Part shown: positions 1 through 64,000 of the stretch, one piece after another | How positions within the stretch are numbered: position 1 is the first letter of the stretch | How the letters are laid out: each line of letters begins with the position of its first letter | Origin: a virus | Virus record (IMG/VR): IMGVR_UViG_3300030118_002460 | Location: 22,332 to 86,331 of that record | DNA length: 64,000 nucleotides | Reading direction: 5' to 3' (one strand) | Translations under genes and position numbers: made by a program | Notes under the pieces: generated by a model | What the model was told of the DNA's origin: nothing | Databases searched by the model: none | What the model saw: only the letters and a program-made list of their open reading frames with translations

Positions 1-1
1 T

Positions 2-3000
2 AGAAACAGTATTGATGTTAAGAGAAAGGTTCTGAGACCTGCTCACTACTCCACATCATTCAACCTGACTCTGGACCCCAATGCTAGTGGTGATACCAGA
101 TTTAATAACCTGATTGGTTCTGGTATTAGAAGAAATGGTCAGATGTTGACCCTTGATTACAGTGAAGTTCCCTGGATTACACAACCATTTGCTACAAGGG
201 TTGAGAATGTAACTCCATTCCTTTCATTCTACTATCAAGGCAATATTGCTCTTGAACCAACTGCTGATATCTGGATTGAAACCAACAGATTGGAGATGAG
301 AAATGTCTCCATGGAAGGTTCATTCAGAGGTGTTGCAGAGGCACTTGGAGCAGAAATTACTGACAATGCTGATGGTTCAAGAATTGGTGCTACACCTGTT
401 CTCTGGGACTCCTGGGAGACTACAAATGTTCAGGTTGATATTACATCAGCAACAACCAGATCAGAATCTGTTGCTGCTAGTGCTCAAAGACAGGGAACCA
501 GTATTGGTGAATTGACTGGTGGTGCTGGTGCTGGTGCTGATATGAGTGCCAGTACAGTTGAAATAACAACTATCAATGGCACTACAACCCTTGCACAGGA
601 GAGAAGTGGCACTCAGCAGATTATTAATGAAGTAATTAACACTGAATCATTTGGTGACAGGATTGTTAATAGAGAGATCCAACACTTCATGAGATCTCGT
701 AACATTCAGTTTACTGGAACTAGATTGAAACCATTCACTCAACTCTATTCATTCTTTGATGGTGTTGACGTCACCAGATTCAGTGTTCCTAAACTGATTG
801 AAATTCAGATGCTTACTGGAACTTTTGTTCCAGGTGAAACAGTGACAGGTGTAATGCCCTCTTCTGAGAATTCACAACTTACTAATGCTAATTCTAATGC
901 ATCAATTACATTTAGAGTTGCTAATTCAAATCACAAGTATGGTCCAATCCTTGCACCTACTGATACTTACACTGCCAATCCATATGCAAGATCAAATGCA
1001 ATCTCAACTGGATATACACAGTCATCAACTATTCTTAATGTAGACACATTCAGTCTTCAATCTGAGGAGTTCCCTGAATTCAATGGATATATTCAACAGG
1101 GCATGTTCCTTAGAGGTGAAAATGGTGCTGAGGCATTTGTAAGTCAGGTCAGATTGATTACTGACAATGTTGGCACACTCATTGGTTCTTATCTGGTTCC
1201 AGATAGTTCCAACCCTGCCAATCCTCTGTTTGAAACAGGTAGAAATCTGTTTAGACTTACCAGCAGTCCAATCAACAGTTTGATTAGGGGAACCACTTCA
1301 ACATCTGGTCAGGAGATCTTCTACTCACAAGCAGATATTGATAATACCCAAGAAGTCACACTTTCACTGAGAAATGCATCTGTTGAGACTAATGATGACC
1401 TCCAGGATACTAGACAGGTAACAGAAACATTTACCAGAGAGGAAGTCACTGGATTTACCTTTGTACCCCCACCACCGCCACCACCACCACCAGATCCACC
1501 ACCAGCACCCCCACGTCCTAGACCTGCTAGAACACGTAGGTCTAGTGATCCTCTGGCACAAACATTCTTTGTTGATGATGAGACAGGTGTGTTTGTTACT
1601 AAAATTGATCTCTTCTTCAGAACTAAGGCATCAACACTGCCTGTAACTCTGCAACTCAGAGAGACAATGATGGGGATCCCCAGTCAGACTATTCTCCCCT
1701 ATTCAGAGGTAGAAATCTTACCACAGAATATATTGACATCTGATGATGCAACAGCAAGGACTCAGATTCAGTTTGAGGCACCTGTTTATCTTGCAGGGGA
1801 TAGGGAATATGCGATTGTGATGATGTCTCAGTCAACAGATTATACAGTCTATATTTCTAGATTGGGTGAACCAGATGTAACAACTCTGGGAACTGAGGCA
1901 GGGCAAGTACTTGTAACATCACAACCACTTCTTGGTTCACTGTTCAAGTCACAGAATGCCACTGCATGGACACCATCCCAGTATGAAGATCTTAAGTTCA
2001 ATCTATACCGCTCTGACTTTGTTGGTGCTGGTAATGTTCAGTTCTTTAATCCAGATCTTCCTACCAACCTTGAAAGGATCAGTAGAAATGGTGTAACAGC
2101 AATTCCTAGAAACCTGAGTGTTGGCATTGGAACTACTATTTCTGATGGTGAACTCAGAATAGGTAACACTATTCTTCAAGCTGATTCAGATGCAACTGGT
2201 GAACTTGTAGGATTTGCAGGTTCTATCACTGGTGCTCTTGCACTCACCAATGTTGGTTCAGGTTATACACCTGCTAATGGTCAGTTCTCATATACTGGTG
2301 TTGCTCTGACAGCAGTGACTGGCACAGGTCTCAATGCAACTGCTGATATCACAATCAACAATGGTGTTGCTATTGCAGCAACAGTCAATGCTGGTGGTAA
2401 AGGATTCAGGGTTGGTGATGTTCTCACACCATTGAGTATTGGTAGTGAAGAACTTGGAAGTGGAATGCAACTGTCTGTTCCTGAACTGAAAGGTTTCAAT
2501 GAACTGATTCTTGATAAAGTCCAAGGAACATTTGGTCCCAATAACAGACTTCAATTCAAGGATGTATCTGGAATTGCTACTGATATCAATGCTGGCATTG
2601 GTGGAAGTGTATTCCCAGTTGGTCCACAGAGAATCAACAGTGATGGAAGGCATCTCAAGATCTTCCAAAGAAATCATGGCATGTACTCTGGTATCAACAG
2701 AGTCAATCTTCAGAATATTCAAACTGATGTTCCTGCAACTCAACTTACAAATGGATATCAGAAGGTTGAAACTGGTGTAATCTCTGTTGGTAATACTGCT
2801 AACTTTGGTGTCTTTGAAGGTGTTGGAGTTGGAGCTACTAACCCAGGTTATGTAAGAATTGGTGATGAAATCATTGAATACACTGGTGTTTCTGATACTA
2901 ACACATTGACTGGTATCACCAGCAGAGGTGTTGATGGCACACTGCCAGTTACACACAATGTAAATGATCTGGTCTACAAGTATGAGTTTGCTGGCATCTC

Positions 3001-4000
3001 TCTGAGAAGAATCAACACACAGCATACACTTGCTGATGCATCAGTTATTGAACCAATTGGAATTGACTACTATCATGTCAGACTGGATATGTCTAAGAAT
3101 GGCAATGATAAGTCTGAAACCTCTGCATCATTTGGTGCTAGATATCTGACTGAGATTAAACTTGGTGGTGGTATCAATGCAAGAGGAACATACAATCTTC
3201 CTTACAGTTTGATCATTCCTAATTTCAACACTACATCACCTACTGGCACTAATATCTTTGGTGCTGTAAGATCTGTGACTGAAACAAGTGTGTCTGGTAC
3301 TGAGGTCTCATACATTGACCAAGGATTCCAAGAGATTGCAATGAAGGAGAAGAACTATTTTGATACACAGAGAATGGTTGTTTCTAAACCCAATGAGCAA
3401 GCATATCTGGGTTCTCTTCCTGGTAATAAGTCATTCACTATGAATCTCAATCTGAATTCATATGACAGAAGACTTTCACCTGCAATTGACCTCAATAGTT
3501 CTGCTGTTGTCTTTGTTTCCAATAGAGTCAATGCTCCTATCAGTGATTATGTCAGAGATTCAAGAGTCAATGGCATAGGTCTGGACCCCAACAGTCTGAT
3601 GTATGTAACCAAGAATGTTACTCTTGAAAATCCTGCAACATCTCTGAGAGTCTTTATTGATGGATATGTATCTAACTTTAATGATGTAAGATTGTTCTAT
3701 GCATTGGATCAAGATGTACCTGCTGTTGAGGCAGTCTACACTCCATTCCCTGGATTTAACAATATTGATGATTTTGGTAATGTAATTAATCCAACATTGA
3801 ATGATGGTACATCTGATGTTGTTGTCAGAAAGTCTGATCAGTACACACAGGAACCTGCTATCAACCTGTTCCAGGAGTATCAATTCTCAATTGAACAACT
3901 CCAACCATTCAGGACTTTCAGGGTCAAACTGATTGGAACATCTTCCAACCAAGCATGTGTTCCACAGTTCAGAAACCTTAGAGTGATTGCACTAGCATAA
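2..4000 (+). CDS. Large virion structural protein, tail fibre/baseplate-associated type (5' truncated)
   Basis: The frame is open from base 2 to the TAA at 3998-4000, so the gene enters from outside the window and its start is not seen. About 1,332 residues are visible. The ATG at 143 is only internal, because codons before it read as normal protein. The sequence is Thr/Ser/Asn/Gly-rich and beta-rich, as in phage tail and fibre proteins. A proline-rich hinge (about residues 488-515) is followed by a segment starting DPLAQTFFVDDETG, which I associate with large cyanophage structural proteins carrying DUF4815. A GSGYT repeat unit lies near 2235-2290. It precedes the neck genes in the virion block. 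Exact virion position is inferred, not shown. Confidence 0.85.
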   Translation, partial: RNSIDVKRKVLRPAHYSTSFNLTLDPNASGDTRFNNLIGSGIRRNGQMLTLDYSEVPWITQPFATRVENVTPFLSFYYQGNIALEPTADIWIETNRLEMRNVSMEGSFRGVAEALGAEITDNADGSRIGATPVLWDSWETTNVQVDITSATTRSESVAASAQRQGTSIGELTGGAGAGADMSASTVEITTINGTTTLAQERSGTQQIINEVINTESFGDRIVNREIQHFMRSRNIQFTGTRLKPFTQLYSFFDGVDVTRFSVPKLIEIQMLTGTFVPGETVTGVMPSSENSQLTNANSNASITFRVANSNHKYGPILAPTDTYTANPYARSNAISTGYTQSSTILNVDTFSLQSEEFPEFNGYIQQGMFLRGENGAEAFVSQVRLITDNVGTLIGSYLVPDSSNPANPLFETGRNLFRLTSSPINSLIRGTTSTSGQEIFYSQADIDNTQEVTLSLRNASVETNDDLQDTRQVTETFTREEVTGFTFVPPPPPPPPPDPPPAPPRPRPARTRRSSDPLAQTFFVDDETGVFVTKIDLFFRTKASTLPVTLQLRETMMGIPSQTILPYSEVEILPQNILTSDDATARTQIQFEAPVYLAGDREYAIVMMSQSTDYTVYISRLGEPDVTTLGTEAGQVLVTSQPLLGSLFKSQNATAWTPSQYEDLKFNLYRSDFVGAGNVQFFNPDLPTNLERISRNGVTAIPRNLSVGIGTTISDGELRIGNTILQADSDATGELVGFAGSITGALALTNVGSGYTPANGQFSYTGVALTAVTGTGLNATADITINNGVAIAATVNAGGKGFRVGDVLTPLSIGSEELGSGMQLSVPELKGFNELILDKVQGTFGPNNRLQFKDVSGIATDINAGIGGSVFPVGPQRINSDGRHLKIFQRNHGMYSGINRVNLQNIQTDVPATQLTNGYQKVETGVISVGNTANFGVFEGVGVGATNPGYVRIGDEIIEYTGVSDTNTLTGITSRGVDGTLPVTHNVNDLVYKYEFAGISLRRINTQHTLADASVIEPIGIDYYHVRLDMSKNGNDKSETSASFGARYLTEIKLGGGINARGTYNLPYSLIIPNFNTTSPTGTNIFGAVRSVTETSVSGTEVSYIDQGFQEIAMKEKNYFDTQRMVVSKPNEQAYLGSLPGNKSFTMNLNLNSYDRRLSPAIDLNSSAVVFVSNRVNAPISDYVRDSRVNGIGLDPNSLMYVTKNVTLENPATSLRVFIDGYVSNFNDVRLFYALDQDVPAVEAVYTPFPGFNNIDDFGNVINPTLNDGTSDVVVRKSDQYTQEPAINLFQEYQFSIEQLQPFRTFRVKLIGTSSNQACVPQFRNLRVIALA

Positions 4001-4230
4001 TGGATTTGTTACCAGTTCAAGGAAAAGATGATTTGCACAGGGACTCCCAGTCCCGTGCAATCATCAATACTGATCATTCAAGATTTGAGGCATACATGAA
4101 TTCAAGGAATAGACTCTCTGCTGAAAAACAGAGAGTTGAGAATCTTGAAAAGAAAGTTGAAGACCTCTCTGATAATATAAATGACATCAAGTCAATGCTC
4201 CAAACTATCATAAAGCAAAATGGCCAATAA
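4000..4230 (+). CDS. Small coiled-coil protein, probable virion component
   Basis: A 76-residue protein whose ATG shares a base with the preceding stop (TAATG), which suggests translational coupling. The C-terminal half (about residues 38-72) is a heptad-like Leu/Ile/Val pattern rich in Glu, Lys and Asp, so a short coiled coil is likely. No enzymatic motif is visible. Its place between two structural genes suggests an accessory tail or baseplate role, but no function can be assigned. Confidence 0.75.
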   Translation: MDLLPVQGKDDLHRDSQSRAIINTDHSRFEAYMNSRNRLSAEKQRVENLEKKVEDLSDNINDIKSMLQTIIKQNGQ

Positions 4231-4597
4231 CACCATTACATTTGACCCTGCTGCTGGTGTAGCATATGGAGTCAATTTTACTATTAACAAAGGTGCTTCT
4301 TTCAGATCAACCTTTCAGGTGACAAACAATGATAACTCAAACTTTGACTTCACTGGTTATGCTGGAACTGCAATGATGAAAAGATCCAATAATGTTGGAT
4401 CTAGTGTGGCAATCGCTGCAACCTTTGCAGTTGGATTTACTAGTGCAAGTAGTGGTCAATTTAAACTATCTTTAACTGACACAGAGGTTAATACTCTAAA
4501 ACCAGGGAGATATTACTATAATATGAATGTCAGTATTGGTTCAAGCGTTTACAGAATCATTGAAGGTAATGCTCTGGTTGTTGGTGGGGCTGTCTAA
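4220..4597 (+). CDS. Small beta-rich structural protein
   Basis: A 125-residue protein overlapping the previous gene by 11 bases. It is rich in Gly, Asn, Thr and Ser with alternating hydrophobic residues, and includes KPGRYYYNMNVSIG near the C terminus. This looks like an Ig-like or jelly-roll beta fold, similar in style to the N-terminal domains of baseplate upper proteins. The stop codon lies inside the late promoter element at 4594-4600. I do not recognise a specific family; a virion role is inferred from context. Confidence 0.75.
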   Translation: MANNTITFDPAAGVAYGVNFTINKGASFRSTFQVTNNDNSNFDFTGYAGTAMMKRSNNVGSSVAIAATFAVGFTSASSGQFKLSLTDTEVNTLKPGRYYYNMNVSIGSSVYRIIEGNALVVGGAV

Positions 4598-4600
4598 ATA
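4594..4600 (+). promoter_or_regulatory. Putative T4-type late promoter (CTAAATA) for gp13
   Basis: CTAAATA overlaps the TAA stop of the preceding gene and lies 19 bases before the gp13 start. T4-like late promoters recognised by gp55 have a TATAAATA-type -10 element and no -35 box. Confidence 0.6.
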
Positions 4601-4619
4601 GTAAAAAAAATAGTGTATA

Positions 4620-5498
4620 ATGGCTCAACCTTCTACACGACAAGAATTGATAGATTATTGCCTGAGACAGTTGGGAGCACCTGTCCTGGAAATAAATGTA
4701 GCAGAAGAACAGGTTCAAGACTTGGTTGATGATGCTATACAATTCTTTCAAGAAAGACATTTTGATGGTGTTCATCAGACGTATCTGAAATATCGTATCA
4801 CACAAGATGATGTTGATAGAGGTTTGGCGCGTCCACCAGGAGCACCAACTAGTGATGCAGGAAGTGTTGGTATTGCTTCCACCTCAGCAACTACAAATAT
4901 TGTAGGAACTGCCACAACATTCACATATTATGAGAACAGCAATTATCTGCAAGTAAATCCTGATATCATTGGTATCAATAAAGTATTCCAGTTTGATGGA
5001 TCTTATAGTGGATCTGGAATGTTCAATATCAAATATCAATACATGCTTAATGATGTATTTGGTATGTGGGGAGGATATGGTGCATCAGGAATGGACCTGA
5101 CCTCCTATGATATGACTATGAGTTATTTGGAGACTATGAACTTCCTTCTGAATACTCATAAACAGATTAGATTTAATCAAAGAAAAGATAGAATGTATCT
5201 TGATATTGATTGGGAAACTTTGAAAAAGGATGATTATCTGGTTATTGACTGTTGGAGAGCAATGGATCCCAATGACTACTCAAGAGTCTGGAATGATTCA
5301 TTCCTGAAACCATATCTGACTGCTCTTATTAAGAAGCAGTGGGGTCAAAACCTTATCAAATTCCAGGGTGTCAAACTTCCTGGTGGCATTGAGTTTAATG
5401 GCAGAGCAATCTTTGATGATGGTCAGAGAGAACTTGATGAGATTAGACAAAAGATGCTGAGCACCTATGAACTTCCACCATTAGATATGATAGGTTGA
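4620..5498 (+). CDS. 13: Neck protein gp13
   Basis: A 292-residue protein close to T4 gp13 (309 residues). In T4, gp13 joins gp14 to form the neck that seals the filled head and accepts the tail. The N-terminal helical region (RQELIDYCLRQLGAP, then a VDDAIQFFQERHFDG segment) is typical of cyanophage gp13. The family assignment also follows from position: gp14 starts 4 bases after the stop, then gp15, gp16 and gp17 follow as in T4. No SD is obvious; the start is chosen as the first ATG after the late promoter. Confidence 0.93.
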   Translation: MAQPSTRQELIDYCLRQLGAPVLEINVAEEQVQDLVDDAIQFFQERHFDGVHQTYLKYRITQDDVDRGLARPPGAPTSDAGSVGIASTSATTNIVGTATTFTYYENSNYLQVNPDIIGINKVFQFDGSYSGSGMFNIKYQYMLNDVFGMWGGYGASGMDLTSYDMTMSYLETMNFLLNTHKQIRFNQRKDRMYLDIDWETLKKDDYLVIDCWRAMDPNDYSRVWNDSFLKPYLTALIKKQWGQNLIKFQGVKLPGGIEFNGRAIFDDGQRELDEIRQKMLSTYELPPLDMIG

Positions 5499-5502
5499 TT
5501 CC

Positions 5503-6906
5503 ATGCTCAATCCATTTTTCCTCAACAGTAGCACTAGTGAGCAGAATCTGATTCAGAGTCTGGTCAATGAACAACTGAAGATGTATGGCGTTGAGATATT
5601 TTATATACCAAGAAAGTATCTCAAAAAGAACACTGTAATCAAAGAGGTTATTCAGTCTGAGTTCACTAGTGCTTTCCCTATTGAAGCATATGTGGATAAC
5701 TATGAGGGATATGGTGGTCAGGGAACTCTGCTGTCAAAATTTGGCATCATGGAGAAGGATGACCTGACTTTGATTGTGTCAAGAGAAAGATATGAAGGTT
5801 ACATTACCCCCCTCATAAAGAATCTTCCACACATTGAGTTAGCAGATAGACCAAAAGAAGGAGATCTAATTTATTTCCCTCTTGGTGATAGGTTGTTTGA
5901 GATCAAGTATGTAGAACATGAGCAACCATTCTATCAACTTCAAAAGAACTATGTCTATCAGTTGAGATGTGAACTCTTCAGATATGAGGATGAAGTTCTG
6001 GATACAGGTGTTGACACTATTGATGATGAGATTGAACAAATTGGTTATATCCAAACTCTTGGATTAGTTGGCACAGGTGAAACTGCAACTGGAACTGCTG
6101 GTCTATGTACAAGTGGTGCAGTTCAGAGAGTTTACATTACCAATATGGGTAGAGGATATACAGCACCACCTAGTGTTGGTTTCAGTTCTGCCCCAGATGG
6201 TGGTGTGACAGCACAGGGTGTGGTATCTATCTCAGACCAATATGTTGGTTGTAAGGGATTTGGTGATGGTAAGGTGGTATCTGTATGCTTAACCAACGCT
6301 GGTTGTGGATATACAGTTGCCCCTATGGTCAAGTTCACTGGTGGAGGAGGATTAGGTGCTGCAGCAACCACTGGAATATGCACTCATGGTTCTATACAGT
6401 TCATTACTATTACCAATCCAGGTGCAGGATATACTAACAATGTTGATATCTCAATTGGATACACAGGAGCAACTGGACCAGGATTTGTAACTGCAACTGC
6501 TACTGGTGTGGTTAACAATGCTGGTATTGTCACTTATGTCTGTATCACAAATGCAGGATGTGGTTACACCATTGCACCTGAACTTGAATTCAATAATCCA
6601 CCAGGTATTGGATCATCAATAGGGGGTTCATTTATCTTCAATGAAATTGTTATTGGACAAACATCCAACACTGAGGCAAGAGTCAAGGAGTATGATGCTG
6701 TGAATAACACACTAGAGATATCTGTTGTCTCTGGTGAGTTTGGAGTTGGTGAGACCATTGTTGGTCAGGAGTCAGGAGCAAGACATGTTGTCAGAACTTT
6801 GACCACTGATGACCTAGTGACACCATTTGCAGATAATGATACAATAGAATTAGAAGCAGACAAGATTATAGATTTTACAACTACTAACCCATTTGGTATG
6901 CCCTAA
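5503..6906 (+). CDS. 14: Neck protein gp14, with a long repeat-containing C-terminal extension
   Basis: 467 residues against about 256 for T4 gp14. The first about 180 residues, including FYIPRKYLKKN and a segment around EAYVDNYEGYGGQ, match the gp14 type. From about residue 200 the protein contains at least four repeats with a TNxGxGYT core (around residues 209, 263, 301 and 346), separated by Gly/Ala/Thr-rich stretches. These look like fibre-type modules grafted onto a neck protein. gp14 binds gp13 at the head-tail connector, so the extension may project from the neck. The gp14 call is strong; the role of the repeats is inference. Confidence 0.92.
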   Translation: MLNPFFLNSSTSEQNLIQSLVNEQLKMYGVEIFYIPRKYLKKNTVIKEVIQSEFTSAFPIEAYVDNYEGYGGQGTLLSKFGIMEKDDLTLIVSRERYEGYITPLIKNLPHIELADRPKEGDLIYFPLGDRLFEIKYVEHEQPFYQLQKNYVYQLRCELFRYEDEVLDTGVDTIDDEIEQIGYIQTLGLVGTGETATGTAGLCTSGAVQRVYITNMGRGYTAPPSVGFSSAPDGGVTAQGVVSISDQYVGCKGFGDGKVVSVCLTNAGCGYTVAPMVKFTGGGGLGAAATTGICTHGSIQFITITNPGAGYTNNVDISIGYTGATGPGFVTATATGVVNNAGIVTYVCITNAGCGYTIAPELEFNNPPGIGSSIGGSFIFNEIVIGQTSNTEARVKEYDAVNNTLEISVVSGEFGVGETIVGQESGARHVVRTLTTDDLVTPFADNDTIELEADKIIDFTTTNPFGMP

Positions 6907-6908
6907 CA

Positions 6909-7481
6909 ATGAAGAACATTATTATTATTAAAAGTGACTTGAATGTAGAACCAATACTAAACCAAATCAAGCAGAATTGGAGAGACTGGGATTGGGTTTC
7001 CTCTCTCCAGAAAGAGACTATTGGTGGTGACAAAGATCCATATGGATTCTTGCCCCTTGTTTGGGCTAAGGTTAAGAATGGTGAGAGTCCCAAAGATGTG
7101 GATGTGACACAAAAGACACCTCTTTTTGATCATTTCTCTGAGGTGCATAAGTTTTGGAAAAAGAATAAAATATACAAGACTGGCAGAGCAGCATTCTTCA
7201 AATTAGAACCTGATGGGACTGTTGGAGAGCATATTGATGAAGGTAAATATTACCTCACCAAGGATAGATATCACCTATCACTACAATCCAGATATCATTA
7301 CACTGTTGGAGATGAAGAGATGATTGTTGAACCAGGGACCTTCTTCTGGTTTAACAATAAACTCCCACATAGTGCTCATAACATTGGAGACGTTGATAGA
7401 GTTTCCTTGGTATGGGATGTTCCTCATAATACTAGAAATCCCCATCACAGAACTGGGACAAGAGGTCAGGGTTTTGGATGA
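6909..7481 (+). CDS. Aspartyl/asparaginyl beta-hydroxylase-like 2OG-Fe(II) oxygenase
   Basis: 190 residues. A double-stranded beta-helix oxygenase is indicated by the iron-binding HxD motif (HIDEG, H108 and D110), a distal His in PHSAHN (about 154-157) and an Arg in RVSLVWD (about 163) that could bind 2-oxoglutarate. This pattern fits the Asp/Asn beta-hydroxylase family, which hydroxylates protein side chains or small substrates using O2 and 2-oxoglutarate. The gene sits between neck and sheath-completion genes, in an otherwise structural cluster. The substrate is unknown; modification of a virion or host protein is a guess. Confidence 0.85.
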   Translation: MKNIIIIKSDLNVEPILNQIKQNWRDWDWVSSLQKETIGGDKDPYGFLPLVWAKVKNGESPKDVDVTQKTPLFDHFSEVHKFWKKNKIYKTGRAAFFKLEPDGTVGEHIDEGKYYLTKDRYHLSLQSRYHYTVGDEEMIVEPGTFFWFNNKLPHSAHNIGDVDRVSLVWDVPHNTRNPHHRTGTRGQGFG

Positions 7482-7483
7482 CT

Positions 7484-7490
7484 CTAAATA
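7484..7490 (+). promoter_or_regulatory. Putative late promoter (CTAAATA) for gp15
   Basis: CTAAATA just after the hydroxylase stop and 22 bases before the gp15 ATG. Same element and spacing as at other structural genes here. Confidence 0.6.
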
Positions 7491-7512
7491 GAAATATAAT
7501 CAATTCACAACA

Positions 7513-8523
7513 ATGTTTGAGTATTTCTATAATGAGATTTTCAGATCTGTAATTATTGGATTTGGATCACTCTTCAATGGTATTGAGATCAAGCATAAGG
7601 ATGCTAGTGATGATGTTTATAGCGTCATCAAAGTTCCTCTTGCATATGGTCCTACTCAAAAGTTTCTTGCAAGATTAGAGCAAACTCCTGATCTGAATAC
7701 ACCAGTTCAAATGACTCTTCCTAGGATGTCATTTGAGTTCACTAACTTGCAATATGACCCTGAGAGAAAGGTAACTCAATCTCAGGCATTTTTTGTTGTG
7801 GGTGATGATGGTCAAAAAGTCAAAAAGACTTTTATGCCTGTCCCATATAATATGACTATTGAGTTGTCTGTAATGACTAAACTCAATGATGATATGCTTC
7901 AGATCACTGAGCAAATCCTTCCATACTTTCAACCAGGTTATACACTTCCTATCAAGTTCCTTGGTGAACTTGCAGAGGTTCAGAATGTTCCAATTGTGAT
8001 TGAAAGCATTCAAATGGAAGATGATTATGAAGGCAACTTTGACACCAGAAGAGCACTAGTATATACCTTCCAATTCACTGCAAAAACCTATCTGTATGGT
8101 CCCACAACTGATGTTACAGGTGAGATCATTAAGAAGGTTCAGATTGGTTATATTTCTGGTAACAGATCCACATCATCTAATATCAACTTCAATAGAGATG
8201 TAACATATCGTGTTGAACCAAGGGCAGTCATTGATCATAATGATTCAACACTTACCCAACTGGAAAAAGATCTTGATAAGACCACAACTTACATTGATGT
8301 TGAGGATGGTACTAAACTAATTAAGGGTGGTTATGTTGATATTAATGGAGAAAGTCTATACATTAAGGATATCTCTGGTAACAGAGCAACAGTAAGAAGA
8401 GCACAAGATAAAACTAGGGCAGCAATTCACCCATCTGGTTCTGCAATCAACAGCATCACCAAAGCAGATGTGCCATTCATTGATGATGGTGACAACTTTG
8501 GTTTTGATGGTAGCACTTTCTGA
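7513..8523 (+). CDS. 15: Tail sheath stabiliser and completion protein gp15
   Basis: 336 residues (T4 gp15 is 272). In T4, gp15 caps the head-proximal end of the tail and binds the neck. The N terminus (MFEYFYNEIFRSVIIGFGSLFNG) and the region with RMSFEFTNLQYDPERK are characteristic of the family. A C-terminal part from about residue 240 (TYIDVEDGTKLIKGGYVDIN) looks like a small added beta domain, which explains the extra length. It lies in T4 order between gp14 and gp16. Confidence 0.93.
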   Translation: MFEYFYNEIFRSVIIGFGSLFNGIEIKHKDASDDVYSVIKVPLAYGPTQKFLARLEQTPDLNTPVQMTLPRMSFEFTNLQYDPERKVTQSQAFFVVGDDGQKVKKTFMPVPYNMTIELSVMTKLNDDMLQITEQILPYFQPGYTLPIKFLGELAEVQNVPIVIESIQMEDDYEGNFDTRRALVYTFQFTAKTYLYGPTTDVTGEIIKKVQIGYISGNRSTSSNINFNRDVTYRVEPRAVIDHNDSTLTQLEKDLDKTTTYIDVEDGTKLIKGGYVDINGESLYIKDISGNRATVRRAQDKTRAAIHPSGSAINSITKADVPFIDDGDNFGFDGSTF

Positions 8524-8535
8524 TAGGAATGAATC

Positions 8536-8958
8536 ATGTCTAACAAATTTGATAAATTAAATGAAACATTTGATGTAACTCCTACTGAAGTAGAAATACA
8601 GCAGACTACACCAGAGGACAGAATCAAACAAATTAAAAGTTCCTCAGAAGATATACGTAAAGACTACGAATATACTAGGGGCAATCTGTATTCCATCATT
8701 GAAAAGGGTCAAGAAGCAATCAATGGGATTCTAGAACTTGCTCAAGAGAGTGAAATGCCCAGAGCATATGAAGTTGCTGGTCAGTTGATCAAAAATGTCT
8801 CTGATGCAACAGATAAATTGATGGATCTTCAGAAAAAACTGAAGGATGTCAATGAAGAGAAAGAACAAAAGGGTCCAACCACTGTAAATAATGCTCTATT
8901 TGTTGGTTCAACTGCTGATTTACAAAAAATGTTGAAGCAGGCATCACAAGATAAATAA
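8536..8958 (+). CDS. 16: Terminase small subunit gp16
   Basis: 140 residues (T4 gp16 is 164). The protein is mostly helical, with a central LYSIIEKGQEAINGILELA segment and a later helix ending in DLQKKLKDVNEEKEQKG, as in T4-type small terminases that form rings and stimulate gp17 ATPase. A C-terminal NNALFVGSTADLQKML motif is also typical of T4-like gp16. Its stop codon is embedded in a late promoter element. Two other genes separate it from gp17, unlike the direct T4 arrangement. Confidence 0.9.
   Translation: MSNKFDKLNETFDVTPTEVEIQQTTPEDRIKQIKSSSEDIRKDYEYTRGNLYSIIEKGQEAINGILELAQESEMPRAYEVAGQLIKNVSDATDKLMDLQKKLKDVNEEKEQKGPTTVNNALFVGSTADLQKMLKQASQDK
8950..8957 (+). promoter_or_regulatory. 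Putative late promoter (GATAAATA)
   Basis: GATAAATA contains the last codons of gp16 and most of its TAA stop, and lies 26 bases before the next start. Confidence 0.6.
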
Positions 8959-8983
8959 TAACAAAGAAATTCTTACCTATAAA

Positions 8984-9961
8984 ATGAATGATTTAGGAGA
9001 TTTCTTCAGTCTGATTGGAGAAGAGAAGAGAAAAAAGGAAGAAAAGCAGAAAGAATTGATTGGAGAAGTCACTCTTGGAGACCTTTTTGCGTCTTTGAGT
9101 GAAGAAAAGAAGAAATTAAAGGATAAAGAAGACAAAAAAGCAAAAGAAAGAGCAGAATTAATCAAAAATGCAAAGGTTTTTGAGACATTTTTGTTCTCAG
9201 AACCCAAAAAAGAGGTAGATACTAGTGATTGGAGGGACAATTACGTTCCAACAGAGATAGAAACCACTAATATCATTGAACCAGAACCCCTAAAACCCTC
9301 CTCTGAATCAGAAATTATTGAGGAATCAATAGAAGAACTAGAAACCCTCTCCAAAATCAGGAAAGATGTGGATGTTGAGGTAGATAAGTCCAACAATATA
9401 CTCAAAAGCATTGAACTTCTGGACAAGTTGACACCAGATGAAGAGATTGATGAGGATGGAAAGGATAGTGATGTCAATAGGTTGAGGAGAGAGATAACTC
9501 AACTGCGTAAAATGGTCTATGAGACTGTTAGACAAACTTCTACAATTGGTGGAGGGGGTGCAGGATTCTTGAAAGACCTTGATGATGTCAGTATTGCTGG
9601 TATTCAGAGTGGATATGTTCTCACTTGGGATGAACCAAACAATAAGTGGGTTCCTAGACCTGCATCACAAGAGGTTGATCTTGGACCACTGACTAATGTT
9701 GCTGCTTCTGACAGTTCAACTATCATACAATCATCTACATTGTCTTTTGATTCTTTGCAGGGTCAGTTTATCTCCACTACCACAGCAGGTGCTGCCACTA
9801 CAAACATTGCAGGATTCCCAGTTACAACAGGAACACCACCAGACAATACCATACTCACCTTTGATACATCTCTACAAAAATGGATCTATGACACTCCATT
9901 TAATGTTGTGGATCTTTCAGATGGTGTACAAGATGGAACTCTTGATGCTGGAGGCTTCTGA
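8984..9961 (+). CDS. Virion structural protein with highly charged N-terminal half
   Basis: 325 residues. Residues 1 to about 180 are Lys/Glu-rich and helical, with two related segments LGDFFSLIGEEKRK and LGDLFASLSEEKKK near the start suggesting an internal duplication. The second half changes to Gly/Thr/Ser-rich sequence with DLDDVSIAGIQSGYVLTWDEPNNKW, the type of repeat found in phage fibre and baseplate proteins. It precedes a fibre-like gene. This suggests an adaptor with a helical anchor and a beta-rich tip; function is not established. Confidence 0.8.
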   Translation: MNDLGDFFSLIGEEKRKKEEKQKELIGEVTLGDLFASLSEEKKKLKDKEDKKAKERAELIKNAKVFETFLFSEPKKEVDTSDWRDNYVPTEIETTNIIEPEPLKPSSESEIIEESIEELETLSKIRKDVDVEVDKSNNILKSIELLDKLTPDEEIDEDGKDSDVNRLRREITQLRKMVYETVRQTSTIGGGGAGFLKDLDDVSIAGIQSGYVLTWDEPNNKWVPRPASQEVDLGPLTNVAASDSSTIIQSSTLSFDSLQGQFISTTTAGAATTNIAGFPVTTGTPPDNTILTFDTSLQKWIYDTPFNVVDLSDGVQDGTLDAGGF

Positions 9962-9967
9962 TAAATA
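9962..9967 (+). promoter_or_regulatory. Putative late promoter (TAAATA after TGA)
   Basis: TAAATA follows immediately on the TGA stop at 9959-9961 and lies 48 bases upstream of the fibre gene at 10016, the longest spacing among the elements listed. Confidence 0.45.
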
Positions 9968-9974
9968 ATATAAC

Positions 9975-9994
9975 CCTGCTACATAGCAGGTTTT
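9975..9994 (+). terminator. Weak hairpin followed by four T
   Basis: A 6-bp stem CCTGCT/AGCAGG with an ACAT loop, then TTTT. Short for a rho-independent terminator, and it lies between a late promoter element and the next gene, so it may act as attenuator or mRNA 5' structure instead. Confidence 0.4.
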
Positions 9995-10015
9995 CCAGGT
10001 ACATACCAACTTATA

Positions 10016-12067
10016 ATGGCAAATCCAAAGATTAAGTTTAAGCGATCTGGTGTCGCCAATAAGAGACCTACGCTGGCAAATTTAGAGTTAGGCGAGATAG
10101 CTCTAAACACTTATGATGGTAAACTTTTCACCAGACAAGATACTGGTGGTGTTGGTATTGCCACAACAGTTATTGTTGTAAACCCCTGGACAGAGAATTT
10201 TGGTGGAACCCAAGTCACCTATGATGGTGGCATAAATGTAAAAGATATAGTTGTTACTGGTGTAACAACTCTTGGGCAGATTAATGGAACAACTGCCTCA
10301 TTCAGTGGTAATATTTCAGTTGGTGGCACACTTACTTATGAAGATGTAACTAATGTAGATTCAGTTGGATTAATAACTGCCAGAACTGGAATTAATGTTC
10401 TAGCAGGTGGTGTTGATGCAGTTGGTATTTCAACATTCAGCACAGGTATTGGAACAGTCCATATTGGCACTGGCACCACAGCATTAATGGTTGATGGTGA
10501 TGCTAGGATTCTAGGCATCCTGACTGTTGGTAGATCATCTGTTACTATTGATGGTGAGAACAATACAGTTAGTGTTGGTATTGTTACTATTACCAATTCT
10601 GAGGTGGTGCTTGGTAATAATGTTACCATCAATGCAAGTGCAACAGGTATTAACTCTGCACCTAATGTATTCTATGTTGCCAAAGATGGCAATGATACTA
10701 ACAATGGAACATCTATTGATAATGCTTTCCTGACCATCAAGGCAGCAGTTGGAGTAGCACAATCAGGAACAGTTATCAAAGTTCTATCTGGTAACTATGT
10801 TGAAAATAATCCTATCACACTTCCTGCTTTTGTCTCTGTGGTTGGTGATGATTTGAGGAGTGTTAAGGTTCTTCCAAACAATAATACACAAGATATTTTT
10901 CATGTCAATAAAGGATGCAAGTTGGCAAATATGACCTTCTCTGGTCATTTGCATCCCTCTGCTGCTGTTGCTTTCCCAACTGCTGGTGCTACTAATGTTG
11001 GTGGTGGTAAGTGGAAAGGACCATACATTCAGAACTGCACTAGTGACACCACAACAGGCACAGGGATTTTTGTTGATGGTGATAAGGCAGTTAAAACAAA
11101 GTCTATGAATGTGGACTCCTTCACTCAATATAATCAGGGTGGAGTTGGAGTAGCAGTCACTAATGAAGGATACGCTCAGTTAGTATCTGTATTCACTATA
11201 TGTTGCAATAAAGGAGTAAGTGCCCATAAGGGAGGTCAGGCAGATCTTGCTAACAGTAATTCCAGTTTTGGCACATTTGGATTGGTTGCTGATGGTGTCA
11301 GTACAGAGCAGTTTACAGGTATTATCACATCAAGTGGTGCTGCTGGACAAGACAATGTTGTAGTTAATGTTGGTGCAGTCACAACTAGACCATATGATGG
11401 TCAGGTTATCTATTTTGATCAACTGTTCAAGTCAGTAGATACTATCAGCATTACCAATGGTGGTAGTGGATATACCAGCACACCATCTGTAACATTATCA
11501 TCACCAACTGGACCTAATGGTGAAGTTGCCACTGCATTTGCAACTATTGAGGGTGGGGCAGTCACAGAGATAAGTATAATCAGTAGTGGAAGTCAGTACA
11601 CTGAAACTGCAACTGTTACAATCTCTGCTCCTGATTCAGGAACTACTGCCACTGCCACAGCAGTTATGCAAGATATCTACTATACCATAAATAGTTCCAC
11701 TCCTATTACTGCTGGAATAACCACAATAACTCTTGCTGAAAATCTTATTAACACAGTTGGTGTTGGTAGTACAGCATACTTCTTCCAACAGAGTAAAATC
11801 ATTGCAAGTTCTCATACTTTTGAATACATTGGTTCAGGTGATGACATAACATTGGCAACACCCAAGAGAGGTGGAGTTACTATTCAAGAAAATGAAGTTT
11901 TGAGTCAAAATGGAGGAAAGGTTATTTACACCAGTACAGATCAAGCTGGTAATTTCAAGATTGGAGATGACTTCCAGATAAATCAAAACACTGGAACAAT
12001 TAGTGGTAGAGCATTCTCCAAGAGTTTGTTCTCAGAAATCACACCCTTTATTCTAGCTCTGAGTTAA
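10016..12067 (+). CDS. Tail-fibre-like structural protein with beta-helix domain
   Basis: 683 residues. The N terminus (KFKRSGVANKRPTLANLELG followed by EIALNTYDGKLF) is the attachment-type start seen in many cyanophage fibre-like proteins. Residues about 80-210 are Gly/Thr/Val-rich repeats. A DGNDTNNGTSIDNAFLTIKA segment at about residue 223 followed by VIKVLSGNYVENNPI is typical of right-handed beta-helix (pectin-lyase-like) domains. Two GYT-type repeats occur near residues 478 and 519. It is probably a trimeric fibre or adhesin; receptor specificity cannot be read from sequence. Confidence 0.82.
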   Translation: MANPKIKFKRSGVANKRPTLANLELGEIALNTYDGKLFTRQDTGGVGIATTVIVVNPWTENFGGTQVTYDGGINVKDIVVTGVTTLGQINGTTASFSGNISVGGTLTYEDVTNVDSVGLITARTGINVLAGGVDAVGISTFSTGIGTVHIGTGTTALMVDGDARILGILTVGRSSVTIDGENNTVSVGIVTITNSEVVLGNNVTINASATGINSAPNVFYVAKDGNDTNNGTSIDNAFLTIKAAVGVAQSGTVIKVLSGNYVENNPITLPAFVSVVGDDLRSVKVLPNNNTQDIFHVNKGCKLANMTFSGHLHPSAAVAFPTAGATNVGGGKWKGPYIQNCTSDTTTGTGIFVDGDKAVKTKSMNVDSFTQYNQGGVGVAVTNEGYAQLVSVFTICCNKGVSAHKGGQADLANSNSSFGTFGLVADGVSTEQFTGIITSSGAAGQDNVVVNVGAVTTRPYDGQVIYFDQLFKSVDTISITNGGSGYTSTPSVTLSSPTGPNGEVATAFATIEGGAVTEISIISSGSQYTETATVTISAPDSGTTATATAVMQDIYYTINSSTPITAGITTITLAENLINTVGVGSTAYFFQQSKIIASSHTFEYIGSGDDITLATPKRGGVTIQENEVLSQNGGKVIYTSTDQAGNFKIGDDFQINQNTGTISGRAFSKSLFSEITPFILALS

Positions 12068-12068
12068 G

Positions 12069-12401
12069 ATGGCACAATTAGCATTAAATAGATTTCAAAC
12101 AGTGACATTGGAAGTCACAAATAGTGAACAGACTGTATATACAGCACCAACTGGATATAGTGCTATTGTTCTCTATGCCCATATTGCTAATCATGGCACT
12201 GTGAATGCTACCACCACTATGAAGCATAAAAGATCTTCTGTTGAGACTGAGATAATTCATCAAGCTGCTGTACCAACTAATGATGCACTTGTCCCTATTA
12301 CAGGCAAGTTGGTGTTAGAAACCAATGATTCAATCAGAATTATTGGAAGTGATAATAATACATTAAAAGTAATTTTAAGTATCTTGGAGACTGCTAACTA
12401 A
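12069..12401 (+). CDS. Small structural protein, possible fibre accessory
   Basis: 110 residues starting one base after the fibre gene stop. It is beta-rich with a conserved-looking C terminus (VLETNDSIRIIGSDNNTLKV), a pattern I recognise from small phage structural proteins following fibre genes. No enzyme motif. Its stop overlaps the next ATG. Probably a fibre-associated or tail-decorating protein; this rests on gene context. Confidence 0.75.
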   Translation: MAQLALNRFQTVTLEVTNSEQTVYTAPTGYSAIVLYAHIANHGTVNATTTMKHKRSSVETEIIHQAAVPTNDALVPITGKLVLETNDSIRIIGSDNNTLKVILSILETAN

Positions 12402-12778
12402 TGCCTTACATAGTATCCCAAGGTGGCAACACAACCACAGCACCTCAACTTACACTTGATGCTGGTATTGTAAATTCTGGTATTCTAACTACCACTACTA
12501 CCAATGAATCAACTTTGGTTGAGGTGCATTCAGGGTCATATCGTTCAGTTCAATTTCAGATTCAGGCACAGGAAGGAGGAAATATTAATGCAACTACTAT
12601 CAATGTAGTACATAATGGTTCAGAAACATTTATGTCTGAATTTGGCACTATCAATGAACCTGTTGGTATAGCAACTTACTCCACTGACCTATCAGGAAAT
12701 CAGATTAGATTGCTAGGATATCCAGCATCAGCAAACTCAACTACCTTCAATGTGGTATATACTGCCCTAAGAGTATAA
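12401..12778 (+). CDS. Small structural protein, fibre-cluster
   Basis: 125 residues, beginning with an ATG that shares a base with the previous TAA. It is Thr/Asn/Gly-rich with regular beta alternation (HSGSYRSVQFQIQAQEGG and QIRLLGYPASANSTTFNVVY). It has the same length scale and style as its upstream neighbour, and the two may be an adjacent pair with related roles. The stop lies inside a TATAAATA element. Function unknown; virion role inferred. Confidence 0.75.
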   Translation: MPYIVSQGGNTTTAPQLTLDAGIVNSGILTTTTTNESTLVEVHSGSYRSVQFQIQAQEGGNINATTINVVHNGSETFMSEFGTINEPVGIATYSTDLSGNQIRLLGYPASANSTTFNVVYTALRV

Positions 12779-12781
12779 ATA
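12774..12781 (+). promoter_or_regulatory. Putative late promoter (TATAAATA)
   Basis: An exact T4 late consensus TATAAATA overlapping the TAA stop at 12776-12778, 23 bases before the GTG start at 12805. Confidence 0.7.
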
Positions 12782-12804
12782 TAAAGAGACTCTCTGTTAG
12801 CACT

Positions 12805-14115
12805 GTGACTATTAACGAAAATCTTAGAGATTGGTTTGGCAAAGGACCCAAAGGTGGTGCTGGTGGCGGTGGATGGGATCGCTACAATACCAAGGGTGAA
12901 AGAGTTGGCAAATGTGCACGTGAAGACAAGGATGGTGATGGTAAAGGTGATGGACCTAAACCAAAATGCTTATCCAGAGAGAAAGCAGCAAGCATGTCCA
13001 AAGCAGAGAGAGGTGCTTCTGTAAGACGCAAGAGAGCAAAGGATTCTAATCCAGACAGAAAGGGAGCAGCAATTAACGTGAACACCAAATCTAAAAAGAA
13101 AACAACAAGTGAAGGGAAAGAGCATCCTAAGAATGTAAAAGGAATTGCAAAAGAACTGGACAAAGCAGTTGAGATGCATAAGAGTCAGGCAAAAAGATTG
13201 AGAAAGGCAGATATCTCTGAGGGTGAGGGTAAGAAGGATGCTTGTTATCATAAGGTGAAAGCATCTGCAAGTGTATGGCCCTCTGCTTATGCTTCTGGTC
13301 GTCTGGTTCAGTGCCGTAAGAAAGGTGCCAAGAACTATGGTAAGTCCACAAAGAAAGAAGGGTTCCTGGAACTGCCTGAGTTTTCACAAATTCAGATTGA
13401 TGCTATGAGAAAGGCAGGCATTGAAGTTGAAATTGTGGATGAGGACTGCTGGGATGGGTATGAGAAAAAGGGTATGAAGACTATGTTTGGTAAAAGATAC
13501 CCAAACTGTGTCAAAAAGAAAAAGACCAAGAAAGAAGAAGTAGATACAGAGGGTGAAATTATTAACGAGAATGAGAAAGAATGTCACAAGTGCCTTGGTG
13601 AAGGTTGCAGATATTGTGATGGAACAGGTACAATTGATGAGGCAGTAAGAATGCCTTCACAACAGGGAAATGTCTATCTTGTTGGTTTCCAATGGAGAGG
13701 CAAGTACATGATGATGAAGATTTTCTTCCCAGAGGTTAAGAGACCCAGTAGAGATGAAGTTCAATCTGCTCTTGAAAAGATCTACCCTGGTTGCCGTGTT
13801 ATGAGATATGACATGGCACCATACCAACCTGGTGACACTTACTTGAATATTGGTGAAGAATTAGAAGAGGCTGCTGCCTGGACTAAGAAATCTGGTAAAA
13901 ATGAAAAAGGAGGTTTGAATGAAAAAGGTAGAAAGTCGTATGAACGTGAAAACCCAGGAAGCGATCTTAAGGCACCTTCAAAAAAAGTTGGAAATCCTAG
14001 GAGAGCGTCTTTTTGTGCGAGAATGAAAGGTATGAAGAAGAAGTTGACTTCTTCTAAGACTGCTAATGATCCTGATAGCAGGATTAATAAATCTCTTAGA
14101 GCTTGGAATTGCTGA
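12805..14115 (+). CDS. Lys/Cys-rich virion protein with DnaJ-like zinc cluster and DUF5872/DUF6321-type regions
   Basis: 436 residues from a GTG start (no closer ATG fits). Regions in order: a basic, DKDGDGKGDG-containing N terminus; residues about 143-180 with YHKVKASASVWPSAYASGR, typical of DUF5872; a CWDGYEKKGMK...PNCVKK module at about 213-235; a DnaJ-like cluster CHKCLGEGCRYCDGTG at about 259-274; a mixed alpha/beta domain at 280-350; and a basic C-terminal region starting AAWTKKSGKNEKGGLNEKGR, resembling DUF6321. Such proteins occur among cyanophage virion components. The basic character suggests nucleic-acid contact, which is inference. Confidence 0.8.
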   Translation: MTINENLRDWFGKGPKGGAGGGGWDRYNTKGERVGKCAREDKDGDGKGDGPKPKCLSREKAASMSKAERGASVRRKRAKDSNPDRKGAAINVNTKSKKKTTSEGKEHPKNVKGIAKELDKAVEMHKSQAKRLRKADISEGEGKKDACYHKVKASASVWPSAYASGRLVQCRKKGAKNYGKSTKKEGFLELPEFSQIQIDAMRKAGIEVEIVDEDCWDGYEKKGMKTMFGKRYPNCVKKKKTKKEEVDTEGEIINENEKECHKCLGEGCRYCDGTGTIDEAVRMPSQQGNVYLVGFQWRGKYMMMKIFFPEVKRPSRDEVQSALEKIYPGCRVMRYDMAPYQPGDTYLNIGEELEEAAAWTKKSGKNEKGGLNEKGRKSYERENPGSDLKAPSKKVGNPRRASFCARMKGMKKKLTSSKTANDPDSRINKSLRAWNC

Positions 14116-14122
14116 TTAATTT

Positions 14123-15766
14123 ATGAGTGAAATTTATCTTGGTAATCCTAATCTAAAAAAAGCAAATACTCCAATTGAGTTTACTCAAGAACAGATTGAG
14201 GAGTATATTAGATGTAAAAATGATCCTGTATATTTTGCAAGAAACTATGTCCAGATTGTGACTCTGGATCATGGTCTTCAACCTTTCAAGATGTATGACT
14301 TCCAGGAGAAACTGGTAAGGAATTTTCACGAGCATAGATTCAACATCTGTAAGATGCCCAGACAGACTGGCAAATCTACTACTGTTGTCTCTTTCCTTTT
14401 ACACTATGCAGTATTCAATGATAGTGTTAACATTGGCATCCTAGCAAACAAAGCATCCACTGCTAGGGAACTTCTCAGTAGACTGCAAATTGCATATGAG
14501 AACTTACCTAAATGGATGCAGCAGGGTATTTTATCATGGAACAAAGGTTCATTGGAGTTGGAAAATGGCAGTAAGATATTGGCAGCTTCTACGTCTGCAA
14601 GTGCTGTCAGAGGCATGTCGTTTAACATTCTCTTCCTCGACGAGTTTGCCTTCGTTCCAAACCATATTGCGGATGCCTTCTTTGCATCTGTTTATCCTAC
14701 TATTACTTCTGGTAAATCAACAAAAGTAATTATTGTCTCAACGCCTCATGGCATGAACCACTTCTACAGGATGTGGCATGATGCAGAGAAAAAAAGAAAT
14801 GAATATGTCCCCACTGATGTTCACTGGTCAGAAGTGCCAGGAAGGGATAGTAAATGGAAAGCACAGACTATTGCAAACACATCTGAGCAGCAGTTCAAGA
14901 TTGAGTTTGAGTGTGAATTTTTAGGATCTGTTGACACACTGATTGCAGCAAGTAAGTTGAAGTCGCTAATATACGAGCAACCACTTCAAAGGAATGCTGG
15001 ACTAGATGTATATGAAGGGTCTAGAGATAAACATGATTACGTTGTCACTGTTGACGTTGCACGTGGTGTTGGTAATGACTACAGTGCTTTTATTGTTGTT
15101 GACATAACAGAGTTCCCACATAAGGTAGTGGCAAAGTATAGAGACAATACTATCAAACCAATGCTATTCCCTAGTGTGATCTATGAGGTAGCAAAGAAAT
15201 ATAATGAGGCATTCATTTTATGTGAGGTAAATGATGTTGGTGATCAGGTTGCCTCTATCTTACAATATGATTTGGAGTATCAGAATATATTGATGTGCTC
15301 TATGAGAGGTAGATCAGGTCAAGTTGTTGGTCAAGGATTTTCTGGCAGTAAGACCCAATTGGGTGTTAAGATGTCCAAGACTGTAAAGAAGGTTGGTTCA
15401 CTCAATCTCAAAACAATGATTGAGGAGAACAAGTTGATATTCTGTGATTATGAGATTATCTCTGAATTGACTACCTTTATATCCAAGCATAACTCATTTG
15501 AAGCAGAGGAGGGTTGTAATGATGACCTTGCTATGTGTCTGGTCATTTATGCTTGGTTGGTTGCACAAGATTACTTTAAGGAGTTGACTGATCAAGATGT
15601 CAGAAAGAGATTATACGAAGAACAAAAAGATCAAATTGAGCAAGACATGGCACCCTTTGGTTTTATTAATGATGGACTTGATGATAATAGTTTTGTGGAT
15701 TCAGAGGGAGACAGGTGGACTACAGCAACCTACGGAGAAATGTCCTACATGTGGGACTACCAGTGA
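14123..15766 (+). CDS. 17: Terminase large subunit gp17
   Basis: 547 residues (T4 gp17 is 610). This is the ATP-driven DNA packaging motor with a headful nuclease. The N-terminal ATPase shows Walker A MPRQTGKST at about residue 77 and Walker B ILFLDEFAF at about 168. The C-terminal RNase H-like nuclease shows an acidic start VTVDVARGVGNDYSAF (about 310), CEVNDVGDQV and a final GCNDDLAMC motif. Domain order matches T4. The TGA overlaps the next ATG. Confidence 0.97.
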   Translation: MSEIYLGNPNLKKANTPIEFTQEQIEEYIRCKNDPVYFARNYVQIVTLDHGLQPFKMYDFQEKLVRNFHEHRFNICKMPRQTGKSTTVVSFLLHYAVFNDSVNIGILANKASTARELLSRLQIAYENLPKWMQQGILSWNKGSLELENGSKILAASTSASAVRGMSFNILFLDEFAFVPNHIADAFFASVYPTITSGKSTKVIIVSTPHGMNHFYRMWHDAEKKRNEYVPTDVHWSEVPGRDSKWKAQTIANTSEQQFKIEFECEFLGSVDTLIAASKLKSLIYEQPLQRNAGLDVYEGSRDKHDYVVTVDVARGVGNDYSAFIVVDITEFPHKVVAKYRDNTIKPMLFPSVIYEVAKKYNEAFILCEVNDVGDQVASILQYDLEYQNILMCSMRGRSGQVVGQGFSGSKTQLGVKMSKTVKKVGSLNLKTMIEENKLIFCDYEIISELTTFISKHNSFEAEEGCNDDLAMCLVIYAWLVAQDYFKELTDQDVRKRLYEEQKDQIEQDMAPFGFINDGLDDNSFVDSEGDRWTTATYGEMSYMWDYQ

Positions 15767-15996
15767 TGGACTTCAATGAGCAAATCAAATTAGGGCATTT
15801 GCTCCTTGATACTAGAAAATGTAGATCTTGTGGAGAAGTGAAAAATTTGATTGAAAGTTTTTACAGGACAAGAAGAGATAGAGGACCAGTTGCATCTTCT
15901 TATTCATATGAATGTAAAGAATGTACTATCAAAAGAGTATTAGAGCAGAAGAGAAAAAGAGACCCATTTGTGGACTGGAACTACCCAGATTGGTAG
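15766..15996 (+). CDS. Small zinc-binding (treble-clef/HNH-like) protein
   Basis: 76 residues from the ATG at 15766, which overlaps the gp17 stop (TGATG); a longer in-frame extension into gp17 is less likely. Two CxxC pairs (CRSCGE and CKEC, about 31 residues apart) with an FYRTRRDRG segment between them resemble the zinc-binding part of endonuclease VII/HNH proteins. The usual catalytic His-Asn-His pattern is not evident, so it may be only a zinc finger. Function next to the packaging motor is unknown. Confidence 0.75.
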   Translation: MDFNEQIKLGHLLLDTRKCRSCGEVKNLIESFYRTRRDRGPVASSYSYECKECTIKRVLEQKRKRDPFVDWNYPDW

Positions 15997-16033
15997 TTCA
16001 CCACATGTTTCCCCACTGAAAATGCCATTTTTC

Positions 16034-16040
16034 CTAAATA
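16034..16040 (+). promoter_or_regulatory. Putative late promoter (CTAAATA) for gp18
   Basis: CTAAATA in the 80-base gap before gp18, 36 bases before the ATG. The gp18 start at 16077 has an SD-like TAGGAG about 8 bases upstream. Confidence 0.65.
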
Positions 16041-16076
16041 TTTTTTAGTTAAACTGAGACATTTTAGGAGAAAAAC

Positions 16077-18278
16077 ATGGCGACTCCTCAATTATCTCCT
16101 GGTGTAATTATCAGGGAGGTTGATCTAACAGTTGGAAGAGCTGATAATGTTTTAGATAATATTGGTGCAATTGCTGGTCCTTTCACACAGGGTCCAGTTG
16201 ATGAACCAACTGACATCAACACACAGGGCGAACTTCTACAAGTTTTTGGTGAACCACAAAGTAATGATAGACAGTATGAGTACTGGTTGACAGCTTCTGA
16301 ATATCTAACCTATGGAGGAGTCCTTAAGGTTGTAAGAACAGATGGTGACAATCTTAGAAACTCCAATGCAGGTGTGGGTATTGCATCAACTACAACTCTT
16401 AAGATCAAGAGTTATGAAGACTATACTCTCAACTATGAGACAGCAACAGACTTTAACTTTGCTTCAAGGAACCCTGGTTCATATGCAGATGGTCTGAAAG
16501 TTTGTGTCATTGACAATGCAGCAGACCAGACTCTGGGTATCAACACAACCAGTCTTGCTGATTCAAACATCATTGTAGGTAATGGTGTTACAGCAGCACT
16601 TTCAAGTGCAGTCATTCCTGGTGCAGGTTCCACCTCACTCTTCAATGGTTACATCAAAGGTATCATCACTGGTGTAAGCACTGATGCTACAAATGGTGCT
16701 AGTACTATTGATGTTAGAATTCTGCAAAGAATTTCTAATGATGGAACAGAGACACAGATTGACTATCAGCAGAATGATTCCAACAGGTCTATTGAAGTCA
16801 ATGACTCAATTCAGATCTATAACAATGCTGGTATTCAAACTGGTAAGGAAGCATCACCAGAATCATTCACTGCTGTAACAGCAGTTGACTGGTATGAGCA
16901 ACAGCAACTTGGTCTGACAAACTCAACATTGTTCTGGAAGACTATTGCTCCAAAACCAGTAGACACCAACTATGTTGCATCAAGAAAGGGTAGAAATGAT
17001 GCTCTGCACGTTGCTATTGTTGATGATGAAGGTAAGGTCACTGGTATTCAGGGTAACATCCTTGAAAGATTCACCTTCCTCTCCAAAGCAGTTGATGGTG
17101 AGACAGATGGTGATGCACCCACCAAGTCCTATTATAAGGACTTCATAGCACTGAATTCTAGATACATCTTTGCTGGTAGAAACCTTTCTTCTGGTAATGA
17201 CTCCTACAACAACACCTATCCTGCTGCATCTGGATTTAGTTCAGGTTATGTAGAGGTAACACAAGGTGGTGGTCTTTGGAGTCAAGAAGCACAAGGCATT
17301 CAATTCAACAGCATTGGTAATGTAACTTACACCTTGCTTGGTGGTAAAGACTATGGTGCTAATGAGGGAATGAATGCAACTCTTGGTGATCTGACTACTT
17401 CTTACAATCTGTTCTCTAATAAAGATGAGATTTCACTGGATTACCTGATCATGGGTCCAGGTTGTGGTTCAATTGTTGAGTCACAAGCAAAAGCAAATCT
17501 GCTGATTTCTATTGCTGATCAAAGAAAGGATTGTATTGCTACTATCTCTCCTGATAGAACCAATGTTGTAGGTCAGTCAATTAGTAATGAGCAGCAAAAT
17601 GCACTGGTGAAATTCTTCTCACCACTTACATCATCTTCATACTGTGTATTTGACTCTGGATACAAGTACATGTATGACAGATTCAATAATACTTTCAGAT
17701 ATGTCCCACTTAATGGTGATATTGCTGGATTGATGGTAAGAACAAGCATTGAAGCATTCCCTTGGTTCTCCCCTGCTGGACAACAAAGAGGTACTATCAA
17801 CAATGCTGTTAAGTTGGCATTCAACCCCAACAAAGCACAAAGAGATGTTCTGTATGGTAACAGAATTAACTCTGTAATTAATTCAGCAGGTCAAGGTATT
17901 GTACTGTTTGGTGACAAGACAGGTCTTGGATTCAATTCTGCCTTTGACAGAATCAATGTCAGAAGACTGTTCCTCACTGTTGAGCAAGCACTTGAAAGTG
18001 CAGCAAATGATCAACTCTTTGAACTGAATGATGATGAAACCAGAGCAAACTTCATCAACATTGTTGAGCCATATCTGAGAGATGTTCAATCTCAAAGAGG
18101 CATTGAAGAGTTTATTGTTATCTGTGATAACACCAACAACACGCCTGATGTCATTGACAACAATGAATTCAGAGCAGACATCTTCATTAAGCCTGCCAGA
18201 GCAATCAACTTTGTCACCCTGACATTTGTTGCTACTAGAACTGGAGTAAGCTTTGATGAAGTAGTTGGTTCAGTTTAA
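16077..18278 (+). CDS. 18: Tail sheath protein gp18
   Basis: 733 residues (T4 gp18 is 659). The contractile sheath subunit. The N terminus (LSPGVIIREVDLTVG followed by IGAIAGPFTQGPVDEP) is diagnostic of phage sheath proteins, and the C-terminal part (INFVTLTFVATRTGVSF) is the conserved sheath core. The middle region (about residues 100-330) is Asn/Ser/Thr-rich and variable, as expected for the surface domains. It is preceded by a late promoter and a good SD, consistent with high-level late expression. Confidence 0.97.
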   Translation: MATPQLSPGVIIREVDLTVGRADNVLDNIGAIAGPFTQGPVDEPTDINTQGELLQVFGEPQSNDRQYEYWLTASEYLTYGGVLKVVRTDGDNLRNSNAGVGIASTTTLKIKSYEDYTLNYETATDFNFASRNPGSYADGLKVCVIDNAADQTLGINTTSLADSNIIVGNGVTAALSSAVIPGAGSTSLFNGYIKGIITGVSTDATNGASTIDVRILQRISNDGTETQIDYQQNDSNRSIEVNDSIQIYNNAGIQTGKEASPESFTAVTAVDWYEQQQLGLTNSTLFWKTIAPKPVDTNYVASRKGRNDALHVAIVDDEGKVTGIQGNILERFTFLSKAVDGETDGDAPTKSYYKDFIALNSRYIFAGRNLSSGNDSYNNTYPAASGFSSGYVEVTQGGGLWSQEAQGIQFNSIGNVTYTLLGGKDYGANEGMNATLGDLTTSYNLFSNKDEISLDYLIMGPGCGSIVESQAKANLLISIADQRKDCIATISPDRTNVVGQSISNEQQNALVKFFSPLTSSSYCVFDSGYKYMYDRFNNTFRYVPLNGDIAGLMVRTSIEAFPWFSPAGQQRGTINNAVKLAFNPNKAQRDVLYGNRINSVINSAGQGIVLFGDKTGLGFNSAFDRINVRRLFLTVEQALESAANDQLFELNDDETRANFINIVEPYLRDVQSQRGIEEFIVICDNTNNTPDVIDNNEFRADIFIKPARAINFVTLTFVATRTGVSFDEVVGSV

Positions 18279-18312
18279 TATTACCAGTTAACTTATAAAC
18301 GAGGAAACAACA

Positions 18313-18948
18313 ATGGCAGACGTAAGAACACTATCTCAATTTAAGAACAGATTGGCGGGTGGCGGTGCCCGCCCCAATCTATTTGAGGTACTCATTCCTT
18401 CATTCCCTAGCGCTGTTGGTGATAGGGTTTGGAGAACAGGTGCTGGTAGAGAAGCACAAACTTTCCAATTCCTTTGCAAGGCAGCACAACTTCCAGCATC
18501 AACAATTGCTGAAGTTCCCATTCCTTTTAGAGGCAGAGTCCTCAAGGTTGCTGGTGATAGAACCTTTGAACCTTGGGTAGTTACCGTCATCAATGATGAA
18601 GACTTCCAACTCAGAACTGCATTTGAGATTTGGATGAATACTATGAGCAAGTTGGATGATGCTACTGGTGTCACCAATCCTTCTTCCTACATGACTGATG
18701 CATATGTCACTCAGTTTGGTAGAGGTAGACAGGCAAATGCAACCAAGAATGTTGGTGGTAAGTCATCTGAACTTAGAACTTACAAGTTCTTTGATATTTT
18801 CCCAACTGAAATCAGTGCAATTGATCTCAACTATGAAAACACTGATACCATTGAGGAATTCCAGGTAACCTTCCAGGTTCAGCACTTCACAATTGGTAAC
18901 TCTGCTCAGGCAAATAGAGCTGCTGCAGGACAGACTCTGATTCAGTGA
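18313..18948 (+). CDS. 19: Tail tube protein gp19
   Basis: 211 residues (T4 gp19 is 163). It forms the inner tube within the sheath. The FLCKAAQLPASTIAEVPIPF segment and the following FEPWVVTVINDEDFQLR are characteristic of T4-type tube proteins. SD GAGGA lies about 9 bases upstream of the ATG. The 3' end overlaps a late promoter for gp20. Order gp18-gp19-gp20 is as in T4. Confidence 0.96.
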   Translation: MADVRTLSQFKNRLAGGGARPNLFEVLIPSFPSAVGDRVWRTGAGREAQTFQFLCKAAQLPASTIAEVPIPFRGRVLKVAGDRTFEPWVVTVINDEDFQLRTAFEIWMNTMSKLDDATGVTNPSSYMTDAYVTQFGRGRQANATKNVGGKSSELRTYKFFDIFPTEISAIDLNYENTDTIEEFQVTFQVQHFTIGNSAQANRAAAGQTLIQ

Positions 18949-18954
18949 TAAATA
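18947..18954 (+). promoter_or_regulatory. Putative late promoter (GATAAATA) for gp20
   Basis: GATAAATA shares GA with the gp19 TGA stop and is 29 bases before the gp20 ATG. A 6-bp inverted repeat ACTAGA/TCTAGT (18955-18972) follows directly. Confidence 0.6.
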
Positions 18955-18972
18955 ACTAGAACAGAATCTAGT
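18955..18972 (+). repeat. Short inverted repeat in the gp20 leader
   Basis: ACTAGA, a 6-base loop, then TCTAGT, immediately downstream of the late promoter element. No T tract, so not a terminator; a start at the late promoter would fall in the left arm. Confidence 0.4.
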
Positions 18973-18983
18973 TTACATAGATA

Positions 18984-20660
18984 ATGGCGAAATTATTTGG
19001 TTTCTCAATTGAGAATAATGAAAAAGAATCCCCAGGGGTAGTATCTCCGGTCCCTCCTAATAATCAGGATGGATCGGAGCATTACGTTTCCTCTGGGTTT
19101 TATGGTTCTTATGTGGATATTGAGGGTGTCTATAAAAATGAGAATGAATTAATCAGAAGATATAGATCAATGGCACTCTATCCAGAGTGTGATAGTGCCA
19201 TTGAAGATATTGTAAATGAAGCAATTGTTTCAGATACAAATGACAGTCCAGTAAGTGTTGAATTGTCTAATCTGAAAGCAAGTGATGGCATCAAAAAAAT
19301 CATTAGAGAAGAATTTAAATACATCCTTGAACTTCTTGATTTTGATGCAAAAGCACATGAGATTTTTAGGAATTGGTACATTGATGGGAGACTTTACTAC
19401 AATAAAGTCATTGACCAAAAGAAACCACAAGAGGGTATTCAAGAACTGAGATATATTGATGCATCAAAGATGCGTTATATTCGTCAGGTTAAAAAACCAA
19501 AAGAGAGGGGTGTGGCAATCAATAGGGATAATCCCTCCACATATGACTTCCCTGAAATTGAAGAATATTTCCTCTACAATCCAGGTGGATATCAGACAAA
19601 TACCAATGGATATGGTACTGGTGCTACTGCATCTAATAAAGGAATCAGACTGACTCGTGATTCTGTTACTTATTGCACCTCTGGATTGGTAGATAGAAAC
19701 AAGGGATCAACACTTTCCTGGTTGCATAAAGCAATTAAACCACTCAATCAGTTGATGATGATTGAGGATTCTCTTGTCATTTACAGACTTTCAAGAGCAC
19801 CTGAAAGAAGAATTTTCTACATTGATGTTGGTAATCTGCCTAAGGTAAAAGCAGAACAATACCTTAGAGATGTGATGATGCGTTATAGAAATAAGCAAGT
19901 CTATAATGCAGATACTGGTGAAGTCAGAGATAGCAACAAGCATATGAGTATGCTTGAAGATTTTTGGTTGCCTAGAAGAGAAGGTGGTAGAGGAACAGAA
20001 ATTACCACACTTCCTGGTGGTCAAAACCTTGGTGAAATCACTGACATCAATTACTTCCAGAAGAAACTTTATAGAGCACTGAATGTTCCTGAAACTAGAC
20101 TTCAAGGTGATACTGGTTTCTCAATGGGACGTTCTTCTGAAATCCTCAGAGATGAAATCAAGTTCTCCAAGTTTGTTGGAAGAATGAGAAAGAGATTCTC
20201 TCATATGTTCAATGATATGTTGAAGACTCAACTTATCTTGAAGAATGTGATTACTCCTGAAGATTGGGAGATCATGGAAGATCATATTCAGTATGACTTC
20301 CTTTATGATAATCACTTTGCAGAACTCAAAGAGGCAGAACTTCTTACAGAAAGAATCAACCTTGCAGCTCTGGTTGAACCTTATGTTGGTAAGTATTACT
20401 CTAATGATTATGTTAGAAGGAGAATCTTGCAACAGACTGATGCTGACATCATTGATCAGGACAAACTGATTGAGAAGGAAATCAAGGATGGTGTGATTCC
20501 TGATCCAAATGCAATGCCAGTTGATCCACTGACTGGACAACCTGCTCCACCAGAAATGGGAGGAATTGCACCAAATGGTAGTGGAAATTCTATCAATGGT
20601 GATGGTGGTAAAGTTCCAGTTACACCTGAAATCAAATCACCCACTGGTGGAGAGATCTAA
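18984..20660 (+). CDS. 20: Portal vertex protein gp20
   Basis: 558 residues (T4 gp20 is 524). It forms the dodecameric portal through which DNA enters and leaves. Diagnostic segments include SMALYPECDSAIEDIVNEAI at about 60-80, RAPERRIFYIDVGNLPKVKA at about 270, and the GDTGFSMGRSSEILRDEIKF region at about 375. The C-terminal tail is Pro/Gly-rich. This gene is the classic cyanomyovirus diversity marker. The stop lies in the next late promoter. Confidence 0.97.
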   Translation: MAKLFGFSIENNEKESPGVVSPVPPNNQDGSEHYVSSGFYGSYVDIEGVYKNENELIRRYRSMALYPECDSAIEDIVNEAIVSDTNDSPVSVELSNLKASDGIKKIIREEFKYILELLDFDAKAHEIFRNWYIDGRLYYNKVIDQKKPQEGIQELRYIDASKMRYIRQVKKPKERGVAINRDNPSTYDFPEIEEYFLYNPGGYQTNTNGYGTGATASNKGIRLTRDSVTYCTSGLVDRNKGSTLSWLHKAIKPLNQLMMIEDSLVIYRLSRAPERRIFYIDVGNLPKVKAEQYLRDVMMRYRNKQVYNADTGEVRDSNKHMSMLEDFWLPRREGGRGTEITTLPGGQNLGEITDINYFQKKLYRALNVPETRLQGDTGFSMGRSSEILRDEIKFSKFVGRMRKRFSHMFNDMLKTQLILKNVITPEDWEIMEDHIQYDFLYDNHFAELKEAELLTERINLAALVEPYVGKYYSNDYVRRRILQQTDADIIDQDKLIEKEIKDGVIPDPNAMPVDPLTGQPAPPEMGGIAPNGSGNSINGDGGKVPVTPEIKSPTGGEI

Positions 20661-20663
20661 ATA
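20657..20663 (+). promoter_or_regulatory. Putative late promoter (CTAAATA)
   Basis: CTAAATA overlapping the gp20 TAA stop, 23 bases before the next ATG. Confidence 0.6.
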
Positions 20664-20686
20664 ACAACGAAGTCATTTTATAGACC

Positions 20687-20899
20687 ATGGAAGAATTAAT
20701 GGATTTGATGGTGAGTGATGAGTCTCCATCACAAATCAGTGATCAGATTAAAGATATCCTCTTTGCTAAAACAGCAGAAAAAATTGAAGCAATCAGACCC
20801 AATGTTTCTGCATCAATTTTTGATGAACCTGCTGAAGTAGAAGCAGAGGAGGAGGAGACTTTTGACACTGAACCAGAAGAGGAATCAGAGTCAGAATAA
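20687..20899 (+). CDS. Probable prohead core protein gp67-like
   Basis: 70 residues, strongly acidic at the C terminus (a run of Glu with Asp and Ser). It lies directly after the portal gene and before protease gp21, where T4 has gene 67, an 80-residue acidic core protein cleaved by gp21. The size, charge and position match; sequence identity is too low for me to be certain, so the symbol is withheld. Confidence 0.7.
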   Translation: MEELMDLMVSDESPSQISDQIKDILFAKTAEKIEAIRPNVSASIFDEPAEVEAEEEETFDTEPEEESESE

Positions 20900-20909
20900 A
20901 TACTAAATA
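20896..20909 (+). promoter_or_regulatory. Tandem putative late promoter elements (ATAAATA and CTAAATA)
   Basis: Two TAAATA elements in direct succession, the first sharing the TAA stop of the upstream gene. The second ends 28 bases before the ATG at 20938. Confidence 0.55.
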
Positions 20910-20937
20910 TCGTATAGAAACATTGTAATTTAAAATA

Positions 20938-21486
20938 ATGGCTGCGTTAAAACCAGTAGGAGTCAATCTCAATATCACAACCAGCGCCACTTCTGCTCAA
21001 AGTGCTGCTATTGCTCAACAGACTGATTCAGTCAGAATTGTAGCAGAAACTGCAGGGTGTCATGTTGCTATTGGTACTAATCCAACTGCAACCACTGCTG
21101 ATTTTTATGTGTCACCTACTGATGATGCAATTATTTCTCTTGGACCTGTTGGATCACAGAGAGTGGTTAATGTAACTAAGGGTGCATCTACTGTCATTGA
21201 TTTTCCTGAGGGCACAGGAAGTCCTTTTGCAGTTGGTGATGCTGTATCTCTTACAGTGCCAAATGCTAGCACATATGATTTTGAGCATAAGATTGTAACT
21301 GCTGTGGATTCTACATCAAATGTAGGAGGTTTTTATAATACCAGGATCACTGTTGACCATGATTCAAGTTCTGTAACTGCAGGATTTAATAATGCAGGTG
21401 CATCATTAAGAAGATCCATCAAAGTTGCAGTTAGAACTGTAAGTGCAGCTGGTAAAGCCTATGTCCAACAAGTACAAGTATCCTGA
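20938..21486 (+). CDS. Capsid-region structural protein of unknown role
   Basis: 182 residues, beta-rich and Ala/Thr/Val-rich, located between the core protein and protease genes, a position where T4 has no equivalent fibre-like gene. A segment GCHVAIGTNPTATTADFYVS followed by DDAIISLGP resembles small phage proteins that form beta sandwiches. No SD is evident, but two tandem late promoter elements precede it. Could be a head decoration or fibre protein; not established. Confidence 0.75.
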   Translation: MAALKPVGVNLNITTSATSAQSAAIAQQTDSVRIVAETAGCHVAIGTNPTATTADFYVSPTDDAIISLGPVGSQRVVNVTKGASTVIDFPEGTGSPFAVGDAVSLTVPNASTYDFEHKIVTAVDSTSNVGGFYNTRITVDHDSSSVTAGFNNAGASLRRSIKVAVRTVSAAGKAYVQQVQVS

Positions 21487-21494
21487 GAAGACCA

Positions 21495-22145
21495 ATGAAA
21501 CTCATCAGAGAAGAAATCGAGCAAGTTGATTTTATCGTTGAAGAGAGAAACGGTAAAAAGAATATGTTCATTGAGGGTATCTTCCTTCAAGGAAATATCC
21601 AGAACAGAAATGGACGTATGTATCCTATGGAAACCTTGAGAAAGGAAGTCCTGAGATATAATGAAAACCATGTTCAATCAGGAAGAGCACTTGGAGAACT
21701 GGGACACCCAGATGGCCCAACTGTTAATCTTGATCGCGTCAGTCACAAGATTGTTTCTCTCAAAGAGAATGGCACCAATTTTATTGGTAAAGCAAAGATC
21801 TTGGGCACTCCAATGGGCAAGATTGCAGAATCTCTCATCAGTGAAGGAGTCAAGTTGGGTGTTTCTTCTAGAGGTATTGGATCCCTCAAACAAACAAGAG
21901 AGGGAGTAAATATTGTAGGGGAAGACTTTATGCTTTCCACAGCAGCAGATATTGTTGCTGATCCATCTGCACCTGATGCTTTTGTTGAAGGTATTATGGA
22001 AGGTAAAAATTGGGTGTGGGATGGTGGCATCCTTAGAGAACAGAAAGCTGCTAAGACTTACAAGACTATCAATACTCTTGTAGATCAAGGTCAACTTGAT
22101 GAGCAGAAAGCAAAACTGTTCAGTGATTTCTTGAACAATCTTTGA
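21495..22145 (+). CDS. 21: Prohead core scaffold protein and protease gp21
   Basis: 216 residues (T4 gp21 is 212). A serine protease that cleaves head proteins after (Leu/Ile)-x-Glu during maturation and then itself. The likely catalytic His is in GELGHPD (about residue 75) and the Ser in GVSSRGIGS (about 120), with an acidic DFMLSTAADIVADPSAP stretch after it, as in peptidase family S80/U9 proteins. Follows the upstream gene by 8 bases. Confidence 0.95.
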   Translation: MKLIREEIEQVDFIVEERNGKKNMFIEGIFLQGNIQNRNGRMYPMETLRKEVLRYNENHVQSGRALGELGHPDGPTVNLDRVSHKIVSLKENGTNFIGKAKILGTPMGKIAESLISEGVKLGVSSRGIGSLKQTREGVNIVGEDFMLSTAADIVADPSAPDAFVEGIMEGKNWVWDGGILREQKAAKTYKTINTLVDQGQLDEQKAKLFSDFLNNL

Positions 22146-22166
22146 TTGTAACAGAAATATCTAAAT

Positions 22167-22178
22167 TATAAATAAATA
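22167..22178 (+). promoter_or_regulatory. Putative late promoter (TATAAATAAATA) for gp22
   Basis: Overlapping TATAAATA (22167-22174) and AATAAATA (22171-22178) elements, 33 bases before the gp22 ATG. An exact T4 late consensus. Confidence 0.7.
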
Positions 22179-22211
22179 TAGATTATACATAGGTAATCGG
22201 AGTTAGTTCAA

Positions 22212-23294
22212 ATGTCTCGTGGAGATTTACAAGAAATGGAGCAATCTAAAACTGCTGTGAACGCGAACGCTAAACCTGCTGAGTCCATGCCTAAAATGGC
22301 AGACCCAGGTACGCAATTGGGTTCAGTAGAAGATCTTGGGGGTCCTACTCCTGAGAACTACAAGCCAGATGATGATTCAGCAAAACTAAGAGAACCCAAG
22401 ATCAAAACCGTTAAGGATGTGGTCAATAAGGGTGCCAAGGCAGCAGATCCAATGAAAGGAATGAAGGAAGAGGAAGAAGTTTCTTCTGACGAAGAAGTCC
22501 TTGAAGAGGATCAAGTAACTGATGAAGATCAGGAAATTGTTGCTGAGGAAGAAGTTGCTGAGGTTGACATTGAAGAAGATGTCAATGCTCTCCTTGGTGG
22601 TGAAGAACTCTCCGAGGAATTTAGAGAAAAGGCAAAGGTTATCTTTGAAGCTGCTCTGAACTCCAAAATTAAAGAAATCCAGGAAACTCTGGAAGAACAA
22701 TATGCAGTAGCACTGCAAGAAGAAAAAGAAGGTCTTAAGGAAGCTCTTACTGAAAGAGTTGATGCTTATCTTGAGTATGTCTGCGAAGAGTGGATGACTG
22801 AAAATGAGCTTGCTGTTGAAGCAGGTCTTAAGACTGAAATGACTGAATCATTCCTTTCTGGAATGAAGGGTCTTTTTGAAGAACATTATGTAACAATCCC
22901 TGAAGAGAAATATGATGTACTCGAAAGCATGGTAGAAAAACTTGATGAAATGGAGACCAAGCTCAATGAGCAAATTGATAAGAACATTGGTCTGAATAAG
23001 AGACTCGCTGAGTCCACTGCAGTATCAGTTCTTGATCAAGTCTCTGAAGGTCTTGCACAGACCCAGAAAGAGAAGCTCGCCTCACTTGCTGAAAGTGTAG
23101 AGTTTGAAAGTGAAGAAGAATATCGTGAGAAACTGGAAACTCTGAAGGAGTCATACTTCTCCAGAACACCAGCTGCTAAAGCATCTACCTCTGCTACTCA
23201 AACCCTTTCTGAGGGTGTAGACAGCACAACCGCTCCTGTTTCACAGGGGATGGAGTCATACATGAGAGCACTGGGTGCTTTCAAGCAAAATTGA
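22212..23294 (+). CDS. 22: Prohead scaffold protein gp22
   Basis: 360 residues (T4 gp22 is 269), very acidic and helical, with long Glu-rich coiled-coil stretches (about 85-130 and 140-320). gp22 is the major internal core around which the head assembles and is later degraded by gp21. An N-terminal Asp/Pro-rich segment of about 80 residues is longer than in T4. Position between gp21 and gp23 confirms the assignment. Confidence 0.93.
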   Translation: MSRGDLQEMEQSKTAVNANAKPAESMPKMADPGTQLGSVEDLGGPTPENYKPDDDSAKLREPKIKTVKDVVNKGAKAADPMKGMKEEEEVSSDEEVLEEDQVTDEDQEIVAEEEVAEVDIEEDVNALLGGEELSEEFREKAKVIFEAALNSKIKEIQETLEEQYAVALQEEKEGLKEALTERVDAYLEYVCEEWMTENELAVEAGLKTEMTESFLSGMKGLFEEHYVTIPEEKYDVLESMVEKLDEMETKLNEQIDKNIGLNKRLAESTAVSVLDQVSEGLAQTQKEKLASLAESVEFESEEEYREKLETLKESYFSRTPAAKASTSATQTLSEGVDSTTAPVSQGMESYMRALGAFKQN

Positions 23295-23343
23295 ATTTTA
23301 TACAATTCAAACCAAACACAATCTAATTAATAGGTAAAAGCAA

Positions 23344-24762
23344 ATGTTCCAATCAGAACAATTGCAGGAAAAGTGGGCACCTCTTCTGGACTATGAAGGT
23401 CTTGATTCAATCAAAGACAATCACAGAAGAGCTGTAACCGCAGTCCTGCTGGAAAACCAAGAGAAATTCCTCAGAGAGGAATCCGCATTCAATTCAGGTA
23501 TCAACCTGATGGAAGCACCTACCAACTCAGCTGGCTCTAACCCTGCTGGTTTCTCTGGTAGTGCAACTGAAACTGGCCCTGTTGCTGGTTTTGATCCAGT
23601 CCTGATCTCTCTGATCAGACGCTCTATGCCTAACCTGGTTGCTTATGACCTGGCAGGTGTTCAGCCAATGTCTGGTCCTACTGGACTGATCTTTGCAATG
23701 CGCTCCAGATACACCAATCAGAGTGGCGATGAGACCTTCTACAATGAAGTTGATTCCGCATTCTCTGGTCAGGATGCTGGATTTGACCTCACTGGTGGCA
23801 TGTCTGATGTTGCTGCTGGTATGGGTACTACTGCCCAGTCTGGTGTTAACCCTGCAGTTCTGAACCCAGTTGGTTCTGCATCCTCCACTGGCTACACAGT
23901 TGGTCAGGGCATGCAAACTGGTGATGCAGAAAACCTTGATGGTACTGCTGGTAATGCCTTCAATCAGATGGCATTCTCCATTGAGAAAGTCACTGTTACT
24001 GCCAAGTCCAGAGCACTGAAAGCAGAGTACAGTCTTGAACTGGCTCAAGACCTGAAAGCAATTCATGGTCTGAATGCTGAAGCAGAACTTGCTAACATTC
24101 TCTCCACTGAGATCCTTGCTGAGATCAACAGAGAAGTTATCAGAACCATCTATAAGGTTGCTGAGCAAGGTGCTGTTTCTAACACTGCTACTGCTGGTAC
24201 ATTCGACCTGGATGTAGACTCCAATGGTAGATGGTCTGTTGAGAAGTTCAAAGGACTTCTGTTCCAGATTGAAAGAGATGCAAACGCAATTGCACAAAGA
24301 ACACGTAGAGGGAAGGGCAACATTGTCATGTGCTCTGCAGACGTTGCTTCTGCACTGACCATGGCTGGTATCCTGGATTATACTCCTGCCCTGAATGCAA
24401 ACCTGAATGTTGATGACACTGGCAACACCTTTGCTGGCACCATCAATGGTAAGTTCAGAGTTTACATTGACCCATATTCTGCAAACCTGACCCCAACCAA
24501 CACTGCTGGTGGTAACCAGTACTATGTTGTAGGTTATAAGGGTACTTCCCCTTATGATGCAGGTCTCTTCTACTGCCCATATGTACCTCTGCAGATGGTA
24601 CGTGCAGTTGGTGAGAACAGCTTCCAGCCAAAAATTGGCTTCAAGACCAGATATGGTATTGTTGCTAACCCCTTCGCAGAAGGAACCAACCAAGGCATGG
24701 GAAGACTGGGTGTCAACCAAAACCGTTACTACAGAAGAGTTGCTGTTAAGAACCTTATGTGA
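23344..24762 (+). CDS. 23: Major capsid protein gp23
   Basis: 472 residues (T4 gp23 is 521; shorter forms are usual in cyanophages). Core signatures include MPNLVAYDLAGVQPMSGPTG at about 97 and KAEYSLELAQDLKAIHGLNA at about 225. A gp21 consensus site Leu-x-Glu occurs as LME|A at residues 55-57, close to T4 Glu65, so the mature protein would start about residue 58. The mature arm holds GFSGSATETGPVAGFD (about 69-84), a motif also present in the 103-residue protein at 57440. Followed by the strongest terminator in the window. Codon choice is more C/G-rich at wobble positions than its neighbours, as expected for the most expressed gene. Confidence 0.97.
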   Translation: MFQSEQLQEKWAPLLDYEGLDSIKDNHRRAVTAVLLENQEKFLREESAFNSGINLMEAPTNSAGSNPAGFSGSATETGPVAGFDPVLISLIRRSMPNLVAYDLAGVQPMSGPTGLIFAMRSRYTNQSGDETFYNEVDSAFSGQDAGFDLTGGMSDVAAGMGTTAQSGVNPAVLNPVGSASSTGYTVGQGMQTGDAENLDGTAGNAFNQMAFSIEKVTVTAKSRALKAEYSLELAQDLKAIHGLNAEAELANILSTEILAEINREVIRTIYKVAEQGAVSNTATAGTFDLDVDSNGRWSVEKFKGLLFQIERDANAIAQRTRRGKGNIVMCSADVASALTMAGILDYTPALNANLNVDDTGNTFAGTINGKFRVYIDPYSANLTPTNTAGGNQYYVVGYKGTSPYDAGLFYCPYVPLQMVRAVGENSFQPKIGFKTRYGIVANPFAEGTNQGMGRLGVNQNRYYRRVAVKNLM

Positions 24763-24788
24763 TTCTTACACACTTCTGTGTTATACTG

Positions 24789-24815
24789 GGAGGTCCCAAG
24801 GGACCTCCTTTTTTT
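24789..24815 (+). terminator. Strong rho-independent terminator after gp23
   Basis: Perfect inverted repeat GGAGGTCCC/GGGACCTCC (9 bp, or 8 bp with a 4-base loop) followed by seven T. It separates the capsid transcript from gp3. Confidence 0.92.
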
Positions 24816-24825
24816 ATACCTTTTA

Positions 24826-24832
24826 CTAAATA
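24826..24832 (+). promoter_or_regulatory. Putative late promoter (CTAAATA) for gp3
   Basis: CTAAATA 11 bases after the gp23 terminator T tract and 24 bases before the next ATG, giving terminator-then-promoter insulation. Confidence 0.62.
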
Positions 24833-24856
24833 ATCAAATAGTCCATCTACATTGGT

Positions 24857-25489
24857 ATGGCAGCAGGTAATCCAAATTTAAAACCATCAGCAACTGCAGC
24901 ACAAGTAAGAACAAGAAACCCTACCAGAACAATTGGTGGAGTAGTAACAAGGGAGCAGATTGAAAATAGAAACTACCTGCAACCACAGGGGTTTAAATTT
25001 AATATATCAAGAGCACCCAATGTTGCTTACTTTGGAAATGCAGTCAATATTCCTTCAATGGAATTAAGGACAACAATGCAACCAAATTATTTGAAGGAGA
25101 TTCCCCAACCAGGTGAGATCATTGATTTTGAAGATCTTTCTCTTAGATTCTTGGTTGATGAGGATCTTGCAAACTATATGGAGATTCAAAATTGGATCAG
25201 AGGTTTAGGATTCCCTGAGTCTTTGGAGCAAATTTATAAACTTCAAGAGCAAACAGTTGGTGTACCCAATCCTGATCTTCAGGTTGGAATGAATATCTAT
25301 TCAGATGCCACACTGACTATCATGAACAATATGAATCAACCAAACTTTAAGGTTGTATTTGAAGACATATTCCCATATTCCTTGAGCACTCTTGAATTTG
25401 ATGCTACACTACCTGATGTACAGTACTTCACAGCTGAGGTCAGATTTAAGTACACTATATACCATATTCGTGATATTGGTTGTTGCTAA
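24857..25489 (+). CDS. 3: Tail completion and sheath stabiliser protein gp3
   Basis: 210 residues (T4 gp3 is 176). In T4 it caps the tail tube and fixes tail length. The segment QGFKFNISRAPNVAYFGNAV and the FLVDEDLANYMEIQNWIRGL region, followed by GFPESL, are typical of cyanophage gp3, and resemble tube-type proteins. The gp23-gp3-uvsY order is characteristic of cyanomyoviruses. Assignment rests on remembered family resemblance plus synteny. Confidence 0.85.
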   Translation: MAAGNPNLKPSATAAQVRTRNPTRTIGGVVTREQIENRNYLQPQGFKFNISRAPNVAYFGNAVNIPSMELRTTMQPNYLKEIPQPGEIIDFEDLSLRFLVDEDLANYMEIQNWIRGLGFPESLEQIYKLQEQTVGVPNPDLQVGMNIYSDATLTIMNNMNQPNFKVVFEDIFPYSLSTLEFDATLPDVQYFTAEVRFKYTIYHIRDIGCC

Positions 25490-25923
25490 TGATTGACTTG
25501 GATACAATCCAAAAAATGTGGAGAGAGGATGCTCAGATTGATCCTGATAACTTACATACAGAATCATTAAAAATTCCTATTCTCCATTCAAAATATTATG
25601 AACTTTACAATAACATTCTCTTGCTAAGGAAGAAATCTGAGCAGCAGAGAAAAAATATTAGACATGAAAGATATGAATACTTTTCAGGAAAAGCAGATCC
25701 TGATGTCTATATTCAAAACCCATTCCCTAAGAAGATAAGAGATAAAGATACTATGCAAAAGTATCTTGATGCTGATGAAAAACTCTCAAGTGCATCTCTG
25801 AAAATTGAATACTATGATACTATGCTTAAGTTTCTAGAAGAGATTCTTAAACAAATCACTAATAGAACATATCAGATTAAAAATGCAATAGAGTACATGA
25901 GATTCTCCTCTGGCTTAGGATAA
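25489..25923 (+). CDS. uvsY: Recombination mediator UvsY
   Basis: 144 residues from ATG 25489, which overlaps the gp3 stop (TAATG); a TTG 9 bases upstream is a poorer choice. UvsY loads the recombinase UvsX onto single-stranded DNA coated with gp32. Length matches T4 (137). The segment NLHTESLKIPILHSKYYELY and the helical C-terminal half are typical. Located just before uvsW as in T4-like phages. Confidence 0.93.
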   Translation: MIDLDTIQKMWREDAQIDPDNLHTESLKIPILHSKYYELYNNILLLRKKSEQQRKNIRHERYEYFSGKADPDVYIQNPFPKKIRDKDTMQKYLDADEKLSSASLKIEYYDTMLKFLEEILKQITNRTYQIKNAIEYMRFSSGLG

Positions 25924-25935
25924 CCCACCTCTAAA

Positions 25936-26127
25936 ATGGAAAAAGAACCAGATTACACAGTGTTCATGCAGATAGAAGATGTTCATCTGCTACATCACTG
26001 CGTCACAGAAACAATAGAAAAATGGCCAGGTTCACCTGCTAGACCAGCAGAAGAGCAAGAACACCTTTGGCAGGTAAGGGACTGGTTATACAGAATGATA
26101 TTAGAGCATAGATTTAATAACTCATAA
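25936..26127 (+). CDS. Small conserved-type protein of unknown function
   Basis: 63 residues, rich in His, Glu and Trp with a helical VHLLHHCVTETIEKWPG and a second helix ending in LYRMILEHRFNNS. It sits between uvsY and uvsW, which suggests co-expression with recombination genes. No motif is recognised. Confidence 0.72.
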   Translation: MEKEPDYTVFMQIEDVHLLHHCVTETIEKWPGSPARPAEEQEHLWQVRDWLYRMILEHRFNNS

Positions 26128-26134
26128 TTGAGCA

Positions 26135-26141
26135 CTAAATA
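26135..26141 (+). promoter_or_regulatory. Putative late promoter (CTAAATA) for uvsW
   Basis: CTAAATA 20 bases before the uvsW ATG. T4 uvsW is also transcribed late. Its expected start site falls inside the left arm of the hairpin at 26141-26178. Confidence 0.62.
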
Positions 26142-26178
26142 TCACCAGGTAGGATTATATTATGTCTAATCTGGTGAT
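26141..26178 (+). promoter_or_regulatory. Hairpin enclosing the uvsW ribosome binding site and start codon
   Basis: Left arm ATCACCAG (26141-26148) pairs perfectly with right arm CTGGTGAT (26171-26178). A further ATTA/TAAT pairing (26154-26157 with 26167-26170) leaves a 9-base loop containing the ATG; SD-like AGGA lies at the inner bulge. Read-through RNA would contain both arms, whereas RNA begun at the late promoter would lack most of the left arm. Looks like the T4 strategy for silencing late genes on early transcripts. Confidence 0.6.
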
Positions 26179-27625
26179 ACAGAAGGTAAACGAAGTTTAC
26201 CTGAAGATTACAACTGAACCTCATGTAGAATATGAACTGAGAGATAGATTCACCTTTGAGGTCCCTAACAAGAAGTTCATGCCACAGTACAGAAGTAAGT
26301 ACTGGGATGGATATGTGCATCTATTCAATATGAAGACCAAGAGAATCTATGTGGGTCTCTTGGATAAAGTTGTTGCGTTCTGTGAGAATGCAGGATACTC
26401 ATATCAGTTTGAACCTAATAAGTTCTATGGTCTCCCCTTTGAAGTCAATGAAATGATTTCAGAAGAGGGAGTGAAAGACTTTATGGCGTCTATCACTCAC
26501 TTACAACCCAGAGACTATCAGATTGAAGCAGTGCATGATGCATTGAGATACAATAGAAAATTACTCATCTCACCTACTGCATCAGGTAAGTCATTTATGA
26601 TTTACACTATTGTGAGATACTTTGTAAATGCAGGAAAGAAGATTCTTCTTGTAGTTCCCACAACATCTCTTGTAGAACAGATGTTTAAGGACTTTCAGGA
26701 TTATGGATGGGCAGCAGAGAACCACTGCCATAGAATCTATGCAGGTAGAGAAAGAGTCAATACTAGTGAAGTAACTATCACCACTTGGCAATCTGTCTAC
26801 CAGTTAGATAGAACCTTCTTTGAGGAGTATGATGTGGTGATTGGTGATGAGGCGCACCTTTTTAAGAGTAAGTCTCTCATTGGTATTATGGATAAGTTAC
26901 ATCATGCAAAATATAGATATGGATTCACAGGTACACTAGATGGCACACAGACCCATAAGTGGGTGTTAGAAGGTCTCTTTGGACCCTCTTATAGGGTTAC
27001 TCAGACAAAGAAGTTAATTGATGAAGGACACCTTGCCACTCTTGATATTCAATGTCTGGTATTGAAGTACAAACCAAGAAAGTTTGACACATATGAGGAT
27101 GAGATTCAGTTCTTGATTAATAATGAAAAGAGAAACAAATTCATCACAAATCTCGCTAATGATCTGAAAGGAAACACTCTAATTCTATACAGCAGAGTAG
27201 AAGCACATGGTGCTGTGCTTTTTGATATGCTAAATACAAAAGTTAAGGAAGGCAGAAAAGTCTTCTTTATTCATGGTGGTGTAGATGCTGAAGATAGAGA
27301 ACAAGTAAGAGCAATTACAGAAACAGAAAGCGATGCAATCATTGTTGCATCTTATGGAACATTCAGCACTGGCATCAACATCAAAAACCTTCACAATGTA
27401 ATATTTGCCTCTCCATCAAAGTCTAGGATTCGTAATCTGCAGTCTATTGGTAGAGTCCTAAGAAAAGGCAAAAACAAGGTCAAAGCAAAACTATATGATA
27501 TTGCTGATGACTTAACTATTGGGTCAAGAAAAAACTATACACTGAATCATTTTATTGAAAGAGTGAAGATCTATGTCCAAGAACAATTCAACTATGACAT
27601 CATATCAGTCAACATAAAAGATTAG
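26162..27625 (+). CDS. uvsW: RNA-DNA/Holliday-type helicase UvsW
   Basis: 487 residues (T4 UvsW is about 500). An SF2 helicase that unwinds R-loops and branched DNA and helps switch replication from origin-dependent to recombination-dependent mode. N-terminal domain with RSKYWDGYVHLFN (about 42-55). Helicase motifs: Walker A SPTASGKSF (about 138), DEAH in VIGDEAHLF (about 230), VASYGTFSTGINIKNLHNVI (about 395) and QSIGRVLRKGK (about 428). The start is inside a leader hairpin. Confidence 0.97.
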   Translation: MSNLVIQKVNEVYLKITTEPHVEYELRDRFTFEVPNKKFMPQYRSKYWDGYVHLFNMKTKRIYVGLLDKVVAFCENAGYSYQFEPNKFYGLPFEVNEMISEEGVKDFMASITHLQPRDYQIEAVHDALRYNRKLLISPTASGKSFMIYTIVRYFVNAGKKILLVVPTTSLVEQMFKDFQDYGWAAENHCHRIYAGRERVNTSEVTITTWQSVYQLDRTFFEEYDVVIGDEAHLFKSKSLIGIMDKLHHAKYRYGFTGTLDGTQTHKWVLEGLFGPSYRVTQTKKLIDEGHLATLDIQCLVLKYKPRKFDTYEDEIQFLINNEKRNKFITNLANDLKGNTLILYSRVEAHGAVLFDMLNTKVKEGRKVFFIHGGVDAEDREQVRAITETESDAIIVASYGTFSTGINIKNLHNVIFASPSKSRIRNLQSIGRVLRKGKNKVKAKLYDIADDLTIGSRKNYTLNHFIERVKIYVQEQFNYDIISVNIKD

Positions 27626-27640
27626 AAAAGGAGGATGTGC

Positions 27641-28027
27641 ATGATAGAGGATGACTTTTATTGCACTATCAAGTTTAAATGTGGTGATGAGGTCTTTGCT
27701 AAGGTAGCAGCCTCAGAGGAAGATGATAGAACTATGCTTCTGATATCTAACCCTATTACAGTAGAGGAGGTTTCAATCAGAGGACAAGTAACTGGTTATA
27801 AATTTGAACCTTGGTTAAAGACTACCAAGGAAGATATGTTTATTGTTAATCTTGAAGATGTCCTTACTATGTCTGAATCAGAGGACATAGAGATGATTTT
27901 GTACTATCAAGAATATGTACGTAAATCTAACAAGACTAATCATTCTAAATTAGATAGGAAGATGGGATATCTCTCATCTGTTAATGATGCCAAAGAGGTT
28001 CTAGAAAAGCTTTACGAATCTAGCTAG
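27641..28027 (+). CDS. Small beta-barrel-like protein, first of three look-alikes
   Basis: 128 residues from ATG 27641. The upstream AAGGAGG (27628-27634) is an ideal SD 6 bases before this ATG; the ATG at 27635 abuts the SD and is rejected. The N-terminal pattern CTIKFKCGDEVFAKVAAS, then LISNPITVEEV, then PWLKTTKEDMFIVNLEDVLT suggests an Sm-like small barrel. The same spaced pattern recurs in the proteins at 40010 and 43049. C-terminal about 35 residues are charged and helical. Function unknown. Confidence 0.8.
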   Translation: MIEDDFYCTIKFKCGDEVFAKVAASEEDDRTMLLISNPITVEEVSIRGQVTGYKFEPWLKTTKEDMFIVNLEDVLTMSESEDIEMILYYQEYVRKSNKTNHSKLDRKMGYLSSVNDAKEVLEKLYESS

Positions 28028-28049
28028 AACTTATCTTTCATCCTGGACA

Positions 28050-28078
28050 AACCTAGTCTACATCCATTTCACTAGGTT
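28050..28078 (+). repeat. Inverted repeat overlapping the gp55 promoter
   Basis: AACCTAGT (28050-28057), 13-base spacer, ACTAGGTT (28071-28078). The right arm ends inside the -35 box TTGTCA. No T tract. Possibly an operator or a residual terminator. Confidence 0.45.
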
Positions 28079-28105
28079 GTCAACTATCTTTCTATCTGTT
28101 ATAAT
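28077..28105 (+). promoter_or_regulatory. Sigma-70-type promoter before gp55
   Basis: TTGTCA, 17-base spacer, TATAAT: five of six -35 bases and a perfect -10 at optimal spacing. It would let host RNA polymerase transcribe the late sigma gene from about base 28112. It sits in the 100-base gap upstream of gp55. Confidence 0.8.
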
Positions 28106-28153
28106 ATCAACAGATAAAGTAACATTATGGGTTTCTCTAATCAATACACAGTC

Positions 28154-28633
28154 ATGGCAAGACCAAAAAAGTCAGAGCATTATGTAAACAACAAAGAGTT
28201 TCTTGCTGCTTTGGAAGCCTATGCTGCTGATGTAGAAAGAGCAAAACTCAATGATGAACCTAAACCACAGATCCCTAGGTATGTTGGTGAGTGTTTCTTG
28301 AAGATTGCCAATCACTTATCATACAAACCAAACTTTGTGAACTATATGTTCAAAGATGATATGATCTGTGATGGTATTGAAAATTGTGTAAGATATATCC
28401 ATAACTTTAACCCAGAGAAATCCAAGAACCCCTTTGCTTACTTCACTCAAATCATTTACTATGCATTCCTAAGAAGGATCTCACAAGAGAAGAAGCAACT
28501 AGAAATCAAGAACAAGATCCTAGAAAGAACAGATTTTGATGAGGTCTTTGATGCAAATGACCTTGACAGTGGAAACTACTCAGATTACAATAGCATCAAA
28601 GATGCTGTACACAGCAAACTGCGCTATCAATGA
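28154..28633 (+). CDS. 55: RNA polymerase sigma factor for late transcription gp55
   Basis: 159 residues from the ATG at 28154 (MARPKKSEHYVNN), the N terminus I expect for cyanophage gp55; an in-frame ATG at 28127 would add nine residues and is possible. T4 gp55 is 185. The protein has sigma region 2-like sequence, including NPFAYFTQIIYYAFLRRISQ at about 95-115, used for core polymerase binding and -10 recognition. With gp45 it activates late promoters. Own host-type promoter upstream. Stop overlaps the gp47 ATG. Confidence 0.95.
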   Translation: MARPKKSEHYVNNKEFLAALEAYAADVERAKLNDEPKPQIPRYVGECFLKIANHLSYKPNFVNYMFKDDMICDGIENCVRYIHNFNPEKSKNPFAYFTQIIYYAFLRRISQEKKQLEIKNKILERTDFDEVFDANDLDSGNYSDYNSIKDAVHSKLRYQ

Positions 28634-29679
28634 CAAAGGTTGCAATCATTACAGACACACACCATGGAGCACGTAAAGGTTCCAAGTTGTTTCATGATTA
28701 TTTTGAGCAGTTCTATAATGATGTATTCTTTCCAACACTAGACAAAGAAGGTATCACTACTGTAATTCACATGGGTGATGCTTTTGATAGTAGGAAGGGT
28801 GTAGAGTTTAAGACACTCAAATGGTCAAAGAGAGTTATGTTTGATCCTCTTAAAGAGAGAGGTATCAAGATGCACTTGATGGTTGGTAATCATGATGCAT
28901 ATTATAAGAATACTAATGATATCAATGCAGTAGATCTTCTACTCAAAGAGTATGAGAACATTACTGTTTATTCTTCTGCAAAAGAAGTTAAGGTAGAAAA
29001 TTTAGATATTCTATTTCTCCCCTGGATCAATGAAGAGAATAGGGAAGAAACACTCAATCTTATTAAAAAGACAAGTTGCAACTGCGCTATGGGGCATCTT
29101 GAACTCAATGGATTTAGAGTCAACAAACAAGTTGTCATGGATCATGGTTTGGATACCTCAATATTTGAGAAGTTCAAAAAGGTTTATTCTGGTCACTATC
29201 ATACAAGATCAGATAATGGAAAAATCTACTACCTAGGAAATCCATATGAGATGTTCTGGAATGATGTAAATGATAAGAGGGGGTTCCATCTGTTTGAAAC
29301 AGATACTATGGAACACACACCTGTAAACAATCCATATCAACTCTTTAAGGTCATCTACTTTGATGACACTGACTATCAACTCTTTGATACCAGACCTTAT
29401 GAGAATAAGATTGTGAAGGTAGTTGTAAAGAACAAGAGCAATCCCACACAGTTTGAAAAATTTATTGATAAACTATATGCAGCAGGTGTTGCAGAACTGA
29501 AAATTGTTGAAAACTTCAACTTCACTGGTTGGTATGATCATGATGATGAAGACCTTCAAACAGAAGATACATTTTCTATATTAAATAGATATATTGATGA
29601 GGCAGAGGTCAGTCTTGACAAATCTGTGATTCAAAAAGTAATCAGAGAAGTTTATCAAGAGGCTTGTGAGTTGGTATAA
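28630..29679 (+). CDS. 47: Recombination endonuclease subunit gp47 (Mre11-like)
   Basis: 349 residues (T4 gp47 is 339). Metal-dependent phosphoesterase motifs in order: DTHHG near residue 9, GDAFD at about 48, GNHD at about 87, and GHYHTR at about 195. With gp46 it forms the Mre11/Rad50-type complex that resects DNA ends for recombination-dependent replication. A small gene separates it from gp46. Confidence 0.97.
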   Translation: MTKVAIITDTHHGARKGSKLFHDYFEQFYNDVFFPTLDKEGITTVIHMGDAFDSRKGVEFKTLKWSKRVMFDPLKERGIKMHLMVGNHDAYYKNTNDINAVDLLLKEYENITVYSSAKEVKVENLDILFLPWINEENREETLNLIKKTSCNCAMGHLELNGFRVNKQVVMDHGLDTSIFEKFKKVYSGHYHTRSDNGKIYYLGNPYEMFWNDVNDKRGFHLFETDTMEHTPVNNPYQLFKVIYFDDTDYQLFDTRPYENKIVKVVVKNKSNPTQFEKFIDKLYAAGVAELKIVENFNFTGWYDHDDEDLQTEDTFSILNRYIDEAEVSLDKSVIQKVIREVYQEACELV

Positions 29680-29951
29680 TGTACATCATCACAATTGAGG
29701 GGAAAGAAAAAGATGGGGCATACTCTGTTGTAGATAATGAGGGTGAGCAAGTTCTTTATATGTTTGTGGAGGAAGATGATGCCACAAGATACTCTATTCA
29801 ATTGGAGGAGATGGGATATCCAGAGATGCACGTAATTGAAATAGAAGATGATATAATGGTCAAAACCTGTGAGATGCATGGTCACAGGTATGCTATAATT
29901 ACTAAAAATGACATTGTGATTCCACCTGAAACTGAGTATGATTATATTTGA
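29679..29951 (+). CDS. DUF3110-like small protein
   Basis: 90 residues, ATG sharing a base with the gp47 stop. The pattern LYMFVEEDDATRYSIQLEEM resembles the signature of DUF3110, a small family widespread in cyanobacteria and plastids (typically FExEDDAxRYAxxLEAQ). C-terminal YAIITKNDIVIPPETEYDY is well ordered. This suggests a host-derived gene, but it sits between the gp47 and gp46 subunits of one complex. Function unknown; family link is from memory and moderate. Confidence 0.78.
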   Translation: MYIITIEGKEKDGAYSVVDNEGEQVLYMFVEEDDATRYSIQLEEMGYPEMHVIEIEDDIMVKTCEMHGHRYAIITKNDIVIPPETEYDYI

Positions 29952-31650
29952 GAAGATTAAATGGAAGAACCTTCTTTCCACAGGTAATCAATTCACAGAA
30001 GTAAAACTGAATACTAGTGCAACCTCACTGATTATTGGAACTAATGGTGCAGGTAAGAGCACTATTCTTGATGCACTTACATTTTCATTGTATGGAAAGT
30101 CTTTCAGAAAGATCAACAAGGCGCAATTGATCAACAGCACAAATGAGAAGAGTTGTCTGGTAGAGATTGAGTTTACTGTCAATAGTACCAAGTGGAAAGT
30201 AGAGAGGGGAATCAAACCAGCAGTATTCAAAATCTATAAAGATGATGAACCACTAGACCAATCACACTCTGCACTGGATCAGCAGAAGTGGTTGGAGCAG
30301 AATGTATTGAAGATGAACTACAAATCATTTACCCAGATTGTTATTCTGGGCAGTAGTTCTTTCATCCCTTTTATGCAACTCCCTTCAAATAGTAGAAGAG
30401 AGGTTGTAGAAGATTTGTTGGATATCAAGATATTCTCCTCTATGAATGATATTGTGAAGAGTAGAATTCGTCAGATCAAGGATGAGATCAAGACACTTGA
30501 CTTGAAAAAGGAATCACTCAAAGATAAAGTCTCAATGCAGAAGGATTTCATTGAGAAGATTGAGAACAAGAGCAAGGGTGACATCAAAGAAAAAGAGGAG
30601 AAGATTGAAAGTCTTCTGAATCAAGAATGCGGCAAGATGAATGATAATGAAAACTTGAATTTGAGTCTGGTTGAATTGCAGAATGAACTCAAAGACTACT
30701 CCAACTCCACAGAGAGGTTGAGAGAGATGGGAAATATCAAAGGTAAACTATCTCAGAAGATTGCAGGTATTGTGAAGGAGCACAAGTTCTTCACTGACAA
30801 TAGGGTTTGCCCCACCTGTGAACAGAATATTGAAGAGTCCTTTCGTGTAAATAGAATTGAGGACTCCCAAAATAAAGCACAAGAATTGCAAGAGGGGTAT
30901 AAGAAACTCCAAGAGGCAATTAAAGAGGAAGAGTTGAGGGAGTCCATTTTTAAGCAAACCTCAGGGGAAATCAGTAAAGTACTTAATGACATTTCTACAA
31001 ACAATACTCAGATATCTGGGTTTCAGAAACAGATCAGAGGACTGGAATCTGAAATTCAAACTATTACCAGTCAGATCGCAAACAGAAATACTGAACATGA
31101 GAAGTTAGAAGAGTATAGAGAAAGTCTTCAAGATACATACAAGTTACTTGCTGATAAGAAAGAGAATATTTCCTACTACGACTTCACTTATAATCTTCTC
31201 AAAGATGGTGGAGTAAAATCTCAAATCATTAAGAAGTATCTTCCCTTGATTAACCAGCAGGTTAATAAGTATCTGCAAATGATGGACTTCTACATCAACT
31301 TTAAACTTGATGAAGAATTTAATGAAACTATTGAAACACCCATTCATGAAGACTTTTCATATTCCTCATTTTCAGAGGGTGAAAAAATGAGAATAGATCT
31401 ATCCCTCCTCTTCACTTGGAGGGAGATCGCAAGAATGAAAAACTCTGTCAATACTAACCTATTGGTTATGGATGAGGTGTTTGATTCATCTCTTGATGGA
31501 ATGGGAACAGATGAGTTCTTGAAGATCATCAAATATGTGATCAAAGATGCTAATATCTTTGTGATATCTCACAAGACTGGGATGGAAGACAAGTTTGATA
31601 GTCTTCTTAAATTTGAAAAAGTAAAAGGATTCTCTACACTGACACCATGA
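29938..31650 (+). CDS. 46: Recombination endonuclease subunit gp46 (Rad50-like)
   Basis: 570 residues (T4 gp46 is 560). An SMC-like ATPase: Walker A GTNGAGKST at about 34, long coiled coils, a zinc hook CPTC at about 284, signature FSEGEKMRID at about 477 and Walker B LLVMDEVFD at about 508. Partner of gp47 in end resection. Overlaps the preceding small gene by 14 bases and the next small gene by 4. Confidence 0.97.
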   Translation: MIIFEKIKWKNLLSTGNQFTEVKLNTSATSLIIGTNGAGKSTILDALTFSLYGKSFRKINKAQLINSTNEKSCLVEIEFTVNSTKWKVERGIKPAVFKIYKDDEPLDQSHSALDQQKWLEQNVLKMNYKSFTQIVILGSSSFIPFMQLPSNSRREVVEDLLDIKIFSSMNDIVKSRIRQIKDEIKTLDLKKESLKDKVSMQKDFIEKIENKSKGDIKEKEEKIESLLNQECGKMNDNENLNLSLVELQNELKDYSNSTERLREMGNIKGKLSQKIAGIVKEHKFFTDNRVCPTCEQNIEESFRVNRIEDSQNKAQELQEGYKKLQEAIKEEELRESIFKQTSGEISKVLNDISTNNTQISGFQKQIRGLESEIQTITSQIANRNTEHEKLEEYRESLQDTYKLLADKKENISYYDFTYNLLKDGGVKSQIIKKYLPLINQQVNKYLQMMDFYINFKLDEEFNETIETPIHEDFSYSSFSEGEKMRIDLSLLFTWREIARMKNSVNTNLLVMDEVFDSSLDGMGTDEFLKIIKYVIKDANIFVISHKTGMEDKFDSLLKFEKVKGFSTLTP

Positions 31651-31802
31651 CTGATTGGACCATTCGCAGACCAGTTGACATCTCAAAGGATTTCAAGGAT
31701 ACTGGTATGACCCTCATCACTGACCCTGCATCAGACAGGTATCTCAATGAATACGCCAAACTGGCAACACCACAGCAAGAAAGCACAGAAGAGGAAACTT
31801 AA
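31647..31802 (+). CDS. 51-residue microprotein downstream of gp46
   Basis: A short frame starting at the ATGA overlap with the gp46 stop and ending at TAA 31800-31802. It begins MTDWTIRRPVDISKDFKDTG and has an acidic C terminus. The overlap start, typical of real genes here, supports it. Its 3' 56 bases overlap a second, basic frame. No family recognised. Confidence 0.6.
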   Translation: MTDWTIRRPVDISKDFKDTGMTLITDPASDRYLNEYAKLATPQQESTEEET

Positions 31803-31896
31803 ACCTCAAGCCCTTAGGGCAAGAAAGGAAGCACTGCGCCACTTCAAGAAGAGGCACATGGGTCGCCCCAAGGGTGACCCTTTTGTTTTATTATGA
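31747..31896 (+). CDS. Possible 49-residue highly basic microprotein
   Basis: An ATG-started frame (MNTPNWQHHSKKAQKRKLKP at the start) with about 20 Lys, Arg or His. It overlaps the previous microgene by 56 bases and reads through the terminator hairpin, ending at TGA 31894-31896. The lack of an SD and the terminator overlap argue against it; the fill of an otherwise empty 115-base gap and strong composition argue for it. Confidence 0.35.
   Translation: MNTPNWQHHSKKAQKRKLKPQALRARKEALRHFKKRHMGRPKGDPFVLL
31860..31889 (+). terminator. Rho-independent terminator before the CobT-like gene
   Basis: GGGTCGCCC/GGGTGACCC 9-bp stem (one G-U pair), CAA loop, then TTTTGTTTT. Ends the gp55-47-46 transcript. 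Confidence 0.85.
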
Positions 31897-31917
31897 GTTC
31901 ATCAAAGCAAAGGACCC

Positions 31918-34023
31918 ATGCCAGTCAATTATGAAATCAAGTCCCAGCTTGCAAAGTTGCTGGCCACTGAGGACATTATTGTGGAGAACAGGGAAGTTCA
32001 AACTGCACAGTTCAATGTTGATACTCGTGTCCTGACTCTTCCCATGTGGAAGCGTGCAAGTAATAGTGTATATGATATGTTGGTTGGGCATGAGGTGGGT
32101 CATGCTCTCTACACTCCTAATGAAGATCCCCCATCACACATTCCCCATGGTTACATCAATGTGACAGAGGATGCACGCATTGAGAAACTGATGAAGCGTC
32201 GCTATCCTGGTCTGCATAAAAGTTTCTATGCTGGATACAAAGAACTTTCTGAACAGGACTTTTTCTGTATTGAAGATTCTAATGTTGAAGAGATGACTCT
32301 TGCTGATCGTGTCAATCTGTATTTCAAGATTGGCAACTTCATTGATGTCTCTTTCAATGATGAGGAGATTGAGATCAGAGATATGATTGCTGATGCAGAG
32401 ACATTTGCAGATGCAGTTCTTGCAGCAGAGGTTCTCCACAACTATTGTAGAAGTGCTCAACCACCAGAGAAAGTTGGTGATCTTCCTAACCTCAATGACC
32501 AGGAAGGTTCAGGCACTGGACAATCTGTTGATACACCACAACAGCAACAGCAAGAATCAGAGGAAGGTGAGGAAGATGGTGATGAGGGTCAGGCAGGAGA
32601 TGAGATAGAGGAAGAAGAACAGGAAGAACCTGACACATATTCAGATGGTGGTTCCAATAAAGCTCCTGATGTCACCACTGATGATATCTTCAATGAGCGT
32701 ACCCAAGAATTCAATGGACAGGATATGGGTCAGGAAATTGGATACTATGATCTCCCTATCATTGATCTTGACAACACCATCATCAGCAATGAGAGTGTTC
32801 ACAAAGACCTGAATGAAGCATGGGAGAGAGAACTCACACCCCTTGAAGATGCCTATGGCAACAAGCATGTTGGTGATTTTACCTATGCTGATCTGAAATA
32901 CCAGAACTTCAAGAAGTCAGCACAACGTGAAGTCAACTATCTTGTGAAGGAGTTTGAGTGTAAGAAGTCTGCTGATGCCTATGCACGTGCTGCTACCTCA
33001 AAGACTGGTGTTCTTGATTGCAGCAAACTGCACACCTACAAGTACAATGAGGATCTGTTCAAGAAGGTTACTATCCTCCCTGATGGTAAGAATCATGGTC
33101 TGATCTTTATGCTTGACTGGTCAGGTTCTATGGCACATGAGATTGTTGACACTGTGAAGCAAGTTTACAATCTTGTTTGGTTCTGCTCCAAGGTCAACAT
33201 TCCCTTTGATCTTTATGCCTTCACTAATTCCTATCACTCCTGTGTACGCAAGCAACTTACAGAAGAGGATGATGGTAGATTCCTTGTCCATGACTTCAAT
33301 CTCCTCAACCTTCTGACCTCTGGTCACAACAGAAAGACTCTTGATGAGCAGATGAAGTCTGTATGGCGTCTTGTTTATGCAATGAGATACTATGTCAACT
33401 ATCATGTTCCTCCTGGTTATGGTCTTTCTGGAACACCTCTCAATCAATCTATTGCTTGTCTCTATGAATTGATTCCTCAGTTCAAGGCAAAGCATGGTCT
33501 TCAAAAGGTTCAGTGTGTAATCCTGACTGATGGTGAAGCAAATGTTCTTCCTATTGTTCGTAGAAGGGACTGGGTTGATGATACTGGTTATTACAGTTGC
33601 TATCCTGCTGCAATCAACAGTTATCTTCGTAATAGGAAGAATGGATGCACTTATCAAATCCAATATGATTACTACAAGTTCACTGATATTCTCCTCACTG
33701 ACTTGAAGAGAACATTCCCTGATACAAACTTCATTGGATTCAGATTGGTTGATGGTCGCTCTATGAAGCACTTTGTCAACAAGTATGAGATTGTTACAGA
33801 TAAAGAGATCAAAGTTATGAAGAAGGACAAGTTCTTTGCAATCAAGAACTCTGGTTACACATCATACTTTGCTATGACTACCTCTGCTTTGAACTCAGAG
33901 ACTGGTCTGGATGTTGATGAAGGTGCTACCAAGGCAAAGATCAAAGCAGCATTTGCTAAGAATCTTAAAGCAAAGGCACTAAATAAAAAAGTTCTCAGTC
34001 AGTTCATGGATCTGGTCTGCTGA
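31918..34023 (+). CDS. CobT-like protein with HExxH metallopeptidase motif and VWA domain
   Basis: 701 residues. An N-terminal zinc-site motif HEVGHA (H58, E59, H62), with a possible third ligand in TEDARIE (about 83-89), suggests a peptidase-like domain. A Gln/Glu/Asp-rich linker spans about 195-245. A C-terminal von Willebrand A domain has a complete MIDAS: DWSGS at 400-404, a Thr in SGTPLNQS (about 505) and TDGEAN at about 537. This architecture matches cyanophage proteins labelled CobT or peptidase. It sits before a MoxR/CobS-type AAA+ gene. A cobaltochelatase role is doubtful, since no CobN is in the window. Confidence 0.88.
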   Translation: MPVNYEIKSQLAKLLATEDIIVENREVQTAQFNVDTRVLTLPMWKRASNSVYDMLVGHEVGHALYTPNEDPPSHIPHGYINVTEDARIEKLMKRRYPGLHKSFYAGYKELSEQDFFCIEDSNVEEMTLADRVNLYFKIGNFIDVSFNDEEIEIRDMIADAETFADAVLAAEVLHNYCRSAQPPEKVGDLPNLNDQEGSGTGQSVDTPQQQQQESEEGEEDGDEGQAGDEIEEEEQEEPDTYSDGGSNKAPDVTTDDIFNERTQEFNGQDMGQEIGYYDLPIIDLDNTIISNESVHKDLNEAWERELTPLEDAYGNKHVGDFTYADLKYQNFKKSAQREVNYLVKEFECKKSADAYARAATSKTGVLDCSKLHTYKYNEDLFKKVTILPDGKNHGLIFMLDWSGSMAHEIVDTVKQVYNLVWFCSKVNIPFDLYAFTNSYHSCVRKQLTEEDDGRFLVHDFNLLNLLTSGHNRKTLDEQMKSVWRLVYAMRYYVNYHVPPGYGLSGTPLNQSIACLYELIPQFKAKHGLQKVQCVILTDGEANVLPIVRRRDWVDDTGYYSCYPAAINSYLRNRKNGCTYQIQYDYYKFTDILLTDLKRTFPDTNFIGFRLVDGRSMKHFVNKYEIVTDKEIKVMKKDKFFAIKNSGYTSYFAMTTSALNSETGLDVDEGATKAKIKAAFAKNLKAKALNKKVLSQFMDLVC

Positions 34024-34044
34024 CCAGTTCTGAAACTGTCACCA

Positions 34045-34073
34045 GGGGATCCAAAAGGGGTCCCCTTTCCTTT
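34045..34073 (+). terminator. Rho-independent terminator between CobT-like and CobS-like genes
   Basis: GGGGA pairs with TCCCC around an inner CC/GG pairing and AAAA loop, followed by TTTCCTTT. The stem is slightly imperfect and the T tract is interrupted. Confidence 0.7.
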
Positions 34074-34102
34074 ATAATAAACCTGTTGAACAAACAAACC
34101 AA

Positions 34103-35200
34103 ATGGCACTCTCTACTGAATTCATTGTTTCCTCTCTTCAATCCCTTTATGGTGATAATGTAACTACTGGTGATGTTCGTGCCTGGTGTGCTCTGAATGG
34201 TACTACCTATCAGACTGTCTCAAAGAAGATTGATCAATATAAGACTGGTCGTGGCAAGTGGGATCTGACTGAGAAAGAAACCCTTGAGCAAACCTATCAA
34301 GCACCTGCTGCTCTCCCTGCTCTGGAACAAAACCTTATCCCTAGTAAAGATGATACCTTCGTCAGCTTTGGCAACTTCACTGATATTAAAAAGATTATTA
34401 AGTCCCGTCTTTTCTATCCTACATTTATTACAGGACTTTCTGGCAATGGCAAAACGTTCTGTGTTGAGCAAGCTTGTGCTTCTCTCAAGAGGGAACTGAT
34501 CCGTGTCAACATCACGATTGAGACTGATGAGGATGATCTTATTGGTGGCTTTCGTCTTATTAATGGTGAAACTGTCTGGCACAATGGACCAGTCATTGAG
34601 GCTCTTGAAAGGGGAGCTGTTCTTCTTCTAGATGAGGTTGACCTTGCATCAAACAAGATCCTCTGCCTGCAATCTATTCTGGAAGGCAAAGGTCTGTTCT
34701 TGAAGAAGATTGGCAAGTACATTCAACCTGCTGATGGTTTCACTATCATTGCTACTGCCAACACCAAGGGCAAAGGTTCTGATGATGGACGCTTCATTGG
34801 CACCAATGTTCTGAATGAGGCATTCCTGGAACGCTTCTGTGTGACCTTTGAGCAGTCCTATCCTGCTCCTGCTACTGAGCAGAAGATCCTTGAAGGCATT
34901 TCTCTGGACCTTGATGTTGTAGACCGTGCCTTCTGCAAGCACCTGGTTGACTGGGCAGACATTATTCGCAAGACCTTCTATGATGGTGGTATTGAGGAAG
35001 TAATCAGCACTCGTCGCCTGGTTCACATCATTCGTGCTTACAGCATCTTTGGTGACAAGGAGAAAGCAATTCAGGTCTGCATCAATCGCTTTGATGATGA
35101 GACCAAAGCATCCTTCCTGGAACTGTATGACAAGGTTGATGCTGATTTCCAACTGACCACTGAGGATTCAGTTGACGTTGCCACAGCAGCACCTTTCTGA
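34103..35200 (+). CDS. cobS: CobS-like AAA+ ATPase (MoxR type)
   Basis: 365 residues. AAA+ motifs: Walker A GLSGNGKTF at about 111, Walker B LLLDEVD at about 174, sensor segment IATANTKGKG at about 214, and arginine-finger region FLERFCVTF at about 238. An N-terminal region of about 100 residues (LYGDNVTTGDVRAWC) looks like a separate DNA- or protein-binding domain. This is the gene usually called cobS in cyanophages. CobS/CobT normally energise cobalt insertion with CobN; the phage pair may instead remodel another complex. Confidence 0.9.
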   Translation: MALSTEFIVSSLQSLYGDNVTTGDVRAWCALNGTTYQTVSKKIDQYKTGRGKWDLTEKETLEQTYQAPAALPALEQNLIPSKDDTFVSFGNFTDIKKIIKSRLFYPTFITGLSGNGKTFCVEQACASLKRELIRVNITIETDEDDLIGGFRLINGETVWHNGPVIEALERGAVLLLDEVDLASNKILCLQSILEGKGLFLKKIGKYIQPADGFTIIATANTKGKGSDDGRFIGTNVLNEAFLERFCVTFEQSYPAPATEQKILEGISLDLDVVDRAFCKHLVDWADIIRKTFYDGGIEEVISTRRLVHIIRAYSIFGDKEKAIQVCINRFDDETKASFLELYDKVDADFQLTTEDSVDVATAAPF

Positions 35201-35220
35201 TATAATATTGGAGGATTATT

Positions 35221-35652
35221 ATGACTGAATATATGTCTAATGGAGATGTGACACTGAGTGACTATCAAGACTTCTGGGGCACCACTGATGTAATCACAGG
35301 TGCCTTGGGTGCAGACTCTATCAGTCTGACTATTCCTGACCTTGATGAATCAATCACAGTGACAAATAAGTACAAATATGATGAGGAAGCTATCCTCAAA
35401 GAACTGACTGAATACATTGCTGGCACATACAAACAGCATTATTCAGCAGGAACAGATAAGATTCAAACACTGGATCTTATTGATGCTTGTGGTGATGGTG
35501 AAGCATTTTGTAGATCCAACATTCTCAAGTATGCCTCTCGTTATGATAAGAAGGGCACAGCAAGAAGGGACATTCTGAAGATTTTGCATTATGCAGTTCT
35601 TCTGCTACACTTTAATGATAAGTCCACAAAACGTGAAACCTACCCTCAATGA
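35221..35652 (+). CDS. DUF3310-containing protein
   Basis: 143 residues from ATG 35221, with SD GGAGG at 35210-35214, 6 bases upstream. Residues about 72-130 (HYSAGTDKIQTLDLIDACG and ILKYASRYDKKGTARRDILK) match the DUF3310 pattern found in many phages, whose function is unknown and is often linked to nucleotide metabolism by context. The N-terminal 70 residues are acidic and not recognised. Confidence 0.85.
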   Translation: MTEYMSNGDVTLSDYQDFWGTTDVITGALGADSISLTIPDLDESITVTNKYKYDEEAILKELTEYIAGTYKQHYSAGTDKIQTLDLIDACGDGEAFCRSNILKYASRYDKKGTARRDILKILHYAVLLLHFNDKSTKRETYPQ

Positions 35653-35654
35653 AT

Positions 35655-36320
35655 ATGAAACTCTCTGAAACAACTGTAAACCTTCTCAAGAACTTCTCTT
35701 CTATCAATCAGTCCATTCTTTTCAAAGAGGGTAGCAAACTCAGGTCAATCTCTGTGATGAAGAACATCCTGGTTGAAGCAAATGTAAGTGAAGACTTCCC
35801 TAAGGACTTTGGTATCTATGATCTGAACCAGTTCCTTAATGGTCTCTCTCTGCATCAGAGTGCAGATCTAGACTTTACTAATGATCAGTATGTGGTTATC
35901 AAAGAAGGTAAGATGCGCTCCAAGTATTTCTTTGCTGATCCTACAGTCATTGTTGCACCCCCTGAGAAAGATATCTCACTGCCCACAGAGGATGTATGTT
36001 TTGTCTTGACCAGTCAGCAACTGGAGAAACTGAAGAAAGCAGCATCTGTCTATCAACTCCCTGATATCTCTGCTATTGGTGAAAATGGTGTAGTCAAATT
36101 GGTTGCACGTGACAAGAAGAATGACACCTCTAATGACTTCTCCATCATTGTTGGTGAGACTGATGCTGAGTTTGTTTTCAACTTCAAAGAAGAGAACTTG
36201 AAGATTGTCCCTGGAACATATGATGTAGTTGTTTCTCAGAAACTGCTGTCACGTTTTACAAATCAGAATGTTGATGTGACTTATTTCATTGCACTTGAAC
36301 CTGATTCAACTTTTGGGTGA
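35655..36320 (+). CDS. 45: Sliding clamp gp45
   Basis: 221 residues from ATG 35655; the start MKLSETTVNLLKNF matches T4 gp45 (MKLSKDTTALLKNF, 228 residues), so the ATG two codons upstream is less likely. A trimeric ring tethers gp43 to DNA and also activates late transcription with gp55. The segment FYDLNQFLNGL-like GIYDLNQFLNGLSLH and the C-terminal half keep clamp character. Confidence 0.95.
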   Translation: MKLSETTVNLLKNFSSINQSILFKEGSKLRSISVMKNILVEANVSEDFPKDFGIYDLNQFLNGLSLHQSADLDFTNDQYVVIKEGKMRSKYFFADPTVIVAPPEKDISLPTEDVCFVLTSQQLEKLKKAASVYQLPDISAIGENGVVKLVARDKKNDTSNDFSIIVGETDAEFVFNFKEENLKIVPGTYDVVVSQKLLSRFTNQNVDVTYFIALEPDSTFG

Positions 36321-36775
36321 TGAGAGACTGGGAAACTCTATACAACAACCTCTCTGACTCTGAGAAAGACAAGATTGCCATTCTCAGAGTTATGGAGTGT
36401 GCTAATGGTGTAATTCAACATGCATACAGAGATAAGTCTGACTTTGCCTTCCCTATTGAAGAAACAAGAAGGTCAATGAAGTTCAGTATGTCATGCATGA
36501 AAAGAATGGAAATTCCTCTCAAAGAGGAAACTATCACCTTTGAACCAGAGACACAAGAGTTAATGCGTGAAGCAAGAAGACTTTATGTCAGTGGATTCAA
36601 GAAAGATAATCCTGATGACCTTGAAGAGTTTATGGAGGTATCAAGGGCATCAGCAAAAGCATGTGGTCTGATGAGACTAACAAAGGCAAGACAGATCTTG
36701 GAAGATAATGTTGACGCCATTCCCACCAGTGCCCTAAACTGGGGTCTAGCATACCTAATGCAATTCTTAGTATGA
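36320..36775 (+). CDS. Conserved-type helical protein of unknown function
   Basis: 151 residues from ATG 36320, overlapping the gp45 TGA. Predominantly helical and charged, rich in Met and Arg, with ETRRSMKFSMSCMKRMEIP in the middle. It lies between clamp and SpeD region genes. No motif is recognised. Confidence 0.78.
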   Translation: MRDWETLYNNLSDSEKDKIAILRVMECANGVIQHAYRDKSDFAFPIEETRRSMKFSMSCMKRMEIPLKEETITFEPETQELMREARRLYVSGFKKDNPDDLEEFMEVSRASAKACGLMRLTKARQILEDNVDAIPTSALNWGLAYLMQFLV

Positions 36776-37302
36776 ACATCTTTGTCACTGATCCTAGTCC
36801 TTGGAAGAGTGCTAGGGTCCTGCCTGACAAGCATATTGTCAAGATGCCCTTAGAGACCTGTCAGATGCTCTCTATTGTCTGCTCTGAGAAGTGGGGTCAT
36901 GGGTTTGGGACTCTGCCTAGGCAGGATGGACAACCCTACAAGACCACCACAGGTGCTTTCAGAAACCATCCCTGCACAGTCTGGGCAAACTCTTTTGTGA
37001 TGAACTGGCAGTGGTTATTGCAACATGGTCTTGCCTTATGCTCTGAGTACAGAGATAGGTACAATAAAGAACATACCTGCTATCATACTCTCCTAGAAGC
37101 AAAGAGAATTCTACCCACTGGTGATCCCACAGGAAGGTCTGGTAAAGGTCCAACACCCTTTGTTTTTGCAGGACCAGATGAGTTCAAGTATGACAAAAGC
37201 ATAGATATTTTTACTGCATACAAGAGATATATTGCATCCAAACCATGGGTATCAGACAATTATCTACGCATTCCTGATCGTAAACCAGAATGGATTCAAT
37301 GA
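36772..37302 (+). CDS. Phage protein with DKHIVKMPLETCQML motif, unknown function
   Basis: 176 residues, ATGA overlap with the previous gene. The N-terminal FVTDPSPWKSARVLPDKHIV followed by KMPLETCQMLS is a pattern I recall from a widespread phage family (often CDKHVVKMxLETAQML) with no assigned role. Conserved His, Trp and Asn residues follow (HPCTVWANSFVMNWQWLLQH), suggesting an enzyme. It sits in the replication block beside speD. Confidence 0.8.
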   Translation: MNIFVTDPSPWKSARVLPDKHIVKMPLETCQMLSIVCSEKWGHGFGTLPRQDGQPYKTTTGAFRNHPCTVWANSFVMNWQWLLQHGLALCSEYRDRYNKEHTCYHTLLEAKRILPTGDPTGRSGKGPTPFVFAGPDEFKYDKSIDIFTAYKRYIASKPWVSDNYLRIPDRKPEWIQ

Positions 37303-37634
37303 GACACATACTATTCACTCTTAAAGGTTGTCCATTTGGTCTACTGGATGATGAGGCACATGTTCGTGTTGTTCTGACAAATGCTGCAACACTATCTGAA
37401 AGTCAATTGTTAAACATTGCCTCTCATAAATTTAACCCACAAGGTGTGACTGCTGTTGCTCTTCTTGCTGAGAGTCACATTAGCATTCATACCTGGCCAG
37501 AGGAGGGTATGGCAGTGTGTGATGTATTCACATGTGGTGAACATACTAATCCAAGATGTGGTGCTGCATACATGTATGAAGCAATGGGTGCCACTGACAT
37601 TGTATCTGAAATCTTTACAAGACCTCTTTCATGA
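37299..37634 (+). CDS. speD: S-adenosylmethionine decarboxylase SpeD
   Basis: 111 residues from ATG 37299 (ATGA overlap; an ATG three codons earlier is less likely). This pyruvoyl enzyme supplies decarboxylated AdoMet for spermidine synthesis. The self-cleavage site Glu-Ser is in LAESHISIHTWPE (S59), with H64 and C79 in CDVFTCG. The Ser-His and Ser-Cys spacings (5 and 20) equal those of the characterised bacterial enzyme, so it should be active. A known cyanophage auxiliary gene; spermidine may balance packaged DNA charge. Confidence 0.95.
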   Translation: MRHILFTLKGCPFGLLDDEAHVRVVLTNAATLSESQLLNIASHKFNPQGVTAVALLAESHISIHTWPEEGMAVCDVFTCGEHTNPRCGAAYMYEAMGATDIVSEIFTRPLS

Positions 37635-38209
37635 ATAAACTAATAGTAACACTGATTGCATCTTTTCTATTTGCAAGTCCAACATTAGCAGGAGGACCAG
37701 TTACACGTGAAGTCAGAGAACTTAGAATCAGAGAAAACTATCCTGAAGAAGTAAAAAATATCCTGACTCAACTGAATGACTTGGAGGTTGATGTTTACCT
37801 TGCCCCTGATAAGCAGTTCCCCAAACAATATCGTGGGTTGTATTATCCAGATAAAAATATGATTTACTTGAATAATAAGTATGTCAATAATGATGAAGAG
37901 TTGTTGAAAATTTTGAGACATGAGGGATGGCATGTGGCACAAGACTGTATGTCTACACTGGCAAACTCAACTCTACTCAATGTATTAGATCACCACATTA
38001 TCCCAATTGAGATAAAGGAAGAAACCATAGAGAGATATGGTCTTGATCCATATGTTGTTCGTATTGAGAGAGAAGCAGTCTGGGCATCAACTATTCCTGG
38101 AATGACTGCAACTGCCCTGTCTGTGTGTAACTCAGAATTTCCAATGTGGGAGGAGTATGATCCTCCATCAAGAACAAGAAGTTGGCTTTACATCAATGGT
38201 TATCTCTGA
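37631..38209 (+). CDS. Putative exported HExxH-type metallopeptidase
   Basis: 192 residues, ATGA overlap with speD. Residues 1-20 form a signal peptide (MNK, hydrophobic core, then SPTLA before GGP), so export or periplasmic location is expected. A zinc motif HEGWH occurs at 97-101 in a helix, and a later helix holds Glu residues in IEREAVWAS (146-148), a plausible third ligand. The protein is compact like minimal M-clan peptidases. Substrate unknown; a role in envelope or lysis is possible. Confidence 0.75.
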   Translation: MNKLIVTLIASFLFASPTLAGGPVTREVRELRIRENYPEEVKNILTQLNDLEVDVYLAPDKQFPKQYRGLYYPDKNMIYLNNKYVNNDEELLKILRHEGWHVAQDCMSTLANSTLLNVLDHHIIPIEIKEETIERYGLDPYVVRIEREAVWASTIPGMTATALSVCNSEFPMWEEYDPPSRTRSWLYINGYL

Positions 38210-38375
38210 CGTCCCACCTGAAATACTTGATTTCTGTGACAAGTTCACTTATGATACTGAAAGAGATACCCTCAAGTATCTGGACTGTGTTTACATGAAT
38301 ATGGGTCTTTATGGGAATGACCCAAAACAACTCCAAGAGATGAGACAAAACATTATTATCCCTGTATTTGATTGA
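38196..38375 (+). CDS. Small protein upstream of gp44
   Basis: 59 residues from ATG 38196, overlapping the metallopeptidase gene by 14 bases; an in-frame ATG at 38157 would require 53 bases of overlap. Sequence includes LKYLDCVYMNMGLYGNDPKQ. No motif is recognised. Confidence 0.65.
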   Translation: MVISDVPPEILDFCDKFTYDTERDTLKYLDCVYMNMGLYGNDPKQLQEMRQNIIIPVFD

Positions 38376-38377
38376 TT

Positions 38378-39325
38378 ATGAGTCGTGATGAGTTTATTTG
38401 GGTAGAGAAATATCGCCCAAAGACAATTGAAGATTGTATCCTGCCAGAGGGTACAAAGAAAACATTCAAAGATTTCCTGGAGAGAGGTGAAGTTCCAAAC
38501 TTGCTTCTATCTGGACCTCCAGGTTGTGGTAAAACCACAGTAGCAAAGGCACTGTGTCAAGAACTTGGTGCTGACTACTATGTAATTAATGGCTCTGATG
38601 AGGGTCGTTTCCTAGACACTGTACGTAATAATGCCAAGAACTTCGCTTCAACTGTATCGCTATCTTCTTCTGCCAAACACAAAGTCATCATTATTGATGA
38701 GGCAGATAACACAACCCCTGATGTACAACTCTGTCTTAGGGCATTTACAGAGGAGTTTATTGGTAACTGCAGATTTATCTTTACCTGCAACTACAAGAAC
38801 AAAATCATCGCACCACTTCATTCCCGTTGCAGTGTGGTTGAGTTCTCAATCAAAGGTAGAGACAGACAAGAACTTGCAGCAAAGTTCTTCAAACGCCTCC
38901 AAGAAATCTTGGGTGCAGAAGGTGTTGAATATGATAACAAGGTCCTGGTAGAACTTATCCAGAAACACTTCCCTGATTGGAGACGTGTCCTCAATGAGTT
39001 GCAGAGATACTCAGTCAGTGGTAAAATTGATTCTGGTATTCTGGCAACATTCAGTAATGTAAAGACAGATGATCTCTTTAAAACGCTCAAAGAAAAGGAC
39101 TACCCGCAAGTTCGCAAGTGGGTTGTTGATAACTTGGACAATGATCCTGCTGTACTTCTTAGGAGCATCTATGATGCTCTTTACACACACTTGGCTGGTC
39201 CTGGGATTGCTGCTGCTGTCCTCATTATTGCTAAGTATCAGTACCAGTCGTCATTTGTGGCGGACCAGGAAATAAACATGCTTGCATGTCTAACAGAAAT
39301 TATGGTGGAATGTGAATTCAAATGA
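38378..39325 (+). CDS. 44: Clamp loader large subunit gp44
   Basis: 315 residues from ATG 38378 (MSRDEFIWVEKYRPKT); the in-frame TTG two codons earlier is rejected. T4 gp44 is 319. AAA+ motifs: Walker A GPPGCGKTT at about 47, Walker B VIIIDEAD at about 103, and SRC with the arginine finger at about 149. With gp62 it opens gp45 and loads it at primer ends. Confidence 0.97.
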   Translation: MSRDEFIWVEKYRPKTIEDCILPEGTKKTFKDFLERGEVPNLLLSGPPGCGKTTVAKALCQELGADYYVINGSDEGRFLDTVRNNAKNFASTVSLSSSAKHKVIIIDEADNTTPDVQLCLRAFTEEFIGNCRFIFTCNYKNKIIAPLHSRCSVVEFSIKGRDRQELAAKFFKRLQEILGAEGVEYDNKVLVELIQKHFPDWRRVLNELQRYSVSGKIDSGILATFSNVKTDDLFKTLKEKDYPQVRKWVVDNLDNDPAVLLRSIYDALYTHLAGPGIAAAVLIIAKYQYQSSFVADQEINMLACLTEIMVECEFK

Positions 39326-39537
39326 CCTCTGAAATGTATAGTAGTAAAACAGGTCTCTATACTATCAGATTTAAATCTGATATAATTCATGAGGGTATTG
39401 AACACACAGAGTGTTCTGAACTTATGAATTATTATAGGGACAGATATGAATCTATGAAGGATACTGGATGGCCACTTGAACCTGAACACTTACATGTAGA
39501 AGAGTTCTCTGGTAAATTTGTATTGAAGAAAAAATGA
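39322..39537 (+). CDS. Small protein of unknown function
   Basis: 71 residues with ATGA overlap to gp44. Contains YTIRFKSDIIHEG and EPEHLHVEEFSGKFVLKKK at the C terminus, giving a small alpha/beta appearance. No family recognised. Confidence 0.7.
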   Translation: MTSEMYSSKTGLYTIRFKSDIIHEGIEHTECSELMNYYRDRYESMKDTGWPLEPEHLHVEEFSGKFVLKKK

Positions 39538-39806
39538 TTGACTTTTTGATTAGTACACAACTAGAAGCACTTGGTAATCATACCATTGCTGAATTCCTGG
39601 TTGGATATCTGTTTGGTGGTGCTCTGATTATTGGAGCACCTGGTGTGTTCTTCTTTGTTGTATTCAATGCATCACTACAAAGAACTAAAGGAGCACAGAT
39701 TGGTTACAAAGATCATAAGGATTATGGTGATTCCTCTACCTATGAGAATGGTAAGATGGCAGACCAGAAACCATACAAACATTACATTAGGGCAGCAGTA
39801 CAATGA
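39534..39806 (+). CDS. Small membrane protein with one transmembrane segment
   Basis: 90 residues. A hydrophobic segment spans about 20-46 (FLVGYLFGGALIIGAPGVFF), followed by a charged C-terminal tail with GAQIGYKDHKDYG. Likely N-terminus out or membrane-tucked with the tail inside. ATGA overlap on both sides. A membrane association is well supported; function is not. Confidence 0.7.
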   Translation: MIDFLISTQLEALGNHTIAEFLVGYLFGGALIIGAPGVFFFVVFNASLQRTKGAQIGYKDHKDYGDSSTYENGKMADQKPYKHYIRAAVQ

Positions 39807-39991
39807 TTAAACAAATTAAATCACATTGGTATTATGTGTTCTGGGGCATTGCAACTGTCTCAGTAGTGGCAGGACAAATCTATGTTGGTTCTGGATATAG
39901 AGAGATGGCAAATGAAATCAGAACAGTGAGAGTAGAGGTGAAGCAAGTAGTTGATGAATTCAACTCTTGGATGCCTTGGGTCACATGGTAA
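39803..39991 (+). CDS. Small single-pass membrane protein
   Basis: 62 residues. A hydrophobic helix YYVFWGIATVSVVAGQIYVG (about 10-29) after a basic N terminus, then a helical TVRVEVKQVVDEFNSW. Encoded directly after another small membrane protein, so the two may form a pair. Confidence 0.7.
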   Translation: MIKQIKSHWYYVFWGIATVSVVAGQIYVGSGYREMANEIRTVRVEVKQVVDEFNSWMPWVTW

Positions 39992-40009
39992 TTATTATTA
40001 GGATTGATT

Positions 40010-40297
40010 ATGATTGTTAAAGTATTGCGTATGAGCACAGGTGAAGAAGTTATCTTCACTTTTATCAGAGAAGATGATAAAGTTATTGAGGTTGAGAATC
40101 CTCTTGTAGCAGTTCCTAATGCTCAGGGACAAGTTGGTTTTGTCCCATATTCCATGTTACAGAAAGAAGATACCACTCTTGAAATTGGTAAAGAGTTTGT
40201 TATTTACTCTTGTGATGCAAGAGAAGAAGTTGTAGAGAGTTATTGTAAGATCTTCTCACCCATTGAGACTCCTCCTGCCAAGAAACTGATTCTGTGA
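40010..40297 (+). CDS. Small beta-barrel-like protein, second of three look-alikes
   Basis: 95 residues from ATG 40010 (SD-like AGGA at 40000-40003, 6 bases upstream); the in-frame TTG at 40004 is rejected. The pattern VKVLRMSTGEEVIFTFI, then VIEVENPLVAV, then VPYSMLQKEDTTLEIGKEFV resembles the other two barrel-like proteins in spacing. An Sm/LSm-type fold is suggested; RNA binding is not shown. Last base overlaps the Dam start. Confidence 0.75.
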   Translation: MIVKVLRMSTGEEVIFTFIREDDKVIEVENPLVAVPNAQGQVGFVPYSMLQKEDTTLEIGKEFVIYSCDAREEVVESYCKIFSPIETPPAKKLIL

Positions 40298-41151
40298 TGA
40301 AGTCATATAAGACACCACTTAGATACCCTGGTGGTAAGTCACGTGCTTGTAAGAAGATTGATCCATACTTCCCTGATCTTCGTAACTATGATGAGTTCAG
40401 AGAACCATTTCTTGGTGGTGGTAGTGTCTCATTGTATGTGACTAAGAAGTATCCTAGAATAAAAATCTGGGTCAATGATTTGTATGAACCTCTGGTAAAC
40501 TTCTGGAAGAATGTTCAGGAAGATGGTAGAGGTATGAGATTGAAGTTGACTGAACTCAAGTCAAAGTATCCTGATCCCACCTCTGCTAAGGGATTGTTTC
40601 TTTCATCAAAGGATTACCTGTCTGGTGATAATGATGATGACTTCTGGAGAGCAATTAGTTTCTATATTGTCAATAAGTGTTCATTCTCTGGTCTTACTGA
40701 GAGTTCTTCTTTCTCAAAGCAGGCATCCATTGGTAACTTCTCTATGAGAGGAATTGATAAACTAGAAGGTTATTCAAAACTTATTAAGGAATGGGACATC
40801 ACAAATCACTCCTATGAGAAGCTTCTTGATGAGCAATCTGAGAGAAATGCTTTTGTATATCTTGACCCACCTTATGATATCAAGGATAATATCTATGGTA
40901 AGAGAGGTGCCATGCACAAGGGATTTGACCATGACCTCTTTGCACAGACTTGTAATGAGTCTAATGTACATCAACTAATTAGTTATAACTCAGATCAACT
41001 GGTTAAGGATAGATTCAAAGATTGGAGAGCAGCAGAGTTTGATCATACTTATACTATGCGCTCTGTTGGTGAATATATGAGAGAACAGAAGAACAGGAAG
41101 GAATTGCTGCTATTTAATTATGGAACTGAAGGATTGGTTGAATTCAATTAA
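40297..41151 (+). CDS. dam: DNA adenine methylase (Dam-type)
   Basis: 284 residues from ATG 40297, overlapping the upstream TGA. Alpha-class N6-adenine methyltransferase motifs: the AdoMet site PLRYPGGKS (residues 7-15) with FREPFLGGGS (about 37-46), and catalytic YLDPPYD with DPPY at about 190. Likely modifies GATC or a related site to protect or mark phage DNA; specificity is not readable. No restriction partner is in the window. Confidence 0.93.
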   Translation: MKSYKTPLRYPGGKSRACKKIDPYFPDLRNYDEFREPFLGGGSVSLYVTKKYPRIKIWVNDLYEPLVNFWKNVQEDGRGMRLKLTELKSKYPDPTSAKGLFLSSKDYLSGDNDDDFWRAISFYIVNKCSFSGLTESSSFSKQASIGNFSMRGIDKLEGYSKLIKEWDITNHSYEKLLDEQSERNAFVYLDPPYDIKDNIYGKRGAMHKGFDHDLFAQTCNESNVHQLISYNSDQLVKDRFKDWRAAEFDHTYTMRSVGEYMREQKNRKELLLFNYGTEGLVEFN

Positions 41152-41500
41152 CCTCACTAAGAAGAATATCATTGAGGATGAACCTCACCTGGCAAGGGAG
41201 TATCCTCCTTTTATTATCAACAAGTGTTTGTCTGGACATCTAGATTGCATTCTATTTGCAAATGAGATGAATAAGTACCACTTCTTAGACAAGGATATGC
41301 AATACGAATTTTATATAAATATCCTGAGAAAGAGGAAAAGATTCTCTCCTTGGATTCGCAAAGATAAAGTCACAGACTTAGATTGTGTAAAACAATACTA
41401 TGGTTATAGTAATGAAAAAGCATCTCAAGCACTGAAAGTTTTATCATCTGATCAAATCCAATTCATTAAACAAAGACTTGAAACTGGTGGTACAAAATGA
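41120..41500 (+). CDS. 62: Clamp loader small subunit gp62
   Basis: 126 residues (T4 gp62 is 187; cyanophage forms are shorter). Typical segments are YPPFIINKCLSGHLDCILFA and FSPWIRKDKVTDLDCVKQYY. Partner of gp44. It overlaps the methylase by 32 bases, so gp44 and gp62 are separated here by six genes, unlike in T4. Confidence 0.93.
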   Translation: MELKDWLNSINLTKKNIIEDEPHLAREYPPFIINKCLSGHLDCILFANEMNKYHFLDKDMQYEFYINILRKRKRFSPWIRKDKVTDLDCVKQYYGYSNEKASQALKVLSSDQIQFIKQRLETGGTK

Positions 41501-41934
41501 CACAAACTCCTGAACCACAGGTAACTTGGTCTCAAGATAAAATGATTGAGATCAAATTGAATGAACCTGATGACTTTTTGAAAGTGAGAGAAACACTGAC
41601 AAGAATTGGCGTTGCTTCACGTAAGGAGAAGAAACTTTACCAATCTTGTCACATTTTGCATAAGCAAGGTAAATATTACATAGTTCATTTTAAGGAGCTG
41701 TTTGCCCTAGATGGTAAATATGCTAATCTTACTATTAATGATGTTCAGCGTAGGAATCGTATTACTCGCTTGCTTGTTGATTGGGGCCTCATCAGTGTGG
41801 TGAAGGAAGAGAGCATTCTTGATATTGCTCCTCTCAATCAGATCAAAGTTCTGCCTTACAAAGATAAGAATGAGTGGACTTTGGAACAAAAGTACAATAT
41901 TGGTAAGAAAGGTAAGGTAGAGGCAGAGAAATGA
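41497..41934 (+). CDS. regA: Translational repressor RegA
   Basis: 145 residues; the core from about residue 16 (MIEIKLNEPDDFLKVRETLT and LYQSCHILHKQGKYYIVHFK) matches T4 RegA (122 residues). The extra N terminus MTQTPEPQVTWSQDK begins at an ATGA overlap; the ATG at 41542 would give the T4 length and is a fair alternative. RegA binds early mRNA start regions to repress their translation, possibly including its own neighbours. Confidence 0.95.
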   Translation: MTQTPEPQVTWSQDKMIEIKLNEPDDFLKVRETLTRIGVASRKEKKLYQSCHILHKQGKYYIVHFKELFALDGKYANLTINDVQRRNRITRLLVDWGLISVVKEESILDIAPLNQIKVLPYKDKNEWTLEQKYNIGKKGKVEAEK

Positions 41935-42044
41935 TTACTGCCATTACAGCAGCATTATTTTTAATGACATCATATGGAATCTGGTTGGCATTTGGTCCAC
42001 CTTCAAAGCAACTGGATGATACATTTGATGATCATGAACACTAA
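41931..42044 (+). CDS. PsbN-like 37-residue membrane microprotein
   Basis: ATG at 41931 overlaps the regA TGA (ATGA) and TAA lies in CTAAATA. A hydrophobic N-terminal helix (about 4-22) is followed by AFGPPSKQLDDTFDDHEH. This closely parallels the conserved C-terminal pattern of cyanobacterial PsbN (AFGxPSxxLxDPFxxHxx), and the 37-residue length is close to PsbN (about 43). PsbN aids photosystem II assembly and repair. It is too short for routine gene calling. The host gene link is inferred from memory of the family. Confidence 0.78.
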   Translation: MITAITAALFLMTSYGIWLAFGPPSKQLDDTFDDHEH

Positions 42045-42047
42045 ATA
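42041..42047 (+). promoter_or_regulatory. Putative late promoter (CTAAATA)
   Basis: CTAAATA overlaps the stop of the PsbN-like gene. The next confident gene starts about 195 bases downstream beyond a terminator, so its use is uncertain. Confidence 0.35.
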
Positions 42048-42094
42048 ATTCTGCGATCTTTCGTGCGGTCGCTTCAAAAGTCGGAAACCCCTAT

Positions 42095-42128
42095 AAGATG
42101 GTGTGGTTAATACCCTACCATCTTTTTT
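42095..42128 (+). terminator. Rho-independent terminator upstream of hsp20
   Basis: AAGATGGT/ACCATCTT stem (8 bp) with a 14-base loop, running into a TTTTTT tract. Ends the gp45 to PsbN-like transcript. Confidence 0.8.
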
Positions 42129-42137
42129 GTTATCTTG

Positions 42138-42143
42138 TATAAT
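42138..42143 (+). promoter_or_regulatory. Possible -10 element (TATAAT) for hsp20
   Basis: Perfect TATAAT just after a terminator and about 100 bases before the hsp20 start; no convincing -35 at 16-18 bases. Confidence 0.4.
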
Positions 42144-42158
42144 TAGTAATGTCAGAGG

Positions 42159-42182
42159 AAAGGGGGTTATTGCTCCCCCTTT
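42159..42182 (+). promoter_or_regulatory. Leader hairpin in hsp20 5' region
   Basis: AAAGGGGG/CCCCCTTT perfect 8-bp stem with 8-base loop. No T tract follows. It lies in the 198-base gap 42045-42242, which also holds a terminator, a -10 element and the hsp20 SD AAGGAG (near 42229-42234). Confidence 0.55.
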
Positions 42183-42242
42183 GACGCCAAGGATGCCGTA
42201 AGGATCCACACAACACAATCTCGCTTAACAAGGAGAAGTCAA

Positions 42243-42668
42243 ATGACATTAGCGAAGTACAATGCCGCAAACCTGGACCAGTTGATGGACAGGATTAATA
42301 AGAACTCTATTGGTATGGATGAATACTTTGACAGAGTGTTCAATTCTTCTACACAAAACTATCCTCCTTATAATGTAATTCAGGTAAATAGTAATGAGAC
42401 AAGGTTAGAAATTGCATTAGCAGGATTTAAAAAGGAGCAGGTGAATGCTTACACGGAGTATGGAAAACTTTTTGTCAGTGGGGAAAAAGAAACTACCCAA
42501 CAGGAAGGGACGTTTATCCACAAGGGATTGGCTCAGAGAAACTTTGAAAGATCCTGGACCCTTGCTGAAGACACAGAGGTCTCCAACGTCGTATTTGAAG
42601 ACGGACTTCTATCCATAACCCTGACCAAGGTTGTTCCTGAGCACCATCAAAGGAAAGACTATCTCTAA
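42243..42668 (+). CDS. hsp20: Small heat shock protein Hsp20
   Basis: 141 residues. Alpha-crystallin domain from about 42 to 135, with YNVIQVNSNETRLEIALAGF, VSGEKE and the GLLSITLTKVVPE segment (GxLxI/V motif). An ATP-independent chaperone common in cyanophages. Own leader with hairpin and terminators on both sides, so it is an isolated transcription unit. Codon use in its second half (TCCAACGTCGTATTTGAAGA-like) is slightly more GC-rich than neighbours. Confidence 0.95.
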   Translation: MTLAKYNAANLDQLMDRINKNSIGMDEYFDRVFNSSTQNYPPYNVIQVNSNETRLEIALAGFKKEQVNAYTEYGKLFVSGEKETTQQEGTFIHKGLAQRNFERSWTLAEDTEVSNVVFEDGLLSITLTKVVPEHHQRKDYL

Positions 42669-42671
42669 ATA
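42665..42671 (+). promoter_or_regulatory. TAAATA element at hsp20 stop
   Basis: CTAAATA overlapping the hsp20 TAA. A terminator follows within 25 bases, so it may not drive a gene. Confidence 0.3.
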
Positions 42672-42692
42672 AAATTGAATATCGTCGCCGCA

Positions 42693-42734
42693 GGGGTTCC
42701 ACTGGCAAAATCCAGTGGACACCCCCATTTTTTT
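42693..42734 (+). terminator. Strong rho-independent terminator after hsp20
   Basis: TCCACTGG/CCAGTGGA core stem, extended by GGGGT/ACCCC around a bulged C, loop CAAAAT, then seven T (42728-42734). Confidence 0.9.
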
Positions 42735-42765
42735 ATGCTAAGATACTATCAGAGTAAACTGTGTC

Positions 42766-43059
42766 ATGGCAGCCAAGAAAGAACATGTGGATGTTGTCCT
42801 TCCCACCTCTGGTGAAGGTGTTGAATATGAGGTGATCAGTCGTAAAGTGACTGAAAATGCTCATCGCAATTGGCCTGATATCAAATCTGATCCCTATGAT
42901 GAGATTCTAGAAAAGAGAAAGAAAATCTCCTATGGTAATCCAGAAGAGACTTTTGAAACCTATGAGACAGTAAGGTATCGTAAATACCATGAGTTACCTC
43001 CTATTCCAGCAGAGGTCAAACCAGCAAAAGCAAAAGCAGTAGTTAAAGATGAATCTTAA
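42766..43059 (+). CDS. Small charged protein of unknown function
   Basis: 97 residues, first gene of the gp43 operon after the terminator. Sequence includes EYEVISRKVTENAHRNWPDI and YETVRYRKYHELPPIP, with a Lys/Ala-rich tail. No motif is recognised. Confidence 0.75.
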   Translation: MAAKKEHVDVVLPTSGEGVEYEVISRKVTENAHRNWPDIKSDPYDEILEKRKKISYGNPEETFETYETVRYRKYHELPPIPAEVKPAKAKAVVKDES

Positions 43060-43306
43060 AGTTTTAATCCTTGATAAAGTAATTCTTCTCACACAGATTG
43101 AAGAAGTGTCTGCTGATCTGGGAGAACCAGATTGTAAACTGATTGAGCCATTTGTTATTAATCCAGATGGCTCTGGCACATTGTCTCCATGGTTGATTGA
43201 TTTGACAACCCAGAATACATTTATGATTCATTCTGATAAAATTTTGACCATTGCTGATCCCAATGGTAAACTGATTGATAAGTATGAAACTCTGGTGAAG
43301 GTATGA
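43049..43306 (+). CDS. Small beta-barrel-like protein, third of three look-alikes
   Basis: 85 residues. LKVLILDKVILLTQIEEV, CKLIEPFVI, SPWLIDLTTQNTFMIHSDKI and LTIADPN, with a final KYETLV segment, parallel the pattern in proteins at 27641 and 40010. An Sm-like small barrel is suggested. It lies directly upstream of the polymerase gene, overlapping it by 4 bases, so it could bind the same transcript or protein complex. Confidence 0.75.
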   Translation: MNLKVLILDKVILLTQIEEVSADLGEPDCKLIEPFVINPDGSGTLSPWLIDLTTQNTFMIHSDKILTIADPNGKLIDKYETLVKV

Positions 43307-44766
43307 AGTTTTACACCAATGCCCAGGTGATTGGTAACAATGTCCTGGTTCGTGGTTTTGAGAATGGAAGAAGCTTCACTGCCAAAGAAGAGTATCAACC
43401 AACTCTTTATGTGAAGTCAAAGAAAGAAAGTAAGTGGAAGACTCTTGATGGGGAATGTGTAGAACCTATTCAACCAGGCACAATCAGAGATTGTAGAGAA
43501 TTCTATAAGAAGTATGATGATGTAGATGGATTCCCTATCTATGGGAATGAGAGGTATGTCTATCAATATCTCTCTGACAAATATCCTGGTGAAGAAATCA
43601 AGTTTGATATCAAGAAGATTAACTTGGTGACTATGGATATTGAGGTCCAGGCAGAGGATGGATTTCCTGACCCTGAATCTTGTTCAGAAGAGATGTTGAC
43701 TATCTCTATTCAGGACTACAATACAAAGCAGATCACAACTTGGGGCAGGTATCCCTATGTGCCCACACAGAAGAATGTAACCTATCACCAGTTCAGTGAA
43801 GAGGTGGAGATGCTGAATGCATTCCTATACTGGTGGCAGAATAATACACCTGATGTTGTCACTGGTTGGAATGTTAGATTGTATGATATTCCATATCTTT
43901 GTGGAAGGATCAGCAGGATCATGGGTCCTAAGAAGATGAGAGAACTATCTCCTTGGGGTCTTGTGAATCATGAAGAAGTCATGATTACAGGCAGACAGTT
44001 CAATGTCTTTGACATCACTGGTATTTCCACACTTGATTATCTTGATCTGTATAAGAAGTTCACTTATGTGAATCGTGAATCATACAGACTGGACTTTATT
44101 GCAGAGACTGAACTGGGTCAGAAGAAACTGGACCACAGTGAGTTTGATACTTTCAAAGACTTTTACAGAGGTAACTGGAAGAAGTTTGTTGACTACAACA
44201 TCATTGACGTGGAACTGGTTGACAGGTTGGAGGAGAAACTTAAACTGATTGAACTGGCAATTACTATGGCATATGATGCCAAGGTAAACTATGTTGATGT
44301 GATGTATCAGGTGAGAATGTGGGACACAATTATCTACAACTATTTGAAAAGGAGGAACATAGTTGTCCCCCAGAAGGATAGGAGTGAGAAGGGTGATAAG
44401 TTTGCTGGTGCCTATGTGAAAGAACCTACACCAGGAGTCTATGATTGGGTAGCATCTTTTGACCTTAACTCTCTGTATCCACACCTGATGATGCAGTACA
44501 ATATTTCACCAGAGACTCTGATGGAGGAGAGACATCCATCTGTTTCAGTGAATAAAATTCTTGATGAGTCTGTCACCTTTGAGATGTATAAGGACTATGC
44601 TGTGTGTGCTAATGGTGCAATGTATAGAAAAGATGTGAAGGGGTTCTTGCCTGAACTGATGGAGAAGATGTATGCTGAAAGAACAGTCTTCAAGAAGAAG
44701 ATGCTTCAATCAAAACAGGCACTGGTTGATATTGAGAATGAAATGAAGCGCAGGAGGAAGAAGTAA
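43303..44766 (+). CDS. 43: DNA polymerase gp43, N-terminal fragment (gp43A)
   Basis: 487 residues. Family B polymerase: ExoI TMDIEVQ (D112, E114), ExoII TGWNVRLYDIPY at about 187, ExoIII YNIIDVELV at about 298, and palm motif A SFDLNSLYPHL at about 386. It then continues through part of the fingers and stops after KRRRKK. Motifs B and C are absent and are found in the next gene. T4 gp43 is one chain of 898 residues; here the two frames total 875. A natural split is more likely than an error because the next gene begins at TAATG with its own ATG. Confidence 0.95.
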   Translation: MKFYTNAQVIGNNVLVRGFENGRSFTAKEEYQPTLYVKSKKESKWKTLDGECVEPIQPGTIRDCREFYKKYDDVDGFPIYGNERYVYQYLSDKYPGEEIKFDIKKINLVTMDIEVQAEDGFPDPESCSEEMLTISIQDYNTKQITTWGRYPYVPTQKNVTYHQFSEEVEMLNAFLYWWQNNTPDVVTGWNVRLYDIPYLCGRISRIMGPKKMRELSPWGLVNHEEVMITGRQFNVFDITGISTLDYLDLYKKFTYVNRESYRLDFIAETELGQKKLDHSEFDTFKDFYRGNWKKFVDYNIIDVELVDRLEEKLKLIELAITMAYDAKVNYVDVMYQVRMWDTIIYNYLKRRNIVVPQKDRSEKGDKFAGAYVKEPTPGVYDWVASFDLNSLYPHLMMQYNISPETLMEERHPSVSVNKILDESVTFEMYKDYAVCANGAMYRKDVKGFLPELMEKMYAERTVFKKKMLQSKQALVDIENEMKRRRKK

Positions 44767-45932
44767 TGGGATATTTGATTGGTGGGGCAGGTGAAGGACC
44801 AGAGCAGGAGATTGTTGCATCTTCTGATAATCCCTATGCATCATTGTCTGATAGAGAACTGGTTAACCTTCACAAGAGGACAATCAATGATATTTCTAAG
44901 TACAACAACTTTCAGATGGCAAGAAAGATTGCCCTGAACTCTGCTTATGGTGCTATTGGTAACCAGTATTTCAGATACTATAAGTTAGCAAATGCTGAAG
45001 CAATCACTCTATCTGGTCAAACATCTATCAGATGGATTGAAAATCGTATGAATAGATACCTAAATAATCTGTTAAAAACAGAAGATGTGGATTATGTCAT
45101 TGCATCTGACACTGACTCAATCTATATTAATTTTGGACCTCTTGTTGATAAATTTTTTGGTAATCACACTGGTAACAAAGTCAAACTTGTGGGCATCTTG
45201 GACCAGATCTGCCAAGAGAAACTGGAACCATTTATTGAGGAAAGTTACCAGGAACTTGCGTCGTATGTAAATGCATATGCCCAGAAGATGCAGATGAAGA
45301 GGGAGAACATTGCAGATAGGGGCATCTGGACAGCAAAGAAGAGATACATTCTTAATGTGTGGGATAGTGAGGGGGTCAGATATGATGAACCCAAACTCAA
45401 GATGATGGGCATTGAGGCAGTCAAATCCTCTACACCTGCACCTTGTAGGAAGATGATTAAGGATGCTCTGCACCTGATGATGGAGGGCACAGAGGATGAT
45501 GTGATTGACTTTATTGATGATGCAAGAGCAAAGTTCAAGAAGATGCCACCAGAAGAGATTGCATTCCCAAGGACTGTATCTGATGTAACCAAGCACAAAG
45601 CACACTCTACAATCTATGGAAAGGGGTGCCCCATTCATGTGCGTGGTGCTCTGCTATATAATCATTATATTAAAGAGAAGAATCTGACTAACAAGTATTC
45701 TTCTATCAACAATGGAGAAAAGATCAAGTTCATTTATTTGAAGAAAGCAAACCCCATTAGAGAGAATGTTATTTCATTCATCTCTGACTTTCCCTATGAA
45801 CTTGGTGTTGACAAATATATTGATTATGATTTACAATTTGAGAAAGCTTTCTTGGAACCTGTAAAGGTAATCCTAGATGCCATTGGTTGGAATGTAGAGA
45901 AAGTTGTAAACCTGGAACTTTTCTTTGGCTAG
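44766..45932 (+). CDS. 43: DNA polymerase gp43, C-terminal fragment (gp43B)
   Basis: 388 residues beginning at an ATG that shares one base with the gp43A stop. Residues 1-35 (MGYLIGGAGEGPEQEIVASS) are a non-conserved extension. Then come fingers motif B ARKIALNSAYGAIGN (about 52-66), palm motif C SDTDSIYIN (about 114-122) and the thumb motif AKKRY (about 191). The active site therefore must be assembled from both polypeptides. The relative frame is -1 to gp43A, so reinitiation or, less likely, frameshifting is needed. Confidence 0.95.
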   Translation: MGYLIGGAGEGPEQEIVASSDNPYASLSDRELVNLHKRTINDISKYNNFQMARKIALNSAYGAIGNQYFRYYKLANAEAITLSGQTSIRWIENRMNRYLNNLLKTEDVDYVIASDTDSIYINFGPLVDKFFGNHTGNKVKLVGILDQICQEKLEPFIEESYQELASYVNAYAQKMQMKRENIADRGIWTAKKRYILNVWDSEGVRYDEPKLKMMGIEAVKSSTPAPCRKMIKDALHLMMEGTEDDVIDFIDDARAKFKKMPPEEIAFPRTVSDVTKHKAHSTIYGKGCPIHVRGALLYNHYIKEKNLTNKYSSINNGEKIKFIYLKKANPIRENVISFISDFPYELGVDKYIDYDLQFEKAFLEPVKVILDAIGWNVEKVVNLELFFG

Positions 45933-46072
45933 TGTACAAAGTCTGGTACTGCCCTATCAAAAAACCTATAATCCTTGATACAATTGAAGAGGTAATAACC
46001 CTTTCAAAGATGATTGAGATTGTAAGTGGTTCAACTCCCTATTGGGAAGAATTCAACACAGAAGATGATTGA
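45932..46072 (+). CDS. 46-residue protein between gp43B and uvsX
   Basis: A GTG start overlapping the gp43B TAG (TAGTG) gives MYKVWYCPIKKPIILDTIEE at the start and an acidic end. An in-frame ATG at 45887 would need 46 bases of overlap. Located between polymerase and recombinase genes. No motif recognised. Confidence 0.6.
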   Translation: MYKVWYCPIKKPIILDTIEEVITLSKMIEIVSGSTPYWEEFNTEDD

Positions 46073-46074
46073 CT

Positions 46075-47079
46075 ATGGATTTTTTAAAAGACATTGTAAA
46101 AGAAATTGGAGATGAATACACAAAACTCGCCTCTGACATTGATGACACTGAGAAATATGTGGACACAGGTTCGTACATTTTTAATGGACTTGTTTCAGGG
46201 TCTATATTTGGCGGTGTATCTGGGAATAAGATTACTGCCATTGCTGGCGAGTCTAGCACTGGAAAAACTTTCTTCTCGCTTGCAGTTGTCAAGAACTTCC
46301 TTGATTCTAATCCTGATGGGTATTGCCTATATTTTGATACTGAAGCCGCTGTTAATAAGAGTCTTATCGCAAGTAGGGGTATTGACCTTAATAGGTTAGT
46401 AGTTGTTAATGTTGTAACAATTGAAGAGTTTAGAACTAAGGCACTTAAAGCAGTAGATATATATTTAAAAACCCCCACAGAAGACCGCAAACCTTGTATG
46501 TTTGTGTTAGACTCCCTTGGTATGCTTTCCACAGAGAAAGAAATCAGGGATGCACTTGATGATAAACAAGTCAGGGACATGACCAAATCCCAACTTGTCA
46601 AGGGGGCATTCAGAATGCTAACTCTGAAACTTGGTCAAGCAAACATCCCAATGATTGTTACCAACCATACCTACGATGTTATTGGATCTTATGTACCTAC
46701 AAAAGAAATGGGAGGAGGTAGTGGACTCAAGTACGCTGCATCCACCATCATTTATCTCTCCAAAAAGAAAGAAAAAGATGGAACCAATGTCGTTGGAAAT
46801 CTTATCAAGGCAAAGACTGCTAAGTCGCGTCTGAGTAAAGAGAATAAGGATGTTACTGTTCGTCTCTATTACGATGAACGCGGTCTTGATCGTCATTATG
46901 GTCTCCTGGAACTTGGAGAGATTGGTGGACTATGGAAGAATGTGGCAGGACGCTATGAGATAGGTGGCAAGAAAGTATATGCCAAGGCAATTCTGAAAGA
47001 CCCAGAAGAATACTTCACCCCAGAGGTGATGGAGAAACTTGATGCTGTTGCAAGGGAGGAGTTTACCTACGGTTCATGA
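46075..47079 (+). CDS. uvsX: RecA-like recombinase UvsX
   Basis: 334 residues from ATG 46075 (the TTG two codons earlier is rejected). T4 UvsX is about 390. Walker A GESSTGKTF at about 58-66, a catalytic-region YFDTEAAVN at about 84, Walker B-like MFVLDSLGML at about 142, and L2-type NHTYDVIGSY at about 198. Forms filaments on single-stranded DNA for strand exchange; UvsY is its mediator. Confidence 0.97.
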   Translation: MDFLKDIVKEIGDEYTKLASDIDDTEKYVDTGSYIFNGLVSGSIFGGVSGNKITAIAGESSTGKTFFSLAVVKNFLDSNPDGYCLYFDTEAAVNKSLIASRGIDLNRLVVVNVVTIEEFRTKALKAVDIYLKTPTEDRKPCMFVLDSLGMLSTEKEIRDALDDKQVRDMTKSQLVKGAFRMLTLKLGQANIPMIVTNHTYDVIGSYVPTKEMGGGSGLKYAASTIIYLSKKKEKDGTNVVGNLIKAKTAKSRLSKENKDVTVRLYYDERGLDRHYGLLELGEIGGLWKNVAGRYEIGGKKVYAKAILKDPEEYFTPEVMEKLDAVAREEFTYGS

Positions 47080-47642
47080 ATTTATTAGATCTTGTTTTAA
47101 AAATTGATAATGTCATCCCAGAAGAAGTGTGTGATGAGTTTGTCCAATTCTTTGAGGACTCTCAATATCAGAAAGAGGTAAACAAAGGAGGGTATCCTAA
47201 TTGGACAAATGTACGCTTGAATGAAGCAAGTCCTTGGTTAGATAGTAAAGTTCATAAGATGAGTTTGACTGTCCATCACAGATATGCTGAATACTTATCT
47301 GAATATGGTAAGTACTTTGAGGTAGGCAATAATGTTAGATATGAAGGAACTAATCTCAAAAGATATGAAGGTCACAGTGATGATGTGTATAGTTGTCATG
47401 CAGATGTAAGTTCACTAAACACTGCTGAGAGATTTGTTGCTTTCCTCTATTATTTGAATGATGATTTTGAGGGAGGTGATACAGTATTCTATCCAAACAC
47501 AGTAGTTAGACCTAAGAAAGGATCTGTGCTAGTATTTCCTCCCTACTGGATGTTTCCACATGAAGGCAAACCAGTAACAGAAGGGACCAAGTATATCATG
47601 TCAACTTACGCACTCTGGCAGGCAGAATATGGACAAGATTGA
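47076..47642 (+). CDS. Prolyl 4-hydroxylase-like 2OG-Fe(II) oxygenase
   Basis: 188 residues, ATGA overlap with uvsX. Iron ligands H108 and D110 (CHADVS) and H162 (FPHEG), with K172 placed to bind 2-oxoglutarate, plus FEGGDTVFYP, which is typical of the P4Hc family. Substrate unknown. Placed between uvsX and gp41, it is co-transcribed with replication genes. A second oxygenase type is at 6909. Confidence 0.92.
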   Translation: MNLLDLVLKIDNVIPEEVCDEFVQFFEDSQYQKEVNKGGYPNWTNVRLNEASPWLDSKVHKMSLTVHHRYAEYLSEYGKYFEVGNNVRYEGTNLKRYEGHSDDVYSCHADVSSLNTAERFVAFLYYLNDDFEGGDTVFYPNTVVRPKKGSVLVFPPYWMFPHEGKPVTEGTKYIMSTYALWQAEYGQD

Positions 47643-49002
47643 ATTCCTTATTTTAAAGAACCTCCTCCATAATGAGGAGTATTTGAGGAAGGTCATTCCA
47701 TTCATCAAGTCAGAATATTTTCAAGACTTCAACCAGAAGACAGTCTTTGAAGAGATCAGTAATTTTGTCACTGAATATAATCAGACTCCTACCAAGGAAG
47801 TTCTCAATATTGAAGTAGAGAAGAGAAGTGATATCAATGAGACATCTTACAGAGAGATTACAAATCTGGTTGATCATCTAGATAGTGAACCTGCTGAGAT
47901 GGAGTGGTTGATGGATACCACTGAGAGGTGGTGTCGTGATCGTGCAATCTATCTTGCACTGATGGAATCCATTGGTATTGCAGATGGTGGTGATGACAAG
48001 AAGTCACCTGATGCTATCCCATCTATTTTGTCTGAGGCACTTGCTGTATCCTTTGACAATCATGTGGGCCATGACTATCTGGAAGATTACCTTGAAAGAT
48101 ATGACTTATACAACAAGAAAGAAGAAAGGATCGCATTTGACCTGGATTATTTCAACAAGATTACGAAGGGTGGGCTTCCTAATAAAACACTCAATATTGC
48201 TCTCGCTGGCACTGGTGTTGGTAAATCTTTGTTTATGTGTCATGTCGCAAGCAGTGTGCTATTGCAAGGGAAAAACGTCCTATACATCACGGCTGAGATG
48301 GCTGAGGAAAGGATTGCAGAGAGAATTGATGCTAATCTTTTGAATGTCCCCATTGGAGACATTGCTGGACTTCCAAAACAAATGTTTGAAACTAAAGTCA
48401 ACAATGTGGCAAAAAAGACACAGGGTACGCTAATTATTAAAGAGTATCCAACTGCAACTGCTCATGCAGGACATTTCAAGTCACTTCTTAATGAGCTTGC
48501 ACTTAAAAAGTCATTTAGACCTGATATTATTTTCATTGATTACCTTAATATATGTGCTTCCTCAAGATATCGCGCAGGAAGTAATGTCAATTCATATACT
48601 ACTGTCAAGGCAATTGCTGAGGAACTTAGAGGGTTGGCTTGTGAAGCAAACGTCCCTATCGTTTCTGCCACGCAGACCACTCGTTCTGGTTATGGTAGCT
48701 CTGATGTTGAGCTTACTGACACTAGTGAGTCCTTTGGTCTCCCTGCTACTGCTGATCTTATGTTTGCCCTTATTTCAACTGATGACCTTGAGGGGCTTGG
48801 ACAGATTCTAGTCAAGCAGTTGAAGAATAGATATAATGACATCAATCTGAATAAGAGATTTGTTGTTGGTATTGATAGAGCAAAGATGAGACTGTATGAT
48901 TGTGAACAGTCTGCACAAGAGGATCTTCTTGACAATAAGAGAGAAGAAGAGTATGATCCAGAAGAGAAACCTAAAAAATCATTTGAGGGATTCAAATTCT
49001 AA
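47629..49002 (+). CDS. 41: Replicative helicase gp41
   Basis: 457 residues (T4 gp41 is 475). DnaB-type RecA fold: Walker A LAGTGVGKSLF at about 192, YITAEMAEERIAERIDANLL at about 222, Walker B-type IIFIDYLNI at about 302 and SATQTTRSGYG at about 345. An acidic C-terminal tail follows. Works with primase gp61. Overlaps the preceding oxygenase by 14 bases. Confidence 0.97.
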   Translation: MDKIEFLILKNLLHNEEYLRKVIPFIKSEYFQDFNQKTVFEEISNFVTEYNQTPTKEVLNIEVEKRSDINETSYREITNLVDHLDSEPAEMEWLMDTTERWCRDRAIYLALMESIGIADGGDDKKSPDAIPSILSEALAVSFDNHVGHDYLEDYLERYDLYNKKEERIAFDLDYFNKITKGGLPNKTLNIALAGTGVGKSLFMCHVASSVLLQGKNVLYITAEMAEERIAERIDANLLNVPIGDIAGLPKQMFETKVNNVAKKTQGTLIIKEYPTATAHAGHFKSLLNELALKKSFRPDIIFIDYLNICASSRYRAGSNVNSYTTVKAIAEELRGLACEANVPIVSATQTTRSGYGSSDVELTDTSESFGLPATADLMFALISTDDLEGLGQILVKQLKNRYNDINLNKRFVVGIDRAKMRLYDCEQSAQEDLLDNKREEEYDPEEKPKKSFEGFKF

Positions 49003-49244
49003 TGAGAGGATATTACTCAGTTTTTAATCCCAGAGGTGAGAAGATCGCTGATTGTGGAAATGAAAGAGATGCAGTCAATCTCATGAGTATGAGAAACTGC
49101 AGATGGGAGGGTCATTACTTCACTTTTGTACCTCTACCTGGTGATCTTATTGACATCACCAAACAACTTCCTTACAATGTAGAAGTTGATTTTGAATATA
49201 TTGAATCACTACCTGATAACACACAAGACCCATTAAATCTATGA
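49002..49244 (+). CDS. Small protein of unknown function
   Basis: 80 residues, TAATG overlap with gp41. It includes CGNERDAVNLMSMRNCRWEG and HYFTFVPLPGDLIDIT. Possibly a small alpha/beta protein. No family recognised. Confidence 0.75.
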   Translation: MRGYYSVFNPRGEKIADCGNERDAVNLMSMRNCRWEGHYFTFVPLPGDLIDITKQLPYNVEVDFEYIESLPDNTQDPLNL

Positions 49245-49633
49245 CCAACTACGTTGAATTTGTAAAGCAGACCACCAGTGCTCCTAGTTTGGATTATCCT
49301 ATCCTTGCATCACGTCTTGCTCAACTGGAAGCAGAAGGCACTAATGTGTCTCAACTGTTGACTGCTGCCCTTGGCATCTCTGCTGAAGCAGGTGAGTTTA
49401 CTGAGGTTGTAAAGAAGATCTTCTTGCAAGGTAAACCTTACAATGAAGAGAATGTCTTCCATATGAAGCGTGAACTTGGAGACATCTGTTGGTATCTTGC
49501 CCAAGCATTCATGGCACTTGATACTGACTTTGATGAGATTCTTGATATGAATATTGAGAAACTCAGTGCCAGATACCCAGAAGGCACATTTGATGCATAT
49601 TATTCTGAAAACAGAAAGGAAGGTGACCTGTGA
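49241..49633 (+). CDS. mazG: MazG-like nucleotide pyrophosphohydrolase
   Basis: 130 residues. The all-alpha NTP-PPase pattern is visible: ISAEAGEFTEVVKKIF (ExxE-type metal site about 47-52), KRELGDICWYLAQAFMALD (ExxD site about 76-80) and IEKLSARYPEG. Such enzymes hydrolyse NTPs or alarmones; a cyanophage auxiliary gene. Ends with a GTGA overlap into the next microgene. Confidence 0.9.
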   Translation: MTNYVEFVKQTTSAPSLDYPILASRLAQLEAEGTNVSQLLTAALGISAEAGEFTEVVKKIFLQGKPYNEENVFHMKRELGDICWYLAQAFMALDTDFDEILDMNIEKLSARYPEGTFDAYYSENRKEGDL

Positions 49634-49803
49634 TTAATCTTGAATTGGATATGGATGACGCAGTGATTCTGCGTCATACACTTTCTGATTACACAAGAGA
49701 TCATCCTGGTTTCTTTACTGATAAAATCATTCTCAAAATTAGAGAAATATCTAGTCAGTTAGATAAGGAAATTGGAAGAGAATTTGAGGAGGTAAACTCA
49801 TGA
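49630..49803 (+). CDS. 57-residue microprotein (GTG start)
   Basis: GTG at 49630 overlaps the MazG stop (GTGA). Translation begins MINLELDMDDAVILRHTLSD and is helical and acidic, with TDKIILKIREISSQLDKEIG. It ends at TGA 49801-49803, overlapping the next ATG. Tight couplings on both sides support a real gene. Confidence 0.68.
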   Translation: MINLELDMDDAVILRHTLSDYTRDHPGFFTDKIILKIREISSQLDKEIGREFEEVNS

Positions 49804-49919
49804 GTGGATCTATCATCAGTTGGAACTTTTTGGGATATAAAGAAGTTATTATCTTCTCAACATGGTTGATTGTTATGTATTTTATTAAACTTAAAATGGA
49901 TAGGAGATTTGGAAGATGA
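49800..49919 (+). CDS. 39-residue single-pass membrane microprotein
   Basis: ATGA overlaps on both ends. Sequence begins MSGSIISWNFLGYKEV and has a hydrophobic segment VIIFSTWLIVMYFI (about 16-29) followed by basic KLKMDRRFGR, giving a positive-inside topology. Confidence 0.65.
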   Translation: MSGSIISWNFLGYKEVIIFSTWLIVMYFIKLKMDRRFGR

Positions 49920-50116
49920 GTTGTGACAAGAACATTACTGTAACACTTAATATTCATACTGCTGCTACTATCAGAGAACAACTGCTTCTTGATACTAAGT
50001 TAGACAGTTATGAATTTCCAGGTGTAAGAACAGTTGCTATTCGTTCAGCAATTGTTGCACTGGATGAGGCAATTGAAGCAAACCTTGCTGATGGACATGA
50101 TCATGAAACCATCTGA
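49916..50116 (+). CDS. Small protein of unknown function
   Basis: 66 residues, ATGA overlap. ITVTLNIHTAATIREQLLLD and a helical VRTVAIRSAIVALDEAIEAN suggest a strand-helix-helix layout. No family recognised. Overlaps the next small gene by 14 bases. Confidence 0.72.
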   Translation: MSCDKNITVTLNIHTAATIREQLLLDTKLDSYEFPGVRTVAIRSAIVALDEAIEANLADGHDHETI

Positions 50117-50267
50117 TATTGAACTCTCCAGTGTGTCAAAAAACTTTGAATATGAAAAACTTTCAAGGGATATTGATCAAGTTGAGGATATTGAGTCATT
50201 GAGAGACATGTTGAAGTGCTATGTGAAACTGTACCTCAAACAGTTAGAAACTTTTACTTCATTATAA
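50103..50267 (+). CDS. 54-residue helical microprotein
   Basis: From ATG 50103 (MKPSDIELSSVSKNFEYEKL); an upstream in-frame ATG at 50034 would add 69 bases within the previous gene. Ends in LRDMLKCYVKLYLKQLETF. A short two-helix protein. Size and LKxYxKLYxxQ pattern superficially resemble NblA-type proteins, but I cannot support that. Stop lies in a TATAAATA element. Confidence 0.65.
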   Translation: MKPSDIELSSVSKNFEYEKLSRDIDQVEDIESLRDMLKCYVKLYLKQLETFTSL

Positions 50268-50270
50268 ATA
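50263..50270 (+). promoter_or_regulatory. Putative late promoter (TATAAATA)
   Basis: Exact T4 late consensus overlapping a TAA stop, 28 bases before ATG 50299. It opens a block of virion genes. Confidence 0.7.
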
Positions 50271-50298
50271 AAGGAAGGAAAAGTATTTGCGAAAAGAA

Positions 50299-51402
50299 AT
50301 GTCTTCATCAATGCGTAACTTTATGGAAGCATATGCTGCTGTCCATAACTCTGAAGCAAAGGAAGAGTTTTATTCTCAGAGAGATCCAGTCAGTGACATG
50401 AATACTGCAACTCTCACTGATAATGATCTCAGAGAGTTGGCAGAAGAAGTTTGTGAAACACTCTTTGCTGATGGTTTGGAAGTTCAAGAGGCAGCAGATA
50501 TCCTGTCTGATGTTCTGGCAGAAGGAGAGAATGTTGGCAGAAATGCTAAACTCTCAAGAATCTTTGATGCATTTGCTGAGACATTCAATCGCATTCAATC
50601 AAAAGCAAACCAACTTGAAGAGTTTGCAAAGTATAGACATACCAAGAGACTTCAAGAAACCTGGTCCTCTAGGTACAATCAAGAGAAGAGAATTCAGAGA
50701 CATCACAATGCACTGGTAGCAGAAGATGCTGCTGGTGTTAAGGCTGGTCTCCTTGCACTGGTTGAACTCCATAAGGGTAGGCATGGTCAGTCTGAGAAAG
50801 AGTATCAGGATGGTCGTTCCATGGCTGGTAAAATGATCTCTGGTGACTCTAAGGGTAGTGGTGCAAATTATTCTTACAGAGCAAAAAACACTGGTCCTAA
50901 CCCTGCTGGTGGTTCTAAGAAACCACAAGGTCAAGCAAGAATGGGTGAGAAGGATAGAGCATATTTGAAGATGCAAAAAGCAAACCTCAAGAAAGAGGAA
51001 GCTGTTGTAGAGATGAAGAATGGTGGTGACAATGATCCTTGCTGGGATACCCACAAGCAAGTTGGTATGAAGAAGAAGGGTGGTAAGATGGTCCCCAACT
51101 GTGTACCCAAGAATGAAGAGGTTGTAGCAGAGAAGGGACAGTCCCTCCAAGAAAAGGGTATGAATCCTGGGTTCAAGGCATACCTTGAGAAGCAGAAGAA
51201 GAAAGGTGGTGATAAAGAAGAGGGTGATGCACCCAAGGGTGGTGGCAAACCTGACTTTCTTGATCTTGACAAAGATGGTGACAAGAAAGAGTCAATGAAG
51301 AAAGCTGCCCATGATAAGAAGAAGGGAATGAAAGAGGGTGTACAATTCTCTGAGGCAGAACTCAAAGCATTTGAGGAGATTGTAAATTCCTGGGAAGACT
51401 GA
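50299..51402 (+). CDS. Virion structural protein with Cys-Trp and Asp-rich motifs
   Basis: 367 residues from ATG 50299; TTG 50287 (SD GGAAGG 8 bases upstream) and ATG 50311 (MRNFMEAYAAVHN) are alternatives. The N-terminal 150 residues are helical. Later come a CWDTHKQVGMKKKGGKM module ending PNCVPK (about 248-272), and an EF-hand-like DLDKDGDKKE (about 321-330). The first module also occurs in the protein at 12805. Lys/Glu-rich; probable capsid-interior or structural protein. Confidence 0.8.
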   Translation: MSSSMRNFMEAYAAVHNSEAKEEFYSQRDPVSDMNTATLTDNDLRELAEEVCETLFADGLEVQEAADILSDVLAEGENVGRNAKLSRIFDAFAETFNRIQSKANQLEEFAKYRHTKRLQETWSSRYNQEKRIQRHHNALVAEDAAGVKAGLLALVELHKGRHGQSEKEYQDGRSMAGKMISGDSKGSGANYSYRAKNTGPNPAGGSKKPQGQARMGEKDRAYLKMQKANLKKEEAVVEMKNGGDNDPCWDTHKQVGMKKKGGKMVPNCVPKNEEVVAEKGQSLQEKGMNPGFKAYLEKQKKKGGDKEEGDAPKGGGKPDFLDLDKDGDKKESMKKAAHDKKKGMKEGVQFSEAELKAFEEIVNSWED

Positions 51403-51411
51403 GGTTAAGCA

Positions 51412-52677
51412 ATGGCTGATACTGCTAAGTTTGAAGCAGCAACCATTGCTTCCTACTATCAGGCAATAAACAATGGTCAGTCAACTGTACCTGGTGCCAG
51501 TGTGCAGATGACTCAGGCAATGGATGCTGAGTATCCAGGTATGTCCAGAGAATGGAGAGAAGGTATCCTTGCTGGAACTGATGCTCTGATGGAGTATTTG
51601 GGTCACCAACCAAACTCAACAGATACTAGTTGGTTGTATGCACACTATGATGGTAGAACTAAGTCCATACCAGGTTCAGCATCAACTGATCTGATTAATT
51701 ACATTTGGGATACTTTTTCAAAGAAACAGAAAGATATATTCACAGGAAAGAAAGACTCCTGGAATACTGCTGACGTCTATATGACAAAGAAAGTAGATGA
51801 TATGAAGATGAGGAAGATGATTGATGCTTTGAAAGAAGAGTTTGATGATCTGGATCCAGAGATATATGTTGGGACTGTTAATGCATATATGTCTCAAATG
51901 TTGAAAGAGAAGAAGATGTTGCCTATCTCTCTCAAACAGAAGACAAAGAATGCAAATGTAAGAATCTATGAAACCAACTTGAAGTTGGGTCCTGATGGAT
52001 TGGAAGTGAAGGATGGTTCTGTTGAAACACCTCTTAAAACTGTGATGGATGTTGCTACAAGAAGAGGTGAGACAGACTTTGCAGGTAACTCTTTGAGATT
52101 TGCTGCTAGATTTGAAGCAGGAACATATGCTAAAAAGTACTCCTGGGAGAGCAAAGGTTCAAGTAAGACTGCTGATGCAACTGAACCAAGAGATTTAGTT
52201 CTGAATAATAAGGGAAAATATACAACAGCAACTGCTAGGAATGGTTCTATACCTGGTCCAAAGATGGCTGACCTGGTGAAGACTTACACTGGTGAGGATA
52301 TTAATCTGAATATTCCAATGAATAGAGTCCTCAATGATAAAGAAGTTAGTTACTGGCAAAACTATATCAAGACAATCATATCTACTAAGAATCCCAATGT
52401 CCCTATTGACCTGGGTAAGTTTACTATTGATAGTAAGAAGGTAAAACCAGAAGAGTTTATCAAGATGATTGCACTGATGGACAATGGTAGACCAGGTGGT
52501 AAGAACTTTGACCAGAAGATGAGAGCAAAACTAAGACATCTGAGGTATATCAAGATGTTCTATGATGCTGATAAGAAGAAGAAACTTGGTGAACTCATAT
52601 CATTTGCATACTTCCTATCATCCAAGATGAATATCAAGCAAGGTGACCTTGCTGGTCCCTTTATCAAAGTTCAGTAG
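51412..52677 (+). CDS. Virion structural protein of unknown role
   Basis: 421 residues, mostly helical N-terminal half then mixed. No enzymatic motif; Thr/Lys-rich. It sits between a Lys-rich structural gene and a methyltransferase with its own promoter. Structural assignment is from context. Recognisable segments include FEAATIASYYQAINNGQST and RHLRYIKMFYDADKKKKLGE. Confidence 0.75.
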   Translation: MADTAKFEAATIASYYQAINNGQSTVPGASVQMTQAMDAEYPGMSREWREGILAGTDALMEYLGHQPNSTDTSWLYAHYDGRTKSIPGSASTDLINYIWDTFSKKQKDIFTGKKDSWNTADVYMTKKVDDMKMRKMIDALKEEFDDLDPEIYVGTVNAYMSQMLKEKKMLPISLKQKTKNANVRIYETNLKLGPDGLEVKDGSVETPLKTVMDVATRRGETDFAGNSLRFAARFEAGTYAKKYSWESKGSSKTADATEPRDLVLNNKGKYTTATARNGSIPGPKMADLVKTYTGEDINLNIPMNRVLNDKEVSYWQNYIKTIISTKNPNVPIDLGKFTIDSKKVKPEEFIKMIALMDNGRPGGKNFDQKMRAKLRHLRYIKMFYDADKKKKLGELISFAYFLSSKMNIKQGDLAGPFIKVQ

Positions 52678-52678
52678 C

Positions 52679-52707
52679 TTGACTTTGCTCTGTTGCTGTG
52701 CTATGAT
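52679..52707 (+). promoter_or_regulatory. Sigma-70-type promoter before methyltransferase
   Basis: TTGACT, 17-base spacer, TATGAT. Near-consensus host-type promoter located in the 52-base gap before the ATG at 52730; no TAAATA is present. It suggests early expression of the methylase inside a late block. Confidence 0.78.
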
Positions 52708-52729
52708 ATTCCCATATTAACGCACGACT

Positions 52730-53500
52730 ATGATTGATCTTAGAACTGGTGACTGCCTGAACCTGGCACTTGACCTTGAAGACAATTCTATTGACTGCAC
52801 TGTAACTTCCCCTCCCTACAACAAGTGTGGTGTAGGTGGGGGTTTGTTTCGTAAGATTGAATATGCTGCTTTTGATGATACTTTACCAGAAGATGAGTAT
52901 CAAGAACAACAGATAGAACTACTTGATGTTCTCTTTGACAAGACAAAAGAGGGTGGATCACTCTTTTACAATCATAAGGTGAGGTATTATAAAGGTGATT
53001 CTATCTCCCCATGGGCATGGTTGACCAAGACCAAGTGGAATATCAGAGAAGAGATTATTTGGAGTAGGGGTAGTGGTCCAGAGATATCTGGATACAGATT
53101 CATCCAAACTGATGAGAGAATCTATTGGTTATGTAAAGGAGAGAAGCATCATAGGTTGTCTAGGAGATGTGCAGAGTGGACCAGTGTGTGGAAGTTTTCT
53201 GCTGAAATGAAAAATCCACATCCTGCACCCTATCCCATTCAACTTCCTACTAGATGCATTCAAGCTGTGATGCAGAAACCTGGTGTTGTTCTTGATCCTT
53301 ACAGTGGTTCAGGTACAACAGGTGTTGCTGCTAAACTTCTGGGACATGATTACATTGGGTTTGATCTGTCAGAAGAGTATCATGATATGGCAAGAGAGAG
53401 GATTGCAGAACCATCAATCAGTGATACTAAGAAGTTCAGTATTGAGACTGGTGTTGCTGCATTTTCTGATAGAGATGTATTCAGTTTGGCAGACTCATAA
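52730..53500 (+). CDS. DNA methyltransferase (N4-cytosine/N6-adenine, beta-type order)
   Basis: 256 residues. Catalytic TSPPY at residues 26-30, then target-recognition region, then the AdoMet-binding DPYSGSGTTG at about 189-198: motif IV before motif I, as in beta-class enzymes such as those recognising short palindromes. RMIY-type context and PHPAPYPIQLPTRCIQ match the family. The only restriction-type gene in the area lacks a nuclease partner. Own host-type promoter. Confidence 0.92.
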   Translation: MIDLRTGDCLNLALDLEDNSIDCTVTSPPYNKCGVGGGLFRKIEYAAFDDTLPEDEYQEQQIELLDVLFDKTKEGGSLFYNHKVRYYKGDSISPWAWLTKTKWNIREEIIWSRGSGPEISGYRFIQTDERIYWLCKGEKHHRLSRRCAEWTSVWKFSAEMKNPHPAPYPIQLPTRCIQAVMQKPGVVLDPYSGSGTTGVAAKLLGHDYIGFDLSEEYHDMARERIAEPSISDTKKFSIETGVAAFSDRDVFSLADS

Positions 53501-53503
53501 ATA
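53496..53503 (+). promoter_or_regulatory. Putative late promoter (CATAAATA)
   Basis: CATAAATA overlaps the methyltransferase TAA, 24 bases before the next ATG. Confidence 0.6.
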
Positions 53504-53527
53504 TTGTATGAGGAAATGTTATAACTA

Positions 53528-54826
53528 ATGAAATCCTTTTTTAGGTTCCTTAAAGAAGCAAAGAAATCTCAAGCAGCAGACCAAGCAGAACGCTTGAATC
53601 TGACAGGTGATGGTCATGGCAACTGGTATGACAAGGATGGTGATAGAGTTGCTGTAACTAAAAAAGGCAGACTTGAGATGCTCTCCAAGAAAGAGAAGCA
53701 AGAAACAGATGAATCACCAAAACAAGAAACAAAGTCCTCTGAAGGACAGCAATCTGTGCGACAAATGCCTGTGCAACAAGGAGAATTTGGAGCATTTGCA
53801 GATGGAAGTCCAAGGAGAATGCCTCCACCTACAACAGCAGATGGATCACCTAAAGAGGATCTTGGACCTCTAACCGTAACCTTTGGTAGATTTAATCCAC
53901 CAACAATTGGTCACCAGAAACTATTAGATGCTGCTAAGAAAGCAGCAGGCAAAGGATCACTCAAAGTCTATCCATCTAGATCACAGGATGCTAAGAAAAA
54001 TCCATATGATCCAGATGAAAAAGTAGATGTAATGAGGCAAATGTTCCCTGATCATGCGGAGAACATTGTGAATGATCCCAATGCCAGGACTATCTTTGAC
54101 GTTTTGAAGCAGGCACATCAAGATGGATATTCAAGTATTAAAATTGTGGTTGGTGGTGACAGAGTTAAGGAATTTGAAAAACTCTCAGGAGATTACAATG
54201 GTCAACTCTATGATTTTTCTGGTGTGGAGACTGTATCTGCTGGAGAAAGAGATCCAGACTCTAAGGATGTAGATGGAATGTCTGCCTCTAAGATGAGAAA
54301 GGCAGCAGCAGACAATGACTTTAAAACATTCAGACAGGGTGTCCCTAAATCTATTGATGATAAGTCTGCAAAGCAGATGATGAATACCCTTCGTAAGAAG
54401 ATGAATGTGAAGGAAGGTTGGAATCTCTGGGAGATTGCACCCAAGTTTGATTGGAAGAATCTTAGAGAGAGTTATGTTTCAGGTAAGATCTTTAAGGTTG
54501 ATCAACTGGTAGAGAATCTGAATACAGGATTGATTGGTAAGGTTCTTAGAAGAGGGACCAACTATCTGATCTGTGTGACAGAGGACAATATTATGTTCAA
54601 GTCCTGGATTAAGGATCTGCGTGAGTACACTGAGGTTAAGATGAATAGTAAAACCAGAGTGAAGGGTAAACCAAACACTCTGATTGGAACTGCTGGATAT
54701 TTCAAATATGCTGCTGATATGACTCCTGGTTTTGATAAGGGTGAAAAGACCAATCTCCAAACTGGTGGCAAACCATATAAAGGATATGGAAGGGAATTCA
54801 TAAATAAATACAGAAAAAAGAAGTAA
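53528..54826 (+). CDS. Virion protein with nucleotidyltransferase (HxGH-type) domain
   Basis: 432 residues. A basic N-terminal segment (FFRFLKEAKKSQAADQAERL) and a Gln/Ser/Pro-rich linker precede a cytidylyltransferase-type domain from about 112: TFGRFNPPTIGHQKLL (HxGH-like, about 118-133) and MSASKMRKAA (about 250-259), equivalent to the ISSTxxR motif. A C-terminal region of about 120 residues (SGKIFKVDQLVENL) is separate. Nucleotidyltransferases of this fold make NAD or CDP-linked compounds; activity here is unproven. Genes around it are structural. Confidence 0.82.
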   Translation: MKSFFRFLKEAKKSQAADQAERLNLTGDGHGNWYDKDGDRVAVTKKGRLEMLSKKEKQETDESPKQETKSSEGQQSVRQMPVQQGEFGAFADGSPRRMPPPTTADGSPKEDLGPLTVTFGRFNPPTIGHQKLLDAAKKAAGKGSLKVYPSRSQDAKKNPYDPDEKVDVMRQMFPDHAENIVNDPNARTIFDVLKQAHQDGYSSIKIVVGGDRVKEFEKLSGDYNGQLYDFSGVETVSAGERDPDSKDVDGMSASKMRKAAADNDFKTFRQGVPKSIDDKSAKQMMNTLRKKMNVKEGWNLWEIAPKFDWKNLRESYVSGKIFKVDQLVENLNTGLIGKVLRRGTNYLICVTEDNIMFKSWIKDLREYTEVKMNSKTRVKGKPNTLIGTAGYFKYAADMTPGFDKGEKTNLQTGGKPYKGYGREFINKYRKKK

Positions 54827-54835
54827 TCTAGTGTC

Positions 54836-55564
54836 ATGATCTCTGAGCAAGACAATACACCAGAAGAGGTGAAGAGTAGAGTCACGCAGATGACCAAAGC
54901 AGTTAGATATAAAGCAAGAAAGGAAGGTGGTAATCTTTTCAAGGCATTTAATGACTATATGGGATCGCAATCTGGTATTAGTGCAACTGAAAGAGCTTCT
55001 GTGAAACAGAGACTTGGTTTGTCTGAGAAGTATTCATCTTGGAGAGATGAACTTCAACTTCGTGAAATTGCCTCTGAACCAGTAACTGACAAAGAGATGG
55101 ATAAAACCATCAAAGAAAAGAAAGTCAAGAATAAGATCACCATTAATCCCACACTTGGTGAGGCAATTGAAGAGATGGGTGGAACCATTCTTGAAGCTGT
55201 TGAAGTTGAGGTTGAGGAGATTGAGGAAGAATTAACTCCTGAAAAGAAGAAGCAACTTCAATTGAAGGGTCAGATGATGAAGAAGCAGCAACTGCTTGAT
55301 CGCCAGAGACTCCAAGCACAGAAATCAGGTAGACTGCCTATGGGCACTGGGATGAAGGAAGAGTCAGAACTGGAAGAGAAAGTTCTTGATAAAGCAGAAA
55401 CTGATGAGAAGGAAAGAATTGTCAAGGGTATGAAGAAGAACTTCACCAACTTCAAAGACAAGTATGGCAAGGAGGCCAAGTCAGTCATGTATGCAACTGC
55501 CACTAAGATGGCAAAGAAGCATATGGATACCAGCAAGTCTGACCGTAGATACGGTGTTGAGTAA
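54836..55564 (+). CDS. Lys/Glu-rich virion structural protein
   Basis: 242 residues, highly charged and helical, with a long Glu/Lys coiled-coil (about 120-175) and a C-terminal segment FKDKYGKEAKSVMYATATKM typical of proteins in this cyanophage block. Probably internal or capsid-associated; no enzyme motif. Confidence 0.75.
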   Translation: MISEQDNTPEEVKSRVTQMTKAVRYKARKEGGNLFKAFNDYMGSQSGISATERASVKQRLGLSEKYSSWRDELQLREIASEPVTDKEMDKTIKEKKVKNKITINPTLGEAIEEMGGTILEAVEVEVEEIEEELTPEKKKQLQLKGQMMKKQQLLDRQRLQAQKSGRLPMGTGMKEESELEEKVLDKAETDEKERIVKGMKKNFTNFKDKYGKEAKSVMYATATKMAKKHMDTSKSDRRYGVE

Positions 55565-56229
55565 TGAAAAAATGCAAAAAGGGAAGTTACTACTGCTATA
55601 CTGATAAGAAGTGTAAACCCATTCCAAAAGGATTCAAGGTAGTTGGTCCTGCTGGATATCTTCGTAAGGAGAATGGGCACACCCAAGATGATGATTCCAA
55701 GAATGGGAAAAAGAATGGTAGTGTTTCTGGTGGCAATGGTAATGGCAATGGTGGCAATGGCAATGGGGGTCATTCTTCTGGATCCAACGGGTCCAATGGA
55801 GGAGGAATGAGTGAGGAATCAAATCCTCGTATTCCAAGAAAGAAGGGACAACCTGCCAACTCTAAGAAACATTCTGATCTTTATACTGATGAGAATCCCA
55901 AGGGCACCATTCATGGACTTGGGTTTAAGGATGTCTCTACTGCCAAAGCATCTGTATCCAAGATTCGCAATTCATCAAGATCTCATGCTCACAAGATTCA
56001 GGCAGCAGTTGCCATGGAACAAAGAGCAAAGGAGATGGGTAAGTCTTCAGAAGCAGCAGTTTATAGAAAGTATATAAACTCAATGAAGAAGAAAACAGAT
56101 AAGATGAATGAGGGTTGGTCTGACAAATACAAAAAGTCAATTGACTGTAATAATCCCAAGGGGTTCTCTCAGAGAGCACACTGTCAAGGAAAGAAAAAGA
56201 CCTTCAAAGAGTTTATGGGTGATATATAG
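55564..56229 (+). CDS. Cys-rich and Gly/Asn-repeat virion protein
   Basis: 221 residues. The N terminus CKKGSYYCYTDKKCKPIPKG is a small Cys cluster. Residues about 55-80 are low-complexity Gly-Asn-Ser repeats. A basic helical region FKDVSTAKASVSKIRNSSRS and an ending SIDCNNPKGFSQRAHCQGKK with two Cys suggest a zinc or disulfide module. The start shares a base with the preceding stop. Similar modules recur in this block. Probably a virion accessory; function unknown. Confidence 0.72.
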   Translation: MKKCKKGSYYCYTDKKCKPIPKGFKVVGPAGYLRKENGHTQDDDSKNGKKNGSVSGGNGNGNGGNGNGGHSSGSNGSNGGGMSEESNPRIPRKKGQPANSKKHSDLYTDENPKGTIHGLGFKDVSTAKASVSKIRNSSRSHAHKIQAAVAMEQRAKEMGKSSEAAVYRKYINSMKKKTDKMNEGWSDKYKKSIDCNNPKGFSQRAHCQGKKKTFKEFMGDI

Positions 56230-56253
56230 AGTACAATACCATATGAGGTTATT

Positions 56254-56454
56254 ATGCTCTCTATTCTGCTTCCACTTGCATCTAAGATTATCACTGATGC
56301 TGTTAACAAAATCCCTGAAAATGAAGAATTGGGTGAAAAACTGATTGAAATCTGCCTTGTAATCCTTGGTAAAGCTGTCAAACTTACTAAGACTGATATG
56401 GATGATCAACTTCTTGAAGTTGTAACCAAAGCAATCAAAGCAAGAGAAGAATAA
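56254..56454 (+). CDS. Small amphipathic helical protein
   Basis: 66 residues, beginning MLSILLPLASKIITDAVNKI with a moderately hydrophobic first helix, then EKLIEICLVILGKAVKLTKT and a Lys/Glu tail. Membrane association or holin-like behaviour is possible but the helices are short and amphipathic. Stands alone before a strong terminator. Confidence 0.65.
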   Translation: MLSILLPLASKIITDAVNKIPENEELGEKLIEICLVILGKAVKLTKTDMDDQLLEVVTKAIKAREE

Positions 56455-56457
56455 TTT

Positions 56458-56486
56458 ATAGGAGATCCATAGGGTCTCCTATTTTT
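56458..56486 (+). terminator. Strong rho-independent terminator
   Basis: An 11-bp stem ATAGGAGATCC/GGGTCTCCTAT (one G-U pair), 3-base loop, then TTTTT. The last T starts the next late promoter. Confidence 0.92.
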
Positions 56487-56493
56487 ATAAATA
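56486..56493 (+). promoter_or_regulatory. Putative late promoter (TATAAATA)
   Basis: Exact consensus beginning at the last T of the terminator, 36 bases before ATG 56530. Confidence 0.72.
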
Positions 56494-56529
56494 TTTGATA
56501 GCAAAGTAAATCTTTATAGGAACAAAGAC

Positions 56530-57063
56530 ATGGCACTTTGGGGAAATAACGACAATGTTTTATCAACTGGGACAGTAAGTCTCGATTATGCAACTCGTGT
56601 TGTCACAGGAGCAGGTACTTCATTTGGCATTGCTGGTGGCCTGTCTGAAGGTGATGTGATTAGATTTGGTATTAGAGGACTTGGTGGAACCTATTTTGGT
56701 GATGCAGTTGTTGCATCTATTGCTAGTTCTACCAGTGTAACTATTGCTTCTACCATGGGTCTTAGTGGTGCTGCAATTGCAAGTACTGACTTCTCTGTAT
56801 CCCAACTTCCTAAGTCCAGTGTTCTGGATTCCAAGTTTAGTGAAGCATCCTATGGAACTAATGATTCACTGGTCTATGGTGTAAACCAGGCAGAGGGTCT
56901 TCTTGGTTCTAACCCTGAATACTATGGTATGCATGAAGGATGGGTTGGTGTTACCACCTATGTTGATAATGAAGGTGTATTCAGAGTCAAGAAAGAAACT
57001 CTGGTTGCAATGTCAGGTATCACAACTGCACCACAAGACTTCTCATATCCTACACCTGAATGA
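56530..57063 (+). CDS. Beta-rich virion structural protein
   Basis: 177 residues, Gly/Ser/Val/Thr-rich. MALWGNNDNV is a recurrent cyanophage structural N terminus; later GTGAGTSFGIAGGL-type repeats and VYGVNQAEGLLGSNPEYYG. Own late promoter and terminator upstream. A tail or capsid surface protein is likely. Confidence 0.75.
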   Translation: MALWGNNDNVLSTGTVSLDYATRVVTGAGTSFGIAGGLSEGDVIRFGIRGLGGTYFGDAVVASIASSTSVTIASTMGLSGAAIASTDFSVSQLPKSSVLDSKFSEASYGTNDSLVYGVNQAEGLLGSNPEYYGMHEGWVGVTTYVDNEGVFRVKKETLVAMSGITTAPQDFSYPTPE

Positions 57064-57066
57064 TAG

Positions 57067-57447
57067 ATGCAGTTTACTGAATTGAATGAGAAGAATTTTC
57101 TTCTATTTGCCATTAAAAATTATCAAAACCCACAAGCAGTAACTCGTGAGGACTTTGATAAAGACCTGAATCATTTCAGGTATATCAAGAGACTCTTGAA
57201 GAGATACAAGAGTAGTGGTGAACTAAGAACACATCTATTGATTAATCACTTCATCATACTGTATAATGTATTTGGAGATGCTACTACTCCCATGCTTTTC
57301 TATAAAGTTGATAGGGAGTTGTGGGATGTCACAAAGACTTTCATAGTCTTTCTAAATAGACTCCCAGACTATCCTCATACTATTATTCATGATATTGACA
57401 TGGATGAAACTTGTTTAGAGGAGTTAAAGAGGGCTACCAATGGATAA
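57067..57447 (+). CDS. Conserved helical protein of unknown function
   Basis: 126 residues. MQFTELNEKNFLLFAIKNYQ and LINHFIILYNVFGDATTPML are features I recall from a family common in T4-like marine phages. A helical protein with no enzyme motif; function unknown. Starts 3 bases after the previous stop. Confidence 0.78.
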   Translation: MQFTELNEKNFLLFAIKNYQNPQAVTREDFDKDLNHFRYIKRLLKRYKSSGELRTHLLINHFIILYNVFGDATTPMLFYKVDRELWDVTKTFIVFLNRLPDYPHTIIHDIDMDETCLEELKRATNG

Positions 57448-57751
57448 AGACAAAATTGATAGGGTTATCAATGCATTTCGTTCAGCAATGTATAGTGAAT
57501 TCAGTGTCTCAGAGGAAGGAATGGTGGCAAATCCTCCTGGGGGATCTGGCGGATTTAGTGGTTCCGCCAATAGTCGTGGGCCTGTTGCTGGTTATGATTC
57601 ATCCCTTAAGTTTGATGGTCGTAACAAATTTGTAAGGAAGGCTATTAAAGATTTGATGGACAGAAGAACTAAGAGAGAAGAGAGAAAAGCAAAGAAGAAG
57701 GCATTAAATTACAATCCCTACTTCAAACCACAAGATGGAAGATCAAGTTAA
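57440..57751 (+). CDS. 103-residue virion-associated protein sharing a motif with gp23
   Basis: Residues 38-53 read GFSGSANSRGPVAGYD, matching GFSGSATETGPVAGFD in the mature N-terminal arm of gp23 at 13 of 16 positions. The rest is helical and basic (FVRKAIKDLMDRRTKREERK). Overlaps neighbours by 8 and 17 bases. The motif suggests binding the same partner as the capsid arm, or a common fold; function unknown. Confidence 0.72.
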   Translation: MDKDKIDRVINAFRSAMYSEFSVSEEGMVANPPGGSGGFSGSANSRGPVAGYDSSLKFDGRNKFVRKAIKDLMDRRTKREERKAKKKALNYNPYFKPQDGRSS

Positions 57752-58115
57752 GATTGCAGTAGTAGAACAAAAATTAGAAGATTTGAGACCTGTGATTCTA
57801 AAGATTGATGCTGCGATTGAAAAATTATCTGAGGTAAATACAACAGTTAGCAGAATGCTTGCTGTCCATGAAGAACGTATATCGAAACAAGAAGAGATTG
57901 ACACTGTACTCTTTGCAAAGATTGACAAACTCCGTGATAAAATGGACTCAGATCATGACAGTGTGCTGTCAAGATTACGTCAATTAGAGAAGAGGATGTG
58001 GATGTTGATGGGTGCCATGGCTGTTATATCCTTTGCAGTTAACAGTGGCAATCTCATAACAAAGGTCTTGACGCTTCAAGATTCTCCACCTACAATAGAA
58101 AGGAATATGAACTAA
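57735..58115 (+). CDS. Coiled-coil membrane protein, XhlA-like
   Basis: 126 residues. Residues 1 to about 85 form a coiled coil with regular Leu/Ile/Val spacing. A transmembrane segment MWMLMGAMAVISFAVNSGNL (88-107) follows, then a short tail. The order resembles XhlA-type haemolysin/holin-associated proteins. This is a lysis candidate, but a virion-tether role is equally possible. Confidence 0.68.
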   Translation: MEDQVKIAVVEQKLEDLRPVILKIDAAIEKLSEVNTTVSRMLAVHEERISKQEEIDTVLFAKIDKLRDKMDSDHDSVLSRLRQLEKRMWMLMGAMAVISFAVNSGNLITKVLTLQDSPPTIERNMN

Positions 58116-58120
58116 ACAGT

Positions 58121-59110
58121 ATGGATTATATTGATGTGAAATACATCAATTTGATTTCTTCAAGACTATCAAAGTTCAAGAGAGTAAAACCTAACCTCTA
58201 CAATTGTAGATGCCCTATCTGTGGAGACTCACAGAAGAATAAGAATAAGGCAAGAGGTTATTTTTACAGAATCAAGAACAATAGTAACTACAAGTGTCAT
58301 AACTGTGGTGTCAACATGTCTCTCAATAATTTCTTGAAAGAAATTGACCCAGAGACACATAAAGAGTATGTCTTTGAGAAGTTTAAGGAAGGTCACACTG
58401 GTAAGAACTTTGTGACTGAAACTCCTGAGGATGTATTCAAGAATCTTGCAACCAAACCTACCTTCAAGAAGAAGGTGAAGATTGACTTGCCTGGTGCTTT
58501 TGATGTTGATAGGTCCAGGGCATACCTCAATGAAAGAGCAATCTTCTCTGGGGAGTTCTATTATGCTGAAAACTTTAAAGAGTTCATAAACAATATCAAA
58601 CCTGATACCTTTGACAGTATCAAGTATGGTGAACAAAGGATTGTTATTCCTTTATACTATGAAGGAAAACTGATAGGGGTTCAAGGCAGAGCACTGTCTA
58701 CAAACCCTATTAAATACTTAACCATCATGTTGGATGATGATGCCCCCAAAATCTATGGACTTGACAGAATCAACACAGACCAACCAATCTACATCATTGA
58801 AGGACCCTTTGACTCCACGTTCGTGGAAAACAGTATTGCCATGTGTGGGGCTGACGTTGATGTTGGGTCGTTTGGTTGGAGCAATTATATTTGGGTTTAT
58901 GATAATGAACCTAGGAACAGAGAGATCACCAACAGAATCTCCAAAACAATTGATAGAGGAGACAAGGTAGTAATCTGGCCATCCAACATTAGGGAGAAGG
59001 ATCTAAATGATATGATCCTTGCTGGACACAATGTCCAGAAGATAGTAGAATCAAATACACATTCTGGTTTAGAAGCAAAACTTAAATTCAACACCTGGAA
59101 AAAGATATGA
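58121..59110 (+). CDS. 61: DNA primase subunit gp61
   Basis: 329 residues (T4 gp61 is 342). Zinc ribbon with C31, C34, C59, C62 (CPICGDSQ and CHNCG). TOPRIM-type catalytic segment IIEGPFDST at about 225 and VYDNEPRN at about 260. It makes RNA primers with helicase gp41. Starts 5 bases after the preceding stop. Confidence 0.95.
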   Translation: MDYIDVKYINLISSRLSKFKRVKPNLYNCRCPICGDSQKNKNKARGYFYRIKNNSNYKCHNCGVNMSLNNFLKEIDPETHKEYVFEKFKEGHTGKNFVTETPEDVFKNLATKPTFKKKVKIDLPGAFDVDRSRAYLNERAIFSGEFYYAENFKEFINNIKPDTFDSIKYGEQRIVIPLYYEGKLIGVQGRALSTNPIKYLTIMLDDDAPKIYGLDRINTDQPIYIIEGPFDSTFVENSIAMCGADVDVGSFGWSNYIWVYDNEPRNREITNRISKTIDRGDKVVIWPSNIREKDLNDMILAGHNVQKIVESNTHSGLEAKLKFNTWKKI

Positions 59111-61407
59111 GTAATGGTACAAAGGTAAAAAAGAGAGATGGGAGAATTGAATCTCTTGATCTGGATAAGATGCATTTAATGGTTCAAGAGGCATGTGAGG
59201 GTCTTGCAGGGGTCTCTGCCAGTCAAGTTGAGATGACATCAGGCATTCAGTTCTATGATGGCATTACAACAGCAGAGATTCAAGAGATTCTGATTAAGAG
59301 TGCCTCTGACCTGATTGATCTGGAACATCCTAACTATCAGTTTGTTGCTGCCAGACTGCTCCTGTTTGCTATCAGGAAGCAATTGTATGGTAAAGTACGT
59401 GAGTTGCCTGCCCTTTCAGATCATGTCACTAGTTGTGCTTATGATGGCATCTATGACAAAGATATCTTTACCAAATACTCTCTGGAAGAGATTCAAAAGG
59501 CAGAATCTTTTGTTGATCATGATCGTGACTTTCTCTTTACCTATGCTGGTTTGAGGCAGGTTGCAGATAAATATCTAGTGCAGGATCGTAGTTCAGGAAG
59601 GGTCTACGAAACTCCACAGTTCATGTACATTATGATTGCATTGACAATCTTCCGTGACTATCCAAAGGACACAAGGATGTCCTATGTCAAGAGGTATTAC
59701 GATGCAATCTCAAAGCACAAGATCAACATCCCAACACCAATCATGGCAGGGGTCAGAACCCCACTTAGACAATTTGCTAGCTGTGTTCTTGTTGATGTTG
59801 ATGACACCCTCGATTCTATCTTTAGCTCTGATATGGCTATTGGCAGATACGTTGCACAGAGGGCGGGCATCGGCATCAACGCAGGCAGAATCCGTGGCAT
59901 CAACTCTAAGATCAGAGGTGGAGAAGTTCAACACACAGGCGTTATACCTTTCCTTAAAAAGTTTGAATCAACTGTCCGCTGCTGTACACAAAATGGAATA
60001 CGAGGTGGCTCAGCGACTGTCCACTTCCCAATCTGGCACCAAGAAATAGAGGATATCCTTGTACTTAAAAACAATAAAGGGACAGAAGATAATCGTGTCA
60101 GAAAACTCGATTACAGCATCCAGATTTCTAAACTCTTCTATGAGAGATTCATTAAGGATCAGGAGATTAGTCTCTTCTCTCCACATGACGTTCCAGGTCT
60201 CTATGATGCTTTTGGGACTGATAGGTTTGATCAACTATATCTGGATTACGAACAAGATGAGTCTGTTCCTAGAAAGACGATTGGGGGTCAAAATCTTATT
60301 CTAAGTCTTCTCAAAGAGAGAGCAGAGACTGGTCGTATCTACATTATGAACATTGACCATTGCAATTCTCACTCATCTTTCAAGGACAAGGTGAACATGA
60401 GTAATCTGTGTCAGGAGATCACCCTGCCAACAGATCCTATTAATCACATTGATGATGAAATGCCTGGTGAGATTGCACTTTGTATCCTGTCTGCAATCAA
60501 TGTAGGCAAGGTCAAGTCTGATCATGAATTGGAAGAACTCTGTGATCTATCAGTCAGAGGACTAGAAGAATTGATTGACTATCAGGAGTATCCTGTAAGG
60601 GCAGCAGAGGTTGCTACAAAGGCACGTAGGTCCCTTGGAGTGGGATTCATTGGTCTGGCACACTATCTTGCCAGGTTGGGTTATAATTATGGTTCTCAGG
60701 AAGCGTGGGATGCTGTTCATGGTCTGTCAGAGTCCTTCCAATATTATCTCTTGAAGTCTTCTAATCAGATTGCCAAAGAGAAAGGACACTGTGAATACTT
60801 TGGACGCACCAAGTATGCTGATGGCATCCTTCCAATTGATACATACAAGAAGGAAGTTGATGAAATTACCTCACAGGAGTTACAACATGATTGGGATGGC
60901 CTACGTGATTCTATCAACCAGTATGGTCTCAGACATTCAACCCTCTCAGCGCAAATGCCATCAGAGAGCAGCAGTGTTGTCTCAAACGCCACCAATGGAA
61001 TTGAACCACCCAGAGACTATCTGTCAATCAAGAAGTCCAAGAAAGGGCCTCTTAAGCAGATTGTTCCACAGTATGCTACATTGAAGAATAACTACACACT
61101 TCTATGGGAAATGCCTGACAATACAGGTTACATAAATGTGGTGTCTGTGATGCAAAAATTCTTTGATCAGGCCATATCTGGTAATTGGAGTTACAATCCA
61201 GAGAACTATCCTGACAATGAAGTTCCAGTTTCTGTGATGGCAGGTGATCTTTTGACTACATATAAGTATGGTTGGAAGACTTCTTACTACCAGAACACCT
61301 ATGACATCAAGACAGATGAGGTAGTTGAAGACAAGTCTAAATTAGATAATCTGTTACAAGAACTAAGTCAAGTCGAGGAGGGAGAGTGTGAATCCTGTGC
61401 AGTTTAA
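59107..61407 (+). CDS. nrdA: Ribonucleotide reductase large subunit NrdA (class Ia)
   Basis: 766 residues (T4 754). N-terminal ATP-cone-like region, then catalytic sites: C226 in FASCVLVD, NLCQE with C435, N433 and E437, C458 in ALCILSAIN, and a C-terminal thiol pair C761/C764 (EGECESCAV). All core residues expected for the class are in place. Reduces NDPs to dNDPs for phage DNA. Directly followed by nrdB. ATGA overlap with gp61. Confidence 0.97.
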   Translation: MSNGTKVKKRDGRIESLDLDKMHLMVQEACEGLAGVSASQVEMTSGIQFYDGITTAEIQEILIKSASDLIDLEHPNYQFVAARLLLFAIRKQLYGKVRELPALSDHVTSCAYDGIYDKDIFTKYSLEEIQKAESFVDHDRDFLFTYAGLRQVADKYLVQDRSSGRVYETPQFMYIMIALTIFRDYPKDTRMSYVKRYYDAISKHKINIPTPIMAGVRTPLRQFASCVLVDVDDTLDSIFSSDMAIGRYVAQRAGIGINAGRIRGINSKIRGGEVQHTGVIPFLKKFESTVRCCTQNGIRGGSATVHFPIWHQEIEDILVLKNNKGTEDNRVRKLDYSIQISKLFYERFIKDQEISLFSPHDVPGLYDAFGTDRFDQLYLDYEQDESVPRKTIGGQNLILSLLKERAETGRIYIMNIDHCNSHSSFKDKVNMSNLCQEITLPTDPINHIDDEMPGEIALCILSAINVGKVKSDHELEELCDLSVRGLEELIDYQEYPVRAAEVATKARRSLGVGFIGLAHYLARLGYNYGSQEAWDAVHGLSESFQYYLLKSSNQIAKEKGHCEYFGRTKYADGILPIDTYKKEVDEITSQELQHDWDGLRDSINQYGLRHSTLSAQMPSESSSVVSNATNGIEPPRDYLSIKKSKKGPLKQIVPQYATLKNNYTLLWEMPDNTGYINVVSVMQKFFDQAISGNWSYNPENYPDNEVPVSVMAGDLLTTYKYGWKTSYYQNTYDIKTDEVVEDKSKLDNLLQELSQVEEGECESCAV

Positions 61408-61453
61408 GGTGTCAACATTTAATGAAACAAAAGAAAAGAGAGAAGTGAAGGGG

Positions 61454-62584
61454 ATGACTGTGTTCAACAGTCAACCTCATGATTACAAGAAACAACCCAT
61501 GTTCTTTGGGCAACCTCTTGGTGTCCAAAGATATGACTCCTATAAGTATCCAATCTTTGAGAAACTGACCACTCAACAGTTGGGTTACTTCTGGAGACCA
61601 GAGGAAGTATCTCTGCAGAAAGATCGTGGTGACTATCAGACCCTAAGACCAGAGCAAAAGCACATTTATACCAGTAACCTCAAGTATCAAATCTTGTTGG
61701 ATTCTGTGCAAGGTCGTGGTCCTGGTATGGCTTTTATTCCATACTGTTCATTGCCTGAACTTGAATCCTGCATGGAGGTTTGGGGATTCATGGAGATGAT
61801 CCACAGCAGGTCATACACATACATCATCAAGAATGTTTATCCTGATCCAGCAGAGGTCTTTGATAAGATTCTATATGATGATCGTATTCTTGACCGTGCT
61901 GCCAGTGTGACTGGTGCCTATGATGAATTCATCAATGCTGCCCAAGAATATGGTGCTGGCAATATGTGGGAGTTGAATAATGAAGGACACCTCGCTGGTC
62001 AAACTGAACTCAGAGAAGTTAAGAGAAAACTTTACAGAGCTGTTGCCAATGTCAACATACTGGAAGGTATTAGGTTTTATGTTTCTTTTGCTTGTAGTTT
62101 TGCCTTTGGTGAACTTAAGCTTATGGAGGGATCAGCAAAGATTATCTCCCTTATTGCAAGAGACGAGAACCAACACCTTGCAATCACCCAAAACATTTTG
62201 AAAAAATGGAAGGATGGTGATGATCCTGTTATGGCAGAAATTGCCAGAGAGGAGGAGGAGAATGTCTATGCTATGTTTGATAAGGCAGTCAATGAAGAGA
62301 GAGCATGGGCAGACTACCTGTTTAGAGATGGAAGCATGATTGGTCTTAATGACACACTTCTTAAAAAGTATGTTGAGTGGACTGCCAATCGCAGAATGAA
62401 GGCACTTGGCATGAAACCAATGTATGATGTAGCAGCAAATGCTAATCCACTTCCCTGGACACAACACTGGATCTCTTCTAAGGGTCTCCAAGTTGCACCT
62501 CAGGAGACAGAGGTAGAATCATATGTTGTTGGAGGTATTAAGCAAGATGTCAAGAAGGACACCTTTGCAGGATTCTCACTCTAA
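61454..62584 (+). CDS. nrdB: Ribonucleotide reductase small subunit NrdB
   Basis: 376 residues from ATG 61454 (MTVFNSQPHDYKKQPMFF, which matches family N termini); a GTG at 61388 has a good SD (AGGAGG-like) and would add 22 residues, so both starts are plausible. Iron ligands and radical Tyr: LPELESCMEVWGFMEMIHSR with SYTYII, and FGELKLMEGS, LIARDENQHL. Length is near T4 (388). Provides the tyrosyl radical to NrdA. Confidence 0.95.
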   Translation: MTVFNSQPHDYKKQPMFFGQPLGVQRYDSYKYPIFEKLTTQQLGYFWRPEEVSLQKDRGDYQTLRPEQKHIYTSNLKYQILLDSVQGRGPGMAFIPYCSLPELESCMEVWGFMEMIHSRSYTYIIKNVYPDPAEVFDKILYDDRILDRAASVTGAYDEFINAAQEYGAGNMWELNNEGHLAGQTELREVKRKLYRAVANVNILEGIRFYVSFACSFAFGELKLMEGSAKIISLIARDENQHLAITQNILKKWKDGDDPVMAEIAREEEENVYAMFDKAVNEERAWADYLFRDGSMIGLNDTLLKKYVEWTANRRMKALGMKPMYDVAANANPLPWTQHWISSKGLQVAPQETEVESYVVGGIKQDVKKDTFAGFSL

Positions 62585-62610
62585 AATAGAGGCAAAGAGA
62601 CAAGACGACT

Positions 62611-62632
62611 GGTGGTTCCATGAGGAGCCACC
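62611..62632 (+). repeat. Hairpin after nrdB
   Basis: GGTGGTTCC/GGAGCCACC (9 bp, one G-U) with loop ATGA, without a T tract. It precedes a late promoter element at 62634-62640; may be a weak or rho-dependent terminator. Confidence 0.5.
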
Positions 62633-62633
62633 T

Positions 62634-62640
62634 CTAAATA
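62634..62640 (+). promoter_or_regulatory. Putative late promoter (CTAAATA)
   Basis: CTAAATA immediately after the nrdB hairpin and 22 bases before the GTG at 62663. Confidence 0.55.
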
Positions 62641-62662
62641 ATGAGGAGAGTATTATGACTAA

Positions 62663-63154
62663 GTGGAAGAAGAAGGTAAAGAATATCCTGAGTACCCCAA
62701 TCCCTGGACATATTGTGACAGGATCTTTGACGGGTCTCTTATTGGGGATAACTGGGGCTTTGTTTATCGTATTACCTGCAACCCCACAAAGAAGCAATAC
62801 ATTGGGAGAAAATATTTCTTTCAAAGACGAAAGCCTAGAAATAGTTCTGGTAGTGGAAGGAGGAGGAGAGTTACAAGTGAAAGCAACTGGCGCAACTACT
62901 ATGGAAGTTCTGACGAGCTTAAAGCAGATGTTGCCAAATATGGGAGAGACGCTTTTACTAGAGAGATCTTATCCTTACACACCACACCAGGGCGTGTAAA
63001 TTATGAGGAGACCAGGCAGCTGTTCTTACACAATGTGCTGACTGAGAGCTTGACAGATGGGACACCTGCATTTTACAATAGCAATGTCCTAGGACGTTAT
63101 TACAGGAAAGACTATTTTGATTTTAGAGACACTACTGGCACTGACCCCAATTGA
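62663..63154 (+). CDS. GIY-YIG-type endonuclease-like protein (GTG start)
   Basis: 163 residues from GTG 62663; an in-frame TAA sits just before it, and the frame has no later Met before the core, so GTG is the only reasonable start. Core motif GFVYRITCNPTKKQYIGRKY (about 32-51) follows the GIY-YIG plan (GFVY for GIY, YIGR kept). Later YGSSDELKADVAKYGRDAF and REILSLHTTPG match phage homologues. It may be a stand-alone homing or repair-type nuclease. A 114-residue second frame overlaps its 5' part. Confidence 0.85.
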   Translation: MEEEGKEYPEYPNPWTYCDRIFDGSLIGDNWGFVYRITCNPTKKQYIGRKYFFQRRKPRNSSGSGRRRRVTSESNWRNYYGSSDELKADVAKYGRDAFTREILSLHTTPGRVNYEETRQLFLHNVLTESLTDGTPAFYNSNVLGRYYRKDYFDFRDTTGTDPN

Positions 63155-63515
63155 CTACCATCACCTTGCACGCACTGTGCAGGTAGAAGCAGCACTTGGT
63201 ACTATGGATGAGTACTGTGTCGCTACTTCAATTCTGAATAGAGTCAGGTCACCATACTTTCCCAATACTGTTGCTGATGTGGTCTATGCACCAAGGCAAT
63301 ATGAGGGTCTTACATATTACAGACCAGTTGCAAATCAATCATTGGTCAATGAAATGCAGTCAGAGGTAGGAAGACAAAGGTTCATTGAGGCATACTCTAT
63401 CATTGGTGATAGAACAGACTTTAAGGGGCAATCTATGCTCTCTTACAGAGTATCAAGTGAAGATCCAATGTGTCATTCAAGAGGCAACTTTTTCCACTAC
63501 CACTGGCAATCATGA
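63117..63515 (+). CDS. SleB-type cell-wall hydrolase
   Basis: 132 residues from TTG 63117, supported by AGGAAAG at 63104-63110, 6 bases upstream; no ATG precedes the core. The core LARTVQVEAALGTMDEYCVA and SILNRVRSPYFPNTVADVVY is the cell-wall hydrolase SleB (Hydrolase_2) pattern, with E24 the likely catalytic residue. A peptidoglycan-cleaving endolysin-type role in lysis or entry is expected. Overlaps the previous gene by 38 bases. Confidence 0.85.
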   Translation: MILETLLALTPIDYHHLARTVQVEAALGTMDEYCVATSILNRVRSPYFPNTVADVVYAPRQYEGLTYYRPVANQSLVNEMQSEVGRQRFIEAYSIIGDRTDFKGQSMLSYRVSSEDPMCHSRGNFFHYHWQS

Positions 63516-63877
63516 TTTTCAAGAGAATCAAGAAGAAAGTAAAACAGGTGTTTGAAACTCAAACCTCTCTTCTACAAAAGAAAGCAAACACATTCAGAGT
63601 TGAAGATGTTAAAGATGATCTGGAAGATGATTACACAGGGGTTCCCGCACCTGTAGTTGCACCCTCTGATCCTTGGTTTATTGATCCCCCACTAACTGAA
63701 AAGCAAATGGACTACATGGAAAGAGAGACAGAAATCAAGAAGAAGGAGAGTGTCAAGGAAGATCCAGACATTCATCAAAAGATGTATGAGATTGCTACAA
63801 AGAGTTGGAGCACAGTTCAGGTCAGTGACGAAGGATGGATGTCAGGCACTGGATATCAAGGTCAATTCAGAGCTTGA
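63512..63877 (+). CDS. Charged small protein downstream of hydrolase
   Basis: 121 residues from ATG 63512 (ATGA overlap); an in-frame ATG at 63470 is less likely. Basic N terminus IFKRIKKKVKQVFETQTSLL followed by acidic, Pro-containing SDPWFIDPPLTEKQMDYMER. No family recognised; adjacent to the lysis gene. Confidence 0.7.
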   Translation: MIFKRIKKKVKQVFETQTSLLQKKANTFRVEDVKDDLEDDYTGVPAPVVAPSDPWFIDPPLTEKQMDYMERETEIKKKESVKEDPDIHQKMYEIATKSWSTVQVSDEGWMSGTGYQGQFRA

Positions 63878-63929
63878 CAACTCATTAAGCACCAAGTATA
63901 TTATAAAAGTGGTTGAGAGACCACACTTT

Positions 63930-64000
63930 GGGCCATTAGTTAAGTGGATATAACCTCCGCCTTCTAAGCGGATATCCCAGGTTCGAGTCCTGGATGGCCT
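63930..64000 (+). tRNA. tRNA-Arg (anticodon UCU), 3' end cut by the window
   Basis: Acceptor GGGCCAT pairs with ATGGCCT (terminal G-U), U8 and A9 present; D arm GTTA...TAAC with AGTGGATA loop; anticodon stem TCCGC/GCGGA around loop CTTCTAA (TCT, position 34-36); T arm CCAGG-TTCGAGT-CCTGG. Discriminator and any CCA lie beyond base 64000. AGA decoding fits this AT-rich phage, whose Arg codons are mostly AGA. Confidence 0.93.

What the first reader, a model, noticed from the sequence alone, without database searches (positions are those of the whole stretch)
26135..26178. uvsW leader: late promoter fires inside the arm of a start-codon hairpin
The 8-bp perfect hairpin (ATCACCAG/CTGGTGAT) encloses SD and ATG of uvsW. 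The CTAAATA late element ends at 26141, the first base of the left arm, so its RNA should start within the arm and lose the hairpin, whereas read-through from upstream RNA would be blocked. T4 uses this logic for soc, e and gene 49.
Basis: partly seen in the sequence, partly recalled or inferred. Interest (0 to 1): 0.7.

Follow-up and report, generated by a model that had tools for sequence, protein, structure and literature searches.

The report
Hairpin keeps uvsW helicase silent early
In a marine cyanobacterial virus, the start of a DNA-repair helicase gene is folded into an RNA hairpin that a late promoter cuts in half, and comparison with many relatives shows that such hairpins are specifically kept on this gene, probably so that long read-through messages cannot make the helicase at the wrong time.

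Summary
The uvsW leader of this T4-like cyanophage folds into an 11-bp outer stem (9 contiguous Watson-Crick pairs) plus a 4-bp inner stem around SD and AUG. The late element CTAAATA ends in the left arm; predicted +1 is A26147. Starting there cuts the cost of opening the initiation region from 12.3 to 2.1 kcal/mol. Of 354 uvsW starts located (mostly relatives), 171 have a late element 19-25 nt upstream (55 leader clusters). Their leaders fold far better than spacer shuffles and than 174 other late-promoter-driven starts (p about 1e-18). The five bases between late element and +1, absent from the late RNA, are fitted to each leader's own downstream sequence (z -2.3; controls -0.2). Codon choice favours pairing in coding-arm hairpins, and G.U exceeds A.C in the arms, suggesting RNA-level selection. 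Arm architecture switched about 10 or more times. Relatives without the late element have uvsW overlapping or abutting the upstream gene and mostly lack the hairpin. Best reading: the T4 e/soc/49/I-TevI logic, with read-through RNA silenced and late RNA translated. No RNA ends or translation were measured; early versus late is inferred. A new, well-supported member of a known kind.

The parts
26135..26141 (+). late promoter element CTAAATA (gp55 type)
   Evidence: sequence; all printed leaders of the 80 nearest relatives carry an [AC]TAAATA-type element about 20 nt upstream
26140..26150 (+). left arm of the outer stem (UAUCACCAGGU)
   Evidence: fold; shuffle tests
26147..26147 (+). predicted late transcription start (+1, A)
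   Evidence: inferred from -6 spacing of T4/Aeh1 elements (PMC1524935) and the Y-R signature at spacer positions 5-6; not mapped
26151..26154 (+). Shine-Dalgarno AGGA (second AGG at 26147-26149)
   Evidence: sequence; 7 nt from ATG
26152..26167 (+). inner 4-bp stem and loop holding SD and AUG
   Evidence: fold
26169..26179 (+). right arm of the outer stem, inside codons 3-6 of uvsW (AUCUGGUGAUA)
   Evidence: fold; synonymous-codon test p 0.007
26162..27625 (+). uvsW, 487-aa helicase
   Evidence: PF21241 UvsW_N 4.7e-11, PF04851, PF00271
25936..26127 (+). 63-aa ORF of unknown function (phrog_628), co-directional, ends 13 nt before the stem
25480..25923 (+). uvsY, co-directional upstream gene
   Evidence: phrog_231 9.5e-49
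24857..25489 (+). tail gene (gp3/tail-tube type) with its own late element 24 nt upstream; possible source of read-through RNA
24788..24809 (+). strong intrinsic terminator after the major head gene
   Evidence: 9-bp stem, 6 GC, T-run

Best explanation
A cis-acting RNA hairpin in uvsW mRNA, coupled to a late promoter. Any RNA that starts upstream (for example through the tail gene and uvsY) carries the whole hairpin, which hides SD and AUG, so uvsW is hardly translated from it. RNA started by the gp55 late promoter begins at about 26147, lacks 7 of the 11 left-arm bases, cannot form the outer stem, and is translated. uvsW is thus insulated from its co-directional neighbours and made only when late transcription is on. 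Shown: sequence anatomy, fold, energetic relief, specificity to uvsW, and conservation of the hairpin but not of its sequence. Inferred: start position, silencing of the long RNA, and that the purpose is lateness, as for T4 UvsW, which unwinds origin R-loops (PMC3016281).
For: Fold and relief in the window 12.3 to 2.1 kcal/mol. Family: 55 clusters, mean z -1.33 and mean E -8.3 kcal/mol, against 174 other late-driven starts with z -0.04 and E -3.5, p 3e-18 for E. Relief of at least 3 kcal/mol in 80% versus 29% of controls. The five bases before +1, absent from late RNA, are matched to each leader's own downstream sequence: z -2.33, p 3e-9; controls -0.18. Codons chosen to pair in coding-arm leaders, p 1.5e-6. 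G.U 27 versus A.C 4 in the arms, p 0.02. Leaders without the late element overlap or abut the upstream gene and fold weakly: mean E -4.6 versus -9.2, hairpin in 16% versus 79-89%. L208/L209: uvsW 99.2% identical, leader replaced by a homing-endonuclease insertion, each with its own different hairpin. T4 precedent, with T4 soc and e recovered by the same measurement.
Against: No transcript or translation data. Whether cyanophage uvsY RNA is early is not known here. Classical covariation within narrow groups does not exceed 3'-letter shuffles clearly. Some late-element leaders have no good hairpin (L027, L063, L068, L091). ACG-2014f has a hairpin without a recognisable late element within 50 nt. 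Promoter-hairpin association has only 3-4 phylogenetically independent pairs. Ribosomes ending the upstream gene stop at or next to the late element in most relatives and might open the stem.
Confidence: 0.77

Rival explanations
1. Translational coupling: the hairpin makes uvsW translation from long RNA depend on ribosomes that finish the upstream gene and open the left arm.
For: In most relatives the upstream stop codon ends 3 or 6 nt before the last A of the late element (47 of 75 leaders), near enough for a terminating ribosome to cover part of the arm; relatives without the late element overlap or abut the upstream gene.
Against: In the window the upstream stop ends 14 nt before the element's last A. 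Coupling would not need a late promoter inside the arm, and coupled starts without the late element carry no such hairpin.
Confidence: 0.12
2. DNA-level inverted repeat: an operator overlapping the late promoter and start site, bound by a repressor.
For: The arms overlap the promoter and predicted start site in every leader.
Against: G.U exceeds A.C inside arms selected by Watson-Crick pairs alone (27 to 4; shuffle expectation 2 to 1). Arm sequence, position and loop length vary too freely for one protein, and other late promoters lack it.
Confidence: 0.05
3. mRNA processing, stability or repressor-protein site (RNase target or RegA-like binding) rather than simple occlusion of the ribosome.
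For: Phage leaders are used this way elsewhere (PMC3014915); cyanophages carry regA.
Against: No conserved sequence beyond SD and promoter; what is kept is pairing over the SD.
Confidence: 0.05
4. Chance pairing or an accident of the conserved Asp-Leu codons and the SD.
For: SD AGGU can pair with ACCU/AUCU of the Asp-Leu codons in many members.
Against: Persists with the SD held fixed (z -1.53, p 6e-9), and the five non-SD bases are matched to their own leader; half of the leaders use an arm outside the gene.
Confidence: 0.01

Closest known systems
T4 gene e, soc, 49 and I-TevI late-promoter/hairpin leaders (PMC3014915)
   Same: SD and/or AUG sequestered in a helix on long RNA; a late promoter in or beside the 5' arm gives RNA without it; T4 e and soc behave alike in the same measurement here.
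   Different: Different gene (uvsW helicase) and phage group (cyanomyoviruses); the hairpin is kept across many lineages with arms that move between leader and coding sequence.
Hairpin-regulated homing endonucleases I-TevII, I-TevIII, segB, Aeh1 mobE (PMC2988022)
   Same: RBS sequestered on upstream transcripts, released on late transcripts.
   Different: Those are mobile genes; here the target is a core recombination helicase. In L208 an endonuclease-like gene sits just upstream and its stop codon overlaps the uvsW late element.
T4 uvsW itself
   Same: Orthologous helicase, expressed from a late promoter (PMC3016281).
   Different: In T4 uvsW is on the opposite strand to uvsY, and neither the T4 nor the T2 leader shows the hairpin, so strand layout rather than a hairpin may keep it off early RNA (inference).

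Membership tests
T4-type late-promoter/hairpin translational control (e, soc, 49, I-TevI) | SD and/or AUG inside an RNA helix on the long transcript | tested here: met
   (in silico fold)
T4-type late-promoter/hairpin translational control (e, soc, 49, I-TevI) | late promoter placed so that late RNA lacks the 5' arm | tested here: met
   element at 26135-26141; predicted +1 26147 from known spacing and base signature; 66% of hairpin pairs in the family have their 5' base before +1. Start not mapped.
T4-type late-promoter/hairpin translational control (e, soc, 49, I-TevI) | gene lies on longer upstream transcripts | tested here: inconclusive
   co-directional gene immediately upstream in 75 of 77 leaders, no terminator between uvsY and uvsW in the window; transcripts themselves not observed
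T4-type late-promoter/hairpin translational control (e, soc, 49, I-TevI) | long RNA poorly translated, short RNA well translated | not testable with these tools
   needs reporters or ribosome profiling
T4-type late-promoter/hairpin translational control (e, soc, 49, I-TevI) | protein made only late | not testable with these tools
   known for T4 UvsW (PMC3016281); no cyanophage data found
UvsW helicase | UvsW N-terminal domain and SF2 helicase core | tested here: met
   PF21241, PF04851, PF00271 above cut-off
DNA operator / inverted repeat | symmetry kept without preference for RNA wobble pairs | tested here: not met
   G.U 27 versus A.C 4, p 0.02

The most novel reading that the evidence does not exclude
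In cyanomyoviruses the uvsW leader is an exchangeable promoter-plus-hairpin module: the silencing hairpin is kept, but its sequence and even its architecture (arm in the gene or in the leader) are repeatedly re-made, including after homing-endonuclease insertion, so function is conserved without conserved structure, and five promoter-adjacent bases that the late mRNA never contains are under selection for RNA pairing.
Probability: 0.6. Interest if true: 0.62.

Novelty: new member of a known kind. Interest (0 to 1): 0.55.

Why it matters
UvsW shuts off R-loop origins in T4, so its timing matters. T4 encodes it on the strand opposite to uvsY; cyanophages put it directly downstream of uvsY and neighbours, and this hairpin would explain how it can still be kept late. 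It extends a control described for a few T4 genes to abundant marine viruses, shows it can be found by comparative folding, and offers a case where an RNA function is kept while its structure is re-made. Sequence-level mRNA timing predictions for cyanophages would have to take this into account.

Tried and rejected
Chance and the SD/Asp-Leu-codon artefact: rejected by fixed-SD and five-base-swap tests. A general property of late leaders: rejected by 174 control starts. DNA operator: disfavoured by the G.U excess. Classical covariation on three hand-picked groups gave only borderline (A1) or no (A2, A3) excess over shuffles, so it is not used as support beyond single examples. The hint that leaders behind an intrinsic terminator have weaker hairpins (p 0.02-0.04) rests on five related leaders. 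The promoter-hairpin association on the tree has too few independent pairs to test. The arm-in-leader/arm-in-gene label is mechanical; some leaders can form both. No paper found in the library reports a uvsW hairpin; the cyanophage Syn9 transcriptome paper sought for start sites is not held, and Derr and Kreuzer 1990 on T4 uvsW was known only as a citation.

Full report
OBSERVATION. The coordinates are right. The RNA fold is an 11-pair outer stem (26140-26150 with 26169-26179) and a 4-pair inner stem that holds most of the SD, with the AU of AUG in the loop; z -4.84 against dinucleotide shuffles. The late element CTAAATA ends at 26141. In T4 the element occupies -13 to -6 and in Aeh1 CTAAATA begins at -12 (PMC1524935), so +1 should be 26147. 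In the family, spacer position 6 is A or G in 95% and position 5 C or T in 82%; other late starts also peak in A at position 6. RNA starting at 26147 needs 2.1 rather than 12.3 kcal/mol to open the initiation region; the relief is nearly complete for any start from 26146 on and absent for starts up to 26142.

SURROUNDINGS. Major head gene, strong terminator (24788-24809), then tail gene with a late element, uvsY, a 63-aa ORF (phrog_628), uvsW, a 130-aa gene, the late sigma factor gene and the gp47-like nuclease gene, all on the + strand. No sigma-70-like site stands out above shuffles upstream of uvsY.

RELATIVES. Six scans of viral contigs plus phage records gave 454 loci (and annotated-region calls); 354 uvsW starts could be placed, window included. 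171 have a late element 15-28 nt (nearly all 19-25) before ATG; they collapse to 55 clusters at 80% spacer identity. Against shuffles of the spacer only, mean z is -1.33 and 33% reach p 0.05. The same pipeline on 174 other late-element starts of at least 60 codons in the same loci gives z -0.04 and 4.6% (one of the 174, L121, is a uvsW that was missed). Hairpins of six or more pairs occur in 49 of 55 versus 46 of 174. The start-region relief is at least 3 kcal/mol in 80% versus 29%.

WHAT IS SELECTED. Two architectures exist: right arm in the first codons (window, L105 with 12 pairs) or in the leader before ATG (L053, L054, L107 and others). If the SD is held fixed the excess stays (z -1.53). 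If only the five bases between element and +1 are replaced by those of other uvsW leaders, pairing is lost (z -2.33, p 3e-9; controls -0.18). These bases are not in the late RNA if +1 is where predicted, so their matching points to a longer RNA. In coding-arm leaders the codons are chosen for pairing (z -1.34, p 1.5e-6). Inside arms chosen by Watson-Crick pairs alone, G.U outnumbers A.C 27 to 4 against 2 to 1 in shuffles. Formal covariation inside three narrow groups is weak; L214, close to the window, shows one C-G to U-A double change.

TURNOVER. On a FastTree of 145 UvsW proteins, absence of the late element needs 4 changes and the two arm architectures at least 10 switches on well-supported branches, under a mechanical label. 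L208 and L209 have uvsW 99.2% and the uvsY side 99.4% identical, yet unrelated leaders: L208 carries an inserted endonuclease-like gene (phrog_314 homing endonuclease, 4e-11) whose stop lies in the late element and a hairpin wholly in the leader; L209 has a 10-pair hairpin with the first codons. The T4 relative segE also sits beside uvsW (PMC2988022).

WITHOUT THE LATE ELEMENT. About half of the placed loci (P-TIM68, Syn19, P-SSM4, DLP6 types) have uvsW overlapping or abutting the upstream gene, no element and weak folding (mean E -4.6). Cultured phages with element and hairpin: P-SSM2, S-SM2, S-SKS1, S-B43, S-SRM01, Bellamy; ACG-2014f has a hairpin but no recognisable element.

MECHANISM. The anatomy matches T4 e, soc, 49 and I-TevI (PMC3014915), and T4 soc and e show relief in the same calculation. 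In T4, UvsW comes from a late promoter and removes origin R-loops (PMC3016281); T4 uvsW is opposite in strand to uvsY, whereas here it is downstream of it. I therefore read the hairpin as insulation of uvsW from upstream RNA. Translational coupling is the main rival, since the upstream stop codon touches or nearly touches the late element in most relatives. Timing, RNA ends and translation were not measured.

Noticed in passing
L208 1454-1975 versus L209 1140-1190: Endonuclease-like gene (weak phrog_314 homing endonuclease match) inserted exactly between uvsY and uvsW; its stop codon lies inside the uvsW late element, as described for T4 seg genes; flanks over 99% identical to L209, which lacks it.
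   Followed up: partly
L457 (ACG-2014f) leader before 2495: 9-bp hairpin over the SD (TAATAGG..CCTATTA) but no late element within 50 nt: an exception to the promoter-hairpin pairing.
   Followed up: no
L370 1018, L397 279, L115 299; window 7513: A few other late-driven genes have similar promoter-proximal hairpins that late RNA would lose; L370 and L397 are among the strongest of 174 controls, the window one is weak.
   Followed up: no
L100, L109, L110, L112, L156 upstream of uvsW: Intrinsic terminator directly before the late element; these related leaders have weaker hairpins, as expected if a terminator replaces the need for silencing.
   Followed up: partly
window 24788-24809: Strong intrinsic terminator right after the major head gene, separating it from the tail gene-uvsY-uvsW group.
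   Followed up: no
L081 (P-TIM68) 20001 and L168 (Syn19) 2995: uvsW overlaps the upstream gene and has no late element: the other expression layout, apparently translationally coupled.
   Followed up: partly
window 25936-26127: 63-aa ORF of PHROG family 628 (unknown function) between uvsY and uvsW.
   Followed up: no

Follow-up and report, generated by a model that had tools for sequence, protein, structure and literature searches.

DNA polymerases of T4-type phages encoded in two pieces are already known from Aeromonas phages. Both PMC2988022 and PMC2993671, citing Petrov et al. 2010, attribute a split gene 43 (43A/43B) to Aeromonas phages 25, 44RR and 31. The 43A and 43B of phage 25, the only pair known to assemble into an active enzyme, co-purify and are active, and a Seg-like endonuclease, seg43, occupies their junction (PMC2988022). 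The nrdA of phage Aeh1 and the topoisomerase (gene 60) of T4 are likewise essential enzymes that a homing endonuclease gene has interrupted and whose separate chains come back together (PMC2988022), although these are other enzymes and keep the mobile gene at their junction. The replicative polymerase of the OM43 phages MEP401/402 also occupies two ORFs, with a small ORF between them (PMC10580990), but it belongs to family A and is unrelated. For cyanophages, no paper describing a split gp43 was found in the open literature, although GenBank records of Synechococcus phage ACG-2014f do annotate two gp43 CDS.

The window analyzed here is a 64,000-nucleotide stretch of a partial, 86,331-base viral metagenome contig, read as deriving from a virus of ocean cyanobacteria (Kyanoviridae) whose DNA-copying enzyme is encoded by two overlapping genes. 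Among sequenced phages, the nearest are the Synechococcus phages RB11-B, RN05-S, S-B43 and S-B05 (~77-81% DNA identity to the window), and the gp43 of all four is unbroken at the window's split position. The gene order regA-like, hsp20, gp43, uvsX, gp41 is common to the relatives and places the window gp43 in the regA-43-uvsX-41 replication cluster, as for T4-type gp43. In the S-B43 record (MN018232, 4441-6723), gp43 is truncated at residue 760 and uvsX has no match, possibly because of an assembly misjoin.

Both ORFs lie on the plus strand and together contain the motifs and catalytic residues of a T4-type family B DNA polymerase. The first, gp43A (43303..44766; 487 aa), comprises the exonuclease domain with the DIE motif (43636..43644; D112, E114), palm motif A (SFDLNSLYPHL, 44455..44487; catalytic D387) and the first fingers helix, while the second, gp43B (44766..45932; 388 aa), comprises the second fingers helix, motif B (RKIALNSAYGAIGN, 44922..44963), palm motif C (ASDTDSIYIN, 45102..45131; catalytic D115, D117), the AKKRY motif (45333..45347) and the thumb. 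The division of the motifs between the frames, proposed in the initial annotation, was borne out by the ORFs, by alignments, by Pfam (the exonuclease and the beginning of DNA_pol_B in ORF 1, the remaining DNA_pol_B in ORF 2) and by PHROGs (N-half family phrog_2062 and C-half family phrog_1918, respectively). Direct reading likewise agreed with the proposed meeting point at TAATG (44764..44768), where the final base of the first stop codon opens the second frame, in a -1 relation, so that stop and start share one base. An AGGAGG Shine-Dalgarno-like site (44752..44757) lies within gp43A, 8 nt before the gp43B start. Residues D112/E114, D195, D302 and D387 of gp43A and K54, N58 (motif B) and D115/D117 of gp43B were invariant in the alignment of relatives; since invariant catalytic residues occur in both products, the active site of the polymerase is shared between two chains, D387 being on gp43A and D115/D117 with K54/N58 on gp43B.

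Comparison with the solved RB69 polymerase structure maps the break between residues ~505 and 543, in the fingertip loop. AlphaFold models agree with this position: the AF2 model of gp43A (pLDDT 80) has a long helix at its end (448-486), and in gp43B a disordered N-terminus gives way to a helix at residue 29. The Aeromonas enzymes, compared through phage AS4 and PMC2988022, are T4-type family B polymerases broken at the same fingers tip, between motifs A and B, as had been suggested from the window alone. The kind of split is therefore already known; the novelty lies in an overlapping arrangement free of endonuclease genes in a different virus family, in a new extension that is conserved, and in evidence that the break moves between viruses. 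The Aeromonas halves are separated by an intercistronic stretch, whereas those of the window overlap by one base, and the cyanophage-type junction is one that HNH genes, purM and other genes have in common. Among unsplit polymerases, the fingertip of RN05-S (L003) and L112 is longer and resembles the tail of a split gp43A, in contrast to that of RB11-B (L006), whose gp43 is otherwise mostly 93-100% identical to that of RN05-S; a re-fused or pre-split form is possible.

The N-terminal extension of gp43B (MGYLIGG..., 44766..44849) spans ~28-35 residues. It had been described as a 35-residue non-conserved extension; it exists and is absent from unsplit relatives, but among split relatives it is homologous and conserved. 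The 26 different DNA versions of its core encode GYLIGG in 25 cases and GFLIDG in one, and its dN/dS is 0.08-0.11. In the model of the isolated C half, residues 1-10 have a pLDDT of ~33, and with such low confidence no role can be read from the structure. The idea that GYLIGG is a fragment of motif B found no support.

The break recurs widely. The same junction is present in contigs of three other metagenomes (L007-L009; protein 92% identical), and the break occurs, with variations, in 21 distinct metagenomic sequences besides the window and in 45 GenBank records of ACG-2014f, which share the homologous extension. Comparison of the window with L007 or L010 gave dN/dS of 0.04-0.05 for gp43A and ~0.06 for gp43B, at near-saturated synonymous divergence, pointing to strong purifying selection on both halves. 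These sequence comparisons make it highly probable that the window encodes a functional, two-polypeptide T4-type polymerase, in the endonuclease-free form of a split that is both inherited and horizontally moving. Both halves would be made from a single message through coupled (re)initiation at TAATG, aided by the AGGAGG inside the end of gp43A, and the two stable products would assemble non-covalently, each supplying part of the active site, with the break at the exposed tip of the fingers hairpin. Tight overlap with AGGAGG is the usual arrangement for translational coupling, and would be consistent with it here; translational re-initiation itself has been described (PMC2268962). The gp43B start codon of the tight forms is ATG or GTG, usually within TAATG or TAGTG, and in most of them the gp43A tail encodes a G-rich, Shine-Dalgarno-like stretch.

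Other homologous junctions are occupied, with 107 to 974 nt between the halves. The inserts include a 153-aa HNH-type endonuclease gene (L010, L044; phrog_374, E 1e-56), a gene for a purM-like AIR synthase (L011), small ORFs (L012, L013) and a 389-nt insert with two small ORFs (ACG-2014f). In a second set of loci, L126 and L191-L200, a Seg-like GIY-YIG ORF (SegE_GIY-YIG, a weak Pfam match) lies between the halves and recalls the seg43 of Aeromonas phage 25 (PMC2988022). The initial annotation had noted a join free of homing genes, which is correct for the window, but homing endonuclease genes fill the same junction in close relatives. The HNH gene of the L010 type is ~99% identical across loci whose gp43A differ by ~25% in DNA (L180 versus L181). 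Such near-identical endonucleases in divergent alleles, together with a conversion tract, mark loci invaded by homing endonucleases and were found in relatives, not in the window; likewise, an intercistronic stretch or Seg endonuclease is present at the junction in L191-L200, and the window has a one-base overlap there. A motif-B-like remnant following gp43A in Seg-bearing loci was considered as a target-site duplication and rejected, its similarity to the locus's own motif B being matched by 40 to 435 of 500 shuffles.

Wider separations were also observed. In more distant T4-type viruses (L102-L111, L120, L128, L129) the gp43 halves lie hundreds to thousands of bases apart, with tRNA-like, methyltransferase-like, HNH or GIY-YIG-like ORFs between them. 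Other cyanophages have a second gp43 split site (L017 286-3486, L032 302-3633, L065 1804-5041), where the N half stops just past palm motif A in a new, helical-looking tail (ELNRRISELESML) and is followed by an endonuclease-like ORF (GIY-YIG-like in L017, HNH-like in L032 and L065) that overlaps a C half with a new, helical-looking head; this tail and head might pair. In L017, an intein-like sequence that includes an HNH-type endonuclease region (CLVAGTKIQTENG...VEGEHHYILGNGLVSHN) apparently interrupts uvsX (3638-5732).

The start of the second chain differs in several insert-bearing relatives. The gp43B start of the window is ATG, whereas the aligned codon is ATT, 5 nt after GGAGG, in all seven HNH-bearing contigs, which represent several different gp43B alleles and were found with a pattern leaving the start codon open. 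Among the eight ACG-2014f sequences read, the aligned codon is ATT in six and ATC in two, 4 nt after GAGGT. L044/L210 and five of these eight sequences contain no in-frame ATG, GTG or TTG from the upstream stop to motif B; elsewhere, an in-frame GTG lies 15 nt upstream of the aligned start (L010-type alleles) or just upstream (L174), or a TTG three codons downstream (L002). The simplest reading of these sequences would be AUU or AUC initiation of gp43B in HNH-invaded alleles and ACG-2014f. GenBank places the gp43B start of near-identical ACG-2014f sequences (L002, L173-L179) at four different positions; those past motif B cannot be right. With ATG, GTG and TTG absent from the conserved start, automatic gene callers fail on this gene, a practical consequence being that gp43B is misplaced or truncated in such records.

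On a polymerase tree built from gp43B with the extension removed, split alleles do not group together but lie dispersed among unsplit alleles. The GYLIGG-type split requires 11 changes on this tree, at least six of them forced by well-supported branches, and AU tests rejected a single GYLIGG-split clade (p 6e-38) as well as a single clade of all split alleles (p 2e-4). The clearest case of transfer is L193, in which a 1.1-kb endonuclease cassette has cleanly converted an allele of the unsplit type. On either side of the junction, its gp43 is ~92% identical to that of unsplit L016, while the junction with its Seg-like gene is 99.9% identical to L192 over 739 bp, the remaining gp43 differing from L192 by ~20-45%; the foreign tract extends from ~130 nt before the gp43A stop to ~200 nt into gp43B. 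This is the pattern predicted for homing with co-conversion, and an assembly join would need two switches at places without any long stretch of identity between L016-like and L192-like sequences. The near-identity of the RN05-S and RB11-B gp43 outside the fingertip is a comparable pattern. A second apparent recombinant, L183 (gp43A 100%, gp43B 77% identical to L180), could have been misassembled within the shared endonuclease gene and was therefore excluded from the main evidence. The L193 conversion implies that homing can make split polymerases.

The L193 chimera is of the Seg type, not of the window's GYLIGG type, for which the scatter on the tree and the HNH insertions suggest that the junction arose or spread through an endonuclease. 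Our tentative proposal, which we hold at slightly less than even confidence, is that homing endonucleases turn intact polymerases into two-chain enzymes by copying the broken fingertip and their own gene into unsplit alleles by gene conversion, and that the gene could then be lost, leaving a clean overlap like that of the window, with HNH-invaded alleles and ACG-2014f starting the second chain at AUU/AUC. Alternatively, the split may have arisen once without a mobile gene, the scatter reflecting repeated re-fusion and the endonucleases having later invaded a ready-made junction. The HNH genes sit exactly at the tight junction, their recipients retain their own gp43A tails, the long fingertip of unsplit RN05-S resembles a split tail, and the order of events is likewise undecided for Aeromonas (PMC2988022); L193 and L192, however, show unsplit-type backbones converted by a Seg cassette, and we regard a single origin as unlikely, if still a serious contender. 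Repeated re-fusion or general recombination could account for part of the scatter.

Programmed -1 frameshifting or ribosome bypassing would fuse the frames into one protein. The -1 relation and one-base overlap would be compatible with this, but no slippery heptamer was seen on direct reading of the window junction, and the genes lying within the junction of relatives argue against fusion, as do a terminator-like hairpin at the L042 junction, the different geometry of L021 (an in-frame stop followed directly by GTG) and the retention of ATG or GTG starts, mostly with a Shine-Dalgarno-like site, in tight forms; frameshift fusion thus appears very unlikely. Restoration of a single polymerase by RNA or protein splicing, through a group I intron or split intein, seems more improbable still. 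Introns are known in gene 43 of certain T4 relatives (PMC2993671), and relatives with inserts lack an ATG where gp43B should start, but the window has no insert. At gathering level, Rfam matched no intron in the window or in seven loci with inserts, around those of L002, L010 and L044 there was no match even at E up to 1, and Pfam gave no intein match. Working the L010 sequence by hand yielded no in-frame group I join, and with this and the absent Rfam matches a group I intron was rejected.

It is equally improbable that the gene is decaying, with an inactive polymerase and a genome replicated by another enzyme. A second polymerase could lie elsewhere in the genome, the contig being incomplete, but gp43B was the only match to a gp43 C half in the 86-kb contig, and low dN/dS on both halves, the invariance of every catalytic residue and the sharing of the split by ACG-2014f isolates speak against decay. 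A frameshift introduced by sequencing or assembly into an otherwise ordinary, unbroken gp43, conceivable for a metagenomic contig and named beforehand as a single-base error that would fuse the frames, is refuted by the recurrence of the break in independent contigs (L007-L009 and many more divergent ones), which makes it neither an assembly error nor chance, by the 100-970 nt, including whole genes, between the halves of relatives, and by a conserved extension that unsplit genes lack.

These results show that a replicative polymerase broken across its active site is not confined to a few Aeromonas phages: in T4-type viruses of cyanobacteria and their relatives, such a break is recurrent and apparently transmissible. 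Selfish DNA-cutting genes at the break in relatives seem to spread it from virus to virus, and this recurrent, apparently transmissible split makes directly testable how selfish endonucleases reshape essential genes.
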